Source: Faecalibacter rhinopitheci (lineage in GTDB: Bacteria; Bacteroidota; Bacteroidia; Flavobacteriales; Weeksellaceae). From it: a DNA stretch of 64,000 bases. Location of the stretch: contig NZ_JADGIK010000001.1 of NCBI RefSeq assembly GCF_015234135.1, positions 124,001-188,000 on the forward strand, written 5' to 3'. This document shows positions 1 through 64,000 of this stretch, in pieces (positions within the stretch are counted from its first letter, which is position 1; every line of letters begins with the position of its first letter). The position numbers and the translations under genes were made by a program. The notes under the pieces are model-generated. The model saw only the letters and a program-made list of their open reading frames with translations. It made no database searches and was not told the DNA's origin.

Positions 1-373
1 CTGATGATTTCACCAATAAGAATGTTCTAAGCTCCAATTCGTAAGAAGTGCTTTTAGTTACTTTTGCGAAATGATTAATTTTTCCGGATAAATTTCTTAT
101 TAAACTGAGATATAACTTACCTCTCAAATAAACACTTGCAGCAGAAATTAGATGTCGGTTGGCATCAAGCTGCTCATTAATCTCATTTTTTAAATCCTCA
201 AATCGCTTTATTAAATCAAATTCATCTTCTAAAAGCTTAAAATGAAGTTGTTCTATTAAGATTTGATCTTTATTGATTAATCGAACCAACATTTGATCTT
301 TCTCTTTGGTTGTTAAATCAAGTATTGCTTGTTTAAGTTCTGGTATTTGATTAACGTTTAACTTCTCTTTCAT
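1..373 (-). CDS. Hypothetical protein, 3' end cut by the window edge
   Basis: An open minus-strand frame starts with ATG at 373 and stays open to base 1, giving about 124 residues without a stop. The protein begins MKEKLNVNQIPELKQAIL and is charged and probably helical (heptad-like Leu/Ile spacing, many Lys and Glu), followed by a Leu/Tyr-rich stretch. There is no signal peptide or membrane segment in the visible part. I do not recognise the family. The next gene upstream on the same strand ends at 519 with its own terminator, so this is probably a separate transcription unit. Confidence 0.7.
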   Translation of the reverse strand, partial: MKEKLNVNQIPELKQAILDLTTKEKDQMLVRLINKDQILIEQLHFKLLEDEFDLIKRFEDLKNEINEQLDANRHLISAASVYLRGKLYLSLIRNLSGKINHFAKVTKSTSYELELRTFLLVKSS

Positions 374-462
374 ACAAATAAAATGTATTCATAAAACATC
401 CTTAAAGTTCCGAAAAAATAAATTAGATTCAGTAAATTCTTTTAACAATCCTATAAACATCA

Positions 463-493
463 TAAAAAAAGCGGCCACTAATGTAACCGCTTT
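463..493 (-). terminator. Rho-independent terminator of the DHS-like gene
   Basis: AAAGCGG (468-474) pairs with CCGCTTT (487-493). On the minus strand the hairpin is followed by a run of T (the A-run at 464-470). It lies just past the stop of the 519-1493 gene. Confidence 0.75.
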
Positions 494-518
494 AAAATAT
501 TTTAAATAGAATTTTCTA

Positions 519-1493
519 TTATTGTCCTAAAATGTAAGCAAATACTAATGGCGCTACGATAGTTGCATCAGATTCGATCATAAATTTAGGTGTATCAATA
601 TCTAATTTACCCCAAGTGATTTTTTCATTTGGAACTGCTCCTGAGTAAGAACCGTAAGAAGTCGTAGAGTCAGAAATTTGACAGAAGTAAGACCAGAAAG
701 GTACATCTTCCCACTCTAAATCTTGATACATCATTGGAACTACACAGATTGGGAAATCTCCAGAGATACCTCCTGCAATTTGGAAGAATCCAACTCCTTT
801 ACCTGCTGAATTTGCACGGTACCATTCTGTTAAATAAATCATGTACTCAATACCAGATTTTACAGTATGTACATTTAAGTTTCCTTTGATAACATTCGCT
901 GTAAAAATATTCCCTGTTGTAGAATCTTCCCATCCTGGACAAACAATTGGTAAATTTTTCTCCGCTGCAGCTACAATCCAAGAATCTTTAGGGTCAATTT
1001 CATAGTATTGCTCTAATACTCCTGAATTAACAACTTGGTATAAAAATTCGTGTGGTAAATATCTTTCCCCTTTAGCTTCTGCAGCATGCCAAACATCCTC
1101 TAAATGTTGTTGTAAACGACGGAATGCCTCCTCTTCAGGAATACAAGTATCAGTAACACGGTTAAAATGTTGATCTAATAATTCACGCTCTTGCTCAGGC
1201 GTTAAATCTCTATAATTAGGGATACGCTTGTAGTGAGAATGCGCAACTAAGTTCATTACATCTTCTTCTAAGTTTGCACCCGTACAAGAAATAATATGAA
1301 CTTTATCTTGACGAATCATTTCAGCTAAAGAAACACCTAATTCGGCAGTAGACATTGCACCTCCTAAAGAGATTAACATCTTTCCTCCTTCTAATAAATG
1401 TTGTTCATAACCTTTAGCAGCATCTACTAATGCCGCAGCATTAAAGTGACGGTAATTATGCTCAATAAATTGACTGATTGGACCCTTGCTCAT
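519..1493 (-). CDS. Deoxyhypusine synthase family protein
   Basis: This 324-aa protein is of the deoxyhypusine synthase (DHS) family, NAD-dependent enzymes that move an aminobutyl group from spermidine or a related amine. Family features seen are the N-terminal GGAMSTAE and ISCTGAN segments, the EFLYQ segment, the SWIVAA and PIVCPG segments and, near the C-terminus, ITWGKLD. In the eukaryotic enzyme the lysine of that last motif forms the enzyme-substrate imine; here it is Lys296. Bacteria lack eIF5A, the normal DHS acceptor, so the true substrate is probably a free amine, as in homospermidine synthases that arose from DHS. The gene sits 12 bp downstream of arginine decarboxylase, which points to polyamine or agmatine metabolism. 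The family call is firm; the reaction is unknown. Confidence 0.9.
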   Translation of the reverse strand: MSKGPISQFIEHNYRHFNAAALVDAAKGYEQHLLEGGKMLISLGGAMSTAELGVSLAEMIRQDKVHIISCTGANLEEDVMNLVAHSHYKRIPNYRDLTPEQERELLDQHFNRVTDTCIPEEEAFRRLQQHLEDVWHAAEAKGERYLPHEFLYQVVNSGVLEQYYEIDPKDSWIVAAAEKNLPIVCPGWEDSTTGNIFTANVIKGNLNVHTVKSGIEYMIYLTEWYRANSAGKGVGFFQIAGGISGDFPICVVPMMYQDLEWEDVPFWSYFCQISDSTTSYGSYSGAVPNEKITWGKLDIDTPKFMIESDATIVAPLVFAYILGQ

Positions 1494-1505
1494 TTTATGT
1501 ATAAT

Positions 1506-2897
1506 TTATTTTTTTATTGTATAACCTAATGTGTTTAATATTCCTTCATGACCTTGTTCATCTGAATACACAGTTGTTTCATAATTTTCATCAATCAACA
1601 CATATTTAGGCTGAGGAATTAAACAGTGATGTACTCCACCAAAACCACCAATATTATCTTGATAAGCTCCTGTATTAAAGAAACCAATGTATAAAGGTTT
1701 TGCCGAATCATATTTTGGTAAATAGATGGCATTTGTATGTTGTTCAGAATTGTAATAATCATCTGAATCACAAGTTAATCCACCTAAAAGAACACGTTCA
1801 TATTTATCATACCAACGGTTTACTGGCAACATCACAAAACGTTTAGAAATTGCCCACGCATCTGGTAATGTTGTCATGAAAGATGAATCAATCATATCCC
1901 AATACTCACGATCATTTTGTTTCTTTTGGTATAAGATTTTATAAACTACACCTCCAGATTCTCCAACTGTAAAAGATCCAAACTCTGTAAAGATATTTGG
2001 AACTGGAATTCCTTCCTCATCACAAATTGACTGAATTTGTGACAAGATTTCCTTTGCCATATATTCATAATCATACTCAAAAGTTAGAGAAGATTTAATA
2101 GGGAATCCACCTCCAATATTTAAACTATCTAATTCTGGACAAACTTTCTTTAAGTTAACATATACGCGTAAACATTTTGTTAACTCATTCCAATAATACG
2201 AATTATCTTTAATTCCCGTATTGATAAAGAAATGTAGCATCTTTAATTTAATGCGGTCATTTGGCTTTACCATATTTTGGTAAAAAGGAACAATATCTTT
2301 GTATCCAATTCCTAATCGAGAAGTATAAAATTCAAATTTAGGTTCCTCTTCTGAGGCAATTCGAATACCGATTTCAAAATCACCTTCAATAGCTTCAGAA
2401 AATAAATCTACTTCTTCATAATTATCAATTACGGTGATTGTTTTACGGTGACCGTTATTTACTAAACGAGCAATATTCTCTACATATTCCTCACGTTTAA
2501 ATCCATTACATACAACGTATTGATCATGTGTCATTAAACCTTCGTCTAATAAGCTTTCTACAATATTAATGTCATATGCAGAAGATGTCTCAATATGGAT
2601 ATCATTCTTTAAAGCTTCTTTTACGATATGTTTGAAGTGAGAACTTTTAGTACAATAACAATAGTTGTAAGTACCTTCATAGTTTAATTCTTGACGTGCT
2701 TTTTCAAACCAACCTTTTGCTTTTTGAATATTCTGAGAAATCTTCGGTAGATAAGTAAACTTTAATGGTGTTCCATGCTCTTCAACCAACTTCATCAAGT
2801 CGATACCGTTAAATTTTAGAAATTCACCATCTAATTCAAATTCTTCTTTTGGGAAATCAAATGATTGGGTAATTAGGTCAATATATTTAGTTTTCAT
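1506..2897 (-). CDS. speA: Biosynthetic arginine decarboxylase, short PLP-dependent type
   Basis: This 463-aa fold-type III (alanine-racemase-like barrel) decarboxylase probably converts arginine to agmatine as the first step of polyamine synthesis. Visible features are the Schiff-base lysine in YCYCTKSSH (Lys84), the glycine-rich phosphate-binding segment NIGGGFP, and the C-terminal GGLTCDSDD, whose Cys-Asp pair is the substrate-binding motif of the ODC/ADC family. It is far shorter than E. coli SpeA (about 650 aa), as is usual for Bacteroidota. It is followed after 12 bp by the DHS-like gene. No agmatinase gene, often the next gene in related genomes, is present here. It has a 5' leader of roughly 250 nt. 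Lysine or diaminopimelate decarboxylase is less likely from the sequence. Confidence 0.9.
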   Translation of the reverse strand: MKTKYIDLITQSFDFPKEEFELDGEFLKFNGIDLMKLVEEHGTPLKFTYLPKISQNIQKAKGWFEKARQELNYEGTYNYCYCTKSSHFKHIVKEALKNDIHIETSSAYDINIVESLLDEGLMTHDQYVVCNGFKREEYVENIARLVNNGHRKTITVIDNYEEVDLFSEAIEGDFEIGIRIASEEEPKFEFYTSRLGIGYKDIVPFYQNMVKPNDRIKLKMLHFFINTGIKDNSYYWNELTKCLRVYVNLKKVCPELDSLNIGGGFPIKSSLTFEYDYEYMAKEILSQIQSICDEEGIPVPNIFTEFGSFTVGESGGVVYKILYQKKQNDREYWDMIDSSFMTTLPDAWAISKRFVMLPVNRWYDKYERVLLGGLTCDSDDYYNSEQHTNAIYLPKYDSAKPLYIGFFNTGAYQDNIGGFGGVHHCLIPQPKYVLIDENYETTVYSDEQGHEGILNTLGYTIKK

Positions 2898-3160
2898 TAT
2901 GCTTTTTTAAATCTTAATTAAATATTACGTGATAAAACAGATACGCTAACAGTTGAAATCAACAAACCAATTAGCTTGAGAATTAACCATTAAACACGTA
3001 AAGCATATGAAACCTGTCGTAGTAATAACTGGAAAGATAATTTTTTTAATCCGTTGCTTTTTTGAAAAGCCAGAAAACCAAGATTCTTCCCCAACTTAGC
3101 TCCCTCGAAAAAAAGGTCAACACCCATTAATAATTAAAAAACTTTTATAGATGCAAATAT
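2898..3160 (-). promoter_or_regulatory. Long leader of arginine decarboxylase, candidate structured RNA
   Basis: The 458-bp gap 2898-3355 between the divergent speA and parA genes is the only long non-coding stretch in the window. On the minus strand a TATATTTGC −7 box (about 3152-3160) would give a speA leader of about 250 nt. Within it, 3000-3130 is clearly richer in G/C than its flanks and contains a small perfect hairpin (GCTTTT-CAA-AAAAGC, minus strand, about 3056-3070). A 45-codon frame (2990-3127, minus) is open but has codon use unlike the neighbouring genes. I could not match it to a known riboswitch. The rest of the gap (3161-3320) is plain AT-rich sequence. Confidence 0.35.
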
Positions 3161-3326
3161 ATATAATTTAAAAAAGGATAAATGATAAATTAATCGTAAA
3201 ATTTATTTACTTTCACTTACCAATTAAGGGTTGATAACCAATACTTAAATTAAAGATACAACTTTCGTTGTTGAAATCTCTTTATAAATTTCTATTTTTC
3301 TTAAGGTTTCGATAGGCGAAATATTG

Positions 3327-3334
3327 TATTTTTG
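3327..3334 (+). promoter_or_regulatory. parA promoter −7 box
   Basis: TATTTTTG fits the Bacteroidota −7 consensus TAnnTTTG and lies 21 bp before the parA ATG. The −33 element is weak (TTTC near 3307). Confidence 0.5.
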
Positions 3335-3355
3335 AAATCGTTTTGAATGTAAATT

Positions 3356-4129
3356 ATGGGTAAAATAATTGCAGTAGCTAATCAAAAAGGTGGCGTAGGA
3401 AAAACTACTACATCGGTTAACTTAGCAGCTTCATTAGGAGTTTTAGAAAAAAAAGTTTTATTAATTGATGCCGATCCACAAGCAAATGCTACATCAGGAT
3501 TAGGCTTTGATTTAGAAACTATTGAATGTGGTACTTATGAAGTGTTAGAAAATCAGATTCCTGCAAGTAAGGCTATTTTCCAAACAGCATCTCCAAATTT
3601 AGATTTAATGCCTGCTCATTTAGATCTTGTTGCAGCTGAAATTGAAATTGTAGATTATGAAGATCGAGAGTATATGCTGAAAAAAGCATTAGCTGAGATT
3701 AAAGATGACTATGATTATATTGTGATAGACTGTGCTCCTTCATTAGGGTTAATTACCTTAAATGCATTAACATCTGCGGATTCTGTAATTATACCTATTC
3801 AATGTGAATATTTTGCATTAGAAGGTTTAGGTAAATTACTCAATACCGTTAAAGGAATACAGCAACACCATAATAAAGATCTGGATATTGAAGGATTACT
3901 TCTAACTATGTATGATTCTAGACTACGCTTATCCAATCAAGTTCTTGATGAAGTAAGTAATCATTTCCCGCAAATGGTTTTCAAAACAATCATATCTCGT
4001 AATGTTCGTTTGTCTGAAGCGCCTAGTTTCGGAGAAACCATTATACAATATGATGCAGGAAGTAAAGGAGCAGAAAATTATTTGAATTTAGCTCGAGAAT
4101 TTTTAATCAATAACAACGACACAGTATAA
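3356..4129 (+). CDS. parA: ParA family chromosome-partitioning ATPase
   Basis: This 257-aa cytoplasmic ATPase of the ParA/Soj family drives segregation of the chromosomal origin region together with ParB. The deviant Walker A motif KGGVGKTT is at residues 11-18, with the signature lysine (Lys11) that stabilises the ATP sandwich dimer. The Walker B region DYIVIDCAPSLG lies near residue 120, and a typical SEAPSFG segment is near the C-terminus. parB follows one base after the stop codon, so the two are co-transcribed. The housekeeping genes downstream indicate a chromosomal rather than a plasmid ParA. A −7 box lies 21 bp upstream. Confidence 0.96.
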   Translation: MGKIIAVANQKGGVGKTTTSVNLAASLGVLEKKVLLIDADPQANATSGLGFDLETIECGTYEVLENQIPASKAIFQTASPNLDLMPAHLDLVAAEIEIVDYEDREYMLKKALAEIKDDYDYIVIDCAPSLGLITLNALTSADSVIIPIQCEYFALEGLGKLLNTVKGIQQHHNKDLDIEGLLLTMYDSRLRLSNQVLDEVSNHFPQMVFKTIISRNVRLSEAPSFGETIIQYDAGSKGAENYLNLAREFLINNNDTV

Positions 4130-4130
4130 T

Positions 4131-5030
4131 ATGGCAAAGCCAATTAAAAATAATCGTCTCGGAAGAGGATTATCAGCCCTATTAAAAGATGAACCATCTA
4201 TAAAATCTGCATCAGATGATGGTGCAAAAAAATTAGTTGGGAGCATTATCGAAATTGAATTAGATAAAATTACAGCCAATCCTTGGCAACCACGAACTAA
4301 TTTTGATAAAAGAAATTTAGAGGAATTAGTTCTATCCATCCAATCGTTAGGTGTTATACAACCTATAACTGTACGAAAAAAAATTGATGGTAGCTACGAG
4401 TTAATCTCTGGAGAACGTCGTTATCGTGCATCTATTTTAGCCAAAAAAAATACCGTTCCTGCATACGTTCGATTAGCAAATGATCAAGAAATGTTGGAAA
4501 TGGCTTTGGTAGAAAATATTCAACGCCAAGATTTAGATGCTATTGAGGTAGCTCTATCCTACCAACAATTAATTGATGAAATAAAATTAACGCAAGAAGA
4601 TCTAAGTAAACGTGTTGGTAAAGATCGTTCATCAATTACGAATTACTTAAGATTACTAAAGTTAGACCCAATTATACAAACCGGTATTAGAGATGGAATG
4701 ATTGCAATGGGTCATGGACGAGCATTAATGGCAATTGAAAATCCAGATTTGCAGTTTGAAATTTATGAAAAAATTGTAGGCGAAAATCTGTCTGTAAGAG
4801 AAACTGAAAAATTTGTAAAAGCGTTAAAAGCTGGAGAGAAAGTTGATGTAAAAATCAAAGAAAAAGTTGAATTACCTGAACAATATACAAATGCATTAGA
4901 AAGTTTTCAGAAACGTCTAAATACTAGTATTAAAATTCAGCGTACTAAAAATGGAAAAGGTAAAATTATTATAGATTTTACTTCTGATGAAGAATTTGAA
5001 CGATTAAGAAGTTTTTTAAATGAAAACTAA
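4131..5030 (+). CDS. parB: ParB/Spo0J centromere-binding CTPase
   Basis: This 299-aa ParB binds parS sites and slides as a CTP-dependent clamp, acting with ParA. The N-terminal ParA-interaction motif is GRGLSALL (residues 11-18). The ParB/Srx nuclease-like domain holds the CTP-binding motif GERRYRA (94-100), followed by the helix-turn-helix around SKRVGKDRSSITNYLRLL, and a C-terminal dimerisation region. The gene starts one base after parA and overlaps the next gene by 11 bp. No canonical parS palindrome (TGTTNCACGTGNAACA) was found near it, so its sites must lie elsewhere. Confidence 0.96.
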   Translation: MAKPIKNNRLGRGLSALLKDEPSIKSASDDGAKKLVGSIIEIELDKITANPWQPRTNFDKRNLEELVLSIQSLGVIQPITVRKKIDGSYELISGERRYRASILAKKNTVPAYVRLANDQEMLEMALVENIQRQDLDAIEVALSYQQLIDEIKLTQEDLSKRVGKDRSSITNYLRLLKLDPIIQTGIRDGMIAMGHGRALMAIENPDLQFEIYEKIVGENLSVRETEKFVKALKAGEKVDVKIKEKVELPEQYTNALESFQKRLNTSIKIQRTKNGKGKIIIDFTSDEEFERLRSFLNEN

Positions 5031-5586
5031 ATTAGTAATCTTAGCATTTGCACTGTTAACAAATTTTGGGTTTTCACAGCAAATTATCACAGAAGATTTA
5101 ACGGTTGTAGACTCAGTATCAACTACACCTCAAAAACTTAATATTAAGGAAAAAAGTCCACTTAGGGCATCCTTATATTCTGCCGTTTTACCAGGAGCAG
5201 GGCAATTGTATAATAAAAAATGGATCAAGGCACCTATTGCATTAGGATTAGTGGGAACAGGAATTGCATTTTCTTCATATTATAATGGTTTACAGAATAA
5301 ATATAGAAGAGCATATATTGCAGAATTAGAGGGCAAACCACACGAATATTCGGGAGTTTTAAATGCAGAACAACTTGCAGTTTACCAAGATGAATATAAA
5401 CGTAACCGAGATTATACTGTTGCTTTAACAATTTTAGCATATATACTAAATATTGTAGATGCTACAGTAGATTCACATCTATTTAGCATCAAAAATGATC
5501 CTGACTTTACTTTTAAACCAACAGTGATTCAAGATCAAAATTCTCTGCAACCTGTACTAGGAATGAATTTAAATTTTAAATTTTAA
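5020..5586 (+). CDS. DUF5683 domain-containing membrane protein
   Basis: This 188-aa protein has an N-terminal signal peptide (MKTKLVILAFALLTNFGFSQ) and a core with the ASLYSAVLPGAGQLYNKKW motif and two hydrophobic segments (about residues 70-85 and 130-145), as in the DUF5683 family. Its function is unknown. It is regularly found between parB and dapB in Flavobacteriia, and here its start overlaps parB by 11 bp, so translation is coupled. An envelope role is inferred from the signal peptide only. Confidence 0.85.
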   Translation: MKTKLVILAFALLTNFGFSQQIITEDLTVVDSVSTTPQKLNIKEKSPLRASLYSAVLPGAGQLYNKKWIKAPIALGLVGTGIAFSSYYNGLQNKYRRAYIAELEGKPHEYSGVLNAEQLAVYQDEYKRNRDYTVALTILAYILNIVDATVDSHLFSIKNDPDFTFKPTVIQDQNSLQPVLGMNLNFKF

Positions 5587-5598
5587 AAAACACAAATT

Positions 5599-6303
5599 AT
5601 GAAAGTAGGATTAATTGGATATGGAAAAATGGGTAAAGCCATTGAAAATATATTGTTAAAAAGAGGGCACGAAGTAGTTTTAAAAATATCTCATACCCCA
5701 ACTGTTGAAGAGTTAAAAGGTGTGGAAGTTGCCATAGAATTTTCTAAACCAGAATTTGCATATGACAACCTTAAAGTTTTACTTGAAAACAATGTTAAAA
5801 CTATTTGTGGTACAACAGGTTGGCTAAATAAACAAGGTGAAATAAATCAATTAACTATTGCAAATAAAACGGCTTATATATATGCTTCAAATTTTAGCTT
5901 AGGTGTTAATTTATTTTTTGAATTGAATAAACAATTAGCGCGTATGATGAATAAATATTTAAATGATTATAAAATAAATATCGAGGAAATTCACCATACT
6001 CAAAAATTAGATGCTCCATCTGGAACGGCTATAACTTTGGCGGAAGGAATTTTAGACAATACAAATTTAAATACTTGGTCATTAGATGAAACAGGTGATA
6101 CTATAATTCCGATTGAAGCTAAGCGAATAGAAAATGTTCCTGGAACACATATTATACAATACACAAGCAACGTGGATACTATTGAAATTTCCCATACAGC
6201 ACATTCCAGAGAAGGTTTTGCATTAGGTGCAGTTATTGCCGCAGAATGGATATGGGACAAACAAGGTATATACACTATGAATGATGTATTAGAACTTAAT
6301 TAA
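5599..6303 (+). CDS. dapB: 4-hydroxy-tetrahydrodipicolinate reductase
   Basis: DapB reduces 4-hydroxy-tetrahydrodipicolinate with NAD(P)H in the lysine/diaminopimelate pathway, supplying lysine and peptidoglycan cross-links. The 234-aa protein has the N-terminal nucleotide-binding motif GYGKMGKA (residues 7-14), a CGTTGW segment, and the catalytic region EEIHHTQKLDAPSGT (about 129-143) with His132/His133, Lys136 and the substrate-binding SGT. It lies 12 bp after the DUF5683 gene and 23 bp before lepB, in the parA-wbqC operon. The length is slightly short but normal for Bacteroidota. Confidence 0.96.
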   Translation: MKVGLIGYGKMGKAIENILLKRGHEVVLKISHTPTVEELKGVEVAIEFSKPEFAYDNLKVLLENNVKTICGTTGWLNKQGEINQLTIANKTAYIYASNFSLGVNLFFELNKQLARMMNKYLNDYKINIEEIHHTQKLDAPSGTAITLAEGILDNTNLNTWSLDETGDTIIPIEAKRIENVPGTHIIQYTSNVDTIEISHTAHSREGFALGAVIAAEWIWDKQGIYTMNDVLELN

Positions 6304-6326
6304 CAAACTACAAATAAAAATTATTT

Positions 6327-7886
6327 ATGTCATTAATCATTTATTGGATTATTGGTTTTGTACTATACAACCTTATTTTTGGAGCTGGTACATGGAAATT
6401 GTTTCAAAATGCAGGAAAACCATCTTGGTCAGCATTTATCCCCTTCTTAAACATATGGAACGCATTACAAATTATTGACCGTCCAAAATGGTGGATAATT
6501 TTATTTTATTTACCAATTGTAGGCCCAATTTTTTGGTTAATCTTATACGTTGACCTTGCAGATACTTATGGTAAAATAGATCTGAAAGACAAAGTTATAA
6601 TGGTTCTGACTTTAGGTTTGTATATTTTCGCCATCAATTATTCAGACAATCCTAAATATATGGGACCTGAAAAAAGATCTTCGACTTTAGTATCTTCATT
6701 AATTTTTGCATTAGTTTTAGCAACATTAGTACACAATTGGTTTATACAACCCATGATTGTACCAACTGGGTCAATGGAAAATACAATAAAAATTGGTGAT
6801 GCATTATTTGTAGAGAAAATTAGCTATGGTGCACGTGTACCTATTACACCTTTAGGAATTCCATTTTCAGAATTTATCAAAAGAGATGCTTTCGTAGATA
6901 AAGCTCGTTTGCCTTATATGAGATTACCTGGCTTTAGAGATTTAAAATCTAATGATATTGTTGTTTTCAATTACCCAACAGATTCTGTCTATTCTGCTAT
7001 TGATCGTAAGGATGCATACGTAAAACGTTTAGTTGGTATGCCAGGAGAAACTGTAGAAATTTCAAATGGAATTTTATATGTAAATGGGACGAAATATCAA
7101 CCTAAAAAAGATGCTTTAGTACAACATAATTATAAAGTAGTTTCTAAAGTAGCATTATCCCCAAAAATTTTATACGAAGATTTTGGATTAATACAATCTG
7201 ATTATTCAATTCAACAAGAAGGTAATAATATAGTTTACTACTTTGCTGCGCTTACAGATGCACATGTTACTTCATTAAAAGGTAATAGTAATATTATAAG
7301 TGTAGAACCTTATTTACAACCAAAAGGTAAAAAAACAGAACGCATTCGTTACGGAAATCAAATTGATAGTACTTATACAATTTTCCCAGTAAATAAACAA
7401 TGGAATGAAGACCAATATGGCCCATTGTATATCCCTAAAAAAGGAGATGTTGTAGATATTAATAAAGAAACCTTAGCGCAATACATTAATGTGATTCGTA
7501 AATATGAAAATAACACATTAAAAATTGATTCTGCAAATGGTAAATTTGATGTGTTTATTAATGACCAAAAAACGAATAAATACGAAATAAAACAGAATTA
7601 TTTCTTTATGGTTGGGGATAACAGAAATCAATCATTAGATGCTCGTTTCTTTGGTTACGTACCAGAAGATCATATCATTGGTCGACCTATATTAGTGTGG
7701 GCAAATATGAATGGAATGTTTGAAGATGCACCAAAGAAATTCATTTGGAACCGATTCTTTACTTCTATCAACAACGATAATCCAGATAAAAAATCATATG
7801 GATTATTTGTCCTAATTGCTTTTATAGGATGGATTGGTTACGATATTTGGAAAGCAAGACAAGAAAAACAAAAAAATAAATACTAA
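6327..7886 (+). CDS. lepB: Signal peptidase I with extra N-terminal membrane domain
   Basis: Signal peptidase I removes signal peptides from exported proteins at the outer face of the inner membrane. Catalytic Ser149 lies in PTGSMENT and the general base Lys233 in YVKRLVGMPGE; the C-terminal box GDNRNQSLDARFFGYV is intact. The protein has 519 residues, against about 320 in E. coli. Residues 1-110 form a separate multi-helix membrane domain resembling DUF5684, and an insertion of about 150 residues separates the Lys box from the GDN box. A further membrane segment is near the C-terminus. Such enlarged forms are usual in Bacteroidota. The gene is co-directional in the dapB operon. Confidence 0.95.
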   Translation: MSLIIYWIIGFVLYNLIFGAGTWKLFQNAGKPSWSAFIPFLNIWNALQIIDRPKWWIILFYLPIVGPIFWLILYVDLADTYGKIDLKDKVIMVLTLGLYIFAINYSDNPKYMGPEKRSSTLVSSLIFALVLATLVHNWFIQPMIVPTGSMENTIKIGDALFVEKISYGARVPITPLGIPFSEFIKRDAFVDKARLPYMRLPGFRDLKSNDIVVFNYPTDSVYSAIDRKDAYVKRLVGMPGETVEISNGILYVNGTKYQPKKDALVQHNYKVVSKVALSPKILYEDFGLIQSDYSIQQEGNNIVYYFAALTDAHVTSLKGNSNIISVEPYLQPKGKKTERIRYGNQIDSTYTIFPVNKQWNEDQYGPLYIPKKGDVVDINKETLAQYINVIRKYENNTLKIDSANGKFDVFINDQKTNKYEIKQNYFFMVGDNRNQSLDARFFGYVPEDHIIGRPILVWANMNGMFEDAPKKFIWNRFFTSINNDNPDKKSYGLFVLIAFIGWIGYDIWKARQEKQKNKY

Positions 7887-7900
7887 GATATTAATTTGAA

Positions 7901-8500
7901 ATGAAGAATACATTTCCAGCTTTCTACTTCGGTCCTATCGAATATTTTTCAGCAATTGTAAAATCAGATTCTATAGACATTGACGTTTGTGAAAATTTTC
8001 AAAAACAAACTTATAGAAATAGATGCAATATTCTAGGTGCGAATGGAAAACTTCGCTTAGCGATTCCGATTTTTCATGATGGAAGTAAAAAAATGAAAGA
8101 TCTTAAAATTTCTTATGACCATAATTGGCAAAAAGAACATTTTAAATCATTAACATCAGCCTACCTAAGTTCTCCTTATTTTGAATATTATGAGGACGAA
8201 ATTAAAGCTATCTATGATAAGAAGGAGAATTTTTTATTGGATTTAAATCTTAAAACAATTGATTTTATTTTAGCCAAAATAAAATCCGATGTACAAGTAA
8301 ATCATACGGAAACTTACAACCAATTGGATCCTGAATTTGATTTTAGAAATATATTCAGTGCAAAAAAATCATCCGAAATTGAATTTCCACCCTATGCGCA
8401 AGTATTTGATGACAAATTCGGATTTACACCTGATTTAAGTATTTTAGACCTATTATTTAGTGAAGGCCCAAGTGCGGGCATTTACTTAAAAAAATTATAA
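7901..8500 (+). CDS. WbqC family protein
   Basis: A 199-aa protein with the features of the WbqC-like family: the N-terminal AFYFGPIEYFSAI segment, the conserved FQKQTYRNRCNILGANGK region and HNWQKEHFKSLTSAY. WbqC proteins are often found in O-antigen clusters, but their biochemical role is unsettled. It has no signal peptide and is probably cytoplasmic. It starts 14 bp after lepB and is the last gene of the parA operon; the serine protease gene follows after 13 bp and may be partly co-transcribed. Confidence 0.88.
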   Translation: MKNTFPAFYFGPIEYFSAIVKSDSIDIDVCENFQKQTYRNRCNILGANGKLRLAIPIFHDGSKKMKDLKISYDHNWQKEHFKSLTSAYLSSPYFEYYEDEIKAIYDKKENFLLDLNLKTIDFILAKIKSDVQVNHTETYNQLDPEFDFRNIFSAKKSSEIEFPPYAQVFDDKFGFTPDLSILDLLFSEGPSAGIYLKKL

Positions 8501-8513
8501 ATATAAACATAGA

Positions 8514-10118
8514 ATGAAAAAATTAGTTTTAGCATTATCCTTTGCCTTTTCAATTGGATTTGCACAAGCTCAAACTTCAGAAGTTCCAAAAGAAACTTGG
8601 TATCACTCAGATTTTGAACAAACTGGTGTATATGGAGTTAATACAGAAAAAGCTTTAGATTTTTTAAAGAAAAATAAAAGAAAATCTCAACCAATTGTTG
8701 TTGGAGTTTTAGATTCTGGTGTAGAACATTTCCATGAAGATTTAAAAGCTAACATGTGGATTAATACAAAGGAAATTCCAGGAAACGGAATCGATGATGA
8801 TAAAAATGGATATATTGATGATGTACATGGTTGGTCATTCTTAGGTACTGCAAAAGGAATTAATTATAATGACGATACTGTTGAGTTAACACGTATTTAT
8901 AAAAATTTAGCTGATAAATTTGAAACGTACGATCAACAAAAAAATCATGATGCTATCGTAAAAAATCCATCTGAGTATGCTGAATATTTAGAAATTAAAA
9001 AAGAATATTTAGGTGCTATTGGAAAAGCAAAATATACACAACAAATAGCTCAAGCTCGCTTAAATGCAATAGAACCAGGAATCAATAAAATGGTTTTAGA
9101 ATTTGGTGATACTAAGTTAACGAAAGATATTATTTCAAAATATCAACCAACAGATTCTCAAGTTATCGAAGCTTTATGGATTTTTGGTGAAATGAAAGAA
9201 GAGCAATGGGTTGGTAAAACAATGAAAGAAGTTTCTAACTCTTACTTAGGAATGGCTCGTCGACAAGCTAAAGGAGATGCACTTACCTCTCACTATAATC
9301 TAGATTTAGTAAACCGAAAAGATGTAGATAATCCAAATGATTTAAAGGAAAAATTCTACGGTAATTCAGATTCTAACGGACCTGAAGCTTCTCACGGTAC
9401 ACACGTGGCTGGTATTATTTCTGCAGTTCGTGGAAACAAAATTGGTAACGAAGGTACTTCTGGTGGTAACCACGTAAAAATTATGTCTGTTCGTACAGTT
9501 CCTAACGGAGATGAAAGAGATAAAGATGTAGCAAATGCAATCTACTACGCTGTAGATAATGGTGCTAAAATCTTAAACATGTCTTTCGGTAAAACATATT
9601 CTCCTAATAAAGAAATTGTTTGGAATGCATTTAAATATGCTGCGGACAAAGGTGTTTTAATCGTAAAAGCTGCTGGAAATAGCAATGAAGATATTGATAC
9701 GCACATCCACTATCCTACAAATTTTAAACCAGACGGTACAACAGTTTCAAATGCTGTATTAACAATTGGAGCGTCAACACGCAATGCAGACAAATTAAAA
9801 GCTGCTTTTTCTAATTATGGAATTAAATCTGTAGATGTTTTTGGTCCAGGAGCAGAAATATATGCTACTTATCCTGGTGTTGATCAATACCGTTTCTTAA
9901 ATGGTACATCTATGGCATCGCCTGCTGTAGCCGGAGTTGCTGCATTAGTTTGGTCTCATTACCCAAAATTATCAGCACAAGATATTCGTACAATTTTAAT
10001 GGAAACAGTAAATAAAAACGAACAATTAAAAGATATTTCAGTTGCGGGAGGAGTTGTTGATTCTTACAAAGCTGTGCAACGTGCAGAAGAAATTTACAAA
10101 CAACGTAAATTAAAATAG
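8514..10118 (+). CDS. Secreted subtilisin-like (S8) serine protease, copy 1
   Basis: This 534-aa S8-family endopeptidase has an N-terminal Sec signal peptide ending near AQAQ (residue 20). The catalytic triad is intact: Asp67 in VGVLDSGVE, His294 in SHGTHVAG and Ser466 in NGTSMASP, with oxyanion Asn389 in AAGN. The Asp and His are 227 residues apart, against about 30 in subtilisin, because of a charged, probably helical insertion (about 110-280). There is no propeptide-like I9 domain, and the protein ends without a type IX secretion CTD, so it is likely periplasmic or outer-membrane associated. It is a paralogue of the next gene and is followed by a strong terminator. Confidence 0.92.
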   Translation: MKKLVLALSFAFSIGFAQAQTSEVPKETWYHSDFEQTGVYGVNTEKALDFLKKNKRKSQPIVVGVLDSGVEHFHEDLKANMWINTKEIPGNGIDDDKNGYIDDVHGWSFLGTAKGINYNDDTVELTRIYKNLADKFETYDQQKNHDAIVKNPSEYAEYLEIKKEYLGAIGKAKYTQQIAQARLNAIEPGINKMVLEFGDTKLTKDIISKYQPTDSQVIEALWIFGEMKEEQWVGKTMKEVSNSYLGMARRQAKGDALTSHYNLDLVNRKDVDNPNDLKEKFYGNSDSNGPEASHGTHVAGIISAVRGNKIGNEGTSGGNHVKIMSVRTVPNGDERDKDVANAIYYAVDNGAKILNMSFGKTYSPNKEIVWNAFKYAADKGVLIVKAAGNSNEDIDTHIHYPTNFKPDGTTVSNAVLTIGASTRNADKLKAAFSNYGIKSVDVFGPGAEIYATYPGVDQYRFLNGTSMASPAVAGVAALVWSHYPKLSAQDIRTILMETVNKNEQLKDISVAGGVVDSYKAVQRAEEIYKQRKLK

Positions 10119-10138
10119 TCATTTTTTTCAATATTATT

Positions 10139-10169
10139 AAGGCTCCTTATTTATTTTGGAGCCTTTTTT
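10139..10169 (+). terminator. Terminator after S8 protease copy 1
   Basis: AAGGCTCC (10139-10146) pairs with GGAGCCTT (10158-10165), followed by a T run, 21 bp after the protease stop. Confidence 0.85.
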
Positions 10170-10251
10170 GTTAAATAAAATTATTTAACTTTATAATGGT
10201 ATCAATTCCATTAAATATTCAACAAATAACAAAACAAAACTTCATTCAATA

Positions 10252-11859
10252 ATGAAAAAAATATTATACAGTTTAGCATTAACAGCTTTATTAACTTCTG
10301 TAACATACGCACAAACTCCTAGACAAGATATTGATTTAAAAACTTGGCAACATATGTCTCTAGAAGAATCTGGTGTTTATGGTGTGAATACTCAAAAAGC
10401 AATTGATTTCTTAAAACAGAAAAATAGAAAAGCAACGCCATTTATCGTTGGTGTATTAGATTCTGGTGTAGAGGTTACTCATGAAGATCTAAAAGATAAT
10501 GTGTGGATAAATCCTAAGGAAAAAAAAGATGGTAAAGACAATGATAATAATGGATATATAGATGATATTCATGGTTGGAATTTTATCGGAGGAAAAGATG
10601 GAAAAAATGTTGACCATGATACTTTAGAATTAACTCGATTATTTAAGAAATATAAATCGTTATTTGAAACTGATAAAAACGCAGAAACAAATAAATCAAA
10701 ATTCGCGAAAGAATACGCTGAATATCTTGAAATAAAGAATAAGTTTGAAACAGAATTAGCTGATGCCAAACAAAATTTAGGTCAATATCAGAATATTCAT
10801 AATGGTTTAAAAACTCCAATCGAAAATCTGATTAATCAAATTGGAGAACAAAAATTAACTGAAGAATTCATGTTATCATTTCAGCCCAAAGATGATATTA
10901 CAAAACAAGGGATGATGATCTTTGCTATGGTTCCTCCTGAGGCTTGGAAAGGTAAAACTATGAATGAATTCGGGACTGAAATCTTAGGAGAAATTGGTGA
11001 AGCTGTAAAACATTATCAAAACCAAGTAGATTATAATTTAAATCTTAACTATGATACACGTTCTATAGTTGGTGATGACTATTCTAATATTAAAGAAAAA
11101 CATTATGGTAATAGTGATGTTGATGGACCTGATTCTAATCACGGAACACATGTTTCTGGGATAATAGCTGCAAAACGTAATAACGGGATTGGTATGGACG
11201 GAATTGCGGGCGATGGAAATGTAAAAATCATGTCTGTACGTACAGTTCCTAATGGAGATGAAAGAGATAAAGATGTGGTTAATGCAATTCGATATGCTGT
11301 AGATAATGGTGCTAAAATTTTAAACATGTCTTTCGGAAAAGCTTATTCTCCTGATAAAGAAGAAGTTTGGAATGCATTTAAATATGCTGCTGATAAAGGT
11401 GTTTTATTAATAAAAGCAGCTGGAAATGATGATTTAAATATTGATACAGATTTACACTTTCCTACAGTATTTAATGATAAAGGAGACGCTGTTTCAAATA
11501 ATGTAATTACAGTAGGATCTTCTACTAGCGACAGTAATATTTTAAAATCTAGTTTCTCTAATTACGGTAAAAAATCTGTGGATGTTTTCGCTCCAGGATC
11601 TGAAATTTATTCAGCAATCCCAACTAGAGATGGAAAATATAAGTCCAATTCAGGTACTTCTATGGCTTCACCAGTAGTTGCTGGTGTAGCAGCATTAGTA
11701 TGGTCTCATTATCCTAAATTGACTGCAAAAGACATTAAACAGATTATTATGGAATCTGTAAATAAAAATGATCAATTAAAAGAGGTTTCTGTAACTGGTG
11801 GAGTTGTTGATGCTTATAAAGCAGTACAATTAGCTGAAAAAATAGCAACAAAGAAATAA
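10252..11859 (+). CDS. Secreted subtilisin-like (S8) serine protease, copy 2
   Basis: This 535-aa paralogue of the preceding protease has a signal peptide (cleavage near TYAQ, residue 21) and an intact triad: Asp70 in VGVLDSGVE, His297 in NHGTHVSG and Ser470 in SGTSMASP. It carries the same large insertion between Asp and His, but the insertion has diverged from copy 1, while residues around MSVRTVPNGDERDKDV are the same. It is separately transcribed, lying between terminators at 10139-10169 and 11911-11939. Substrate and processing are unknown. Confidence 0.92.
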   Translation: MKKILYSLALTALLTSVTYAQTPRQDIDLKTWQHMSLEESGVYGVNTQKAIDFLKQKNRKATPFIVGVLDSGVEVTHEDLKDNVWINPKEKKDGKDNDNNGYIDDIHGWNFIGGKDGKNVDHDTLELTRLFKKYKSLFETDKNAETNKSKFAKEYAEYLEIKNKFETELADAKQNLGQYQNIHNGLKTPIENLINQIGEQKLTEEFMLSFQPKDDITKQGMMIFAMVPPEAWKGKTMNEFGTEILGEIGEAVKHYQNQVDYNLNLNYDTRSIVGDDYSNIKEKHYGNSDVDGPDSNHGTHVSGIIAAKRNNGIGMDGIAGDGNVKIMSVRTVPNGDERDKDVVNAIRYAVDNGAKILNMSFGKAYSPDKEEVWNAFKYAADKGVLLIKAAGNDDLNIDTDLHFPTVFNDKGDAVSNNVITVGSSTSDSNILKSSFSNYGKKSVDVFAPGSEIYSAIPTRDGKYKSNSGTSMASPVVAGVAALVWSHYPKLTAKDIKQIIMESVNKNDQLKEVSVTGGVVDAYKAVQLAEKIATKK

Positions 11860-11910
11860 AAATTCACATTTCAGTTTGAAAATTAAAGTTTCAGACTAAT
11901 ACTTTCAATA

Positions 11911-11939
11911 AAAAAGGTAGACAGTAGCCTACCTTTTTT
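11911..11939. terminator. Bidirectional terminator between protease 2 and pepE
   Basis: AAAAAGGTAG (11911-11920) pairs with CTACCTTTTT (11929-11938). There are T runs on both strands, and it sits between convergent genes. Confidence 0.88.
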
Positions 11940-11961
11940 ATTGAATATTTATTAATAAGTT

Positions 11962-12681
11962 TTACAGATAAATACTTTCAGGAAGAATACCTGAATCTAA
12001 TTCTTTTGGAGAAACACCAGGTCTAAAAACTCGAGCACTCAAGCTACCTTTTAGCTCTATATTTCCATTTTCTACTCTTAGCCAACTTCCTTCTCGCAAA
12101 CCAATTACAGCCTGATTATTAAATTTATGAAATTCATTAATGCGAGTTTCTCTTGTTTCCCCTTTATGAGTGGATAATAAATCGGGATCTAAATAATGAG
12201 GATTAATATTAAAAGGCAAAAATTGTAAAGCCTCAAAACATGGTGGATATACGATTGGCATATCATTCGTCGTTCCAATTGTTAACCCTGTCAGATTGCT
12301 TCCTGCACTACTTCCCATGTAGGGAGTACCTTTTGCAACAACTTCTTTTATAACCTCAACTAATCCTAATTCATACAATGTTTTTAGAAGCAAAAAAGTA
12401 TTTCCTCCTCCAATAAAAATAGCTTTTGCTTTACGAATTGTTTCTACGGGATCTTTAGATGTGTGTAACCCGCTAACGCTTATATCAAATGGTTCTAATG
12501 CTGTTTTAAGGTTTAATGTATATTCATCATGTGAAATTCCTGAAGGTCGTGCAAAAGGAATAAATAACAATTCGTCAGTTTGTAAAAAATCTAAGATTTC
12601 TTCACGAATATATTCTAAATATCCACTACCATATATTGTACTTGTACTTATAACAAGTAAACGAAAATTAGGATTAATCAT
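11962..12681 (-). CDS. pepE: Dipeptidase E (peptidase family S51)
   Basis: This 239-aa cytoplasmic serine peptidase resembles PepE, which hydrolyses dipeptides with an N-terminal aspartate. It has the class I glutamine-amidotransferase-like fold with the nucleophile elbow GSSAGSNL (Ser125), the IFIGGGNTF segment before it, and the FARPSG segment near residue 43. The length matches E. coli PepE (229 aa). It is a single gene, convergent with protease 2, and a TAACTTTG −7-like box lies just upstream (12699-12706, minus strand). A cyanophycinase-like role is less likely because cyanophycin genes are absent. Confidence 0.9.
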   Translation of the reverse strand: MINPNFRLLVISTSTIYGSGYLEYIREEILDFLQTDELLFIPFARPSGISHDEYTLNLKTALEPFDISVSGLHTSKDPVETIRKAKAIFIGGGNTFLLLKTLYELGLVEVIKEVVAKGTPYMGSSAGSNLTGLTIGTTNDMPIVYPPCFEALQFLPFNINPHYLDPDLLSTHKGETRETRINEFHKFNNQAVIGLREGSWLRVENGNIELKGSLSARVFRPGVSPKELDSGILPESIYL

Positions 12682-12825
12682 AAGTTGTAATTTTCACCAA
12701 AGTTACTTTGAAAAATAAAATTAAAACAACGAATAAATTAATTTTTGAAATTTTAAACCTCTAAAACTTGTATGGATTTAATCAATGGAATATTTATTTA
12801 TAAAGCTCTAATCAAATACGTTTAA

Positions 12826-12854
12826 ATAAAAAAGTCACTCCGAAAAGTGACTTT
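12826..12854 (-). terminator. Terminator of the YciE/YciF gene
   Basis: AAAGTCACT (12831-12839) pairs with AGTGACTTT (12846-12854). On the minus strand the hairpin is followed by T-rich sequence. Confidence 0.75.
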
Positions 12855-12878
12855 ACTTAGATTGAAATATTACAGATA

Positions 12879-13409
12879 TTATTTTTCTTCTTTATCAGCT
12901 TCAATATTAATTTCGGATTTTGCTAAATCAGATAAAATCTTATCTGCATTTTTTTCTTGTTTCAAGATTTCATCAATAAATTTTTTAGCTTCCTTATGAC
13001 CAAGAATTTTAGCATAAGAACTCATTGTACCGTAAGATGCAATCTCATAATGCTCTACCTTTTGACAAGCTGCTATAATCCCTGCATCACGCACAGGCCC
13101 TGGTTCTGTAGAGGCTAAGATATCTTCACCCTCATCCAAAATTCCTTGCATTGCATCACATTTTTCTTCTTCAGCTTTCACATCGATAGATTTAAAAACA
13201 CTTTTCAAAATTTTTACATGCTCTTTTGTCTCTTTTAAATGATCTTCTAATGCTGATTTTAAATTTTTAGAAGTAGCATTTTTAACCATTTTTGGTAAGG
13301 CATCCTTTACAGCATTTTCTGCCCATAATGCATCTTTTAAACAATCTTCAAATAAATCTTCTAAAGATTTAGCAGCATCTTTTTTTGGCTTTACTTTACT
13401 TGTCGTCAT
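12879..13409 (-). CDS. YciE/YciF ferroxidase-like (DUF892) protein
   Basis: A 176-aa, highly charged, all-helical protein of the YciE/YciF (DUF892) family, a ferritin-like four-helix bundle linked to the general stress response in enterobacteria. Family features are LEDLFEDCLKDALWAENAV, HLKETKEHVKILKSVF, and the KVEHYEIASYGT segment, which carries putative metal-binding Glu and His. The Lys-rich tails are typical. It lies 10 bp downstream of the catalase-fold gene and probably shares its transcript. The SDR gene upstream supports a stress-protection group. Biochemical activity in this family is not well established. Confidence 0.88.
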   Translation of the reverse strand: MTTSKVKPKKDAAKSLEDLFEDCLKDALWAENAVKDALPKMVKNATSKNLKSALEDHLKETKEHVKILKSVFKSIDVKAEEEKCDAMQGILDEGEDILASTEPGPVRDAGIIAACQKVEHYEIASYGTMSSYAKILGHKEAKKFIDEILKQEKNADKILSDLAKSEINIEADKEEK

Positions 13410-13419
13410 AATTTTATAT

Positions 13420-14412
13420 TTAAAATTTAGATTGGTTATTTATATTTTTTCTAGCATTTATAGAAGTCTCATAAATTTTTTGTCTTAGTTGTTGGATTTT
13501 TCCCACTGGCAATAATTCATCAATATTATCAAAAGGATTGAATGACAAATTTTCCATTTCTAAAGTTTCAGCTATTACATTATTGAATTCAAAAGTACCA
13601 AATTCTATATCAGGAGAATTTTTCCATATTTTCAATAAATTATTAATCGGTTGGTCATCTTCGTCATAACTTAATTGATAAAAAAGCTTAAATTTAAGTG
13701 AATATTTTTTTAGATAATTCTGTATTGTTTCATTAATTGTTTTTCCTTCATCAAATTCAGGATGAAAAAGTTGTGGAACAGCTTTTATTTTCATCATATA
13801 ATTTCCTATTTTATATGCACCAATAGAATGATAATTTCTTGAAAAAATAAAATAAGAATACATTTTTCTCCATTGATTAATCGATTTTATAAAGTCTTTA
13901 TTCATAGTTTCAAAACCAACAGGAATTAAATTAGAAATGATTTCAACTAAATGATTAGGTTTCTGAATCAAACTATTTGTAAAAAGTTGATTAACTTCAT
14001 TAAATATTTTCAGAAAATTAGACACAGAATTTGTAACAAAAACTGGGAAATTGACTAAAGGTAAATTAATCTCTTTTTGATTATCAAGTATAATTTTAAA
14101 TGAATTCCCATATAATGGAAGCTGTTTATCTGTAGATATTATTTTGATATGAGCATGAGAAACTCTAACTATAGCATTATACTTATCCTTTGTAAAGATT
14201 GATTGTACTAAAGGATCTTGAGAAGGCTTAAAAATTGAATCTATATACGCATATGTTTTCGCATGTGCATCTCTAGTTGCGTAATTTACATTACTTATCT
14301 TGGGAGAATTTTCTACAAATGATTTAATATATTCTAGTGATTTATCTAATAATATATTTTCTTCTGCAGAAAGCTTACTATATGATTCATTATAAAGAAT
14401 TGGATTTCTCAT
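13420..14412 (-). CDS. Catalase-fold haem protein (catalase-related peroxidase type)
   Basis: This 330-aa protein is much shorter than true catalases (about 480-750 aa) but keeps their core. RDAHAKTYA (His50) matches the distal-His region, NFPVFVTNSVSNFLKIF matches the catalase N-x-PVFF segment, and PVGKIQQLRQKIYETSINAR carries a candidate proximal Tyr314 in the R-x-x-x-Y haem-ligand arrangement. It resembles the small catalase-like / SrpA-type haem family, whose members are peroxidases or act on fatty-acid hydroperoxides. It has no signal peptide. It forms a probable operon with the YciE/YciF gene. The activity needs testing; the fold assignment rests on motif matching by eye. Confidence 0.7.
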   Translation of the reverse strand: MRNPILYNESYSKLSAEENILLDKSLEYIKSFVENSPKISNVNYATRDAHAKTYAYIDSIFKPSQDPLVQSIFTKDKYNAIVRVSHAHIKIISTDKQLPLYGNSFKIILDNQKEINLPLVNFPVFVTNSVSNFLKIFNEVNQLFTNSLIQKPNHLVEIISNLIPVGFETMNKDFIKSINQWRKMYSYFIFSRNYHSIGAYKIGNYMMKIKAVPQLFHPEFDEGKTINETIQNYLKKYSLKFKLFYQLSYDEDDQPINNLLKIWKNSPDIEFGTFEFNNVIAETLEMENLSFNPFDNIDELLPVGKIQQLRQKIYETSINARKNINNQSKF

Positions 14413-14591
14413 TTAGTTTAGTTTTTATAAGACTTTAGGTATAAACTAGTCAATACTGTTTCAATAAAGCTTAATCAACATTTATTCCTCTGATTATTAA
14501 ATGTTTATTATTAACAAAACCATAACAGTTTTAGTTTAAAATAACAACAAATTATAATTTATATTATTTAATTAAGACATGTTTATATAAT

Positions 14592-15443
14592 TTATCCATT
14601 TACACTTTCACCTCCATTGGGATGCAAAATCTGTCCTGAGATATAAGAACTATCCTCACTTGCTAAAAATAAATAACTAGGCGCAACCTCATATGGCATT
14701 CCCGCTCTCTTTAGTGGCTGTTCGCTACCAAACTCAGAATTATGTTTACCATCAAATGTAGATGCAATTAGAGGAGTCCAAATTGGTCCAGGAGCGACAC
14801 CATTTACTCTAATTTGTTTTTCTGCCAAATTCTTGGATAGACTTCTTGTAAATGCAATTATAGCACCTTTGGATGCAGCATAATCTATAAGATGATCACT
14901 TCCTCTATAAGCTGTTACAGAAGTTGTATTAATAATAGAAGCACCTTTTTTTAAAAATGGTAATGAAAATTTAGTGATCCAAAAATAGGAATAGAAATTA
15001 TTTTTAAAAGTTTGGTCCAATTGTTTTGTACTTATGTCTTCTAAAGATTTTGATTCCCAATGCAATCCAGCGTTATTTACGACAATATCTATTTTACCAA
15101 AATAACTAATAGTTTCATCTATTAATTTTTGACAATTCTTTTCCTTGGATACATCTAATTTTAGCATTTTACATTTTCTACCAAAATTTAATATCTTGGA
15201 CTTAGTATCTTTCGCATCAATAGTTTCGGATAAATAACAGAAACTAATATGAGCTCCTTCTTTTGCAAAAAGTAAGGCAACAGCTTTACCAATTCCACTA
15301 TCTGCACCAGTTATTATTGCCACTTTATCTACTAATTTGCCTTCTTTTGAATATTCTATAGGAGCAGTAAGGGATTTAGGTTGTAAATTTTCTTCAAATC
15401 CCGGTCTTTTTTGTTTTTGTTTTGGCCTTAATTTCTTCGTCAT
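14592..15443 (-). CDS. SDR family oxidoreductase, YghA-like
   Basis: A 283-aa NAD(P)-dependent short-chain dehydrogenase of the extended stress-associated YghA type. It has the cofactor motif TGADSGIG (residues 45-52), NNAG, catalytic Tyr-Lys in YAASKGA, and a C-terminal YISGQILHPNGG. The N-terminal Lys/Gln-rich tail (TKKLRPKQKQKRPG) is usual for this subgroup. I chose the ATG at 15443 over one at 15470 because this tail begins there. The gene lies upstream of the catalase-fold and YciE/YciF genes, separated by 179 bp of AT-rich sequence with no clear signal. The substrate is unknown. Confidence 0.88.
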   Translation of the reverse strand: MTKKLRPKQKQKRPGFEENLQPKSLTAPIEYSKEGKLVDKVAIITGADSGIGKAVALLFAKEGAHISFCYLSETIDAKDTKSKILNFGRKCKMLKLDVSKEKNCQKLIDETISYFGKIDIVVNNAGLHWESKSLEDISTKQLDQTFKNNFYSYFWITKFSLPFLKKGASIINTTSVTAYRGSDHLIDYAASKGAIIAFTRSLSKNLAEKQIRVNGVAPGPIWTPLIASTFDGKHNSEFGSEQPLKRAGMPYEVAPSYLFLASEDSSYISGQILHPNGGESVNG

Positions 15444-15564
15444 AGCTTGGTTTTTATATTTCAGAATCAAAAACCATACATTAATTATTTAATATCTAAC
15501 ACAATAAGTATTTTTAAACTTATAATTAAACCATTATAATCGTATCTAATTTTAGTTATAAACA

Positions 15565-15600
15565 AAAAAAAAGAGCTAAGTTATACTTAGCTCTTTTTTG
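15565..15600. terminator. Strong terminator after the ABC exporter operon
   Basis: AAAAAAGAGCTAAG (15567-15580) pairs with CTTAGCTCTTTTTT (15586-15599) around a 5-nt loop. It has T runs on both strands and ends the minus-strand operon. Confidence 0.9.
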
Positions 15601-15619
15601 AAATTTATCTTTAAATATA

Positions 15620-16939
15620 TTAATTTTTATATGTAATCCATTTCAGCATTTCTTTAATGGTTGGCTTTTTACCGTAGATTAAAATTCCGATTCTATATAT
15701 TTTAGAGGCTATTAATATCATTCCAATCGTACTAATCAATAGTATAAAGATTGATAAACATAATTCCCAAATTGGTATATCAAAAGGAATACGTGTTATC
15801 ATAGATATTGGAGATGTAAATGGAATCATGGACAACCAAAATGCTACAGGACCATCAGGGTTTTGTAAGGTGGTAAAAGACCCATACAATCCAATCATCA
15901 TCGGAATTAAAGGGAAATACGTAAATTGCTGAGTATCCGTATCATTATCTACAGCAGATCCAATTGCTGCAAAAATTGATGAATAAAATAAATATCCTAA
16001 TACGAAATATATAATAAAAGTAAAAATTATTAAAGGATAATTAAAGGATAACAAAACTTCTGAAGTCTCTGCAACCATTTGCATTAATTCAGGATTATCA
16101 TCGACTAACTCTTGTTGGTTAACTACATCTTGTGCCATTTCTACTCTACTAGCTGCAATAGCAGGAAACGCCATTAATAAACCAATAGTCATACCTATCC
16201 AAATTGTAAATTGAGTTACAGCAACCATCGTAGTTCCTAAAATTTTTCCCATCATTAGTTCAAAAGGTTTTACAGACGAAATAATGATTTCAACCACACG
16301 GTTATTCTTTTCTTCCACTACAGAACGCATCACTTTTACTCCATAAATCATAATAAACATAAAAATGATATATGTTAAAGCTCCAGATAGCGCTACTTTT
16401 AGCTCAATACCTTTATCCTCTTTTCCTTCTTTTACATTAAATACATTTAGGCTTACCTTAGAATTGGTTTTTATTAAATCTTCTTGATTAATTCCTGAAG
16501 TTGATAATCGATAAGACTCAATCTTATCAGACATCATTCTTGAGATTTTTTCTCGATCTATAATTCCTAGGTTTCCGTTTGTAGATAACTTTGAATTTTT
16601 CTCGATATTTTCAAAATTACCATCAGTGTTAGATGGAATTTCTAATAAAGCACTTATATACTCGCTTCCATTTAATGTATCTTTTATTGCCTTTGCTTCA
16701 TCAGGAGTATAAATATTAAAAATCATTTTTTCATCTGACTTAAAAGATGTTACAAACTGAGCACTTTCATCAATTACAGCAATGTTTTTAACGTCTGAAT
16801 TATTTGTAATACTTAACCAAAAAACAACTCCTCCTGCTCCAACAATTAACAAAGGAGAGATAATAGTCATTATCAAAAAAGCTTTATTTTTTACTTGAGA
16901 AAAAAATTCTCTAGAAGCTATTAAAAAAATATTATTCAT
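15620..16939 (-). CDS. ABC-2 type exporter permease (NatB-like)
   Basis: This 439-aa membrane component of an ABC exporter has one N-terminal helix (about residues 20-45), a large extracytoplasmic loop (about 50-180), then a cluster of five or six helices from about 185. The VVEEKNNRVVEIIISSVKPFELMMGKILG segment (about 210-235) is the hallmark of the ABC2_membrane_3/NatB group. The ATPase gene lies 7 bp upstream, so the two form one unit. The homologues NatAB export Na+, but the substrate here cannot be read from sequence. A terminator follows the gene. Confidence 0.9.
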   Translation of the reverse strand: MNNIFLIASREFFSQVKNKAFLIMTIISPLLIVGAGGVVFWLSITNNSDVKNIAVIDESAQFVTSFKSDEKMIFNIYTPDEAKAIKDTLNGSEYISALLEIPSNTDGNFENIEKNSKLSTNGNLGIIDREKISRMMSDKIESYRLSTSGINQEDLIKTNSKVSLNVFNVKEGKEDKGIELKVALSGALTYIIFMFIMIYGVKVMRSVVEEKNNRVVEIIISSVKPFELMMGKILGTTMVAVTQFTIWIGMTIGLLMAFPAIAASRVEMAQDVVNQQELVDDNPELMQMVAETSEVLLSFNYPLIIFTFIIYFVLGYLFYSSIFAAIGSAVDNDTDTQQFTYFPLIPMMIGLYGSFTTLQNPDGPVAFWLSMIPFTSPISMITRIPFDIPIWELCLSIFILLISTIGMILIASKIYRIGILIYGKKPTIKEMLKWITYKN

Positions 16940-16946
16940 GGATTGA

Positions 16947-17882
16947 TTACTTATTATTATCTAAATTCGATTGTTTAACAGCTTGTAAAAATACATCATT
17001 CATAGATGGAATAATTTCCTTAAACTGACTTATTTGTCCCATATCGACTAATTCTTTTAGTAAATTATTTGAAGGTATATTTTTATCAATCAATAAATTA
17101 AACGATGTTATTTCATTTAATGCTTTAACATCTTTTATTTGATATTTGTTTCCTAAATAATTCAAATTATCAGTTGAAATATCATGTATTCCAATATTAT
17201 ATTCTCCTGATTTAAATTGATTACGAACATCTTCTATTTTACCATCCAATACTTTCTTCGATTGATTGATTAAAGCAACATGATCGCACATCTCTTCAAC
17301 AGATTCCATACGGTGTGTAGAAAAAATTATAGTTGTTCCTTTATCACGAAGTTCTAATATCTCATTTGCAATAAGTTGTGCATTAACAGGATCAAACCCA
17401 GAAAATGGCTCGTCAAAAATTAGTAACCACGGATCATGAATCACAGTTACAACAAATTGTACTTTTTGCCCCATTCCTTTAGAAAGCTCGCTCAATTTTT
17501 TATCCCACCAAGACATTATATCTAGTTTCTCAAACCAATATTTAGTCTTTTGTCGTGCTTCGGCAGAAGACATCCCTTTTAGTCGAGCAAAATATATTGC
17601 TTGTTCGCCGACTTTCATGTTTTTATATAATCCACGCTCCTCTGGCATATAGCCTACTTGAGCGATAGAATTTTTAGTTAATGGCTCTCCATTTATTAGA
17701 ATTCTACCTTCATCTGGAGCTGTAATTTGATTTACAATTCGGATAAATGTAGTTTTTCCTGCACCGTTTGGTCCTAAAAGTCCATATATAGAACCTTTTG
17801 GTATATTGATACTAAAGTTGTTAAGCGCAACTTTATCTTTATATCTACGCGTTAAGTTCTCTGCTTGTAATAAATATTCCAT
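16947..17882 (-). CDS. ABC exporter ATP-binding protein (NatA-like)
   Basis: A 311-aa ATPase paired with the permease that follows 7 bp downstream. It has Walker A GPNGAGKT (residues 37-44), signature LSKGMGQKVQ, Walker B LLIFDEPFSGFDP and an H-loop FSTHRM. A C-terminal domain of about 80 residues (DUF4162-like, with NLNYLGNKYQ) follows the ATPase core, as in NatA/Ycf-type exporters. It is cytoplasmic on the inner membrane. The transported substrate is unknown. Confidence 0.93.
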   Translation of the reverse strand: MEYLLQAENLTRRYKDKVALNNFSINIPKGSIYGLLGPNGAGKTTFIRIVNQITAPDEGRILINGEPLTKNSIAQVGYMPEERGLYKNMKVGEQAIYFARLKGMSSAEARQKTKYWFEKLDIMSWWDKKLSELSKGMGQKVQFVVTVIHDPWLLIFDEPFSGFDPVNAQLIANEILELRDKGTTIIFSTHRMESVEEMCDHVALINQSKKVLDGKIEDVRNQFKSGEYNIGIHDISTDNLNYLGNKYQIKDVKALNEITSFNLLIDKNIPSNNLLKELVDMGQISQFKEIIPSMNDVFLQAVKQSNLDNNK

Positions 17883-17933
17883 ATTAATACGTAAGTTGAA
17901 TTTCCAAAGTTAGTAAGAAGTTGATTAAAAACG

Positions 17934-18275
17934 TTACAAATAATCTTCATCTTGTAATGGATTCCAAAGATGATCCTGAAAATTAACAACTTGGTTATTT
18001 GTGATTACTATCCCTTCTTGTTCTAATAAACTTTGCATCAGTTCCGGTGTTGAAAAATGATGCCTACCCGTTAATAATCCATTTCTATTTACAACACGGT
18101 GTGTAGGAACATTTTTTTCATTATGCGCATTATTCATCGCGTACCCCACCACTCTAGCAGAAAAATCAGTTCCAATTAGTTTAGCTATTATTCCATATGA
18201 GGTTACTTTCCCTTCAGGGACTTGTTTCACAATTTCATAAATTTTACTATATAAATCTGATGCTTGTTTTTGCAT
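17934..18275 (-). CDS. Alkyltransferase-like (ATL) protein, MGMT family without active cysteine
   Basis: A 113-aa protein with only the DNA-binding domain of O6-methylguanine methyltransferases. It keeps the helix-turn-helix (EGKVTSYGIIAKLIG), the arginine-finger region (SARVVGYAMNN) and the lesion-binding loop. The usual PCHRV acceptor motif reads PTHRVVNRNG (residues 57-66), with Thr58 in place of the methyl-accepting cysteine. Proteins of this kind bind O6-alkylguanine and flag it for nucleotide-excision repair without removing the group. It is a single gene, 51 bp from the ABC operon. Confidence 0.88.
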   Translation of the reverse strand: MQKQASDLYSKIYEIVKQVPEGKVTSYGIIAKLIGTDFSARVVGYAMNNAHNEKNVPTHRVVNRNGLLTGRHHFSTPELMQSLLEQEGIVITNNQVVNFQDHLWNPLQDEDYL

Positions 18276-18316
18276 TTACTATCATTTATTGTAAATTTAA
18301 ATTAAACATAAACAAT

Positions 18317-18841
18317 ATGGATAATAAAATTCGTATAAAATCTCTTCGAAGTAGACCACGATTTAAAGTATACACAAAAGCATCTAAAGAAGAATTAATA
18401 ACCCTGATTCAAAAGCATCTTCAAATTTCATCTCATACAATTGGTGGCTATGCAAATAAAGAATTTGCAATGGTAAGACTTAGAAAAGAGAAAGATAAAT
18501 ATTGGGCTCCGCAATTGCAGATTAGATGGGAAGAAGATGAAGATAATCCAGAAAATATCGTGGTAAGAGGCATTATTGGCCCAAAACCAAATATATGGAC
18601 AATGTTTATGTTTTTTTACGGATTATCTGGTGCGCTCATAATAACACTAGGATCTTATGCTGTATCAGAATACTATGTTACAGGTTCTAGTTATTGGATT
18701 TGGTGTATCCCATTTGCTATTTTATTAGCACTAGCTACCTATGTTTCTGCAAAGATTGGACAAAATATAGCTAAAGAACATTTATCAATATTAAATAATT
18801 TTGTCAACGATATATTTCATGATGTCGAATTTTATGAATAA
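18317..18841 (+). CDS. Hypothetical protein with two membrane helices
   Basis: This 174-aa protein has no family I can name. The N-terminal half is soluble and basic (IRIKSLRSRPRFKVY), followed by WAPQLQIRWEEDEDNPENIVVRGIIGPKPN. Two hydrophobic helices follow (about residues 97-118 and 126-145), then an amphipathic C-terminus. I chose the ATG at 18317, not an in-frame ATG at 18197, because the extension would overlap the opposite-strand ATL gene and lacks coding character. A hairpin follows at once. Confidence 0.75.
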   Translation: MDNKIRIKSLRSRPRFKVYTKASKEELITLIQKHLQISSHTIGGYANKEFAMVRLRKEKDKYWAPQLQIRWEEDEDNPENIVVRGIIGPKPNIWTMFMFFYGLSGALIITLGSYAVSEYYVTGSSYWIWCIPFAILLALATYVSAKIGQNIAKEHLSILNNFVNDIFHDVEFYE

Positions 18842-18844
18842 AAT

Positions 18845-18872
18845 AAAAACCACTTCGGTAAGAAGTGGTTTC
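18845..18872. terminator. Terminator between the two-helix protein and cold-shock gene
   Basis: AAACCACTTC (18847-18856) pairs with GAAGTGGTTT (18862-18871). It lies between convergent genes, with T-rich tails on both strands. Confidence 0.8.
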
Positions 18873-18896
18873 TATTCAAGAAATATGTTGTGATAA

Positions 18897-19088
18897 TTAG
18901 ATTACTTTAACATTTACGGCAATTGTACCTTTACGACCTTCTGATAAATCGAAAGACACCTCATCGTCTTCAGTGATTTTATCAACTAATCCTGTAACGT
19001 GTACAAAATACTCTTTTCCTGATCCTGACTCTTTAATAAATCCAAAACCTTTTTCTTCATTAAAGAATTTTACAGTTCCTTTATTCAT
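18897..19088 (-). CDS. Cold-shock domain (CspA-family) protein
   Basis: A 63-aa OB-fold RNA/DNA-binding protein with RNP1 KGFGFI intact and RNP2 as YFVHVT. It starts with MNKGTVKFFNEEKG, the normal Csp N-terminus, so the ATG at 19088 is used rather than one 48 bp upstream. Cold-shock proteins act as RNA chaperones that melt secondary structure. It is monocistronic and shares a bidirectional terminator with the preceding gene. Confidence 0.93.
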   Translation of the reverse strand: MNKGTVKFFNEEKGFGFIKESGSGKEYFVHVTGLVDKITEDDEVSFDLSEGRKGTIAVNVKVI

Positions 19089-19205
19089 AATATTATATTT
19101 GAAGTGCGAAAGATAACTCAAAAAATTTATTTTCAATAATAATTTTATTATTTTTTTTAATAATTTTCCTTCCTACTGTATCCCTAATATTACAACTTTA
19201 AAATC

Positions 19206-19213
19206 TACATTTG
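19206..19213 (+). promoter_or_regulatory. hemW −7 box
   Basis: TACATTTG matches TAnnTTTG and lies 14 bp before the GTG start of hemW, implying a very short leader. No clear −33 TTG is seen. Confidence 0.4.
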
Positions 19214-19227
19214 TAAAAAAATAAAGA

Positions 19228-20355
19228 GTGGCTGGTATATACCTACATATCCCTTATTGCAAACAAAGGTGCACTTACTGTGATTTCCATTTTTCGACTA
19301 ATTTAAATTCGAAAAATGAGATGTTACAAGCAATTATTAAAGAAATAGAGCTAAGAAAGAATGAAATCTCTTCTCCAATCGAAACCATTTATTTTGGTGG
19401 AGGAACGCCTTCTATTTTAGAACCGAAAGATTTAGATTTAATTATTAATCAACTAGATAAGTATCATAATTTATCACAACTAAAAGAAGTTACATTAGAA
19501 GCGAATCCAGACGATTTAACGAAAGAAAAATTAAACTATTTTGCCTCTACTCCTATTAATCGATTTTCGATAGGTGTACAATCTTTTTTTGAAGAAGATT
19601 TACGTTTAATGAATCGTGCACACAATGCTCATGAAGCAGAAAACTGCATAAAATTAGCTCAAGATTTCGGGTTTAATAATTTAACAATTGACTTAATATA
19701 CGGCTCAAATACAACAACAGATGTTATGTGGGCTCAGAACCTTAAAAAAGCAGTTGACTTAGGCATTAATCATATTTCTTCCTATGCTTTAACAGTAGAA
19801 GAAAAAACAATATTAAATCGTAAAATTGAGTCTGGTGAATTAAATCCTATTGATGATCAACATCAATCAGATCAATTTGATTACTTGGTATCTTTCTTAG
19901 AAGCTAATGGCTTTATACAGTATGAAATTTCTAATTTTGGAAAACCAGGTTATTTTTCCCAGCATAATTCCAATTATTGGAAAGGTATCCCTTACATAGG
20001 TATTGGACCTTCAGCCCACTCTTTTTTTGGAGTACAAAGAGGTTGGAACATAGCCAATAATGCCAAATACATTAACGCACTAAAAAAAGGAATTCTTCCT
20101 ATAGAAATTGAGAATTTATCTCTAAAAGATCAATACAATGAAATGATGATGATTGGCTTACGAACAATTTTTGGGATAGATACAAATAGTATTAAAGATC
20201 GATTTGGGTCAAAAATTTATACTCATTTCCGAAAAGAAGTTGAACAATTGCATCATGAAAATCTAGTAGAAGAAATTGATAGTAAGATAATTCTTACTAA
20301 AAAAGCTAAATTTTTCGCTGATGGTATAACATCTAGGCTATTTTACGTGGATTAA
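19228..20355 (+). CDS. hemW: HemW-type radical SAM protein
   Basis: A 375-aa radical SAM protein of the HemW group (long annotated as oxygen-independent coproporphyrinogen III oxidase-like). The [4Fe-4S] cysteines CKQRCTYC are at residues 11, 15 and 18, followed by IYFGGGTPS and SIGVQSF, and a C-terminal HemN-type domain. HemW proteins bind haem and act as haem chaperones; they lack the extra N-terminal part needed for true HemN activity, which is also absent here. The start codon is GTG at 19228. murI follows after 18 bp. Confidence 0.92.
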   Translation: MAGIYLHIPYCKQRCTYCDFHFSTNLNSKNEMLQAIIKEIELRKNEISSPIETIYFGGGTPSILEPKDLDLIINQLDKYHNLSQLKEVTLEANPDDLTKEKLNYFASTPINRFSIGVQSFFEEDLRLMNRAHNAHEAENCIKLAQDFGFNNLTIDLIYGSNTTTDVMWAQNLKKAVDLGINHISSYALTVEEKTILNRKIESGELNPIDDQHQSDQFDYLVSFLEANGFIQYEISNFGKPGYFSQHNSNYWKGIPYIGIGPSAHSFFGVQRGWNIANNAKYINALKKGILPIEIENLSLKDQYNEMMMIGLRTIFGIDTNSIKDRFGSKIYTHFRKEVEQLHHENLVEEIDSKIILTKKAKFFADGITSRLFYVD

Positions 20356-20360
20356 TTTTA

Positions 20361-20368
20361 TAAATTTG
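20361..20368 (+). promoter_or_regulatory. murI −7 box
   Basis: TAAATTTG followed by CA sits only 5 bp before the murI ATG. It is a good −7 match and would give a leaderless transcript. No −33 is visible, so confidence is modest. Confidence 0.35.
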
Positions 20369-20373
20369 CAAGT

Positions 20374-21192
20374 ATGAATGATAACAGACCAATTGGTGTT
20401 TTTGACTCTGGTGTAGGTGGATTAACTTTTGCGAAAGAAATTAAACGATTATTACCAAATGAAAGTATGATATACTTTGGTGATACTCAACACTTGCCTT
20501 ATGGCGAAAAATCAAAAGAAGCTATTACGCGCTTTTCGGTTGATATTACTAATTTCTTGAAATCTCATAATTGTAAAGCTATTCTAGTGGCATGTAATTC
20601 TGCCACAGCAAATTCTATCGATGGAATCAAAGAAGCGGCAGGAGATGATATTGTTGTTATTGATGTTATTTCGCCTGTTGCAGAAAAAGTAGCTTTTGAA
20701 TTAAGGGATCGTATTGGGGTAATTGCAACTAAAGCAACTATAAATTCTGGTGCATATAAAAAATCCATCAAAAAGCTTAATAAGCATCTTAAAGTGGTAG
20801 AAATGGCAACACCTTTATTGGTACCGGTCATCGAGGAAGGATATGCTAATACTGCAATTTCCAAAGCAGTTTTAGAAACTTATTTAAACCATAAAAAACT
20901 AGAAGGCATAGATTCCATCATTTTAGGTTGTACCCATTATCCTTTAGTTGAAAAAGAGATTAGACAAATATTTGAAGGAAAAGTAGATATTATAAATTCT
21001 CCATTAATTGTGGTAAATTATTTAATATATTTACTTAGTAGAGAAGGTAAATTAGCATCTAATGAAAATATTCCTACCTATGATTTCTTTTTATCTGATT
21101 ATACCGATAATTTCGTCAAAGTATCTAAAAGATTTTTTGGGAAAGATATACAGCTAAATGAAAAAAGATTAGATATAAAACCGACTTCATAA
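20374..21192 (+). CDS. murI: Glutamate racemase
   Basis: MurI interconverts L- and D-glutamate, giving D-Glu for the peptidoglycan stem peptide. The 272-aa protein has FDSGVGGLTF near the N-terminus, the two catalytic cysteines in ACNSATAN (Cys74) and GCTHYP (Cys186), and YFGDTQHLPYG. These are complete and in the usual order. It is cytoplasmic. It follows hemW after 18 bp and precedes rocD by 47 bp. Confidence 0.96.
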   Translation: MNDNRPIGVFDSGVGGLTFAKEIKRLLPNESMIYFGDTQHLPYGEKSKEAITRFSVDITNFLKSHNCKAILVACNSATANSIDGIKEAAGDDIVVIDVISPVAEKVAFELRDRIGVIATKATINSGAYKKSIKKLNKHLKVVEMATPLLVPVIEEGYANTAISKAVLETYLNHKKLEGIDSIILGCTHYPLVEKEIRQIFEGKVDIINSPLIVVNYLIYLLSREGKLASNENIPTYDFFLSDYTDNFVKVSKRFFGKDIQLNEKRLDIKPTS

Positions 21193-21239
21193 TAGTTGGT
21201 TTTTTTATATAAAAATTACAAACAAATAAAACAAAAAAC

Positions 21240-22481
21240 ATGAGTACAACTTATTCTTCACAGGAATTAATTGGTTTAGAAGAAAAATATGGTGCACATA
21301 ATTACCATCCCTTAGAAGTAGTATTAGAAAAAGGTGAAGGTGTATATGTATGGGACGTAAATGGGAAAAAGTATTTTGATTTCTTGTCTGCATATTCTGC
21401 AGTAAATCAAGGACATTCTCATCCAAGAATTATTAATAAATTAAAAGAACAGGCTGATAAATTAACTTTAACTTCACGTGCGTTTTACAATTCTGAACTT
21501 GGTATTTATGAAAAATTTGTAACAGAATTATTCGGTTATGATAAAATATTACCTATGAATACTGGTGCTGAAGCTGTAGAAACAGCATTAAAAATTGCTA
21601 GAAAGTGGGGATATGTAAAAAAAGGAATCCCTGCGGGTGAAGGAATTATAGTTGTATGTAAAGATAATTTCCATGGACGTACAACAACCATTATTTCTTT
21701 TTCTAATGACGAAGATGCGCGAAAACATTTTGATCCTTATACAAGTGGTTTTATAGCTGTAGAATATAGTAATGTAGAAGAATTCAGAAAAGTTGTAGAA
21801 GAAAATGCAGATAAAATTTGTGGATTTCTAGTAGAACCTATTCAGGGTGAAGCAGGTGTAAATGTACCAGAGGAAGGATATTTAAAAGCTTGTTTTGACA
21901 TTTGCCAAGAAAATAACATTTTATTTATAGCTGATGAAATCCAAACTGGTATTGCTCGTACAGGTAAAATGTTAGCTATAGATCATGAGAATATAAAACC
22001 CAACATGCTAATCCTTGGTAAAGCTTTATCTGGAGGAGCATATCCTGTATCTGGAGTTTTAACTTCTAACGATGTAATGGATGTAATACATCCTGGGCAA
22101 CATGGTTCTACATATGGCGGAAACCCATTAGCTTGCGCTGTAGCTCGTGAAGCTTTACAAGTTGTGTTGGATGAAAAATTAGCTGATAATGCTGAAAAAT
22201 TAGGTCAAATTTTCAGAGCTGAAATAAATAAATTAATTGAAGAGTTCCCATTATTTAAAGCCGTAAGAGGAAAAGGTTTATTGAACGCAATTTTGATTAA
22301 TGATACACCAGAATCAGAAACTGCTTGGAACTTTTGTGTTAAAATGATGGAAAATGGATTATTAGCAAAACCTACTCATGGAAATATCATTCGTTTTGCA
22401 CCGCCATTAGTAATGACTGAAGAACAATTATTAGAATGTATTGAAGTTATTCGTAAAACTGCTCAAGAATTTTATAAATAA
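21240..22481 (+). CDS. rocD: Ornithine--oxo-acid transaminase
   Basis: A 413-aa class III PLP aminotransferase that moves the delta-amino group of ornithine to 2-oxoglutarate, linking arginine/ornithine to proline and glutamate. The PLP lysine is Lys261 in LILGKALSGG. The family-specific N-terminus (EEKYGAHNYHPLEVVLEKGEGVYVWD) and EIQTGIARTGK are clear and point to ornithine rather than acetylornithine aminotransferase. It may supply glutamate alongside the adjacent glutamate racemase. A strong terminator follows. Confidence 0.94.
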   Translation: MSTTYSSQELIGLEEKYGAHNYHPLEVVLEKGEGVYVWDVNGKKYFDFLSAYSAVNQGHSHPRIINKLKEQADKLTLTSRAFYNSELGIYEKFVTELFGYDKILPMNTGAEAVETALKIARKWGYVKKGIPAGEGIIVVCKDNFHGRTTTIISFSNDEDARKHFDPYTSGFIAVEYSNVEEFRKVVEENADKICGFLVEPIQGEAGVNVPEEGYLKACFDICQENNILFIADEIQTGIARTGKMLAIDHENIKPNMLILGKALSGGAYPVSGVLTSNDVMDVIHPGQHGSTYGGNPLACAVAREALQVVLDEKLADNAEKLGQIFRAEINKLIEEFPLFKAVRGKGLLNAILINDTPESETAWNFCVKMMENGLLAKPTHGNIIRFAPPLVMTEEQLLECIEVIRKTAQEFYK

Positions 22482-22504
22482 CATTCATTTAATTAAATAA
22501 TAGT

Positions 22505-22537
22505 AAAAGCCCCAATAGTCCATTGGGGCTTTTTTTA
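22505..22537. terminator. Bidirectional terminator between rocD and thioesterase
   Basis: AAAAGCCCCAAT (22505-22516) pairs with ATTGGGGCTTTT (22522-22533), followed by a T run to 22537. It is GC-rich for this genome and sits between convergent genes. Confidence 0.92.
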
Positions 22538-22538
22538 A

Positions 22539-23090
22539 TTAGTTTTCTAAATGTATTTTTACATTATAATTATCTAACAAGTAATTGATTAATTCTTCAG
22601 AATGATAATCCATTGGATTTTTTACTTGCTGTGCAGCTTTTTTATGTTCTTCTATGCGATGCAATGCTTTATAAAAACGTCTAATCTCGTTCGGAGTTCT
22701 TAAAATTAATTTTGGCGCTTCAGTTTTATCCCCATTTTCTTCTTTACAAATCATAGTAAAATAAGAGGAATTACAATGCTTTATTTCTCCAGTTTGTACA
22801 TTTTGGCTATCAACTCTAATTCCTATTACCATAGAGGTATTTCCTACAAAGTTAACCGAAGCATTTAGCGTCACTAATTCTCCAACCTCTACAGGAGTAA
22901 GAAAATCTACTCTATCTACAGAGGCTGTAACACAATATTTCCCAGAATACTTAGATGCACATGCAAATGCAATTTGGTCCATCAAGGATAAAAGATACCC
23001 TCCGTGAATTTTACCAGAAAAGTTAGAGTGTGATGGTAACATCAATTGTGAAAAAGTTATTAAAGAACTTTCTACTGTTTTGTAAATCAT
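22539..23090 (-). CDS. Acyl-CoA thioesterase (hotdog fold)
   Basis: A 183-aa hotdog thioesterase of the YciA/BFIT type. HSNFSGKIHGGYLLSLMDQIAFACASKYSG is the hotdog helix region, with the conserved Asn/His-Gly-Gly and Asp; VTASVDRVDFLTPVEVGELV follows. It hydrolyses acyl-CoA esters in the cytoplasm. It starts 7 bp after the GH3-family gene on the same strand, so the two probably form one transcript and may act on related acyl substrates. Confidence 0.9.
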   Translation of the reverse strand: MIYKTVESSLITFSQLMLPSHSNFSGKIHGGYLLSLMDQIAFACASKYSGKYCVTASVDRVDFLTPVEVGELVTLNASVNFVGNTSMVIGIRVDSQNVQTGEIKHCNSSYFTMICKEENGDKTEAPKLILRTPNEIRRFYKALHRIEEHKKAAQQVKNPMDYHSEELINYLLDNYNVKIHLEN

Positions 23091-23097
23091 TTTTTGT

Positions 23098-24603
23098 TTA
23101 ATTGTGTTTATCTGTCAAATTCAATACATAGAATTCATCAGCAATAGATCTATCATTCGCTAAACGAGGAACTTTATTCTGTCCTCCCAATTTGCCTATA
23201 GATTTCATATACTCCTGAAAAGCGTCCTTTTTAACTGTGGTCAAAACCAAATTTCTTAAAATATTACCTGTAATCAGATCTTGGTAATATACATTCTGCT
23301 TTTGCATTTGTAGATCCAATTCTTTAGCAAATTCAGCTAAATCATTAGGATAATTTTCAAATTCTACAAACCATTCGTGGTAAGGTAATCCGTCTACAGG
23401 ATTTACTTGAGGAGCAACAGTAAATTCTGACACACTAGCTTTATGAATTTCTAATGTTTTTTGTAAAGCATGTTCCACTTCATGTGCAATGACGTGTTCT
23501 CCAAATGCTGATGTAAAATGTTTTATTCTTCCTGAAACGACAATACGATATGGATTTATTGAAGTAAACCTCACTGTATCTCCAATATTATATCCCCATA
23601 AACCGGCATTTGTATTCATAATCAACACATAATCCTTCCCTATTTCTACATCTTTTATGGAGATTCGAGTTGGAGCGTCTTGATGGAATTCATCTACTGG
23701 AATAAATTCATAAAACATTCCATTGTTTAATAGTAACAGTAAATCTTCTTTTTTTTGTGTGTCTTGATAAGCTATAAATCCTTCGGATGCAGGATATGTT
23801 TGTATACAATCAATATTTCTACCTATTAATTGATTTACTTTTTCTCTATATGGTTCATAGTTTACACCACCTGTAACCATTAATTGTAATTCTGGAAATA
23901 AATTCTGAATATTCTCTTTCCCAGAAACTTTTAATAATCGTTCAAAGTACATGATTAACCATGGTGGAATACCTGAAATCAAAGTCATATTCTCCGGAAT
24001 AGTTTCCCTTACCACCTCATCTACTTTTGTTTCCCATTCTTCTATACAATTCGTTTCCCAAGAAGGCATTCTATTTGTCTGTAAATACTTAGGAACATAA
24101 TGTGCTACAATTCCTGAAAGACGACCAAACTTTAAACCTTTTTTTTCTTCTAAAATAGGACTTCCTTGTAGGAAAATCATTTTACCTTTTAGAAAATTAG
24201 CATTTCCAGTTTCATTTACATAATGTAATAAAGCATTTCGTGCAGAATTTATATGGTATGGAATAGATTCTTTAGATAAAGGAATATACTTTGTTCCTGA
24301 AGTTGTTCCTGAAGTTTTGGCTAAATAAATTGGTTTTCCTGGCCAAAGTACATCAACTTTTCCCTCTACTACTTGATCAAAATATTTTCTTAAACCTTCA
24401 TAATCTTGCACCGGTACCAATCGTTTAAAATCTTCATAAGATTTTATCTGATCAAAGTGATGATCCTTTCCAAAAGTTGTGTTTTTTGCTCGGTCTATTA
24501 AGTCCAATAAAATTTTTTCTTGTGTAGAAACAGGATTATTTATCCATTTCTTATCTTTTTGAACAATATATTTTGCAAATATTTGAGCTAAAAAAGTCTT
24601 CAT
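23098..24603 (-). CDS. GH3 auxin-responsive promoter family protein
   Basis: A 501-aa protein of the GH3 family in the acyl-adenylate-forming superfamily. Plant GH3 enzymes join amino acids to auxin or jasmonate; bacterial members have unknown substrates. The ATP-binding P-loop-like motif TSGTTSGTKYIPLS is at residues 97-110. The motifs TYPASEG, YVLIMNTNAGLWGYNIGDTVRFTS and RIKHFTSAFGEHV are typical of the family. It is followed after 7 bp by an acyl-CoA thioesterase gene. Members of this size are common in Bacteroidota. Confidence 0.92.
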   Translation of the reverse strand: MKTFLAQIFAKYIVQKDKKWINNPVSTQEKILLDLIDRAKNTTFGKDHHFDQIKSYEDFKRLVPVQDYEGLRKYFDQVVEGKVDVLWPGKPIYLAKTSGTTSGTKYIPLSKESIPYHINSARNALLHYVNETGNANFLKGKMIFLQGSPILEEKKGLKFGRLSGIVAHYVPKYLQTNRMPSWETNCIEEWETKVDEVVRETIPENMTLISGIPPWLIMYFERLLKVSGKENIQNLFPELQLMVTGGVNYEPYREKVNQLIGRNIDCIQTYPASEGFIAYQDTQKKEDLLLLLNNGMFYEFIPVDEFHQDAPTRISIKDVEIGKDYVLIMNTNAGLWGYNIGDTVRFTSINPYRIVVSGRIKHFTSAFGEHVIAHEVEHALQKTLEIHKASVSEFTVAPQVNPVDGLPYHEWFVEFENYPNDLAEFAKELDLQMQKQNVYYQDLITGNILRNLVLTTVKKDAFQEYMKSIGKLGGQNKVPRLANDRSIADEFYVLNLTDKHN

Positions 24604-24787
24604 AAACTTTAAATATATTAATAAATCTTAAATGAATTTTAATCCATTATCGATTCAATTTGATTAATTTCAATAACTTAATGAAATAATTTAATGAAAT
24701 TGTAAATTCGTGTATTTGCAGTAAATAAAGGCAATACACATCCATTTTTAATTTTACAAATATCTAAAACTTTTTGTAAATACAAGA

Positions 24788-24820
24788 TTTTTTGTATTCT
24801 AACGTTTTATTGTAGATTTG
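24788..24820 (+). promoter_or_regulatory. sprE/porW promoter (−33/−7)
   Basis: A −33-type TTTTTTG (24788-24794) and a −7 box TAGATTTG (24813-24820), separated by 18 bp, precede the ATG at 24836. This is one of the better matches to the Bacteroidota consensus in the window. Confidence 0.6.
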
Positions 24821-24835
24821 TCAATATAGATTACC

Positions 24836-27238
24836 ATGAAAAAATACGCACTTAGTATCATTGCAGCAAGCCTTTTAGTCGGATGTTCTACTAGAAAAGA
24901 CACTTTTCAGAGTAGGAATTATCATAAAATGACTTCTTGGTTTAATGGTATATTTAATGCGGAAGAAGAACTTGAAAAGAAACAAGTTGAATTAAAGTCT
25001 GCATATATAGAAGATTATGGAGAAATACTTCCTATAGGTGAAAACTATTTTGGAGAAGGAGAATCGTCAGAAGAAATGGACGGAGGTAGACTAAATAATA
25101 CTCCAGGAAATATGAATTCTAACAATTCAAATCCTGCTCCTAGACCGTCTGGTTATTTCGCTGTAGAAGAAAAAGCAAATAAAGTTATCGAGAAACATTC
25201 CATGTTGATAAAAGGCGAAGAAAAAAACTTGATGATTGCACGAGCTTATTTATTGATAGGAAAAGCAAGATTTTATAGAGAAAAACACTTTGAAGCTTTA
25301 GACGCATTAACGTATGTGACAAAAAATTTCCCAAAATCAAAATATTATGAAGAAGCTCTACTCTTCTCTACCCTAGCAGATATCAAAGGTGGGAATTATT
25401 TTGATGGACAGGAAAAGTTATTGAAATTATACGATAATGAAGATCTAAATAAAGAGTTGAAATATTTAGTAGCTACAAATTATGCTGATTTCCTTATTAA
25501 AAATGAATTGTATGAGGAAGCGATAGAACCTATTGAAAGAGCCGTAAAAAATAGTCCAAATTCAGAGCAGAAAGCACGAACATTATTCACGTTAGGACAA
25601 GTCTATTCAAAATTAGGAATGCAAGAAGAAGCTGGTGAAGCTTTTACAGCTGTATATAAGTTGAGACCTGGTTTTGATATGGAGGTTAAATCTCAGTTAG
25701 CGATTGCTCAAAATTTTGACCCTAAAGTTAATACCTATGAGAATTATAAAACTCATCTTTTAAACCAAAGTAAGAAAGGAATTTACACATCCAAAAAGAA
25801 TGAGTTCTATTATGCAATTGCAGAAATGGCATTAAGAGATGGAAAATTGGATGAAGCTATTGAATATTCTAAACTTTCGTTGAAAGAGCCAATTTCAGAT
25901 CCATATGTGCGTGGAAAAGCCTATGAAAACTTTGCGAATATAGAGTTTCAGAAAGGAAATTATCTATACGCAACAACATATTATGATTCTGCAACTACGA
26001 CATATACTAAAAAATCCGATCAAGATAGAATTAATGAAAAAAATACTATTTTGAAAAAGTTAATGGAAATGCATTACTTGGTGGAGAAAAATGATAGTAT
26101 TCTTCGTATTGCGAAAATGACAAATGAAGAACAAAACGATCTTTTCACAAAATACATTGCCAAAATTAAGAAAGAAGAGGAAGAAAGAGTTATTTTAGAA
26201 CAAAAAGAGATGGCAGAGTTCCAATTAGGAAGCAAATCTGCTAGCTTTACTTCTAGCTTTGACAATTCTAATTCTAATAAATTTTATTTCTATAATCAGA
26301 ATTTAAAAAATAATGGTTCGGCAGAATTTCAACGCGTTTGGAATAATCCAACGTTAAAAGATAATTGGAGAAACTCAGCTTCTAATATTGGAGGAAATAT
26401 TGAACAAAAAGAAAATGAGTTAAAAGGTTCTTTTGTTTCTGGTGACCCAAGACGTTTTGAATTAGAATACTATTTAGAAAAAATTCCTAAAGCTGTTAAA
26501 GTAATCAATGATCTTAAAGTTGAACGAGATACAACTCAATTGGCTTTAGGTACTGGATATTTTGATCACTTTAATGATGTAAAATTATCAGCATCAACAT
26601 TAGAGAAATTGGTAGCGTCTCCTCCTAAAAGTAAAGATGTTGAAATACAAGCTATTTACCAACTATATAGAATTCATAAAAATCGTGATCAAGTTTTAGA
26701 AGATAAGTATAAGAACATTATTTTAACTCAGTATCCTAATACTTTATACGCTGGCTATATCTTAAATCCTGAAGTGGATTTTATTACTGGAGAAACTAAA
26801 GAAGCTTTATTGGATTATGAGAAAACGTATCAACTGTATAAAGAGGAAAAATATAATGATGTTAAGTCTAAAGTTAACGAAGCTATTGTAAAATATCCTA
26901 CAGAAATTATAATCGCAAAATTTGCCCTGTTAAATGCTTTTGCAATTTCTAAAACTGAATCTAAAGAAGAATTTGAAAAAGCATTGGAAATCGTTGTCTT
27001 GGCTTATGATGGTACTGATGAAGCTAAACGAGCTAAACAGTTACTAAACAAACTTAAAAATCCTGATACGAAAGATATATTTGAAAATGATCAGAATAAA
27101 ACCAAGGATATAAATGCTGAAATTAAGGTAACTGACGAAGTGGAAGAAATCCCTCCAATGCCTGGCGGAAATAATCCTTTAGGAAATATTGATCAACAAT
27201 TTTCACCTCGTCCTAAAACCAAATCAGAAACTAAATAA
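24836..27238 (+). CDS. porW: SprE/PorW-like gliding motility and type IX secretion lipoprotein
   Basis: An 800-aa lipoprotein (lipobox LVGC, Cys17) with TPR-like helical repeats through residues about 130-420 and again about 580-740. The N-terminus (CSTRKDTFQSRNYHKMTSWFN then FNAEEEL) is the signature of SprE of Flavobacterium johnsoniae and PorW of Porphyromonas gingivalis. These periplasmic proteins are needed for gliding and for the type IX secretion system by linking the outer ring to the motor. The C-terminus is Pro/Asn-rich. The gene stands alone here, as usual, with its own promoter and terminator. None of the core T9SS genes lies in this window. Confidence 0.85.
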   Translation: MKKYALSIIAASLLVGCSTRKDTFQSRNYHKMTSWFNGIFNAEEELEKKQVELKSAYIEDYGEILPIGENYFGEGESSEEMDGGRLNNTPGNMNSNNSNPAPRPSGYFAVEEKANKVIEKHSMLIKGEEKNLMIARAYLLIGKARFYREKHFEALDALTYVTKNFPKSKYYEEALLFSTLADIKGGNYFDGQEKLLKLYDNEDLNKELKYLVATNYADFLIKNELYEEAIEPIERAVKNSPNSEQKARTLFTLGQVYSKLGMQEEAGEAFTAVYKLRPGFDMEVKSQLAIAQNFDPKVNTYENYKTHLLNQSKKGIYTSKKNEFYYAIAEMALRDGKLDEAIEYSKLSLKEPISDPYVRGKAYENFANIEFQKGNYLYATTYYDSATTTYTKKSDQDRINEKNTILKKLMEMHYLVEKNDSILRIAKMTNEEQNDLFTKYIAKIKKEEEERVILEQKEMAEFQLGSKSASFTSSFDNSNSNKFYFYNQNLKNNGSAEFQRVWNNPTLKDNWRNSASNIGGNIEQKENELKGSFVSGDPRRFELEYYLEKIPKAVKVINDLKVERDTTQLALGTGYFDHFNDVKLSASTLEKLVASPPKSKDVEIQAIYQLYRIHKNRDQVLEDKYKNIILTQYPNTLYAGYILNPEVDFITGETKEALLDYEKTYQLYKEEKYNDVKSKVNEAIVKYPTEIIIAKFALLNAFAISKTESKEEFEKALEIVVLAYDGTDEAKRAKQLLNKLKNPDTKDIFENDQNKTKDINAEIKVTDEVEEIPPMPGGNNPLGNIDQQFSPRPKTKSETK

Positions 27239-27253
27239 TTGATTTAAAATAAT

Positions 27254-27283
27254 AAAAGCCCAATCTAAAGATTGGGCTTTTAT
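27254..27283. terminator. Bidirectional terminator between porW and hemB
   Basis: AAAAGCCCAATCT (27254-27266) pairs with AGATTGGGCTTTT (27269-27281). It is a long perfect stem between convergent genes. Confidence 0.9.
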
Positions 27284-27301
27284 ATATATTACTATTTATT
27301 C

Positions 27302-28297
27302 TTAACGATCATTTAATAATCGAGCAGCTTCTTTCGCGAAATAAGTTGTAATTAAATCTGCACCTGCACGTTTCATACAAGTTAAGGTTTCTAGCATAAT
27401 TTTATCATGCTCAATCCAACCTTTTTCAGCAGCAGCTTTAATCATTGCATATTCTCCTGAAACTTGATATACAGATACAGGAACTTGTAAATTATCTTTA
27501 ATTAATTTTACAATATCCAAATAAGCCATTCCTGGTTTTACCATTAAGATATCTGCTCCTTCTTCTACATCAGCAATTGCCTCGCGCAAAGCTTCTTCAG
27601 CATTATGAAAATCCATTTGATAAGTCTTCTTATCTTTAGGAACGTCTTGGTTATCTACTGGCGCACTATCTAACGCTTCTCTGAAAGGTCCATAGAAAGA
27701 TGAAGCATATTTTGCGGCATATGACATGATTCCAACGTTATCAAAACCATTTTCCTCTAAAGCCTCACGCATCGCTCCTATACGACCATCCATCATATCA
27801 GAAGGTGCAAGAAAATCTGCACCAGCCTCGGCATGTGATAAAGACATACGAACCAAAGCATCTACAGTAGCATCATTTACAACACGACCATTTTCAATAA
27901 TCCCATCATGTCCATAAATAGAATAAGGATCTAATGCAACGTCTGGCATAATAATCATTTCAGGACAAACGTCTTTGATGGCTTTGATGGTATTTTGCAT
28001 TAAACCATTTGGATTCCAAGCTTCTTTACCTGTATTATCCTTCAAGTTATCACTAACTTTACAATAAAGATTCACAGATTTAATACCTAGATCCCAAGCT
28101 TCTTTTGCTTCTTTCACTACATTATCTAATGAATTACGATAAATCCCTGGCATTGAAGGAATTTCAACTTTTACATCTTTTCCTTCTGCAATAAATAATG
28201 GGTAAATAAAATCATTGGTTGATAAATGATTTTCACGAATCATACTACGAATAGATTCGTTTTGACGAAGTCTTCTATGTCTATTATGAATGAACAT
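27302..28297 (-). CDS. hemB: Porphobilinogen synthase (delta-aminolevulinate dehydratase)
   Basis: HemB condenses two 5-aminolevulinate molecules to porphobilinogen in haem synthesis. The 331-aa protein has the LAPSDMMDGRIGAMR segment and the Schiff-base region DILMVKPGMAYLD. The metal region reads DVALDPYSIYGHDG rather than a triple-cysteine zinc site, which suggests a magnesium-dependent type. It is monocistronic. A TAACTTTG −7-like box (28320-28327, minus) lies just upstream. hemL and hemW are elsewhere in the window. Confidence 0.95.
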   Translation of the reverse strand: MFIHNRHRRLRQNESIRSMIRENHLSTNDFIYPLFIAEGKDVKVEIPSMPGIYRNSLDNVVKEAKEAWDLGIKSVNLYCKVSDNLKDNTGKEAWNPNGLMQNTIKAIKDVCPEMIIMPDVALDPYSIYGHDGIIENGRVVNDATVDALVRMSLSHAEAGADFLAPSDMMDGRIGAMREALEENGFDNVGIMSYAAKYASSFYGPFREALDSAPVDNQDVPKDKKTYQMDFHNAEEALREAIADVEEGADILMVKPGMAYLDIVKLIKDNLQVPVSVYQVSGEYAMIKAAAEKGWIEHDKIMLETLTCMKRAGADLITTYFAKEAARLLNDR

Positions 28298-28420
28298 TTT
28301 TTTATTCTTAGATTTTACACAAAGTTACTCAATTTCAAGAGCAGTTTGAAATGAATAATATCAATATTATTTATAATTTGATTTGATATTTATAATTAAC
28401 TTGTGACTTAAAAATAACTT

Positions 28421-28906
28421 TTATAAAACTAAATCTACAAATTCGCCCTCGATAACTTTAATTAAATCTTGAGGATTAATTACAATTTGTAGTCCCTTTT
28501 TGCCTGCACTAATGATAATTTTTTCTTCTAATGTTGCCATTTCTTCTATATATGTAGGAAATAGCTTTTTCATTCCAATGGGTGAACAACCTCCACGAAT
28601 ATAACCTGTTGTAGACAATAAATCTTTCATTGGTAACATTTCACAGTTTTTATTTCCAGAAGCTTTTGCAATTTTTTTTAAATCTAAATGCGCATCGCAT
28701 GGAATTACAGCTACAATAAAAGGATCTTTCTGCCCTTTCAAAACCAATGTTTTATAAATTAAATCAGGACGTACGCCAATAGCTTCTGCCACTTCCTCTG
28801 CTGTTTGATGCTCACCTTCTACGTCGTAAGTTCTTAGTTCAAAATCAATCTTTAAAGACTCTAAAACTCGCGCTGCATTTGTTTTATTTATTTTCTTTTT
28901 ATCCAT
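28421..28906 (-). CDS. ybaK: YbaK-type aminoacyl-tRNA deacylase
   Basis: A 161-aa stand-alone editing domain of the YbaK/EbsC family, which hydrolyses Cys-tRNA(Pro) made in error by prolyl-tRNA synthetase. Family features are EEVAEAIGVRPDLIYKTLVLKG with its conserved lysine, FIVAVIPCDAHLDLKK, and GYIRGGCSPIGMKKLFPTYIE. It is cytoplasmic. It lies upstream of hemB on the same strand (123-bp gap with a −7-like box for hemB), so it is likely a separate unit. Confidence 0.9.
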   Translation of the reverse strand: MDKKKINKTNAARVLESLKIDFELRTYDVEGEHQTAEEVAEAIGVRPDLIYKTLVLKGQKDPFIVAVIPCDAHLDLKKIAKASGNKNCEMLPMKDLLSTTGYIRGGCSPIGMKKLFPTYIEEMATLEEKIIISAGKKGLQIVINPQDLIKVIEGEFVDLVL

Positions 28907-28975
28907 CGGATTTTAATCCATAAAATTCTACACAAATTTAAAATTCATTTTTATGATGGTAAAATTAAAACCTAA

Positions 28976-29007
28976 TTTGTTAAACAAAAGATTAAAAAAT
29001 ATCTTTG
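28976..29007 (+). promoter_or_regulatory. trmD promoter, near-perfect −33/−7 and leaderless spacing
   Basis: TTTG (28976-28979) and TATCTTTG (29000-29007), separated by 20 bp, match the Bacteroidota consensus. The trmD ATG begins at 29012, only 4 bp after the −7 box, so transcription should start at or next to the start codon. Confidence 0.7.
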
Positions 29008-29011
29008 CACA

Positions 29012-29689
29012 ATGCGAATAGATATTATTACAGTTTTACCAGAATTGTTAGTAAGCCCTTTTTCTGCCTCTATTATGAAACGTGCGCAAGATAAAGGTTT
29101 AGTAGAAATTCATGTTCATGATTTAAGAGAATACGGAAAAGGTAAATACCGTCATGTAGATGATTATCCTTATGGAGGAACATCTGGAATGGTAATTATG
29201 TGTGAACCTTTAGATAAAATGATTTCCAAATTAAAGAATGAAAATGATTATGCTGAAATTATCTATCTAACGCCTGATGGAGAAACATTGAACCAAAATA
29301 TGGCCAATGAATTATCATTAGGAGGAAATCTGATGATGATTTGTGGTCATTACAAAGGAATTGATCAGCGTATTCGTGATATGCACGTAACTAAAGAAGT
29401 TTCAATTGGTGATTATGTACTTTCTGGTGGAGAATTTGGAGCTATTATTTTAGCTGATGCAATTATTCGTCTTATACCAGGAGTTATTGGAGATGAAACC
29501 TCTGCTCTTTCAGATTCTTTTCAAGATAATTTGTTAGCGCCACCCGTGTACACTCGCCCTTCTGATTATAAAGGTTATAAAGTACCCGAAGTTTTACTTT
29601 CTGGAAACTTTCCTAAAATAGAAGAATGGTTACATGACCAAGCAGTAGAACGTACCAAGGAACGTCGCCCGGATTTATTAGAAAAATAA
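29012..29689 (+). CDS. trmD: tRNA (guanine-N1)-methyltransferase
   Basis: TrmD methylates G37 of tRNAs reading CNN codons to prevent frameshifting. The 225-aa protein has the trefoil-knot SAM-binding region [13 protein letters not shown] and [11 protein letters not shown], the [11 protein letters not shown] loop and the C-terminal RRPDLL. The length is normal. It starts next to a near-perfect promoter and is probably translated from a leaderless mRNA. It is not in the rpsP-rimM-trmD-rplS order of many bacteria. A terminator follows. Confidence 0.96.
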
Positions 29690-29698
29690 AGAAATATT

Positions 29699-29724
29699 AA
29701 GCTTCCTATTTGGAAGCTTTTTTT
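29699..29724 (+). terminator. trmD terminator
   Basis: AAGCTTCC (29699-29706) pairs with GGAAGCTT (29712-29719), followed by a T run, 10 bp after the stop. Confidence 0.88.
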
Positions 29725-29749
29725 ATATCTTAAGCAAAGAAATTAAACT

Positions 29750-30397
29750 ATGAAAGCTATAATTATTGGCGCTACAGGAGCAACTGGGAAATATTTAGTC
29801 AACGAATTAATCAACGATACACAATTTGAGGAAATTATTGCCTTGGTTCGTCGTCCATCTTTTCAACCTCAATCCAAATTAAAAGAAGTTGTGATCGATT
29901 TTAATCAACTTCAAAATTATAAAGAGGTAATGACTGCTGATGTAGCATTTTCAGTGATGGGAACAACATTAAAAGATGCAGGATCAAAAGAAGCTCAATG
30001 GAAAGTAGATTTTGAGTACCAATGTCAATTCGCTGAAATATGTTCGGAAATGAATGTAAAAACGTTTGTTTTGCTATCTGCAATTGGTGCCTCTCCTACT
30101 TCATCCATTTTTTACACTCGTATGAAAGGTGAATTAGAAGTGGCTATCCAACAATTTAACTTTGAAAAAGTATTGATCTTTCAACCAGCAAGTTTAATAC
30201 GTCCAAATACAACGCGTTTTGGTGAAAAAGTAATGACAGCGCTAGTTGGTGGAATAAATGGTTTAGGACTCTTTAAAAAATACCAAGTCATTCACGTCAA
30301 AGATTTAGCTAAAGCATTAAAAGAAGGGGCTAAAAATGCTTCAAATGGAGTTCATTATTTCAATGTAAAATCTATAAAAAAATTATTCAATGCCTAA
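29750..30397 (+). CDS. NAD(P)-binding atypical SDR / NAD-epimerase-like protein
   Basis: A 215-aa Rossmann protein with the nucleotide-binding motif GATGATGKYL (residues 8-17) and the segment KTFVLLSAIGASPTSSIFYTRMKGELE. It resembles the HTATIP2/YbjT-like atypical SDRs, in which the Tyr-x-x-x-Lys pair appears as YTRMK. The reaction is unknown. The gene overlaps the DUF4846 lipoprotein gene by 8 bp, so the two are co-translated, though a functional link is not obvious. Confidence 0.85.
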   Translation: MKAIIIGATGATGKYLVNELINDTQFEEIIALVRRPSFQPQSKLKEVVIDFNQLQNYKEVMTADVAFSVMGTTLKDAGSKEAQWKVDFEYQCQFAEICSEMNVKTFVLLSAIGASPTSSIFYTRMKGELEVAIQQFNFEKVLIFQPASLIRPNTTRFGEKVMTALVGGINGLGLFKKYQVIHVKDLAKALKEGAKNASNGVHYFNVKSIKKLFNA

Positions 30398-31208
30398 AAA
30401 AATAATTGCCTTAATACCCTTTTTACTAATTACTTGCAAACCTGACACAAAGCTAGATCTCAAGACCATTAAAGATGAAAAAAATATCGAAACAGTAGCA
30501 TCCTCAAAAAACTATATAAAACCCAATGCTAAGACTATAATCGATCGTTTTCTACCTGAAGATGGATACAAACGCGAAAAATATAAATCAACTGACTTTG
30601 GATATTTTCTACAGCATCTCCCTTTAAAAGGGATTAATGAAAAAGTAACTTACTTTGATGGAAGATCAAAAGATAAACCGAATGTCTACAACAGTGTAAT
30701 TGATTTACCAATTGGTACAAAAGATTTACACCAATGTGCTGATGCGGCAATGCGTTTAAGAGCAGATTATTTGTATCAACAAAAAAGATATGATAAAATT
30801 GCATTTAATTTTGTTTCGGATGGTAAACCAAGGGATTTTGTAACATATGCAAAAGGCGATTATTCACCGAAAAATTATTGGAAATATTTAGAATATATTT
30901 TCAATTCTGCTAATACAGCTTCTCTCAAGGCACAATTAAAAACGATTAATTACCAAGACGTAAAAATCGGTGATATACTAATCCAGAAAGGGAATCCCTA
31001 CGGGCATGCAGTAATGGTTGTTGATTTAATTACTGATGGAACAATTAAAAAAGTATTATTAGCGCAGAGTTATATGCCTGCACAGGAATTGCAAATTTTA
31101 ATCAATCCTTCGAATCAAAATGGTTCACCTTGGTACGAAATAAAAGCAGGTAAAATCAGCACACCCGAATGGAAATTTACAAGCAATGATTGGAAAACTT
31201 GGGAATAA
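30390..31208 (+). CDS. DUF4846 lipoprotein
   Basis: A 272-aa protein with a lipoprotein signal (lipobox LITC, Cys16). It carries DUF4846 features: TIIDRFLPEDGYKR, FGYFLQHLPLKG, the QCADAAMRLRADYLY block, KPRDFVTYAKGD, and GDILIQKGNPYGHAVMVVD near the C-terminus. The last part, with the GHA motif after QCADAA, recalls the cysteine and histidine of NlpC/P60-like papain folds, but this is only a resemblance. It overlaps the preceding gene by 8 bp. Confidence 0.85.
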   Translation: MPKKIIALIPFLLITCKPDTKLDLKTIKDEKNIETVASSKNYIKPNAKTIIDRFLPEDGYKREKYKSTDFGYFLQHLPLKGINEKVTYFDGRSKDKPNVYNSVIDLPIGTKDLHQCADAAMRLRADYLYQQKRYDKIAFNFVSDGKPRDFVTYAKGDYSPKNYWKYLEYIFNSANTASLKAQLKTINYQDVKIGDILIQKGNPYGHAVMVVDLITDGTIKKVLLAQSYMPAQELQILINPSNQNGSPWYEIKAGKISTPEWKFTSNDWKTWE

Positions 31209-31225
31209 GTTTATAATTTAAAGCT

Positions 31226-31233
31226 TAATTTTG
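31226..31233 (+). promoter_or_regulatory. −7 box of the nuclease-helicase gene
   Basis: TAATTTTG followed by C fits TAnnTTTG and lies 17 bp before the ATG at 31251. The −33 element is unclear. Confidence 0.4.
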
Positions 31234-31250
31234 CACAAATTTGTACTTGC

Positions 31251-34200
31251 ATGAATCCACACAACGGAACGCGTTTCTTAGAAGAAGTTTTAGCCATACA
31301 ACAATCCAATAAACCAATTACTTCAAAATATTTAGACCTTAGAAGAATTATTGAAAATCTCGCTTTTGAATTGACTAAAAACGAAAGTTTACAATTCTCT
31401 AACCTATTTTCGAAGCTCTCATACATATGTAATACGTACAAAGTTTCAACTAAAATTCATTCTTTTCGAAAAATTGCTTATAAGGTTGAACGTGAATCTT
31501 ATCAACCTGAACAACAAGAATATTACACCCATTTAATGTACGTTTCTAACTTCATTTCTTCGATTTATGAAGTGTTGATTCCAGCAGAACTAATGTATTT
31601 TTTTCCTGCGAAAGAATTCCATTCAAACAAAATGGTTTTTCGCCAACGAATCAAAAAAATGCGTGTCCAGATTATTGAACTTAAAATGGATTGTTTGATT
31701 TGCGATTATGATGAAAATGAAACCGGCGAATATATTATTGTACAAATCGATGAAGATGGAGTAAATGAACGTTTTAAATCCACAAAAAACTTTTGGTTAG
31801 GTGCCCAATTAAATTTAATCAACGTTACTGTGGACGACGAAGGAATTTATCATCCTCGTTTTATTATTCTAGAACCTGATTACTTGATTAACATCTCCTC
31901 TATTGCGGAATGTTTTCAAGATTATGGCACAACTGCTTTACATTATATTAAAAGTAAATATGAAGAAACACCCAATTCTAAACACATTAGATTAGGAAAC
32001 TTTGCTAATCAAGTTGTGGATCATTTTACAACGGAAGGCATAGAACAAGTAGATTTTAATTCTATTTTCATTGAAGATTTTAAGAATAATCCCTTAGAAT
32101 TTACCGCTTGTAAAGATTTAGAAAATCCTGAAAAATTTAAAGAATATTTCATGGAAGCGAAAGGTCATTTTGACCGAATAAAAGGTGTAATTAGCAAAGA
32201 ATTTAAGGAATATGACATTTCCTTAAATCGTGCACTTTTAGAGCCTTCTTTTCTGTGCGAACAATACGGAATACAAGGTCGGTTAGATATTTTAGATCTA
32301 AATGATGATGGAAAAAACAAAATTATTGAACTAAAATCTGGAAGTGCACCTTATCCAGATGATGGTAAAAAAATTAAAGAAAATCACGCAGTCCAATTAT
32401 TTTTGTATTATCAAATTATTGGCGTTTTATACAATTTAGAGTTCAAAGAAATTAGCAATCATACGGATGGTTACATTATGTATTCTAAAGTATATGAAGG
32501 TAATTTACGTTATGATAAACCTAACTTGGCACGTGTACAATCTATTTTAGACCTGCGCAACCAAATAATTGTGCAAGAACATATTTTGAGCAGCGGCGAA
32601 GTAATAGAAACAGAAAGTTTAATTAATCATATTAATTCTGGGCAGTTTATTACGCGCAAGACCAATCAACGTTACCGCGAAATTTTAGAGGCACAATTAG
32701 ATGCTTTTCAATATCCAATAAAAACAAGTACACCGTTACAAAAAGAGTATTTCTATTCGTTTTCCAAATTTATTGCAAAAGAGCAGTATTTGGCACAATT
32801 AGGTTTAGGTCAATCAACTTCAAACAATGGTTTGGCAAGTTTATGGTTAAACTCATTTGAAGAAAAATCGAAAAATTTTGAAATCATTTTTGATTTAGAA
32901 ATACTTGAAAATTACATTCATGAAGAAAAAAAGCAAATCATCCTGAAGCGTACAAATCCATTAAACGATTTTATCTCATTACGCGAAGGAGATATTTGTG
33001 TGCTTTATCCAAAAAATAACACTAATGAATCAGTATTAAGTAACCAGATTTTTAAATGTACGATTAAAAATATTTCTCGAGAATTAATTACTTTACAATT
33101 TCGACACAAACAACCCAATACAAACTTTTTTGACAGTTTACCAAAAGATTCAAAATGGGCATTAGAACGCGACTTTATGGACAGTTCTTTTATAGCGATG
33201 TATAGAAGTTTATACGCTTTTATGAAAAGTAATCCTGCTACAAAAGAACTTCTACTGAATCAACGTCAACCCATTAATAATATGGAATATATTTTCGAAA
33301 AAGAGCATTTATCGGAAGAGCAAAACCGCATATTAAAAAAAGCACTTTCTTGTGAAGATTATTTCTTGTTAAATGGACCTCCAGGAACCGGAAAAACTTC
33401 AATTATTATCCATGAATTGGTCAAAGAAATATTTTATCATCCTAATAAAGACGGACGACCAAATAATATTTTGTTGCTTGCTTATACCAATCGTGCAGTA
33501 GATGAATTATGTGAAAGTATAAATGAAGCAATTGCCGATGATGTTGAACATAAATTTATACGAATTGGAAATGAATTAACATGTGCGCCAGAACATCAGC
33601 ACAATATGTTGAATATTATTATCGATAAAAAAGCGAATGAATTAAAAGATAAAGATGAAAAATTTAGTCGTAAAACCATTGTAGATATTATAAATAAACA
33701 ACGCATTTTTGTTTCTACTGTTGCATCAATATCCAGTAAATCTGATATCTTAAAATTAAAACATTTTGATACAATAATTATTGATGAAGCTTCTCAAATT
33801 TTAGAACCTCAAATCATCGGAATTTTACCTAAGGCCAAACGATTTATAATGATTGGTGATCACAAACAATTACCAGCAATTGTATTACAGTCGCCTGAAT
33901 TAGCAAAAACAAATTCTGAAAAACTAGAAGCTATTGGTTTAATTAACCGAAAGAATTCATTATTTGAGCGTTTATATGAGTTTTGTGAACGCAATAATTT
34001 TAGTAATTCTTATGATCAGTTGACTTATCAAGGAAGAATGCATTATGAAATTGCAGATTTCCCAAATCAATATTTTTATGATGGTAAACTAAATGTGGCT
34101 TGTGATTTAACGCATCTAAAAGACGAAGCAAAAGAAAGTTTAAGTAGACAACGTGCTGACTTAAATTTAAAAACATCAGAAACTAATAATAAATTTCAAA

Positions 34201-34715
34201 CCATATTAACCAATCACAGATTTGCTTTTTTGAAAGTTGAAGAAAATCCATATTTACCCAAAACAAATATTCAAGAAGCAGATTTAGTCGTTAAATTAGT
34301 ACAAGAAATTATTAAGATTTATAATTTTAACAATAAGACATTTAATCCCAAAAAATCTATCGGAATTATAGCGCCGTTTAGAAATCAAATTGCATTAATT
34401 AAACACAAATTAGAGCTTGCTCGTATTACTGATTTTGAACAAATTACTGTAGATACAGTAGAGCGTTACCAAGGTAGTCAACGTGATATTATTATCTATA
34501 GTTTTGCAGTAACGCATCATGCACAACTTAATTCTTTAGTAAACATGAATGATGAAGGAAATGTGGACCGTAAACTGAATGTAGCTTTAACTCGCGCTAA
34601 AGAGCAATTATTTTTGATTGGAAATGAGCATATTTTAAATGAGAATAAAATTTTAAATAATTTGACTCACTATTTAAAAAACCGTAAATCTGTAATTGAA
34701 ATAGAATTAGATTAG
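31251..34715 (+). CDS. Dna2-like fusion: PD-(D/E)XK nuclease plus SF1 helicase
   Basis: An 1154-aa protein. The N-terminal 240 residues are unassigned. A RecB-like nuclease core follows, with GRLDIL (Asp346) and IIELKSG (Glu360, Lys362), then VQLFLYYQII as the trailing QxxxY-type motif. The helicase part starts near residue 685: Walker A GPPGTGKT (709-716), DEAS (845-848), GDHKQLP (869-875), then VDTVERYQGSQRDI and NVALTRAKEQLF (motifs V/VI). This order matches eukaryotic Dna2 and related bacterial proteins. The Fe-S cysteine cluster that flanks the nuclease in Dna2/Cas4 is not visible. It is a single gene with no Cas or restriction genes beside it. It probably processes DNA ends or flaps. 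Confidence 0.88.
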   Translation: MNPHNGTRFLEEVLAIQQSNKPITSKYLDLRRIIENLAFELTKNESLQFSNLFSKLSYICNTYKVSTKIHSFRKIAYKVERESYQPEQQEYYTHLMYVSNFISSIYEVLIPAELMYFFPAKEFHSNKMVFRQRIKKMRVQIIELKMDCLICDYDENETGEYIIVQIDEDGVNERFKSTKNFWLGAQLNLINVTVDDEGIYHPRFIILEPDYLINISSIAECFQDYGTTALHYIKSKYEETPNSKHIRLGNFANQVVDHFTTEGIEQVDFNSIFIEDFKNNPLEFTACKDLENPEKFKEYFMEAKGHFDRIKGVISKEFKEYDISLNRALLEPSFLCEQYGIQGRLDILDLNDDGKNKIIELKSGSAPYPDDGKKIKENHAVQLFLYYQIIGVLYNLEFKEISNHTDGYIMYSKVYEGNLRYDKPNLARVQSILDLRNQIIVQEHILSSGEVIETESLINHINSGQFITRKTNQRYREILEAQLDAFQYPIKTSTPLQKEYFYSFSKFIAKEQYLAQLGLGQSTSNNGLASLWLNSFEEKSKNFEIIFDLEILENYIHEEKKQIILKRTNPLNDFISLREGDICVLYPKNNTNESVLSNQIFKCTIKNISRELITLQFRHKQPNTNFFDSLPKDSKWALERDFMDSSFIAMYRSLYAFMKSNPATKELLLNQRQPINNMEYIFEKEHLSEEQNRILKKALSCEDYFLLNGPPGTGKTSIIIHELVKEIFYHPNKDGRPNNILLLAYTNRAVDELCESINEAIADDVEHKFIRIGNELTCAPEHQHNMLNIIIDKKANELKDKDEKFSRKTIVDIINKQRIFVSTVASISSKSDILKLKHFDTIIIDEASQILEPQIIGILPKAKRFIMIGDHKQLPAIVLQSPELAKTNSEKLEAIGLINRKNSLFERLYEFCERNNFSNSYDQLTYQGRMHYEIADFPNQYFYDGKLNVACDLTHLKDEAKESLSRQRADLNLKTSETNNKFQTILTNHRFAFLKVEENPYLPKTNIQEADLVVKLVQEIIKIYNFNNKTFNPKKSIGIIAPFRNQIALIKHKLELARITDFEQITVDTVERYQGSQRDIIIYSFAVTHHAQLNSLVNMNDEGNVDRKLNVALTRAKEQLFLIGNEHILNENKILNNLTHYLKNRKSVIEIELD

Positions 34716-34836
34716 TTAGGATTTTTTAAAAAATAGCTAATTATATGTATGCTATATCTTATCATCTATATTTCGAAAGCTTGTGATTTAAAGTAGAATT
34801 GATTGAATAATTTTTCTTTATTAGAGCTAGTTTGAT

Positions 34837-34844
34837 TAAATTTG
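34837..34844 (+). promoter_or_regulatory. hemL −7 box
   Basis: TAAATTTG lies 27 bp before the chosen hemL ATG (34872). An in-frame ATG at 34842 falls inside the box, so it cannot be the start if this promoter is used. Confidence 0.4.
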
Positions 34845-34871
34845 TCTCACTATTTTATATATAAAAATATT

Positions 34872-36155
34872 ATGTTGTATCAAAGAAGTAGCGCATTATT
34901 CCAAGATGCCCAAAAATATATTCCAGGAGGTGTAAATTCACCAGTACGAGCTTTTAAATCTGTTGGAGGAACTCCTATTTTTATTAAAAAAGCAGAAGGA
35001 GCCTATATTCATGATGAGGATGGACGTGCTTATGTAGATTACATCAACTCATGGGGACCAATGATCTTAGGTCATACACATCCAGATGTTTTAAATGCGA
35101 CGGTTGAGCAAATGAAGAAAGGATTTTCTTTTGGTACGCCAACAGAATTAGAAACAGAAATTGCTCAATTAATTACTTCAGTTGTTCCAAACGTAGATAT
35201 GGTACGTATGGTAAATTCTGGTACAGAAGCTTGTATGTCAGCGATTCGTTTGGCGAGAGGTTATACAGGACGTGATAAAATTGTGAAATTTGAAGGTTGT
35301 TACCATGGGCATTCGGATTCATTTCTAATAAAAGCAGGTTCTGGTGCTGCAACATTTGGAAATCCAAATTCTCCAGGCGTTACACAAGGCACTGCAAAAG
35401 ATACTTTATTAGCTGAATACAATAACTTAGATGCGGTTCAAGAATTATTTGCACAGAATACTGATGAAATTGCCGCAATAATAGTAGAACCTATCGCTGG
35501 TAATATGGGATGTATTTTACCTAATGATGGTTTTTTACAAGGTTTACGAGATATTTGTGATACTAATGGAACATTATTAATTTTTGATGAAGTAATGACT
35601 GGTTTTCGCCAAGCAATGGGTGGATCTCAAGAAAGATTAAACATTAATGCTGATATCGTTACATTTGGAAAAGTAATTGGAGGCGGATTTCCAGTTGGTG
35701 CTTTTGCTGCTCGCGCTGAAATCATGAATCACCTTGCTCCTCTTGGTCCAGTTTATCAAGCTGGTACTTTATCAGGTAATCCAATTGCAATGCGTGCGGG
35801 TCTAACAACTTTAAATTTAATTAATAATGATCGTGAAATATTCTCACGTATTGATAATGCAACGGAAATTTTAGCAACGGAAATTTCTAAAATATTTAAA
35901 GAAAAAGGTATTGCAAATCATATCAATCGATTAGGTTCTATGATGTCTGTATTCTTTACGGAACAAAATTCAATTACAAACTTTACAGATGTAACAAAAT
36001 GTAATCACGAAATATTTAATAAATTCTTCCATCATTTATTAACAAATGAAATTTATATTGCTCCGTCTGGTTACGAAACTTGGTTTATTTCAGATGCAAT
36101 TAAAGATACTGAAATAAATAAAACTTTAGACGCTGTTCGTTCGTTTGAATTTTAA
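34872..36155 (+). CDS. hemL: Glutamate-1-semialdehyde 2,1-aminomutase
   Basis: HemL makes 5-aminolevulinate from glutamate-1-semialdehyde, the C5 route of haem synthesis. The 427-aa PLP enzyme has the start [34 protein letters not shown] and the PLP lysine Lys267 in [11 protein letters not shown] use the ATG at 34872 because the protein then has the usual length and the −7 box lies upstream. hemB is found 7 kb away on the other strand. A terminator follows. Confidence 0.95.
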
Positions 36156-36177
36156 AAAAATCACATAAATATATTAT

Positions 36178-36210
36178 AAGGTTTAGATTTTTATCTAAAC
36201 CTTATTTTTT
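36178..36210 (+). terminator. hemL terminator
   Basis: AAGGTTTAGAT (36178-36188) pairs with ATCTAAACCTT (36193-36203), followed by ATTTTTT. Confidence 0.87.
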
Positions 36211-36310
36211 TAAATAATAAGTAGTAAGCTGCAAATGAGCACATTATTTAATTAATGAAATTTGAATGGAATGGTATTTGTTAATTATAAGTTAACCAAA
36301 ACTATTAATT

Positions 36311-36889
36311 ATGAAAAAGATTATTTTCGTTCTAGCATTAGCTTTTACTTCATCTACTTTATTTGCTCAAGACTTAACTACTCCACAAAGTTCTGCAGAT
36401 GTAGGATCTAGACCAATACAACAAGGAAATTGGTTAGTAGGAGGATCTATTGGATCATTAGGATATTCATTTGAAGGTGAAAATTTTAACATTAATTTAA
36501 ATCCTCAAGCTGGATATTTTATCTCAGATGGTATTGCAATTGGTTTATCTGCAGGAGTGGGTTTACAAACTGTAAAACATGGAGACAATATTTGGAGTTA
36601 TAAAGTAATGCCTTTTGCCAGATATTACTTCCCAGAAGGTGCAAGCTCTACTGGACGATTTTTCGGACAATTAGAAGCTGGTATTACTGGTGCAGAAAAT
36701 GGAGGTGTTTCAGATACTTCATTTGGTTTCGGAGTAAATGCAGGATATGCACATTTTATTTCGAATACTGTAGCACTGGAATTTACAGGAGGATATAATT
36801 ATTCAAAATCAAATCATGCCAATGCGGAAGCACAAAATGGTTTAGGAATCGCAGTAGGATTTCAAATTTATTTACCAGGCAGACGATAA
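36311..36889 (+). CDS. Small outer-membrane beta-barrel protein
   Basis: A 192-aa protein with a Sec signal peptide (MKKIIFVLALAFTSSTLFAQ). The mature part has alternating hydrophobic/polar Gly-rich strands, for example GNWLVGGSIGSLGYSF and GQLEAGITG, and ends with GLGIAVGFQIYLPGRR, where the C-terminal strand is typical of eight-stranded OmpA/OprF-like porin barrels. Its function is unknown; such proteins are abundant in Flavobacteriia. It is monocistronic with a strong terminator. Confidence 0.85.
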   Translation: MKKIIFVLALAFTSSTLFAQDLTTPQSSADVGSRPIQQGNWLVGGSIGSLGYSFEGENFNINLNPQAGYFISDGIAIGLSAGVGLQTVKHGDNIWSYKVMPFARYYFPEGASSTGRFFGQLEAGITGAENGGVSDTSFGFGVNAGYAHFISNTVALEFTGGYNYSKSNHANAEAQNGLGIAVGFQIYLPGRR

Positions 36890-36898
36890 TTTATTAAT

Positions 36899-36936
36899 AA
36901 AAAAAGCAGGATTTTTAAATCCTGCTTTTATTTTTT
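36899..36936. terminator. Bidirectional terminator after the barrel gene
   Basis: AAAAGCAGGATTT (36902-36914) pairs with AAATCCTGCTTTT (36917-36929), with a T-rich tail to 36936. It touches the stop of the convergent DUF4286 gene. Confidence 0.9.
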
Positions 36937-37249
36937 AACTAAAATCTCCTAAATGTTCCATTTCACTAGAAAATCCTAAAACACTAGTACCAAATTTCTG
37001 AATCAATTTTTGTTGAATTTCAACTAAGAAATTGTTTTTAAATTGATCTAATGTCAATTCATCTTTCACAAAGAATTGAATAGAATATGTTTTCATCCCA
37101 GGCTCCACATGAGATGTTACTTTCCCAAAACGAGCACCTAAAAAACATTTTGTATTTAAGTAATCTTGAATATTTTCTTCTTTAAACCAAGTAAGCCAAT
37201 CTTCGTGCACACTATCTTCCACAACAAATGTTGTATTGTATAATATCAT
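36935..37249 (-). CDS. DUF4286 family protein
   Basis: A 104-aa protein starting MILYNTTFVVEDSVHEDWLTWF, which matches the DUF4286 family (ferredoxin-like alpha/beta fold, related to antibiotic-biosynthesis-monooxygenase-like dimeric barrels). Its function is unknown. I use the ATG at 37249 because a perfect −7 box TATCTTTG (37263-37270, minus) ends 13 bp upstream. A longer in-frame start at 37273 would precede the transcription start. Confidence 0.88.
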   Translation of the reverse strand: MILYNTTFVVEDSVHEDWLTWFKEENIQDYLNTKCFLGARFGKVTSHVEPGMKTYSIQFFVKDELTLDQFKNNFLVEIQQKLIQKFGTSVLGFSSEMEHLGDFS

Positions 37250-37262
37250 ATTTAATTTTTTG

Positions 37263-37270
37263 CAAAGATA
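37263..37270 (-). promoter_or_regulatory. DUF4286 −7 box
   Basis: On the minus strand TATCTTTG followed by CA is a perfect TAnnTTTG match. It decides the start of the DUF4286 gene (37249, not 37273). Confidence 0.55.
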
Positions 37271-37308
37271 CACGTCTTTTTGGACTGAATTAAAAACAAA
37301 ATAATGAG

Positions 37309-37336
37309 TTTGAATAAATTTTTATCCTTAACTTTA
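37309..37336 (+). promoter_or_regulatory. Promoter of the M20 dipeptidase gene
   Basis: TTTG (37309-37312), a 16-bp spacer and TAACTTTA (37329-37336) precede the ATG at 37361. The −7 box has A in place of the last G, and the spacer is short, so this is a moderate match. Confidence 0.4.
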
Positions 37337-37360
37337 TCTCATTATTCATAAAAAATAAAC

Positions 37361-38743
37361 ATGAACAATACGCAACAATTTATCCAAGAAAATAAACAAC
37401 GATTTCTTGATGAATTAATCGAATTACTTAAAATACCTTCAATCAGTGCTGATACAGCTTATACACAAGATGTAAATAATGCAGCTGAATTAATTGCTAA
37501 ATATTTAGTAGAAGCTGGAGCAGATAATGTTGAAATTTGTGAGACTGAAGGATTTCCTGTCGTGTATGGTGATAAAATAATCGACCCTTCAAAACCTACT
37601 GTTTTAGTATATGGACACTATGATGTACAACCTGCTGATCCATTAGAATTATGGGAATCTGGTCCTTTTGAACCCGTTATTAAAAAAACTGAAATTCATC
37701 CAGACGGAGCTATTTTTGCTCGAGGTTCTGCAGATGATAAAGGTCAAATGTTTATGCATGTTAAAGCTTTTGAAGCTCTTAATAAAACAAACGAACTTCC
37801 TTGTAACGTAAAATTTATGATTGAAGGTGAAGAAGAAATTGGATCTCCTTCTTTAGTGAATTTTGTAAAAAATAATAAAGAGAAATTAAAAAATGACATC
37901 ATTTTAATTTCTGATACTTCTATGATATCTAATGATCAACCATCTATATCTGTAGGATTGCGTGGATTATCATATGTAGAAGTTGAAGTAAAAGGTGCTG
38001 ATCGTGATATGCACTCTGGTGTTTATGGTGGTGCAGTTCCTAATCCTTTAAATGTTTTAGCTGGTATGATTGCTAAATTAATTGATGAGGAAGGAAAAAT
38101 CACAATTCCTGGATTCTATGATAATGTTATTGAATTATCTAACGAAGAAAGAAATGAAATGGCTAAAATACCTTTCAGTGAAGAAGATTATAAAAAATCT
38201 ATTGGTATCTCTGATGTACAAGGTGAAAAAGGTTATAGTACTATTGAAAGAACTTCAATTCGTCCTACACTAGATGTTAACGGAATGTGGGGAGGATATA
38301 TTGGTAAAGGTGCCAAAACTGTGATTCCATCTCAAGCATTTGCCAAAATATCAATGCGTTTAGTACCAGGTCAAAAGCATGAAGATATTACAGAAAAATT
38401 CATGAATTATTTTCCAACTTTAGCACCCTCTTCAGTTGTGGTAAAAGTTACTCCACATCATGGTGGTAAACCTTATATCCTACCAACTGACGATAAAGGT
38501 TACCAAGCAGCGAAAAAAGCCTTAGCTCAAACTTTTGAGAAAGAAGCTTTACCTGAGAGAGCTGGTGGATCAATTCCTATTGTTGCATTATTTGAAGAAG
38601 AATTAGGTACTAAATCAGTTTTAATGGGATTTGGTTTAAATTCTGATGTGATTCATTCACCAAATGAACATTATGGTTTATTTAATTTCTTTAAAGGAAT
38701 TGAAACTATTCCATATTTCTTTAAATATTATACAGAAGGATAA
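37361..38743 (+). CDS. M20 family dipeptidase
   Basis: A 460-aa zinc metallopeptidase of family M20 (carnosinase/PepV-like). The metal-binding segments are VYGHYDVQPAD, ARGSADDKGQ, EGEEEIGSPS and a C-terminal IHSPNEHYG. DMHSGVYGG marks the lid/dimerisation domain of the CNDP-like subgroup. It has no signal peptide and is probably a cytoplasmic dipeptidase. It has its own promoter and terminator. Confidence 0.93.
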   Translation: MNNTQQFIQENKQRFLDELIELLKIPSISADTAYTQDVNNAAELIAKYLVEAGADNVEICETEGFPVVYGDKIIDPSKPTVLVYGHYDVQPADPLELWESGPFEPVIKKTEIHPDGAIFARGSADDKGQMFMHVKAFEALNKTNELPCNVKFMIEGEEEIGSPSLVNFVKNNKEKLKNDIILISDTSMISNDQPSISVGLRGLSYVEVEVKGADRDMHSGVYGGAVPNPLNVLAGMIAKLIDEEGKITIPGFYDNVIELSNEERNEMAKIPFSEEDYKKSIGISDVQGEKGYSTIERTSIRPTLDVNGMWGGYIGKGAKTVIPSQAFAKISMRLVPGQKHEDITEKFMNYFPTLAPSSVVVKVTPHHGGKPYILPTDDKGYQAAKKALAQTFEKEALPERAGGSIPIVALFEEELGTKSVLMGFGLNSDVIHSPNEHYGLFNFFKGIETIPYFFKYYTEG

Positions 38744-38768
38744 TTTTAATAAAAATATAAATACAAAG

Positions 38769-38798
38769 ATGCCTTAATTTAAAGATTAAGGCATTTTT
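38769..38798 (+). terminator. M20 dipeptidase terminator
   Basis: ATGCCTTAAT (38769-38778) pairs with ATTAAGGCAT (38785-38794), followed by TTTT. It lies only 11 bp before the next gene start. Confidence 0.87.
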
Positions 38799-38808
38799 AC
38801 ATTTTCGT

Positions 38809-39963
38809 ATGACAGATAATACTTTTATAATCGTTGGAGCTGGTATTGCGGGATTATGCTTAGCAAAATCTTTTGAAAAATTGGGAATCAACTATACATT
38901 GTATGAAAAAGCTGGAGAAATTAAAGGCTTAGGTGCTGGTTTTGGATTAGCTTCAAATGCAATGAAAGCTTTTGAAATATTAGGTTATGACAATGAAATT
39001 ATTCCGTTAGGTCATATGCTAAACGATTTTGAAATTCAAGATTGGAAAGAAAAAACTATCCTAAAAGCTGATACAAATCGATTAAAAGAAAATTATAAAA
39101 CGGATAATTTTGCTATACATCGCGCAGATTTACATCATTACTTATATCATTCTATTAATCGAAAAAATGTTGTAACAGGTAAAAAAGTAATTGATATTCA
39201 ACAAAATTTTGAAGTAGTTATTCTTCATTTTGATGATGAATCATCTGCAACAGCAAATTTTGTGATTGCAGCAGATGGTATTAATTCTGTTATTCGTCAG
39301 AAATTAATTCCTAAATCATTGCCAAATTATGCAGGATATATTTGTTGGAGAGGAGTTATTGAAGATGATTCTTATATTTCTAAGAAATCCATAGAAACTT
39401 GGGGACCACAAGGTCGTTTTGGTCTAACACCGCTAAAAAATAATCAAATATATTGGTATGCTTGTAAGAATACTTCGCTAAATAGTGAATTATACAATTG
39501 GGATTTAACCTCTATTCGAAGAAATTTTTCTGAATATTCTGGATTAATCAGATCAACTTTACAGAAAACCAAACAAGAAGACTTGATTACCACACCTATC
39601 ATGGATCTACCTCCTTTAGCAAATTATACATATAATCGCATTTTAATTATAGGAGATGCTGCTCATGCTACTACACCAAATATGGGTCAAGGAGCATGTA
39701 TGGCTATAGAAGATGTATGTGTATTAATAGATGAATTATCTAATAATCCGGAGAATATATTCCTTTGTTTTGAACAATATAATAAGCGTCGTATAAAACG
39801 TACTCAATATATAATTCACACTTCAAGATTAGCAGGAAAAGTAGCTCAAATAGAAAATAAATTTATTACAGAAATAAGAAACTTTGCATTAAGAAAGTTA
39901 CCAACTTCTATTGCTCAAAGTCCGCTAAATGATTTATTAGAACAAGATTTCATGAAAATATAG
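38809..39963 (+). CDS. FAD-dependent monooxygenase
   Basis: A 384-aa class A flavoprotein hydroxylase. It has the dinucleotide-binding motif GAGIAG (residues 10-15), the DG motif AADGINS (about 154-160) and the FAD-ribose motif GDAAHATTPNMGQG (starting at 282). It belongs with the salicylate/6-hydroxynicotinate/zeaxanthin-epoxidase-like enzymes. It does not match the TetX tetracycline-inactivating sequence as I know it. The substrate is unknown, and no catabolic genes lie beside it. Confidence 0.88.
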   Translation: MTDNTFIIVGAGIAGLCLAKSFEKLGINYTLYEKAGEIKGLGAGFGLASNAMKAFEILGYDNEIIPLGHMLNDFEIQDWKEKTILKADTNRLKENYKTDNFAIHRADLHHYLYHSINRKNVVTGKKVIDIQQNFEVVILHFDDESSATANFVIAADGINSVIRQKLIPKSLPNYAGYICWRGVIEDDSYISKKSIETWGPQGRFGLTPLKNNQIYWYACKNTSLNSELYNWDLTSIRRNFSEYSGLIRSTLQKTKQEDLITTPIMDLPPLANYTYNRILIIGDAAHATTPNMGQGACMAIEDVCVLIDELSNNPENIFLCFEQYNKRRIKRTQYIIHTSRLAGKVAQIENKFITEIRNFALRKLPTSIAQSPLNDLLEQDFMKI

Positions 39964-40012
39964 CTTAAACTATAAATTTAAAAAGAATATCATAAATAAT
40001 TATATATCAACA

Positions 40013-40678
40013 CTAAAATGTAAGTTTTTTTATTTTATCTTGATGAATTAAAAATTCTTCAATTAATGTAATATCTTTTATTTTGAAAACAATTTCATAA
40101 ACATAAGATATATTTTCTTCATCGACTTCAATCGATTTACATTCATAAGAAATAATTAATTTTTCTAACTTTTCTATAATTTCATTTCTTACACTAACCT
40201 GATTTTTAGGAATTGTGAATCGAATAATTTTATATGTTTTTTTAGTAATAAATATTTTTGAAATATAATTCCCAAAAAATATTACTAAAAAACTGCATAG
40301 TAAAAATGCAAATGCTATAATAAATTCACCAAAGCCTAAAGACATTCCTATTGCAGCTGCAATCCATATAATTCCTGCTGTTGTAAGCCCACTAACAGTA
40401 ACTCCATCTTTAAAGATTACTCCAGCACCAAGAAATCCTATACCGCTAACAACATACGAAGCGATTCTTGTTGCATCTTCAGAGTCACCTTCTCCCATCT
40501 TGTACGATAAGATGGTAAATAAAGTACTTCCTAGGCATATAATTGTAATAGTTTTGAAACCGGCAGCTTTATCTTTTACCTCTCTTTCTATACCTAATAA
40601 AACACCCGCAATTAGGGAGCAAGCCATTTTTATTATATCTATATTTTCCCAGTTGCTAATAAAACTTTCCCAATTCAT
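40013..40678 (-). CDS. MgtC/SapB family membrane protein
   Basis: A 221-aa inner-membrane protein with about five hydrophobic helices in residues 15-145 and a soluble ACT-like C-terminal domain (about 150-221). The MgtC signature ACSLIAGVLLGIEREVKDKAAGFKT is present, with SYVVSGIGFLGAGVIFKDG. Family members are linked to Mg2+ limitation or, in pathogens, to F-ATPase inhibition and macrophage survival. Nothing here shows which role applies. It is monocistronic. Confidence 0.92.
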   Translation of the reverse strand: MNWESFISNWENIDIIKMACSLIAGVLLGIEREVKDKAAGFKTITIICLGSTLFTILSYKMGEGDSEDATRIASYVVSGIGFLGAGVIFKDGVTVSGLTTAGIIWIAAAIGMSLGFGEFIIAFAFLLCSFLVIFFGNYISKIFITKKTYKIIRFTIPKNQVSVRNEIIEKLEKLIISYECKSIEVDEENISYVYEIVFKIKDITLIEEFLIHQDKIKKLTF

Positions 40679-40810
40679 TATTATTTCATTTAAAGTAATT
40701 TATCTCAAATAAAAGACCAAAACTGTTTGTATTAAAAAAATAACATTTTAAGCTTTTGTCCGGAATAAAGAAATAATTGTCTTAAATGATTGTTTTGTTC
40801 TTTTATATTA

Positions 40811-40823
40811 TATAGACTTTTGC
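40811..40823 (+). promoter_or_regulatory. Putative −7 region of the MFS gene
   Basis: TATAGACTTTTGC resembles the −7 box with a one-base-longer spacer. It lies 14 bp before the chosen ATG (40838) and downstream of an alternative ATG at 40790. Confidence 0.3.
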
Positions 40824-40837
40824 AAATATTCCCTTAT

Positions 40838-42025
40838 ATGCAAAATCAGAATAGTTTACCACTTTGGAATAAAAATTTCCTAAATGTATGTTTAAGCTCA
40901 TTTTTTATATTTACCAACTTTTATTTATTAACCGCAACCTTACCTATTTATGTGAAAAATGATTTAAAAAGTAGTGCAACCGAAATTAGCTTAGTTATTT
41001 CTCTCTACATTTTAGGAACAGTACTATTAAGACCTTTCTCAGGTCTATGGGCAGATAAATTTGGAAAAAGGAAAATGTCTTTACTTTTTTTGACCTTATT
41101 TATAATTTGTAATCTTGCTTATTTCGGAACAACTTCTATAGTTCCTTTATTGATTGTTCGTTTTATCAATGGGTTTGGGTTTGCAGTATCTACAACATCA
41201 ACTTCTGCATTAGCTATGGATTGGATTCCTATAAAAAGAAAAGGCGAAGGAATTGGTTATTTTGGCTTGTTTATGAGTTTAGCCATGGTAATTGGACCTG
41301 CATTGGGTTTATATTTAACCAATAATTTTGATTATACAATTGTATTAACTGTAGCATCTTTATTTGCAATCTTATCTATGCTATTTAGCTATTTTTCTAA
41401 TGAGAAAATAGATCATACACAAATACAAAGTGAGAAACCTGAAGAATATAATGGAATCTATAAATATATTGAAGCTAAATCTTTACCTGTTTCTTTTTCT
41501 GGATTTCTTTTGGCATTTGCTTACAGTTCTATGCTTTCATATATAGGATTATATTGTATAGAGTTGGGATTTCCTGAGGCTGCAATATTATTCTTTATTA
41601 CTCTAGCATTATTAATAATTATACCACGACCAATAATCGGAAAATTATTAGATAAACGCGGACCAAATGCATTAATATTTCCTGGTATATTTTTATTTAT
41701 TTTTGGATTAGTATTACTTTCACAAGCAAATACAGTGTCAATTGTGATTCTTTCAGCTTCTATTATTGGCTTAGGTTACGGTGCAATATTTCCGGCATAT
41801 CAGACTCTTAGTATATCTGCTGCTTCACAAAAAAGAGCTGGTACTGCTTCTGCTACATTTTTCTTATTGTATGACATTGGAGTTGGTGGAGGTTCTTTTA
41901 TCTTTGGTTTAACGTCTGACTCTTTAGGTTTTAGGACTACTTATGTAATTGCAGCTGGAATTACACTATTAAGTTTAATTACTTACATCTTATTAGTAAA
42001 ACCATTCAGAAAGAAATTAAAATAA
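40838..42025 (+). CDS. MFS transporter
   Basis: A 395-aa major facilitator with 12 predicted helices. The loop 2-3 signature appears as RPFSGLWADKFGKRKM and the internal repeat as RPIIGKLLDKRGP. It resembles drug/arabinose-efflux-type (AraJ/YfcJ-like) permeases, but the substrate is unknown. I chose the ATG at 40838 (MQNQNSLPLWNKNF) because the longer frame from 40790 would start upstream of the likely promoter. A terminator follows. Confidence 0.88.
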   Translation: MQNQNSLPLWNKNFLNVCLSSFFIFTNFYLLTATLPIYVKNDLKSSATEISLVISLYILGTVLLRPFSGLWADKFGKRKMSLLFLTLFIICNLAYFGTTSIVPLLIVRFINGFGFAVSTTSTSALAMDWIPIKRKGEGIGYFGLFMSLAMVIGPALGLYLTNNFDYTIVLTVASLFAILSMLFSYFSNEKIDHTQIQSEKPEEYNGIYKYIEAKSLPVSFSGFLLAFAYSSMLSYIGLYCIELGFPEAAILFFITLALLIIIPRPIIGKLLDKRGPNALIFPGIFLFIFGLVLLSQANTVSIVILSASIIGLGYGAIFPAYQTLSISAASQKRAGTASATFFLLYDIGVGGGSFIFGLTSDSLGFRTTYVIAAGITLLSLITYILLVKPFRKKLK

Positions 42026-42026
42026 A

Positions 42027-42062
42027 AAATAACCTATTAAAATTAAATATAATAGGTTATTT
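42027..42062 (+). terminator. MFS gene terminator
   Basis: AAATAACCTATT (42027-42038) pairs with AATAGGTTATTT (42051-42062). It is AT-rich but long and perfect. Confidence 0.7.
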
Positions 42063-42259
42063 ATTGGTTGGTTTAATTAATACCATTATGAATTGATATT
42101 ATAAATCAAATATAGAAATTATTTTATCAAACAAAAACTTTAAATCATTTATTATCAATAATTAACATACTTCAAAAATAACCTTTTATAAAAAAAAATA
42201 AATTATTATCGTATTCCGATAAATTTTAATTTATTTTACAATGAATTTTGTAAGAATAA

Positions 42260-43381
42260 ATGGAAAATACAACAAATACAGACACAGTTTTTAAAACATA
42301 TTTTGATCAAACATTGGAAAGATGTGGATGGAATGATGAAATGCAAAAAGGAATAATTTTTTTTCTTGGTGCAAGTATTATTTCGTTAAACACAGATCAA
42401 ATTTTAAGTAGATTTAAAGACGAAATAAGAATACAAGAAGAGCTTCATCATTTAATACGATTATATGCAAAACCAAATGAAGCTTATGACCCATTTAATG
42501 AGATTGAAACTACTCCTATTTCATCAGCTATACTTACTTACAATCATATTGTATTGCATCAGTTGATAGGTAAAGAAAATCAGATTGAAAAATTTGTAAA
42601 ACAAAATCCCGATGCAACAAGTATTGTATCTGATGCTAGTATTTTAGAAGATTGGACAAAAGAATTTGTAAACGCTAAATATACTCTTAGTGCTACACAT
42701 AAACTAAATAAAATGTTCTTTGAATACATTGGTCAATATCTAAAAGCATTACAACTAGATAATACACAATGTTATGTAGCAGGTATTAATTTCTACCAAA
42801 AATATCAAACTATAGATTTTGAAGGAACTAATTTTTTAAATCTAACGATTATAGATAGCTTATCTCCTATCTTTAAGACTTTAATGCATTATCCTATTCT
42901 ATATACATATCATCCTCAAGAACTGAACTCTAATCATTTATTTAGTTCAATTTTACAGTTTTTCTATATGAATGCAAATACGGATATAGCTAAATACATT
43001 CATAACTATCATCACAACTTATTTTATAAACCAAATACACGAAATCTAAGAAAAGAATGGAATTTTGAGAAGGAAAAACGAGGTATAATCCTTTCTCAAA
43101 TTGTACATAACGCGATAAACATACGTAAAACTGTAATTGGTAATTATAGATCTCATTTTCTACAATCTGATAATTATATCATGAATGAACTAAAGGATCA
43201 AGCTATCACACGTGATGAATTTAAAGCTGGGATTACACATTTAATTGAAAATTTCTATGAAATGAAGATTGAAGATGTAATTGAAAATTATACACATGCA
43301 GAATTTTTGCAAACATGTGCTATTTTATATTACGAAACAGCTGCGCATGCAATGTTAGTAAAGGAATTTAAATCAAACTAA
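42260..43381 (+). CDS. Uncharacterised helical protein
   Basis: A 373-aa cytoplasmic-looking protein I do not recognise. It has no signal peptide, membrane helix, Walker motif or metal motif. Composition is rich in Asn, His, Tyr and Ile, and helices appear throughout. The His-rich segments YIHNYHHNLFYKP and QEELHHLIRL are noticeable. It is preceded by about 200 bp of AT-rich non-coding sequence and followed by its own terminator (43394-43417). It could be a lineage-specific gene. Confidence 0.7.
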   Translation: MENTTNTDTVFKTYFDQTLERCGWNDEMQKGIIFFLGASIISLNTDQILSRFKDEIRIQEELHHLIRLYAKPNEAYDPFNEIETTPISSAILTYNHIVLHQLIGKENQIEKFVKQNPDATSIVSDASILEDWTKEFVNAKYTLSATHKLNKMFFEYIGQYLKALQLDNTQCYVAGINFYQKYQTIDFEGTNFLNLTIIDSLSPIFKTLMHYPILYTYHPQELNSNHLFSSILQFFYMNANTDIAKYIHNYHHNLFYKPNTRNLRKEWNFEKEKRGIILSQIVHNAINIRKTVIGNYRSHFLQSDNYIMNELKDQAITRDEFKAGITHLIENFYEMKIEDVIENYTHAEFLQTCAILYYETAAHAMLVKEFKSN

Positions 43382-43393
43382 TTATATATTACT

Positions 43394-43417
43394 AAGCCTT
43401 AGAAATAAGGCTTTTTT
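43394..43417 (+). terminator. Terminator after the 373-aa gene
   Basis: AAGCCTTA (43394-43401) pairs with TAAGGCTT (43406-43413) around GAAA, followed by a T run. Confidence 0.82.
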
Positions 43418-43428
43418 ATTCTTGCTAA

Positions 43429-43986
43429 ATGAACAAATTTTTTGGTATATTATTTCAAGTGTTATTTCTTAGTCCATTTGTCTTATTTATCCTTTTTTCA
43501 AGTTTAGATCATTTAACCTCGCTTCGTAAATTAGTATTTTTAGCTCTTATTACTATACTTCTTTTTTTTGGAATTGCACAACCAAAATTTTATAAGATAA
43601 GACCCGAAAAAGATGACTCTCTTACAATCATTATAGTAATGATTGGAGCAATATTAACCTACAGTTTACAAAATTATGTTAATCTAAATCCGATTTTATC
43701 AGCAGGATTAATAGGAACATTAGCTACACTTATTGATAAAAGAATTCAATTAAAATTATCCATTTCTTTGCCTATTTATTGTGGTGCTTTTGTAGGAATG
43801 ACTAACCCAAATATTCACTTTCCATTTTGGATAATTGGGCTCAATGGTTTAATTGCAGGAATACTATTTTACTACAGTAAAAGTTTTTATGGCGGAATTG
43901 GAGGTAAATTAGGAACTATAGCATTTGCATCTGTATTAGCAGGATTGTTTATATTTAAATGGTTTACAAATGATCTTTATTTTTAA
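43429..43986 (+). CDS. Uncharacterised membrane protein, first of a homologous pair
   Basis: A 185-aa protein with about six hydrophobic helices. Its C-terminal half has GAFVGMTNPNIHF and YGGIGGKLGTIAFASVL. The same two motifs recur in the next gene, which overlaps by 17 bp and must be co-translated. No family is recognised. The conserved Gly-rich turns inside helices suggest a channel or transporter fold, but this is inference. It starts 12 bp after a terminator hairpin, so its promoter is unclear. Confidence 0.75.
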   Translation: MNKFFGILFQVLFLSPFVLFILFSSLDHLTSLRKLVFLALITILLFFGIAQPKFYKIRPEKDDSLTIIIVMIGAILTYSLQNYVNLNPILSAGLIGTLATLIDKRIQLKLSISLPIYCGAFVGMTNPNIHFPFWIIGLNGLIAGILFYYSKSFYGGIGGKLGTIAFASVLAGLFIFKWFTNDLYF

Positions 43987-44362
43987 GGTACTAGTTTGTT
44001 ATGTAACTTATTGGTTAACATATCGACTAAATCATCAATACCAATTAGGCGCAGTTAAAGCATCAGCATATTTAGCTCTTATCATAGGAAGTATTTATCA
44101 ATTACTAATTGCCTTAAATTTTGAAATTGAAAAATTTAGAGATTATTTTTTAATTATGATGGGTGCAACATTCATGGGAATGATAGCAAATGTTCATCGA
44201 CATCAATCAATTGATTTTATTATATCATCTATCATATTTTGTACACTTTACCACAATAGTTCTGTATATTTTAATGGACTTGGAGGACTTCTAGGTACAA
44301 TAGCTTGCATTAGCATTTTATGCGTATTTGGAATAGAAAGAATCATTAAATTAATTAAATAA
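43970..44362 (+). CDS. Uncharacterised membrane protein, second of a homologous pair
   Basis: A 130-aa protein with about four hydrophobic helices. The motifs GATFMGMIANVHRHQ and FNGLGGLLGTIACISIL align with GAFVGMTNPNIHF and YGGIGGKLGTIAFASVL of the preceding gene, at about the same distance apart, so the two are homologous. The start overlaps the first gene by 17 bp. The pair probably forms a hetero-oligomer; the function is unknown. A bidirectional terminator follows. Confidence 0.75.
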   Translation: MIFIFKVLVCYVTYWLTYRLNHQYQLGAVKASAYLALIIGSIYQLLIALNFEIEKFRDYFLIMMGATFMGMIANVHRHQSIDFIISSIIFCTLYHNSSVYFNGLGGLLGTIACISILCVFGIERIIKLIK

Positions 44363-44404
44363 TTGAATTTGATATTATACTTAATCGACATCTATTTATA
44401 CAAA

Positions 44405-44438
44405 ATAAAAAAGCATCTCTGAATAGAGATGCTTTTTT
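44405..44438. terminator. Bidirectional terminator between membrane pair and efflux operon
   Basis: AAAAAAGCATCTCT (44407-44420) pairs with AGAGATGCTTTTTT (44425-44438) around GAAT. Confidence 0.92.
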
Positions 44439-44458
44439 ATTTAATAAAGAATTGAAAT

Positions 44459-45865
44459 TTATTTCCATCCTCCACCTACAGAACGGTATAATTCTACGAC
44501 AGAATTAAGTTTTGTAAGTCTTGCATTAATGGCATTTAATTCAGCATTTAATGCTGCTTCACGAGCAGTAATAACTTCTAAATAATTGGCCATACCATAT
44601 GCTAATAATTCTTCTGAATATTCAATAGATTGATTATACAATTCAGCTTCTTTGTCTTTCAAAGGAATTTTTTGATCGGCTGCTTCATATCGAGCTAATG
44701 CATCTGAGACTTCCTTACTTGCTGTAAGTATAGTTTGTTTATATGCTAACAAAGCCTTTTCTTCATTTGCTAAAGCAACTTCTTTTGCTGTTTTGATTTG
44801 ACGTTTTTGCAAAATTGGTTGAGCCAATCGAGCAACTACATTCGCAAATAATGATTGTGCATCAAATAATTTATCAATATCAATACCTTGTAATCCACCA
44901 GTAGCCGTTAAAGATAAAGATGGATAGAAATTAGCATTCGCAATATTCACATTCTCAAAAGCATTAACCAAAGCAAATTCAGCAGCTTTGACGTCCGGAC
45001 GATTTTCTAAAATCTGTGCAGGTAATCCAACACCTAAAGACGAATAGATTTGTTGATTTTCGATCGTTCCACGCTCAATTACTTGAGGAGTTTCACCTAA
45101 TAAAACGCTTAAAACATTTTCGTTAAGCTTAATATTAGCATCTACATCAACTAATAATGCTTTCGCATTAAATAATTGCGCTTCTGTTTGGTTAACGGCA
45201 ACTTGCGTTACATTTCCTGCTTCTTTTAATGCTTTAATTGTTTCTAAACTTTGCTCACGGAAACCAATTGTTTTCACAATCGCTTTCTTCTGTTCGTCTA
45301 AAGCAATTAATTGATAGTAAGTATTTGCAATGGTAGATACAATATTCGTTTGCACTGCTTTGTGCGCTTCTACCGTTTGTAAATAATTGGCAGTTGCTCC
45401 TCTATAATTACTCCTAATTTTTCCCCAAATATCTGCTTCCCAAGAAAAATTCCCTGTCACATCATATTGAGATAAAGATTGAGAACCTGTAATACGACCA
45501 AATTGCGTATTCGCTGAAGTCTTTGTGTAAGTATATCCAGGTCCAACCGATAAAGTTGGTAAATAACCTGCTTTACCTTGTTTCACATAAGCTTCTGTGA
45601 CAGCAATATTTTGTAAAGCTGTACGAATATCTAAGTTATTCTGTAAACCTTTTGTAATGTAAGCTTTTAACGTTGGGTCAGAGAAAAACTCTTGCCAAGA
45701 AACATCGGCGATCGTTTGATCTTGTGAAGCGACAATATCAGTTCTAAATTGGGCTTCTTTTTGTACGTCACCTGGACGTGTATAGTCTTTCGCTACAAAA
45801 CACGATTGAATAGAAAACAATCCAAAGGCAATTAACGAAACTTTTAAAATTCTAAACTTTTTCAT
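44459..45865 (-). CDS. RND efflux outer-membrane channel (TolC/NodT family)
   Basis: A 468-aa outer-membrane lipoprotein (lipobox IQSC, Cys22) of the NodT/OprM group, the exit duct of a tripartite pump. Two repeats of the outer-membrane-efflux domain are seen, with VSWQEFFSDPTLKAYI, ENRPDVKAAEFALVNAFENVNIANANFYPSLSLTA and a C-terminal VVELYRSVGGGWK. It is the last gene of the operon; its ATG overlaps the stop of the pump gene by one base (TAATG), so translation is coupled. Confidence 0.94.
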   Translation of the reverse strand: MKKFRILKVSLIAFGLFSIQSCFVAKDYTRPGDVQKEAQFRTDIVASQDQTIADVSWQEFFSDPTLKAYITKGLQNNLDIRTALQNIAVTEAYVKQGKAGYLPTLSVGPGYTYTKTSANTQFGRITGSQSLSQYDVTGNFSWEADIWGKIRSNYRGATANYLQTVEAHKAVQTNIVSTIANTYYQLIALDEQKKAIVKTIGFREQSLETIKALKEAGNVTQVAVNQTEAQLFNAKALLVDVDANIKLNENVLSVLLGETPQVIERGTIENQQIYSSLGVGLPAQILENRPDVKAAEFALVNAFENVNIANANFYPSLSLTATGGLQGIDIDKLFDAQSLFANVVARLAQPILQKRQIKTAKEVALANEEKALLAYKQTILTASKEVSDALARYEAADQKIPLKDKEAELYNQSIEYSEELLAYGMANYLEVITAREAALNAELNAINARLTKLNSVVELYRSVGGGWK

Positions 45866-48800
45866 TAGTGTGCTGATTTTGTTTCTTCTGCTTTAACAAA
45901 TTTAACTGGTTTGATTTTCTCTTGAATTGATTGGAAAATAACGAATAATACAGGAATTACAAAAACTCCTAATACTGTACCAATTAATAATCCAAATGCT
46001 GCACCTGTACCCACTGAACGGTTACCAACAGATGATACTCCTGAAGCAAATACTAATGGTAATAATCCAACGATAAAGGCTAATGATGTCATTAAAATTG
46101 GACGTAAACGCGCCTTCGCTCCATCAATTGCTGAAGCTATGATAGACATTCCCGCAACACGTCTTTGTAAAGCGAACTCTACAATAAGAATGGCATTTTT
46201 TGCCAATAAACCAACCAACATTACTAATGCGATTTGGAAGTAAATATTATTTTCTAATCCTGCTAACCATTGCGCTAAGTAAGCTCCCATAATACCGCAT
46301 GGTACTGAGAATAATACCGCAAATGGTAAGATATAAGATTCATACTGACCAGATAGGATAAAGTACACGAATAAGATACATAATGCGAAAATAATTACTG
46401 TTTGTGAACCGGACTTGATCTCTTCACGAGTTAAACCGGCAAAATCTACTCCATAATTTGCAGATAACGTTTGTTCAGAAACTTCATTAATAGCACTAAT
46501 AGCATCTCCAGTAGAAAAACCTGGATTTACACCACCAGTAACGTTAGCAGAAGTAAATAAGTTAAAACGGTTTACAGAGTTAGGTCCATAAACTCTATTT
46601 AATGTAATAAACTGAGAAATTGGAGACATTTGTCCATCGGCAGTTTTTACAAACATTTTGTTAAGAGATGATTCATTGATACGATCATTAGGATCAGCTT
46701 GTACATACACACGGTATTGCTTACCAAAACGTGTAAAATCCGCTGCATATAATCCACCAATATATCCTTGTAATGTTGAGAATATAGAACTTACTGATAC
46801 TCCTGATTGTTTTGCACGTTCAATATTTACATCAATTTCGTATTGAGGGAAACTTGTATTTAATGAAGTTTGTGCATACATTACCTCTGGACGTTGCATT
46901 AAAGCTCCTAAATATTCCTTTGCAACTTTATCAAAAGAGTTAATATCACCACCCGATTTATCTAATAATTTTAATTCAAAACCAGAAGACATACCAAATC
47001 CTGGGATAGACGGTGGTTGGAAGAAAATCATTTGAGCATCAGTGAATTGAGAAGCTAAACCAAATAATTTCCCTGTAATTGTTTCGATAGCAGTATCTGC
47101 AGATGTACGTTCCTCGAAAGATTTTAATTTTACTAAAATCATCCCGTAATTAGAACCAGCACCAGAAATAATCGAGTTACCAGAAATTACAGTAACACCG
47201 TCAATTCCTGGGATTTGTGAAGCTTGTGCTTCAAATTGTTTTTGAACTTGATATACACGGTCCATCGAAGCACCTGCTGGTAATTCAACATTCCCAATAA
47301 TAAAACCTTGATCCTCTGTTGGTACAAAACCTGAAGGCATCATTTTACTGATTCCCATAATACCACCAACACTCGCTAATAAAATAATAAATGTAACCCA
47401 TTTATGTTTCATTAAAAATTTAAATGAACGACCATATTTTTCAGTCATACGGTTGAACATTGTATTGAATCCGTCAAAGAATCGTTGGATATAATTACGT
47501 TTTTTCCCTTCGTGCGCTTCGTGTCCTTTTAAGAATAAAGCACATAATGCAGGAGATAACGTCAAGGCATTTACAGCAGAAATTAAAATCGCTACAATTA
47601 AGGTAATACCAAATTGTTTATAAAACACACCAGTAGGACCAGTGATAAATGTTACAGGGACAAATACCGCACACATTACTAAAGTAATAGAAACAATTGC
47701 ACCAGAAATTTCATCCATTGCATTTTTAGTTGCATCCATTGGAGATTCGTGTGTTGTTTCCATACGCGCATGTACTGCCTCTACCACAACAATCGCATCA
47801 TCCACAACAATACCAATTGCTAACACTAAAGCAAATAACGTTAGTAAGTTTAAAGTAAAACCTGCTAAATTCAAGAAAAAGAATGTTCCAATAATAGAAA
47901 CTGGTACTGCAATTAAAGGAACTAAAGTAGATCGCCAATCTTGTAAGAAAATATATACAACAATAAAAACTAAGATAAACGCTTCAATCATCGTATGAAC
48001 TACTTTAGAAATAGATGCATCTAAGAATTTATTCGTATCCATCATTACTGTATAAGAAATACCTTCTGGAAATGATTTTGATGCTTTTTCTAAAGTTTCG
48101 TATAATGCCTTATTAATTTCTTGTGCGTTAGATCCTGGAGTTTGGTAAACTGCAAAAGCCTGCGCTGGATTACCTCTCATTTCTGATCTTCCTGAATAAG
48201 ATTGTGCACCAAAAGTAACATCAGCAATGTCTTTCAATCTTAACACTTGTCCTCCAGGTAAAGATTTAATCACAATGTTTTCATATTGTGATTCAGTCTT
48301 ATAACGTCCTGAATAAGTAATTGTATACTGAAAAGATTGTCCTGAATTTTCACCTAATGCCCCTGCAGCAGCCTCTAAAGATTCTTGTGACAAAGCTGAT
48401 TGAACATCAGAAGGCACTAAACCATAACTTGCCATACGTTCCGGTTTTAACCATATACGCATTGCATATGTTTGAGCTCCAAATACAGTAGCATCCCCTA
48501 CACCATTTACACGTTTTAACTCAGGGATAATATTAATGTTTAAATAATTCTGTAAATATGTCCCATCATATTTTGGGTTTGAAGAACCAAAAGATACAAA
48601 CATTAATGCCGAAGTTTGTTGCTTTTGTGTAACAACTCCAGAACGAGTTACCTCAGAAGGTAATAAAGGTGTAGCACGAGCCACACGATTTTGCACATTT
48701 ACCTGTGCCACATCGCCATCTACACCAGGTTTAAATACAACATCAATAGAAGCAGAACCATTATTAGAAGCAGTAGATTGGATATAATCCATTCCCTCTA

Positions 48801-49014
48801 CACCATTAACTTGTTCTTCAATTGGAATAATTACGGATTCCATCACCGTCTTAGCATTTGCTCCTGGATAAGAAGCAGAAATTTTAACTGTAGACGGAGC
48901 GATATCCGGATATTGAGTAACGGGAAGTGTAACCAATCCCAAAATACCCAATACAAATATCATAATAGAAATAACCGTTGATAAAACGGGTCTTTCAATA
49001 AATGTTTTTAACAT
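45865..49014 (-). CDS. RND multidrug efflux pump, HAE1 (AcrB) family
   Basis: A 1049-aa inner-membrane proton-driven transporter with 12 predicted helices and two large periplasmic loops. The proton-relay aspartate pair is in AIGIVVDDAIVVVEAV (TM4), and the TM10 lysine region is in LVGLLAKNAILIVEFA. The length and MLKTFIERPVLSTVIS start are typical of HAE1 pumps for hydrophobic drugs, bile salts or dyes. The substrate range cannot be predicted. The adaptor gene lies 10 bp upstream and the channel gene overlaps downstream. Confidence 0.96.
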   Translation of the reverse strand: MLKTFIERPVLSTVISIMIFVLGILGLVTLPVTQYPDIAPSTVKISASYPGANAKTVMESVIIPIEEQVNGVEGMDYIQSTASNNGSASIDVVFKPGVDGDVAQVNVQNRVARATPLLPSEVTRSGVVTQKQQTSALMFVSFGSSNPKYDGTYLQNYLNINIIPELKRVNGVGDATVFGAQTYAMRIWLKPERMASYGLVPSDVQSALSQESLEAAAGALGENSGQSFQYTITYSGRYKTESQYENIVIKSLPGGQVLRLKDIADVTFGAQSYSGRSEMRGNPAQAFAVYQTPGSNAQEINKALYETLEKASKSFPEGISYTVMMDTNKFLDASISKVVHTMIEAFILVFIVVYIFLQDWRSTLVPLIAVPVSIIGTFFFLNLAGFTLNLLTLFALVLAIGIVVDDAIVVVEAVHARMETTHESPMDATKNAMDEISGAIVSITLVMCAVFVPVTFITGPTGVFYKQFGITLIVAILISAVNALTLSPALCALFLKGHEAHEGKKRNYIQRFFDGFNTMFNRMTEKYGRSFKFLMKHKWVTFIILLASVGGIMGISKMMPSGFVPTEDQGFIIGNVELPAGASMDRVYQVQKQFEAQASQIPGIDGVTVISGNSIISGAGSNYGMILVKLKSFEERTSADTAIETITGKLFGLASQFTDAQMIFFQPPSIPGFGMSSGFELKLLDKSGGDINSFDKVAKEYLGALMQRPEVMYAQTSLNTSFPQYEIDVNIERAKQSGVSVSSIFSTLQGYIGGLYAADFTRFGKQYRVYVQADPNDRINESSLNKMFVKTADGQMSPISQFITLNRVYGPNSVNRFNLFTSANVTGGVNPGFSTGDAISAINEVSEQTLSANYGVDFAGLTREEIKSGSQTVIIFALCILFVYFILSGQYESYILPFAVLFSVPCGIMGAYLAQWLAGLENNIYFQIALVMLVGLLAKNAILIVEFALQRRVAGMSIIASAIDGAKARLRPILMTSLAFIVGLLPLVFASGVSSVGNRSVGTGAAFGLLIGTVLGVFVIPVLFVIFQSIQEKIKPVKFVKAEETKSAH

Positions 49015-49024
49015 ATTTCTAAGT

Positions 49025-50266
49025 TTAGAAAATTGGTTTAGTAGATTCTACGATTTTTTCAAAATTAGCTGGTTTTGGTGCAATTAGAGTTTTATCACGT
49101 AATTTACCAACACCTTGAGCTACAACTTTATCACCTTTCTTAATACCTTCCGTGATAATAGCCATGTTTTCTGCTCGTGCTTTTACTGAAATTGGAGTTG
49201 CAATAGCAGAATCATTTCTCACTTTATAAACATAAACCATTCCTTGCTGTTCAAATGTGGCTGCTTCAGGAACTACAATTGCATCTACAAATGTTTTAGG
49301 AATTCTAATTTTTCCAGAGTTTCCGTTTGCTAATACTTTTGCAGCATTATTAAATTGAACACGGAATTGAATTGAACCTGTTACTGGATCGATTTGTCCA
49401 GTTACTGTCTGTATTTTTCCTTTTTCAGGATAAACTTCACCATTCGCCAAAATTAATTCTACTGGAGGTATATTATTTAACTTTTCTTTTAAAGTAGCTC
49501 CTTCAGATTTAGAAATAAAGTTTAAATACTCCTTTTCATTCATTGAAAAATAAGCATATACTCTATCTGTATTAGATACGATAGACATTGGCGTTGGATC
49601 GGTAGGACCAACTAATGTACCTTGTCTAAAGTTAATTGCTCCTAAAACTCCTGATATTGGACTACGAACAACAGAATAATCTACATTAGCCTGAGCACCA
49701 TTATAGTTAGCTTGTGCTTGAGATTGTCCTGCTTGCGCTTGTGCCTGAGCCGCTTGCGCCTGAGCTTGAGCTGCTTTAGCTTGCGCTAATTTAGCCTTTG
49801 CAGTTTCCAATTGTACATTAGAAATAATATTCTTTTCTACCAATGGGATTAATTTGTTAACCTCAACTTGGGCAGCTTGTACATTAGCCTTAGCCGCATT
49901 CACATTAGCTATAGCTGCGCTTACGTTTGCTGAAGCTGCACTTATTCCTGATTTTGCAGCATCTGCATTCTGAGATAATACGTTTGTTTCTAATTTAAAT
50001 AAAGGTTGACCTGCTTTCACAAACTGACCTTCATCAACATATACCTCAGTAATATAACCTTGTATTTTGGCTCTAATTTCATTGTTTACTACACCTTCTA
50101 TATTTGTAGTATACTCATCATAACTCGTTACAACTTTTGTTGGTACATCTACCACGTCATAAGACGCAGGACCTTGTGCTTGTGCAGCATCTTGACCGTC
50201 TTTTTTACCACAAGAACTTAGTGCAACTGTTAGTGCACCAACTAACATAACGTTAATATTCTTCAT
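49025..50266 (-). CDS. RND efflux periplasmic adaptor (AcrA type)
   Basis: A 413-aa lipoprotein (lipobox LSSC, Cys19) that links pump and channel. It has the lipoyl half-motifs (EVYVDEGQFVKAGQPLFKLE and DYSVVRSPISGVLG), a hairpin coiled coil between them, and beta-barrel and membrane-proximal domains. The hairpin contains an unusual Ala/Gln-rich run (AQAQAQAAQ type, about residues 165-190) encoded by an imperfect DNA repeat at 49690-49800. The regulator gene ends 1 bp upstream. Confidence 0.94.
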   Translation of the reverse strand: MKNINVMLVGALTVALSSCGKKDGQDAAQAQGPASYDVVDVPTKVVTSYDEYTTNIEGVVNNEIRAKIQGYITEVYVDEGQFVKAGQPLFKLETNVLSQNADAAKSGISAASANVSAAIANVNAAKANVQAAQVEVNKLIPLVEKNIISNVQLETAKAKLAQAKAAQAQAQAAQAQAQAGQSQAQANYNGAQANVDYSVVRSPISGVLGAINFRQGTLVGPTDPTPMSIVSNTDRVYAYFSMNEKEYLNFISKSEGATLKEKLNNIPPVELILANGEVYPEKGKIQTVTGQIDPVTGSIQFRVQFNNAAKVLANGNSGKIRIPKTFVDAIVVPEAATFEQQGMVYVYKVRNDSAIATPISVKARAENMAIITEGIKKGDKVVAQGVGKLRDKTLIAPKPANFEKIVESTKPIF

Positions 50267-50267
50267 A

Positions 50268-50762
50268 TTACTTATTTTCTAGTTGAATTGATTTTATCTT
50301 AATAATTGTTTCCTTTAATAATTTTTCAGAATTTTCTAAATATTCTGTATATACATCTAAGATGCCTTCATCTTTTAATAAATTCACTAATTGATTTTTT
50401 AATTTATAGTCGCTGATTCTCTTCGTAAAAGACAGATCTCGTGTAACTATATCATGTAAAAACTCTAATTTATCGGGTAAATAATTTAAGTTTAATCTAA
50501 AATATCTCTTTCGTGAATCTATTTTATGGTAATATTCTATCTGATTAAGCGATAAAAGCCAATTTATTGAAGTGGATAAAGAGCTCTTACTTACTTTGAA
50601 AATTTCTAAAAAATCTTCAAACGTAAAACCTTCATTATTAGAGTACAAAACCATATATGCCTGAATTTTTGAGGCTAATGGAGGGAAATTATATGTTTTC
50701 TCCAAATGAGTTGTGTAATTTTCAAACAACACAGAATTGCTTTGGCACAGGTTTTTACTCAT
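50268..50762 (-). CDS. GbsR/MarR-type regulator of the efflux operon
   Basis: A 164-aa winged-helix protein resembling the GbsR/MarR group: YNFPPLASKIQAYMVLYSN, FTFEDFLEIFKVSKSSLSTSINWLLSLNQIEYYHK (recognition helix region) and a helical C-terminal dimerisation arm. It is the first gene of the operon, 1 bp before the adaptor. It probably represses its own promoter through the inverted repeat at 50791-50814. I use the ATG at 50762 because it follows the −7 box (50778-50785); the alternative at 50789 would start inside the promoter region. Confidence 0.85.
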   Translation of the reverse strand: MSKNLCQSNSVLFENYTTHLEKTYNFPPLASKIQAYMVLYSNNEGFTFEDFLEIFKVSKSSLSTSINWLLSLNQIEYYHKIDSRKRYFRLNLNYLPDKLEFLHDIVTRDLSFTKRISDYKLKNQLVNLLKDEGILDVYTEYLENSEKLLKETIIKIKSIQLENK

Positions 50763-50777
50763 ATTTTTTAATTTTGG

Positions 50778-50785
50778 CAAATATA
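50778..50785 (-). promoter_or_regulatory. Efflux operon −7 box
   Basis: On the minus strand TATATTTG followed by CC is a perfect TAnnTTTG box, 15 bp before the regulator ATG. Its −33 region is covered by the inverted repeat. Confidence 0.55.
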
Positions 50786-50790
50786 ACAAT

Positions 50791-50814
50791 TTAGTTCGTT
50801 TACTACCGAACTAA
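50791..50814. promoter_or_regulatory. Inverted-repeat operator of the efflux operon
   Basis: TTAGTTCG (50791-50798) and CGAACTAA (50807-50814) form a perfect 8-bp inverted repeat with an 8-bp spacer. It covers the spacer and −33 region of the promoter of the regulator-pump operon, the place expected for a GbsR/MarR dimer acting as autorepressor. Binding is inferred from position and symmetry. Confidence 0.6.
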
Positions 50815-50952
50815 TTAAACTTAATGATATATTTAAAACTTATTATTTAATAAGAAAATCTAATAATAGACTAACGATTAAATTATCTAAATTGAGTTTT
50901 ATCAAAACAAAGACCATAAATAATTGATATTCATAATGTTTTAGTTAATAAA

Positions 50953-50987
50953 ATAAAAAAAACCATTCTCGTAAAGAATGGTTTTTT
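50953..50987 (-). terminator. Terminator of the PaaE-like reductase gene
   Basis: AACCATTCT (50961-50969) pairs with AGAATGGTT (50975-50983), with A/T runs on both sides. It serves the minus-strand gene ending at 51009. Confidence 0.88.
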
Positions 50988-51008
50988 ATAATTATAATTA
51001 AATTCTAA

Positions 51009-52058
51009 TTAAATATCGTCAAAATCAATTGATAAAACATTTGTTTTCGGACGGGAAATACAAGCCAATGTCATTCCATCTTTATAATCAGAATCTGTAA
51101 GTACAAAGTTATCTCCAATGTTTACTTCTCCTTCCGTCACCTTACACATACAAGACGAACAAACACCACCTTTGCAAGAATAAGGAGCATCAATATTATG
51201 CTCTAACATTGCATCAATTAAGTTTTTTTCACGATTCCAGATAAATTCATTTTCCTCCCCGTCTAAAGTTACTTTTACGCTTACTTCTTTAACCTCATCT
51301 TCATGTTTTTCAAAAACTTGATCTTGTTTAATGGATGGATTGAATAACTCGAAATGAATGTGTTTTTCTACAATACCAGCAGTATGTATTTTATTTGCTA
51401 ATGTGATGATCATTTCTTCTGGTCCACAAATCATTGCTTCATCAACTTCATTAATATCTAGAATTTGATTAAGAATTAAATCAAATTTCTTTTCATCGAT
51501 ACGTCCGTTATAAATGAAGTTTTCTTGATTTTGTGCAGTGTAGAAGTTATAAATATTTATATTTTTAGGATACTTTGCTTTAAGTTCAGCTAATTTTTCC
51601 TTAAACATTACAGAATTTTCTGTTTTATTTACATAAAATATATTAAAATTGACCCATTCTTCTGTTTGTAGTGTAAATTCAGCAACACTTAGGATTGGTG
51701 TTATTCCTGACCCAGCTGTAAAAGCAATTAATGTTCTCTTTTCATTAGGCTTTGATGGTATTCCAAAACGACCGTGTGGAGTAGAAACTTTTAATTCATT
51801 TCCTTCTTTTAGATCAAAAACTAATTTAGTTGAGATTTTCCCATTCGGCATTGCCTTTACACCAATACTCCACTCCTTATTAAGAGGTGAGGTACATAAA
51901 GAATAATCTCGGCGCTCTCCATCTATATCTAAAGTAATATATTGACCTGGTGCGTATGAAAAATCTCCGTGTAAATGTTCCGGAATATCAAATGTAATTT
52001 GAACAGAATCGGTCGTTAGACGTAGAATAGATTTTATTTTTAATACATGAAATTTCAT
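51009..52058 (-). CDS. Ferredoxin-NADP reductase-like oxidoreductase with 2Fe-2S domain (PaaE type)
   Basis: A 349-aa flavin reductase with an FAD-binding domain (RDYSLCTSP), an NAD(P)-binding domain (FTAGSGITPILS) and a C-terminal plant-type ferredoxin domain. That domain carries the CX4CX2C...C cluster at Cys295, 300, 303 and 333 (SCKGGVCSSC). The order FAD-NAD-ferredoxin is that of PaaE of the phenylacetyl-CoA epoxidase. No other paa genes are in this window, so the partner oxygenase, if any, is encoded elsewhere. It is monocistronic. Confidence 0.9.
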   Translation of the reverse strand: MKFHVLKIKSILRLTTDSVQITFDIPEHLHGDFSYAPGQYITLDIDGERRDYSLCTSPLNKEWSIGVKAMPNGKISTKLVFDLKEGNELKVSTPHGRFGIPSKPNEKRTLIAFTAGSGITPILSVAEFTLQTEEWVNFNIFYVNKTENSVMFKEKLAELKAKYPKNINIYNFYTAQNQENFIYNGRIDEKKFDLILNQILDINEVDEAMICGPEEMIITLANKIHTAGIVEKHIHFELFNPSIKQDQVFEKHEDEVKEVSVKVTLDGEENEFIWNREKNLIDAMLEHNIDAPYSCKGGVCSSCMCKVTEGEVNIGDNFVLTDSDYKDGMTLACISRPKTNVLSIDFDDI

Positions 52059-52179
52059 TACTGCATTTTATTTTTATTAAAGTAAAGGTATATTGATGAT
52101 ATAAATTTTACTTCTAATTAATAACTTGGTTAAATTTGTACAAAAGTAATATTTTATCCCTTAATAATAAATGATAAGT

Positions 52180-52545
52180 ATGGAAATAGCAATTATAGCG
52201 CATGATGGAAAAAAACCAGAAATGGTTAGTTTTCTTATGAAACATCGTGTAGCTTTAAACAACAATAATATAAATTTAATTGCCACAGGAACTACGGGAA
52301 AGTTTGTAGAACAAGCTGGACTAAAGGTAATGAAATGTTTATCTGGCCCTCTTGGAGGAGATGCACAGATTGCAGCAAGAGTCGTTGAAGGTAAGACAAA
52401 TATGGTTTTCTTTTTTCGTGACCCAATGGGTAAACATCCTCATGAACCTGATGTAAATATGCTTTTAAGATTATGTGATGTTCACAATATTCCTTTAGCA
52501 ACAAATCCAGCAACTGCAGAAATGTTATTAGATCATTTAAAATAA
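52180..52545 (+). CDS. mgsA: Methylglyoxal synthase
   Basis: A 121-aa enzyme that turns dihydroxyacetone phosphate into methylglyoxal and phosphate, a bypass that relieves sugar-phosphate stress. The start MEIAIIAHDGKK matches the family, and catalytic Asp61 lies in SGPLGGDAQIAA. RDPMGKHPHEPDVNMLLR is the conserved His/Asp block. I chose the ATG at 52180 over the in-frame ATG at 52171 because it gives the usual N-terminus. Confidence 0.93.
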   Translation: MEIAIIAHDGKKPEMVSFLMKHRVALNNNNINLIATGTTGKFVEQAGLKVMKCLSGPLGGDAQIAARVVEGKTNMVFFFRDPMGKHPHEPDVNMLLRLCDVHNIPLATNPATAEMLLDHLK

Positions 52546-52572
52546 AAAAAGGCAACTTACTAAGTTGCCTCT
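52541..52572. terminator. Hairpin between mgsA and the DUF4328 gene
   Basis: AGGCAACTT (52550-52558) pairs with AAGTTGCCT (52562-52570). The A-run before it makes it a good terminator on the minus strand; the T tail on the plus strand is weak. Confidence 0.75.
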
Positions 52573-52606
52573 GTAATTTTTAATGAAAAAGAATTATTTG
52601 ATGATG

Positions 52607-53311
52607 CTAAGCCACCTCATCTAGCTTTTCTTTATTTAATAATTCTAACTCGGCTAACGTTTCTAATTTAGCTTCAGAATTTCCTATTAATTTAATTAAA
52701 AACACTGTTACAACTGCGGAAACTAAGTTTATTCCGAATCCTATCATATCTAATAAATGATATTGTATCATTTCGGTTGTTGTTTCAAAATCAGTTTTAT
52801 AAGTGATTCTTGAATATATATTTGTTACCCAATATAATATAAACCATGCCAAAATAATAGCATAACTATTCAGATTTTGTTTATGATTGGGATCTAATTC
52901 TTCCACCAACGAATCATATTTATACTCCATTTCTTTTGCGATTTTTAATGGTTTTGAGAGGTTAACAAGTGGAATAACAAATCCCCAGAAAGCCATGTAT
53001 ACTTTATTTTCGATGTAAACTCCCATTCGGTCTAAGTTTGCGTAGGCACGTTTAAACCAAAGCACAAAAAAAACAATTGTAGAAATATAAACTCCTACTT
53101 GCAGTAAATTAATAATAATATAAATTAATTCTAAAGTTTCTAAATTATCTATTAAACCCTCATCAAATCGGACTAACTTAAAATAATAATATGCCGCAAC
53201 AAGCAAATTTATTATTAGCATACCTATTAAAGCATAAAAACTGTATAAGACGTTTCTTTTTCTATCGCCGTTAGAAATTAATTTAGAGTAATCTTTCTCT
53301 TCTAGTATCAT
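52607..53311 (-). CDS. DUF4328 membrane protein
   Basis: A 234-aa inner-membrane protein with about five helices and the DUF4328 core (FVLWFKRAYANLDRMG and YMAFWGFVIPLVNLSKPLKIAKEM). Its function is unknown. The ATG at 53311 is chosen because the longer frame from 53362 overlaps the preceding gene. It is 32 bp downstream of the AI-2E transporter stop, so probably co-transcribed. Confidence 0.8.
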   Translation of the reverse strand: MILEEKDYSKLISNGDRKRNVLYSFYALIGMLIINLLVAAYYYFKLVRFDEGLIDNLETLELIYIIINLLQVGVYISTIVFFVLWFKRAYANLDRMGVYIENKVYMAFWGFVIPLVNLSKPLKIAKEMEYKYDSLVEELDPNHKQNLNSYAIILAWFILYWVTNIYSRITYKTDFETTTEMIQYHLLDMIGFGINLVSAVVTVFLIKLIGNSEAKLETLAELELLNKEKLDEVA

Positions 53312-53342
53312 TTTTATAGTATATTGAGTTTTAGTATTGAGT

Positions 53343-54497
53343 TTAGTTTGTAGTTGAATCATCGGAATTTATAAGTTCCGAACTCTCTTCTTCCTCTTCT
53401 AAGTTGTTTTTATTTTCAACTTCCTCCATTTTTTTATTTTCGATTTCAGGATCTCCTAGTAAATATCCAAAAGCTTCTAATTGTGGAATAGAATCAAAAA
53501 TTACCTTTAATAAAGCTGCAAGTGGTAAAGCCAGAATAAATCCTGCAAATCCAAATAACATTCCACCAAGGATAATCGCTAACATGGATACCATTGGATT
53601 TAAAGATACTTTACTTCCTACAATATTTGGTGTAATAAAATTACCTTCTAAAAATTGTACTACTTGAAACCATCCTACAACGCCTAATGCATAATAAGGA
53701 GAATCCATTGTTGCTAAAGCAAAAATTGCAGGAAATATAGATCCTATAGCTATTCCTACGTATGGTAAAATCATTAATAGTGATGCCAAAACTCCAAAAA
53801 ACCAAGCATGATCTATTCCAAGAATATATAAACCGATTGTATTTAAAATAGCTACAATAAACATAACCGTTAATTGGCCTACCATATAGTTTTGCAATGC
53901 TTCATACATTTTATTTAACGTGTCTTCTACCTTTTCCCGAGGTGTAGATTTAAACACTTTCAAAAAAAATGATTTAAAAAAATCACGGTAATACAGAAAG
54001 AAAAAAGCAAATATTGGAATTAATATAAAAGACGTAAGTACACTTCCAAAAGATTGGAAAAATGTCATTGCATATTTACTTATTGTTGAAAATGCCTCTT
54101 TAAGTTCAACCAGAGCATTATCAAGTAACTCAGATTGTGAAATATTGAATGTTTTCGTAACCCAGTTTAAAGATTCTTTGTATAAAACCTCTAGCTTTGT
54201 TACAATCATTGCAGCGTCCTTTGCAATTTCTACTACTTGTAATACAATAACGTAACTTAAGCCAGAAAAAAAAGCAGAAGCTAATATTAAACTAATAATA
54301 GTGGAAAATGTTCTATTAAATCCTATACGTTCTAAAATTTTAGCTAACGGAAAAACCATTACTGCTACAATAACAGAAAAAAGTATAGGAACTACTACGG
54401 TCTGAGTAATGTATAAAATAAATACAATCAAAATAATTGCTAACAAACTTGTTGCTAGATTTAAAGAAAGCTTATTGAGTTGAATATTCTTATTCAT
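53343..54497 (-). CDS. AI-2E family transporter
   Basis: A 384-aa membrane protein of the AI-2 exporter (TqsA/PerM) superfamily, with about eight helices. VMVFPLAKILERIGFNRT, the FFLYYRDFF region and VGSKVSLNPMVSMLAIILGGMLFGFAGFILALPL are family blocks. It ends in a Glu/Ser/Asn-rich tail. The substrate in this branch is unclear; some members exchange Na+/H+. The ATG at 54497 (MNKNIQLNK) is preferred because a TATATTTG box (54524-54531, minus) lies between it and the upstream alternative at 54578. Confidence 0.88.
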   Translation of the reverse strand: MNKNIQLNKLSLNLATSLLAIILIVFILYITQTVVVPILFSVIVAVMVFPLAKILERIGFNRTFSTIISLILASAFFSGLSYVIVLQVVEIAKDAAMIVTKLEVLYKESLNWVTKTFNISQSELLDNALVELKEAFSTISKYAMTFFQSFGSVLTSFILIPIFAFFFLYYRDFFKSFFLKVFKSTPREKVEDTLNKMYEALQNYMVGQLTVMFIVAILNTIGLYILGIDHAWFFGVLASLLMILPYVGIAIGSIFPAIFALATMDSPYYALGVVGWFQVVQFLEGNFITPNIVGSKVSLNPMVSMLAIILGGMLFGFAGFILALPLAALLKVIFDSIPQLEAFGYLLGDPEIENKKMEEVENKNNLEEEEESSELINSDDSTTN

Positions 54498-54566
54498 AAA
54501 GCATTTATATATTATTGAATTTACAAATATACATTTAGTAAACACCAAATTGTAAATTATTTTAAA

Positions 54567-54598
54567 TAATAAAAGCACTTATTAAAATAAGTGCTTTT
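54567..54598 (-). terminator. SulP gene terminator
   Basis: AAAAGCACTTATT (54571-54583) pairs with AATAAGTGCTTTT (54586-54598). It is a 13-bp perfect stem after the minus-strand SulP gene. Confidence 0.87.
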
Positions 54599-54623
54599 GT
54601 AATCTATTGTAAAAAGTTAGAAT

Positions 54624-56162
54624 TTATGATTTAGGCATAACTTTATAAGTTGGATCTTCTTCTATATTAACTTCTATAACTCCATTTGCTTTGTTTAATA
54701 AAAGTATAGAATCAGTACTTAGATGACGTAAAATGACTTTCTTATTTCTTATTGCATACTTTGAAGTAATTAAATCCAAAGCTTCTATAGCACTCATGTC
54801 AACAATACGACTTTCTTTCATATCAATTACTATTTCATTTGGATCATCAATTACATCAAATTTTTCGTAAAAACCTGCAACAGAACCAAAAAATAATGGT
54901 CCATAAATTTCATAAATTTTTCGTCCACTTTCATCTACAGATTTACGCGCTCTAATTCGTTTAGCATTGTCCCAAGCATAGATTAAAGCGCACAAAATAA
55001 CGCCCACAAAAACAGCTAAAGCCAAATTATGTACAACTACGGTAATACCAGCAACAACTACAACAACTAATATGTCTGAAACGGGCATTTTTGTAATGAG
55101 TTTGAAGAATCCCCATTTAAAGGTAGAAATTGCAACCATCATCATCACTCCTACTAAAGCTGCCATCGGAATTTTTTCAATTACTGGCGCTCCAATTAAA
55201 ATAATAATTAAAATCGTAATTGCTCCAATTGCAGGTGCAATACGTGTACGAGATCCTGCTTCTAAATTAACAAATGTTTGCGCTATCATAGCACAACCTC
55301 CCATTCCACCAAAGAACCCGTTAGCTATATTTGCCGTTCCTTGAGCAATTGCTTCTTTATTAGATTGACCTTTAGAATTGGTGATTTCGTCTACCAAAGT
55401 TAACGTTAATAATGTTTCTATTAAACCTACCGACCCCATAATAATAGCATAGGGTAGAATAATTTCTAAGGTTTCCCACGTAAAAGGAATCATCGGAATA
55501 TGAAATGAAGGTAAATCACCTTTAATAGCTGCAATATCACCAACCGTTTTAGTATCAATATTAAAACCCAATACAATTCCAAAAACTACCATAATTGCAA
55601 CCAATGAAGCAGGAATTAATTTAGTGATTTTAGGGAAGAAGTAAACGATGAGTATAGTAAGTAATGTTAAACCTACCAATGTATATAATGGTGTTCCATT
55701 TAACCATGAGGTTATTCCATTATCTACTATTTTAAATTGTTCTATTTGGGACATAAAAATTACAATTGCCAATCCATTTAGAAATCCATACATCACTGGC
55801 TGAGGAATAAGTCGAACGAATTTACCAAGTTTTAAAACTCCAACTAAAATTTGAAATATCCCTGCTAACGCTACTGCCGCAAAAACATATTCTACACCAT
55901 GCGAAACATTTAGTGCAATTAATGTAATAACTGTTGCACCAGCACCACCTGAAACCATTCCGGGACGTCCACCAAAAATAGCAGTTACAATCCCCATTAT
56001 AAAAGCAGCATATAATCCTACCAAAGGACCCAATCCCGCTAATATAGAGAATGATAAAGATTCTGGAATCATCGTCATCGCTACCGTTAAACCTGCTAAT
56101 ATTTCATTTTTATAATTGATGGGTTGATCAATTTTAAAGTGATTTTTTATTGCTTCTATCAT
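54624..56162 (-). CDS. SulP family anion transporter
   Basis: A 512-aa permease of the SLC26/SulP family with about 12-14 helices and a C-terminal STAS domain (about residues 400-505, with DMKESRIVDMSAIEAL). The N-terminal YKNEILAGLTVAMTMIPESLSFSILAGLGPLVGLYAA is the SulP signature. Bacterial members carry sulfate, bicarbonate, dicarboxylates or other anions; no cysteine or carbonic-anhydrase genes nearby show which. A TATTTTTG −7 box lies at 56180-56187 (minus). Confidence 0.92.
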   Translation of the reverse strand: MIEAIKNHFKIDQPINYKNEILAGLTVAMTMIPESLSFSILAGLGPLVGLYAAFIMGIVTAIFGGRPGMVSGGAGATVITLIALNVSHGVEYVFAAVALAGIFQILVGVLKLGKFVRLIPQPVMYGFLNGLAIVIFMSQIEQFKIVDNGITSWLNGTPLYTLVGLTLLTILIVYFFPKITKLIPASLVAIMVVFGIVLGFNIDTKTVGDIAAIKGDLPSFHIPMIPFTWETLEIILPYAIIMGSVGLIETLLTLTLVDEITNSKGQSNKEAIAQGTANIANGFFGGMGGCAMIAQTFVNLEAGSRTRIAPAIGAITILIIILIGAPVIEKIPMAALVGVMMMVAISTFKWGFFKLITKMPVSDILVVVVVAGITVVVHNLALAVFVGVILCALIYAWDNAKRIRARKSVDESGRKIYEIYGPLFFGSVAGFYEKFDVIDDPNEIVIDMKESRIVDMSAIEALDLITSKYAIRNKKVILRHLSTDSILLLNKANGVIEVNIEEDPTYKVMPKS

Positions 56163-56179
56163 AATTGTAATAAGTTGGC

Positions 56180-56187
56180 CAAAAATA
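56180..56187 (-). promoter_or_regulatory. SulP −7 box
   Basis: On the minus strand TATTTTTG followed by GCC fits TAnnTTTG and lies 17 bp before the ATG at 56162. A weak −33 TTCG is about 19 bp further up. Confidence 0.45.
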
Positions 56188-56326
56188 CAATCAATTCAAG
56201 CTTAATCGAAGAATTTTATCAATAAATATATTTTAAAATGCTAGTATAAGTACAAAAGAAAACTAAATTAAATTTTGGGTAATATCAGCAATGTTTATAC
56301 CTTTATCTTTATAAATTCATACTGTA

Positions 56327-58105
56327 ATGACACATTTAGAAAAGCTTCAAGCGATTCGTTCTTTAATGAAAGAGCAAAACATTGACGCCTACATCATACC
56401 TTCATCTGATCCTCATATTAGCGAATATTTACCCGATCATTATAAATGCATCGAATGGACTTCAGGATTCACAGGTTCAGCCGGTACATTAATGATTACG
56501 CAAGAATTCGCAGGTTTATGGACAGATTCTCGTTACTTTGTACAAGCAAAAGAGCAGTTAGAAGGAAGTGGTTTTGAATTAGTGAAATTAAAAGTTCAAC
56601 ACGCGCCTGAATATGTTCAATGGGTAAGCGAACATTTACCTACGGGTGCTAAAGTGGCTTTTGATGGAAATTTAGCTTCTTTATTAGTGGCCAATACGAT
56701 CAAAAATACATTAGCACCTTTAGGATATTCTATTGATGGACACGCTGATTTATTAGGACCAAATTGGGAAAATCGCCCAACTTTACCGGTCAATCCAGCT
56801 TATACATTACCTGTTTCTACAACGGGTCAATCAACTGTAGATAAGATTGCAGCCATCAAAGCCCAATTAAAATCAAAACGTGCGGATGCACATTTAATCT
56901 CGTCTTTAGACGATTTAGCGTGGGCATTGAACGTTCGTGGAACAGATGTTCCTTGTAATCCTGTCGTTTTAGGTTTTGCATTTATCAGCGAGAACGAAAC
57001 AAACTTATACATTACAGCAGGAAAATTATCAGAAGAAGCAGTTGCTGAATTCAATTCTTACGGTGTAACGATCAAACCTTACGAAGAAGTTTACGATAAA
57101 TTAAAATCCTTAGAAAAAGGAACATCAATTTTAGTCGACCCAAAACGTACATGTTTTGCTGTTTATGATTCTATCCCAGAAGGTGTTCAAATCATCGAAG
57201 ACATGAATCCTTCGACGATGTTAAAAGCCATTAAAAACGAGGTTGAGGTTTCCCATACACGCAATGCAATGATAAATGATGGTGTTGCTTTAACTAAATT
57301 TTTTAAATGGGTTGAAGAAAATGTAGCTTCTGGTGAATTGTCTGAAATCTCTATTGCAGATTATTTAGCAGGATTACGTTCAGAGCAACCAGGTTTCAAA
57401 GATATCTCATTCGGAACAATTGCAGGTTATAAGGCCCACGGAGCATTACCTCATTACTCTGCTACACTCGAAAGTAACTCGTTATTAGAACAAAACGGAT
57501 TATTATTAGTGGATTCAGGTGGCCAATACGAAAATGGAACAACAGATATTACACGTGTTATTTCATTAGGAAATATTACACAAGCAGAGAAAGAAGATTA
57601 TACATTAGTATTAAAGGGAACGATTGAAGGCTCAATGGCAATTTTTCCAAAGGGAACGCGTGGTTACCAAATTGATGCTATTACACGTAGACCAATGTGG
57701 CAAACATTACGTAACTATGGTCACGGAACAGGTCACGGAGTTGGATTTTTCTTAAACGTACATGAAGGTCCTCACGTATTTAACGGAACCGCTACTGATA
57801 TTGCAATTGAACCGGGAATGATTACATCAATTGAACCGGGGTTGTACAAAGAAGGTGAATATGGGATTCGTATAGAAAACTTAGTATTATCAAAAGAATT
57901 AAAATCTTCTCAATATGGAGATTTTATGGATTTTGAAACATTAACAATATGTTACATTGCAACAGATTTAGTGGAAAAATCTGTACTAGACAAAGTGCAC
58001 ATTGATTGGTTAAATCAGTACAATGAATGTGTTTATAATCAATTAGAAAGTAAATTGACTATTGAAGAAAAAAATTGGTTAAGAGAAAAAACTAAAGCAA
58101 TATAA
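56327..58105 (+). CDS. Aminopeptidase P family (M24B) metallopeptidase
   Basis: A 592-aa Xaa-Pro aminopeptidase of the three-domain type: two creatinase-like N-terminal domains, then the pita-bread catalytic domain. The metal ligands fall in VDSGGQYENGTTDITR (two Asp), GHGTGHGVGFFLNVHEGPH (His) and SIEPGLYKEGEYGIRIEN (two Glu). It has no signal peptide and is cytoplasmic. Codon choice is richer in C-ending codons than in neighbouring genes. It is monocistronic with a strong terminator. Confidence 0.94.
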   Translation: MTHLEKLQAIRSLMKEQNIDAYIIPSSDPHISEYLPDHYKCIEWTSGFTGSAGTLMITQEFAGLWTDSRYFVQAKEQLEGSGFELVKLKVQHAPEYVQWVSEHLPTGAKVAFDGNLASLLVANTIKNTLAPLGYSIDGHADLLGPNWENRPTLPVNPAYTLPVSTTGQSTVDKIAAIKAQLKSKRADAHLISSLDDLAWALNVRGTDVPCNPVVLGFAFISENETNLYITAGKLSEEAVAEFNSYGVTIKPYEEVYDKLKSLEKGTSILVDPKRTCFAVYDSIPEGVQIIEDMNPSTMLKAIKNEVEVSHTRNAMINDGVALTKFFKWVEENVASGELSEISIADYLAGLRSEQPGFKDISFGTIAGYKAHGALPHYSATLESNSLLEQNGLLLVDSGGQYENGTTDITRVISLGNITQAEKEDYTLVLKGTIEGSMAIFPKGTRGYQIDAITRRPMWQTLRNYGHGTGHGVGFFLNVHEGPHVFNGTATDIAIEPGMITSIEPGLYKEGEYGIRIENLVLSKELKSSQYGDFMDFETLTICYIATDLVEKSVLDKVHIDWLNQYNECVYNQLESKLTIEEKNWLREKTKAI

Positions 58106-58118
58106 TTTTAAATTAAAT

Positions 58119-58147
58119 AAAAAAGGAAGTCTTAGACTTCCTTTTTT
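58119..58147. terminator. Bidirectional terminator after aminopeptidase P
   Basis: AAAAAAGGAAGTC (58119-58131) pairs with GACTTCCTTTTTT (58135-58147) around TTA, between convergent genes. Confidence 0.92.
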
Positions 58148-58149
58148 AT

Positions 58150-58665
58150 TTATAACTCTAAACTTCCTTCTACTCCTCCATCTTCAATTTTACTACCTGT
58201 TGCTGCAGCAAATAGCATTTTTGACATCGCTACTAATTTATTTTCTTTGGTTTCATAATAATACCCATCATTTGGAGTCACTTTAATAACACTAACATTA
58301 GGATCATCTTTTCCATCAAACCAGGCATTCGCAAAATTACTCCAATATTTATCAATCAATACTTTATCTTGTGATACAGAAGCTTTTCCTTTAATAAATA
58401 CATATTCGTATTTTGAGTTGTTCATAAAATAAAGCTCAACATCAGGATCTTGTAAAATATCTTTATTTTTCTCACTAGTCACATCACTTAAGAACCAAAG
58501 ATTACCATTATCATCCACTTCTTGTAAAGCCATTGGGCGACTATTGGTATTGGTTTTTAAATTAGTACTAAAAAAGCAAGTTCCTGCATTTTCTGCTATA
58601 GTTTTAATTTTTTCTATTGCTGTATTGCCAGCTAAATTTTCGGTTGGTGAAATACTTTTTCCCAT
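58150..58665 (-). CDS. Pyridoxamine 5'-phosphate oxidase-fold (general stress protein 26-like) protein
   Basis: A 171-aa FMN-binding split-barrel protein: SRPMALQEVDDNGNLWFLSD, DVELYFMNNSKYEYVFIKGKASV and LIDKYWSNFANAWFDGKDDPNVSVIKVTP match the general stress protein 26 group. It probably binds FMN or a related flavin; the reaction is unknown. The ATG at 58665 (MGKSISPTENLAG) is chosen over 58728, whose extension lacks similarity to the family start. Confidence 0.87.
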   Translation of the reverse strand: MGKSISPTENLAGNTAIEKIKTIAENAGTCFFSTNLKTNTNSRPMALQEVDDNGNLWFLSDVTSEKNKDILQDPDVELYFMNNSKYEYVFIKGKASVSQDKVLIDKYWSNFANAWFDGKDDPNVSVIKVTPNDGYYYETKENKLVAMSKMLFAAATGSKIEDGGVEGSLEL

Positions 58666-58904
58666 AATAGATTTGTTGGTTATATTAATGCTTAAACAAC
58701 AACTATACCTCATTAATTTTTCAGTCACTTAAATTATTGTTAAAATAAGGTTGAGCTATGTTTATTAATAAGGTTGAATTATCAAATTCATTTTTATTAA
58801 AAAAACTTATCATCCCAATTAGATTAATTATAAATTAAAATTGGAATAAAATAATCTTAAAGCATTGATTATCTTTATAAATATCACTCAATTAACACAT
58901 AAGC

Positions 58905-59498
58905 ATGAGAAACAAATCTAAAGTAAGTAGACGGTTTTTTCTAAAGACTTCCAGTTTAATAACAGTTTTTTCATTACTGCCATCAACTGTTAAAGCATTA
59001 TATGAAGAAGCAAAACAATTTATTATTCCGAAGAAAAAAATTAACTCGATTATATTAAATATTAATAATAAAAATTATTCAATTCCTACCGATACTCGAT
59101 CTACTCTTTTGGATGTTTTACGTGAACAGCTCCATTTCACCGGCACAAAAAAAGGATGCGATCATGGACAATGTGGAGCTTGTACCGTTCATATCGATGG
59201 TAAAACAGCCTTGAGTTGTTTGACTTTAGCAAGTATGGTAAAGGATAAAAAAATCACTACCATCGAAGGAATTGCCACTGGTGAAGAATTGCATCCGATG
59301 CAAGAAGCTTTTATTTCGTACGATGGTTTCCAATGCGGATATTGTACGCCTGGACAGATTATGTCGGCGATTGCGTGTGTAAACGAAGGAAAAACCAAAT
59401 CTGAAAATCAAATCAAAGAATTTATGAGTGGTAATTTATGCCGTTGTGGTGCTTACAATGGAATTGTTGAATCGATCCAAAAAGTTGCAAAAGTATGA
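58905..59498 (+). CDS. paoA: Aldehyde oxidoreductase 2Fe-2S subunit with Tat signal
   Basis: A 197-aa small subunit of a xanthine-oxidase-family enzyme, PaoA/YagT-like. A perfect Tat motif SRRFFLK (residues 8-14) is followed by a hydrophobic stretch, so the complex is probably exported folded to the periplasm. Two 2Fe-2S clusters are complete: Cys85, 90, 93 and 105 (GCDHGQCGAC...SC) and Cys144, 147, 179 and 181 (CGYC...CRC). The stop overlaps the next gene's start by 4 bp. Confidence 0.9.
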   Translation: MRNKSKVSRRFFLKTSSLITVFSLLPSTVKALYEEAKQFIIPKKKINSIILNINNKNYSIPTDTRSTLLDVLREQLHFTGTKKGCDHGQCGACTVHIDGKTALSCLTLASMVKDKKITTIEGIATGEELHPMQEAFISYDGFQCGYCTPGQIMSAIACVNEGKTKSENQIKEFMSGNLCRCGAYNGIVESIQKVAKV

Positions 59499-60487
59499 GA
59501 CCCTTTCAAATTGAACAACCGAAAACAATTGCAGAAGCCTTGCGTTTAAAAAATTCAAGCGCTCAATTTATTGCAGGTGGAACCAATCAATTGGATTTGA
59601 TGAAAAAACACATTGCACCACCTGAAACTTTGATTGATTTGCAACACGCTTTATCGAATGTTATTAAAGAAGAAAAAAAGCATATTGTAATTGGCGCAAA
59701 TGTTAAGAATGCGACTTTAGGAGAAAATCCACTTATTCTACAGCATATTCCTCTGGTTGCAGAAGCTGTATTAACGGGAGCTTCGCAACAGATTCGAAAT
59801 ATGGCCTCTACAGCAGGTAATTTAATGCAACGCACACGCTGTGTTTATTTTTATGACCCGACAACACCTTGCAACAAAAGAGAACCACAGTCGGGGTGCA
59901 GTGCTTTGAATGGCGAAAATCGAATGAGCGCAATTATCGGTTATAATCCGCATTGTGTAGCTACTCATCCTTCCGATCTTTGTATTGCTTTAGTTGCTTT
60001 AGATGCAAAAGTGTACGCTACTTCAATTACAAAACAAAAAATTGAAATTCCATTTAAAGATTTTCATAAACTTCCTGAAAATACACCGTGGTTAGATCAT
60101 AATTTACCAAACGATGCCATTGTTACCCATTTAGAAATTCCAAAAGATAACCTTCATCAATATTATGCTTATATCAAATTACGTGACAGAACTTCTTATG
60201 CTTTTGCATTGGTTTCGGTTGCTGCAGCGTTTCAATTAAATGGTGATCAGATGAAGAATGTTCGCTTAGCTTCTGGTGGTGTTGCCCATAAACCTTGGCG
60301 TTGGTTTGAAGCTGAAAAATTCTTAAATGGAAAAACTCCAACTCGAGAAAACTTTAAACAAGCAGCCTTACTCATCACGAAAGATATTCAACCATTAAGT
60401 GGAAACGCTTATAAAATTGACTTGTTAAAAGGCGCTGTCCTTGTGGCATTAGAAAATGCGTTAAATCCAAACTCAAAACAAAACTAA
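59495..60487 (+). CDS. paoB: Aldehyde oxidoreductase FAD subunit
   Basis: A 330-aa FAD-binding subunit (PaoB/YagS-like) with IAGGTNQLDLMKKH and SQQIRNMASTAGNLMQRTRC as FAD-binding blocks. Cys116, 126, 135 and 154 sit where E. coli PaoB has an extra [4Fe-4S] cluster, so a third cluster type is likely here. It has no signal and is presumed to be carried out with the Tat-bearing subunit. It overlaps paoA by 4 bp and is 2 bp before paoC. Confidence 0.9.
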   Translation: MRPFQIEQPKTIAEALRLKNSSAQFIAGGTNQLDLMKKHIAPPETLIDLQHALSNVIKEEKKHIVIGANVKNATLGENPLILQHIPLVAEAVLTGASQQIRNMASTAGNLMQRTRCVYFYDPTTPCNKREPQSGCSALNGENRMSAIIGYNPHCVATHPSDLCIALVALDAKVYATSITKQKIEIPFKDFHKLPENTPWLDHNLPNDAIVTHLEIPKDNLHQYYAYIKLRDRTSYAFALVSVAAAFQLNGDQMKNVRLASGGVAHKPWRWFEAEKFLNGKTPTRENFKQAALLITKDIQPLSGNAYKIDLLKGAVLVALENALNPNSKQN

Positions 60488-60489
60488 CT

Positions 60490-62697
60490 ATGGCTTTTTT
60501 TGATGAAACAAATATTGAAAGATTTTCAAATGAAGGTCGTGTAGAAGGCATTGCGAAAGTAACAGGAAAAGGAAAATATGCAGCAGAATATGATTTACCC
60601 CAGATGTGTTATGCAGTCTTAGTGGACAGTAAAATTCCAGCAGGTAAAATTTCATCCATTCAAACAGAAATTGCTCAACAAGTGGATGGCGTTTTAGAAA
60701 TCATTAACTATTTCAATAAACAAACAGTCCCTGGACTGGCTACTCCAGAAAAGATAAAAGAATCTAAATTTGGATTACCTATTTTTCATACTGATACCAT
60801 CTATTTTAAAGGACAACCAGTAGCAATGGTAATTGCTACGACGCTAGAAGATGCTACCTATGCTGCTTCATTAGTAGAGGTAAAATACCAAGCATCTGAA
60901 TATGAAGTGGATTTTCACAAAAAACATCCTACTGTTCCCTTGCAAGCTGCAGGAAAAGAAAATGGAAATATTGAAAATTGGAACCCTACAACTAAATTTA
61001 TAGAACAAGAATATACGATTGAAATGGAAGTGCATCATCCTATGGAAATGCACGCCACTATAGCCCATTGGAAGGGGAACGATCGATTACGTCTTTTTGA
61101 TAAAAATCAAGGCGTATTAACGGTTCAAAAAACCATTTCTGCATTATATGATCTTCCACCCAAAAATGTAGAAGTAATCAGTGAATTTGTTGGAGGTGGA
61201 TTTGGTTCTGGCTTAAAAGTTTGGCCACATGTTTTAGCGGCGACAATGGCTGCAAAACACGTTAAACGACCTGTAAAATTAATGCTGACACGGCCACAGA
61301 TGTTTTACTCTGTTGGGTATCGACCATCTTCTTGGCAAAAAATCAAAATTGGAGTTGATCAAAATTTAAAATTTACCGGATTAATTCATCAAGCCAAGAA
61401 CAATTGCGCGATATATGATCCATTTAATGATCGTATTACGCGTGTTTCACGATTAATTTATCACTTTGGACATCTTAAAACTGAAGAAGCAGTTGTCCCT
61501 TTGAATTTAGCGGCACCCACTTGGAAACGTGGACCTGGAGATGCTACTGGAGATTTTGCAATTGAGTGTGCAATTGATGAATTGAGTTACCACCTGAACA
61601 TTGATCCCATTAAATTACGAAAAATGAATTTAGCATTAGACCAAAATCCTGATAATGGATTGCAATGGTCTTCTAATTTTATAGCTGAAGCAATACAAAT
61701 TGGAGCTAAGAAAATTGGCTGGAATAAAAGAAAACCTCAACCACAAGCAGAAAAAGAAGGCGATTGGCAAATTGGTTATGGAATGGCTGTCGGCATGTGG
61801 CATGCTGGACGACAACAAGCTAGTGCTAATTTAACCCTGACACCTCAAGGTGATTTAATTTTACGGACAGCAATGACCGATATAGGTACAGGTACAGGAA
61901 CGGCGATGGTGAATGTTATGCACGAATCTACTGGATTTCCGAAAAATCGTATCAAAGTTGAATTAGGTCATTCGGACTTACCACCCGCAAAAAACCAAGG
62001 TGGAAGTACTGGATTATCATCCATTGTAGGTGCAGTACATCTTTTAGCAGAAGATTTTAAAAAATCGTTGTTAAAATATGGTTCTACCATTCATAAAGAA
62101 TGGGAAAAATTAGATTTTAATTCTTTGCAGGTTACTGATACAGCTTTAAATATTGATAATTACAGCCTTACTTTAGAACAATTTTTTAAAGAATTGGAAT
62201 TAGAAAAATTAGAATTAGAAGCTACATCTGGTCCTGATAGTGAAAGAGAAAAATGGGCATTCGTTGTTTCTGCAGCACATTTTTGCAAAGTAAGAGTTCA
62301 TCTATTAACTGGTAAAGTTGTTATCGATCAATTGGTTGCTGTAGTCGATGGTGGAAGTATTATTAATCCAAAAGCCGCAGAAAATCAAATTATTGGTGCT
62401 GCTTTTGGTGGTATTGGAATGGCTTTATTGGAAGAACAACATGTAGATTCAAAATTGGGAACTTTGGTTGGACATGACTTAGCTGGCTATCATTTTGCAG
62501 TAAATGCTGATGGACCAAAAATAGATGTAACATTTATTAATAAACCCGATCCATATATTAATCCAAATGGCGCGAAAGGAATAGGTGAAGTAGGAATTAT
62601 TGGTACTGCACCTGCCATTGCCAATGCAATTTATAACGCCACTGGAAAAAGAATCCGTAGTTTACCCATTACGGCGGATAAAATTTTAAAAGCATAA
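60490..62697 (+). CDS. paoC: Aldehyde oxidoreductase molybdenum-cofactor subunit
   Basis: A 735-aa catalytic subunit (PaoC/YagR-like) of the xanthine-oxidase family. FVGGGFGSGLKVWPHV is the Moco-binding start, QGGSTGLSSIVGAV and GAKGIGEVGI follow, and the base-catalyst Glu700 is in the last of these. The PaoABC complex oxidises aromatic and aliphatic aldehydes in the E. coli periplasm; the substrate here is inferred. The dedicated chaperone gene paoD and cofactor-synthesis genes are not in the window. Confidence 0.9.
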   Translation: MAFFDETNIERFSNEGRVEGIAKVTGKGKYAAEYDLPQMCYAVLVDSKIPAGKISSIQTEIAQQVDGVLEIINYFNKQTVPGLATPEKIKESKFGLPIFHTDTIYFKGQPVAMVIATTLEDATYAASLVEVKYQASEYEVDFHKKHPTVPLQAAGKENGNIENWNPTTKFIEQEYTIEMEVHHPMEMHATIAHWKGNDRLRLFDKNQGVLTVQKTISALYDLPPKNVEVISEFVGGGFGSGLKVWPHVLAATMAAKHVKRPVKLMLTRPQMFYSVGYRPSSWQKIKIGVDQNLKFTGLIHQAKNNCAIYDPFNDRITRVSRLIYHFGHLKTEEAVVPLNLAAPTWKRGPGDATGDFAIECAIDELSYHLNIDPIKLRKMNLALDQNPDNGLQWSSNFIAEAIQIGAKKIGWNKRKPQPQAEKEGDWQIGYGMAVGMWHAGRQQASANLTLTPQGDLILRTAMTDIGTGTGTAMVNVMHESTGFPKNRIKVELGHSDLPPAKNQGGSTGLSSIVGAVHLLAEDFKKSLLKYGSTIHKEWEKLDFNSLQVTDTALNIDNYSLTLEQFFKELELEKLELEATSGPDSEREKWAFVVSAAHFCKVRVHLLTGKVVIDQLVAVVDGGSIINPKAAENQIIGAAFGGIGMALLEEQHVDSKLGTLVGHDLAGYHFAVNADGPKIDVTFINKPDPYINPNGAKGIGEVGIIGTAPAIANAIYNATGKRIRSLPITADKILKA

Positions 62698-62699
62698 TT

Positions 62700-62727
62700 A
62701 AAAAAGGATCAAAATTGATCCTTTTTA
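62700..62727. terminator. Bidirectional terminator after paoC
   Basis: AAAAAGGATCAA (62701-62712) pairs with TTGATCCTTTTT (62715-62726). The convergent NERD gene's stop codon overlaps it. Confidence 0.88.
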
Positions 62728-63285
62728 ATTGACATTGTATTTCTGAATCCTTGATTTAATTAACTCTTTCTGATGTTTATCTATCGAGTGATGCTTATAT
62801 TTCTTAATCGTTTTTAATAATTGTTGAGGTTGTACCACGTCGGTTGAAGTTTTTACTTTTAATTTACTTTTATCCGTAAATGCTACTATCGAATGATAAT
62901 CTATTGAAACGTCTTTTAAAACATAATTAAGTGCATAGATGTGTCCTAAATTTTGTCGAATTGGATTATAAAAATTATATTTAGATTTAGGAAATGATTG
63001 TGTCCAGTTTTCGGATCTTTCAGAACCTGTAATTGTACCTTGGTAATTTTTAGTTTCTATTACAAAAATACCATAATCAGAAATTACTATATGATCTATC
63101 TGCGATTGCTTACCTTTGATATTGAATTTAACATCATTAAATACTTCATATTTTCGCTCATCTAATTTTGCTAATTTACGAGCAATTATACGCTCTCCTT
63201 TTCTTCCTTTTATAGATGGAATAATGTATTTATAATAGGTTATTATTAATATAATGAATAATATAAAAAAGCAGCTAAGTAGCAT
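62725..63285 (-). CDS. NERD domain-containing membrane-anchored protein
   Basis: A 186-aa protein with an N-terminal membrane helix (about residues 3-24), then a nuclease-related NERD domain: GRKGERIIARKL, FNDVKF, QIDHIVISDYGIFVIETKNYQG and NPIRQNLGHIYAL. The D-x(n)-ExK core (Asp in QIDHI, Glu-Thr-Lys in IETKN) matches the restriction-endonuclease-like fold, so nuclease activity is possible but not shown for the family. It is a single gene, convergent with paoC. Confidence 0.88.
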   Translation of the reverse strand: MLLSCFFILFIILIITYYKYIIPSIKGRKGERIIARKLAKLDERKYEVFNDVKFNIKGKQSQIDHIVISDYGIFVIETKNYQGTITGSERSENWTQSFPKSKYNFYNPIRQNLGHIYALNYVLKDVSIDYHSIVAFTDKSKLKVKTSTDVVQPQQLLKTIKKYKHHSIDKHQKELIKSRIQKYNVN

Positions 63286-63443
63286 TAATAAAGAGTTTGA
63301 AGATATTCAAAAGGCGGCAAATATACTCTTTTATTGTTTTAAAATAACATCATATAGTATATAAAACAACTTTTAGATAAAATAAAATTTCCTATTTATA
63401 CTTATTGGCTTAGATTTTGTTGCGTAATTTTCAAACCTAAAAC

Positions 63444-64000
63444 AATGAAAGACAATAAGAAAATTGAACAAATTAAAAATCATTTAGTAGATAATGATAA
63501 TAAAGTGCTATCTACAAATGATGGAATGCCTATCAATGACAATAACAATAGCTTAAAAGCTGGTGAAAGAGGTCCATCTCTACAACAAGTTCATATTTAT
63601 TTAGATAAAATGATGCACTTTGATCGCGAAAGAATTCCAGAACGTGTAGTACATGCTCGTGGAAGTGGCGCTCATGGTGTTTTTGAAATGAAAGAGGATA
63701 TATCAGATTTAACTATTGCTAAATTCTTACAAAAGGGTACTAAAACACCAGTTTTTGTACGATTTTCTACAGTCGCTGGTTTTAAAGGTTCTACAGATTT
63801 AGCAAGAGATGTAAGGGGATTTTCAGTCAAATTCTACACAGAAGATGGTAATTATGACTTAGTTGGAAATAATATCCCTGTATTTTTTATTCAAGATGCA
63901 ATGAATTTCCCAGATTTGGTACATGCTGTAAAACCAGAACCTCACAATGAAATGCCACAAGCAGCATCTGCACACGATACATTTTGGGACTTTATTTCCT
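63444..64000 (+). CDS. katE: Catalase, large-subunit (KatE) type, 3' end cut by the window edge
   Basis: The ATG at 63444 opens a frame that runs to the window end (185 codons). After a charged N-terminal tail the protein has [33 protein letters not shown] with the distal catalytic His, [12 protein letters not shown], and [15 protein letters not shown]. The tail and the [14 protein letters not shown] form are typical of clade-2 (HPII/KatE) large-subunit catalases. The proximal haem Tyr and C-terminal domain lie outside the window. A TAGATTTTG −7-like box is at 63411-63419. Confidence 0.9.

Follow-up and report, generated by a model that had tools for sequence, protein, structure and literature searches.

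Genes A and B of the window (the whole stretch of 64,000 nucleotides analysed here, from a host genome of 2.89 Mb) encode two homologous membrane proteins that probably form an obligate antiparallel complex, namely an inverted-repeat transporter or channel split in two proteins. The sequence-only reading of this DNA had seen in them a duplicated half-unit making up a two-subunit membrane complex, and that proposal fits the homology of the proteins, their pairing in 80/80 loci and the existence of A-B fusions, as far as sequences can tell. More tentatively, the pair may represent a transporter or channel family whose fold is new to the PDB and which stands mostly at a pre-fusion stage, with two antiparallel five-helix subunits, glycine-rich gates and fused relatives.

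Locus, homology and conserved residues

The features of the locus are as follows.

Gene A, 43429..43986, + strand: 185 aa; two N-terminal membrane helices, then a five-helix core, predicted N-in/C-out
Gene B, 43970..44362, + strand: 130 aa; five-helix core homologous to the core of A, predicted N-out/C-in
A/B overlap, 43970..43986, + strand: 17 bp, different frames
A motif 1, 43777..43806, + strand: Y-C-G-A-F-V-G-M-T-N, residues 117-126
A motif 2, 43891..43926, + strand: G-G-I-G-G-K-L-G-T-I-A-F, residues 155-166
B motif 1, 44162..44188, + strand: G-A-T-F-M-G-M-I-A, residues 65-73
B motif 2, 44276..44314, + strand: G-L-G-G-L-L-G-T-I-A-C-I-S, residues 103-115
Intrinsic-terminator-like hairpin, 43394..43413, + strand: between the 373-aa gene and A
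373-aa gene, 42260-43381: no family match of note

AlphaFold2 models of the Empedobacter brevis homologue gave the helix limits of A, and the bias in lysine and arginine (K+R) its orientation. The overlap is as first read from the sequence, and may couple the translation of the two genes. Upstream of A, the hairpin and the T run that follows it end at 43418, 10 bp 5' of the start codon; a terminator scan found 1 such element against a mean of 0.4 in shuffled sequences. Its position between the 373-aa gene and A suggests that the pair is more than a continuation of the upstream gene.

The 373-aa gene had also been raised as a possible companion of the pair, an idea that its distribution does not support. 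It is a genus-wide gene (14/14 genomes of the genus, 0/26 others examined) that adjoins the pair in just the window genome, G001, G004 and G006; in G005 the two are about 1.15 kb apart with another gene between them. On the opposite strand, at 40013-40678, there is an MgtC family gene (PF02308).

That A and B are homologous, as proposed from their sequences, is supported beyond chance by BLASTP, profile search and hhalign alike. Compared directly, the two window proteins aligned by BLASTP over 26 residues with an E of 6e-5. A profile of 15 A proteins matched 15/15 B proteins, with E values from 7.4e-18 to 2.7e-9 in a database made of those 15 only, and hhalign, the profile-profile alignment that had been suggested as a check, gave a probability of 98.5% (E 1.8e-15, 121 columns) for 85 A against 85 B proteins. 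The match spans the core of B and the last five helices of A. Using a B profile on 395 Bacteroidota genomes, we recovered the B gene and the A gene, and nothing more at E <= 0.001; the A gene was matched at 3.8e-8 in the window genome, 2.6e-12 in G226 and 4.4e-11 in G218.

Two shared motifs had been noticed in the pair, and both are indeed present in both window proteins (GAFVGMTNPNIH / GATFMGMIANVHRH and GGIGGKLGTIAFAS / GLGGLLGTIACIS), but the N-x-H part of the first is not family-wide: the N position is occupied by S in 64/85 and by N in 18/85 of the A proteins, and by S in 77/85 of the B proteins. What is invariant or nearly so, and common to the 85 A and 85 B proteins, is F-x-G-M and G-x-G-G-x-L-G-x-x-A. 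In motif 1, residues Y117, C118, G119, F121, G123 and M124 of A, and G65, F68, G70 and M71 of B, are each found in 85/85 proteins. In motif 2, the same is true of G156, G158, G159, G162 and A165 of A (L161, 83/85) and of G105, G106 and G109 of B (G103, 84/85; A112, 83/85; L108, 82/85).

Among the charged residues of the core, two lysines of A alone are nearly invariant: K151 (K in 83, R in 1 and Q in 1 of the 85 A proteins) and K160 (K in 84, R in 1). Both are predicted to lie at the cytoplasmic end. The A and B alignments hold no conserved acidic residue inside the core helices; an acid immediately preceding the first core helix is retained in about nine of ten A proteins. In most A proteins beyond the window's clade, the loop preceding the core has an L-H-H...Y-E stretch, the histidine pair of which is absent in the window's clade.

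Pairing, distribution and natural fusions

In a set of 60 related genomes, 16 matched A. Fifteen of these were taken as real, namely 14/14 genomes of the window's genus plus G031, and each had B directly after A; a 553-aa Asp-Al_Ex-like protein of G044 was judged a false match and was dropped. A scan of 84,980 species genomes matched 292 stretches, of which 274 encode a relative and 80 were kept. All 80 are Bacteroidota by title and fall under 26 genus or group labels, including Empedobacter, Sphingobacterium, Pedobacter, Olivibacter, Chitinophaga, Mucilaginibacter, Winogradskyella, Olleya, Nonlabens, Muricauda, Cyclobacterium, Flavobacterium, Saprospiraceae and others. In 80/80 of the kept loci, B comes directly after A, on the same strand. 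The distance between the two is -16 to +4 bp in 76/80; the remaining four overlap further, which is probably due to start-codon calling.

Beyond the window's genus the pair is rare, as judged by draws of 395 genomes from the phylum and 395 from the class. True pairs were found in the window genome, G226 and G218 in the phylum draw, where B occurred only in A-carrying genomes (3/395). The class draw yielded the pair in the window genome and G218, fusions in four genomes, and in G755 an A gene at an apparent contig end, where a following B would be out of view. Matches in G093 and G074 (phylum draw) and in G093 and G497 (class draw) were judged false, as other membrane proteins of 435, 469 and 403 aa, and were dropped. 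No lone A or B was seen among the genomes searched, so that a dual-topology ancestor is unrepresented in them.

We also looked at the surroundings of the pair. The 80 loci have no third gene in common, the next most widespread gene cluster covering 5/26 labels, and no adjacent gene is shared beyond single genera or close groups. An Rfam search of 23 of the 80 loci returned one RNase P and three tRNAs only, with no riboswitch at the pair, and the window gave no Rfam match. In Sphingobacterium, a LacI-type regulator lies just 5' of the pair in 11/15 loci (L047, L051, L052, L061, L062, L063, L071, L075, L078, L080 and L093), at a distance of 9-28 bp, or 198 bp in L051. In L047 and L071 this regulator is divergent from genes for an FGGY kinase, a xylose-isomerase-like protein and an SSF symporter (by Pfam for L047); the SSF symporter gene of L069 and L103 is itself divergent from the pair. 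Since this LacI/xylose context is absent in other genera, we take it as a lead on the substrate only.

Five natural A-B fusions were found, four in Bacteroidota (one genus) and one on a haloarchaeal plasmid. The latter was the only record returned when a plasmid collection was searched with an A protein:

Natrinema zhouii plasmid fusion, NZ_CP084882.1 113685-114662 (L113:3677-4654): 325-aa hypothetical protein

It has two leading helices like those of A, and then two units. Its first half scored 63.0 bits with A vs 43.7 with B, and its second half 51.4 bits with A vs 50.9 with B. The Bacteroidota fusions (G499, G633, G677 and G696), recovered in the class-wide search, are single genes of 324-331 aa in the order A-B, flanked by NAD-synthetase-like and dehydroquinase-like genes (Pfam on one locus). 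Bit scores of their first halves were 35-61 against the A profile and 13-34 against the B profile; those of their second halves were 82-90 against B and 30-46 against A. When a profile of 13 joined A-B pairs was compared with the five fusions, hhalign gave 99.9% over 277 columns. In a tree built from the fusion halves and 30 of the 85 pairs, the first halves of the four Bacteroidota fusions group with the A rows and their second halves with the B rows; the archaeal halves join each other on long branches and are unplaceable.

Membrane orientation and a possible mechanism

The E. brevis pair was read through the stop codon of A as one chain with one joining residue, and two AlphaFold2 models were built, each from a deep alignment of one half only, since mixed MAFFT alignments (fused, A-only and B-only) misplaced rows onto the other half. 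In the models A has seven predicted helices; B has five and a further one in its tail. Their mean pLDDT is 78.2 and 76.6 and their pTM 0.62 and 0.72, with stretches below pLDDT 50 that include the motif-2 region of A (157-162 and 157-166).

With these helix limits, the K+R bias of the whole protein puts the N-terminus of the A core inside in 85/85 proteins and that of B outside in 85/85, it being understood that the 85 rows are related by descent and do not amount to 85 independent tests. When internal loops only were counted, the result held for A in 85/85 and for B in 83/85, or 78/85 with wider loop limits; the rest were at zero and none was opposite. With the narrower limits, the equivalent loops of the two cores had mean K+R counts of 0.12/1.62/0.12/1.99 in A and 2.32/0.12/1.49/0.54 in B; the homologous loops of the two proteins carry their charge in opposite phase. 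It should be noted that the window's own B has a weak bias, at +4 or +3 for the whole protein against a mean of 11.3 or 10.5, and +1 or 0 for the internal loops. Overall, the sequences give good support both to the pairing of A and B and to their predicted opposite membrane orientations. The five fusions have 9-16 K+R inside and 1-3 outside. Since the helix number per unit, five, is odd, a direct fusion without an added helix inverts the second unit.

We propose that the two genes go back to the ancient duplication of one five-helix unit. The core of A would have its N-terminus inside, with two extra helices in front, and B would be reversed, carrying in most relatives a basic cytoplasmic tail. 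Antiparallel assembly of at least A1B1 would then produce an inner-membrane protein of 10 + 2 helices with an inverted repeat, and in a few lineages the genes would have become fused. Motif 1 (F-x-G-M) would form the end of core helix 3 and motif 2 (G-x-GG-x-LG) the start of core helix 5. In the complex, motif 1 of either subunit would share a membrane face with motif 2 of its partner, each face having one motif per subunit, and F-x-G-M of one half may face G-x-GG-x-LG of the other to make up the gates. Such a layout would be expected for a two-fold symmetric permeation path or an alternating-access carrier.

As to what may be transported, the conserved K151 and K160 and the lack of an acid inside the core helices weakly favour a neutral or anionic small solute, which is a guess; no conserved neighbour, riboswitch or enzyme pointing to a substrate was found (80 loci; 23 by Rfam).

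An antiparallel membrane complex that does not transport, such as a membrane enzyme, a lipid scramblase or flippase, or a regulator, seems to us rather unlikely. It would be consistent with core helices that bear no conserved charge, with a patchy occurrence and no common neighbour, and with the L-H-H...Y-E stretch before the core in most A proteins beyond the window's clade. However, the window's clade lacks the histidine pair of that stretch, neither A nor B has a soluble domain, and inverted repeats are described as typical of transporters and channels (PMC3962082, PMC4067407).

Comparison with known families

As the sequence-only reading had stated, no named family was found: the proteins scanned fell into none of those in Pfam, NCBIfam, PHROGs or PADLOC-DB (PHROGs covered three window proteins only). 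Nor did A and B each match a different known family in these libraries, an outcome that would have spoken against the proposed duplication. The libraries returned weak scattered rows only, none above the curated cut-off where one exists, the strongest being Acyl_transf_3 at E 0.0011 in 2/14 B proteins and Na_H_antiport_3 at 0.0026 in 1/14 A proteins. The A and B profiles matched 0 PDB sequences at E <= 10, and the archaeal fusion gave 2 weak rows. We found no description of the pair in the literature, which was searched mainly on antiparallel families, an unnamed protein being one that cannot be searched by name. In the hhalign comparisons below, positive controls scored 98.5-99.9%.

Several known systems come close to the A-B pair. 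DUF606 (DMT_YdcZ, PF04657) is described as having five-helix units, adjacent gene pairs of opposite orientation and two-domain fusions (PMC3962082, PMC4067407). The same combination of five-helix opposite-orientation pairs and fusions occurs in the A-B family, helices and topology being predictions. The A-B family differs from DUF606 in its motifs, in the two extra helices of A and in that no singleton was seen. PF04657 had no match in the window proteins at E <= 10, in 7 relatives including the archaeal fusion at E <= 1, or in 14 A and 14 B proteins at E <= 0.1. Neither DMT_YdcZ nor ThrE_2 gave a protein above cut-off in the genomes sampled (ThrE_2 in 0/61 Bacteroidota genomes), so that both were compared with the A-B family by Pfam matching alone.

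YjjP/YjjB is a split ThrE, its two membrane genes being neighbours and corresponding to a single fused gene in other species; the A-B proteins have no Pfam match to ThrE or ThrE_2. EbrAB is likewise a gene pair, of the SMR family. In Rnf-Nqr complexes, cysteines of both subunits ligate a shared iron-sulphur centre. Within the A-B family, C118 of A is found in 85/85 proteins, and B has no conserved cysteine (C113, 38/85). Profiles of A, B, the pair and the fusions reached 0.1-1.6% in hhalign against 11 Rnf-Nqr members (11 of 15 candidate ORFs, the four others having been dropped as unrelated genes), the control of D against E being at 99.4%. RnfA/RnfE and NqrE/NqrD (PF02508; YdgL/YdgQ) resemble A and B as homologous small membrane proteins of opposite orientation that form an antiparallel heterodimer (PMC3962082), but the A-B pair lies outside any redox operon.

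UPF0016 (Gdt1, PF01169) also has paired genes for opposite halves, plus fusions, and its cyanobacterial pair is reported to complement yeast only when both genes are expressed (PMC4067407). It has three helices per unit, whereas the A-B core has five in both models; its motif E-x-G-D-[KR]-[ST] is absent from the conserved columns of the 85 A and 85 B proteins, and there was no PF01169 match. In SMR pairs (YdgE/YdgF) and Fluc/CrcB, too, a small solute is transported or conducted by a small antiparallel dimer (PMC3962082), but one with four helices per unit, so that a direct fusion cannot invert the repeat (PMC3962082); the A-B proteins have no Pfam match to these families. By the tests made here, on sequences, A-B is a separate family of the DUF606/UPF0016 kind.

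It is unlikely that A and B are divergent members of a known family of inverted-repeat transporters (SLC1/GltPh-like, urea transporter, Sbt_1 or Asp-Al_Ex). Sbt_1 (PF05982) is matched by one of 14 B proteins at E 0.005, and the window's A touches the Asp-Al_Ex-like protein of G044 at E 2.3e-4. Against this, hhalign gave the A, B, pair and fusion profiles 0.1-1.1% vs 16 members of Sbt_1, 0.1-0.9% vs 17/19 fetched segments of Asp-Al_Ex (PF06826) and 0.1-0.3% vs 9 members of the urea transporter family (PF03253), and neither profile had a PDB sequence at E <= 10.

Structures were compared as well, SLC1 by this means only. In VIA-align 2 the B half reached Z 5.8-6.8 with many SLC1 entries, and 6.0-6.5 with SLC1 entries in another comparison; its best score was Z 6.9, to TRIC. 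For model 2, a Z of 7.4 came from the two N-terminal helices alone. Every Z is < 8, a range which according to the tool is common for unrelated helical models, and these scores were treated as noise. Among PDB and viral proteins, Foldseek matched none at E <= 0.001. Its top row for model 1, in the test of the urea-transporter fold, was 3m6e (E 0.2, probability 0.54, TM-score 0.20), and the best row for the second model had an E of 0.22 and a TM-score of 0.18.

Finally, it is very improbable that A and B are diverged paralogues each forming its own homo-oligomer, with adjacency reflecting shared regulation only: each does hold a complete five-helix unit in the models, but the two are never apart in 80/80 loci, B is found only with A in 395 genomes, natural fusions join them, and their opposite charge bias differs from the near-zero bias described for dual-topology homodimers (PMC3962082).

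Gene fusion between two antiparallel proteins is the presumed origin of many inverted-repeat transporters. In 2014 DUF606 and UPF0016 were, to the knowledge of the authors, the only families present as singletons, pairs and fusions (PMC4067407). If the reading of A and B as a split transporter or channel is true, their family, with its pairs and fusions, would be a further case beside these two. Given that a strict two-gene form exists in many Bacteroidota and a one-gene form in a few relatives, split and fused states can be compared directly, in a conserved membrane protein pair that has no name in the family libraries searched here.

Elsewhere in the window, a perfect 8-bp inverted repeat with the loop GAAT and a T run was seen by eye at 44413-44438, between B and the convergent gene; it is absent from the terminator scan list and is probably a terminator. 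Convergent with the pair, 44459-50789 holds in a row an outer-membrane factor, an RND pump, a membrane fusion protein and a small regulator, by eye an ordinary efflux operon, whose outer-membrane efflux factor-like gene follows the pair at 44459. Two tandem paralogous genes for secreted subtilisin-like proteases, also recognised by eye, lie at 8514-10118 and 10252-11859.
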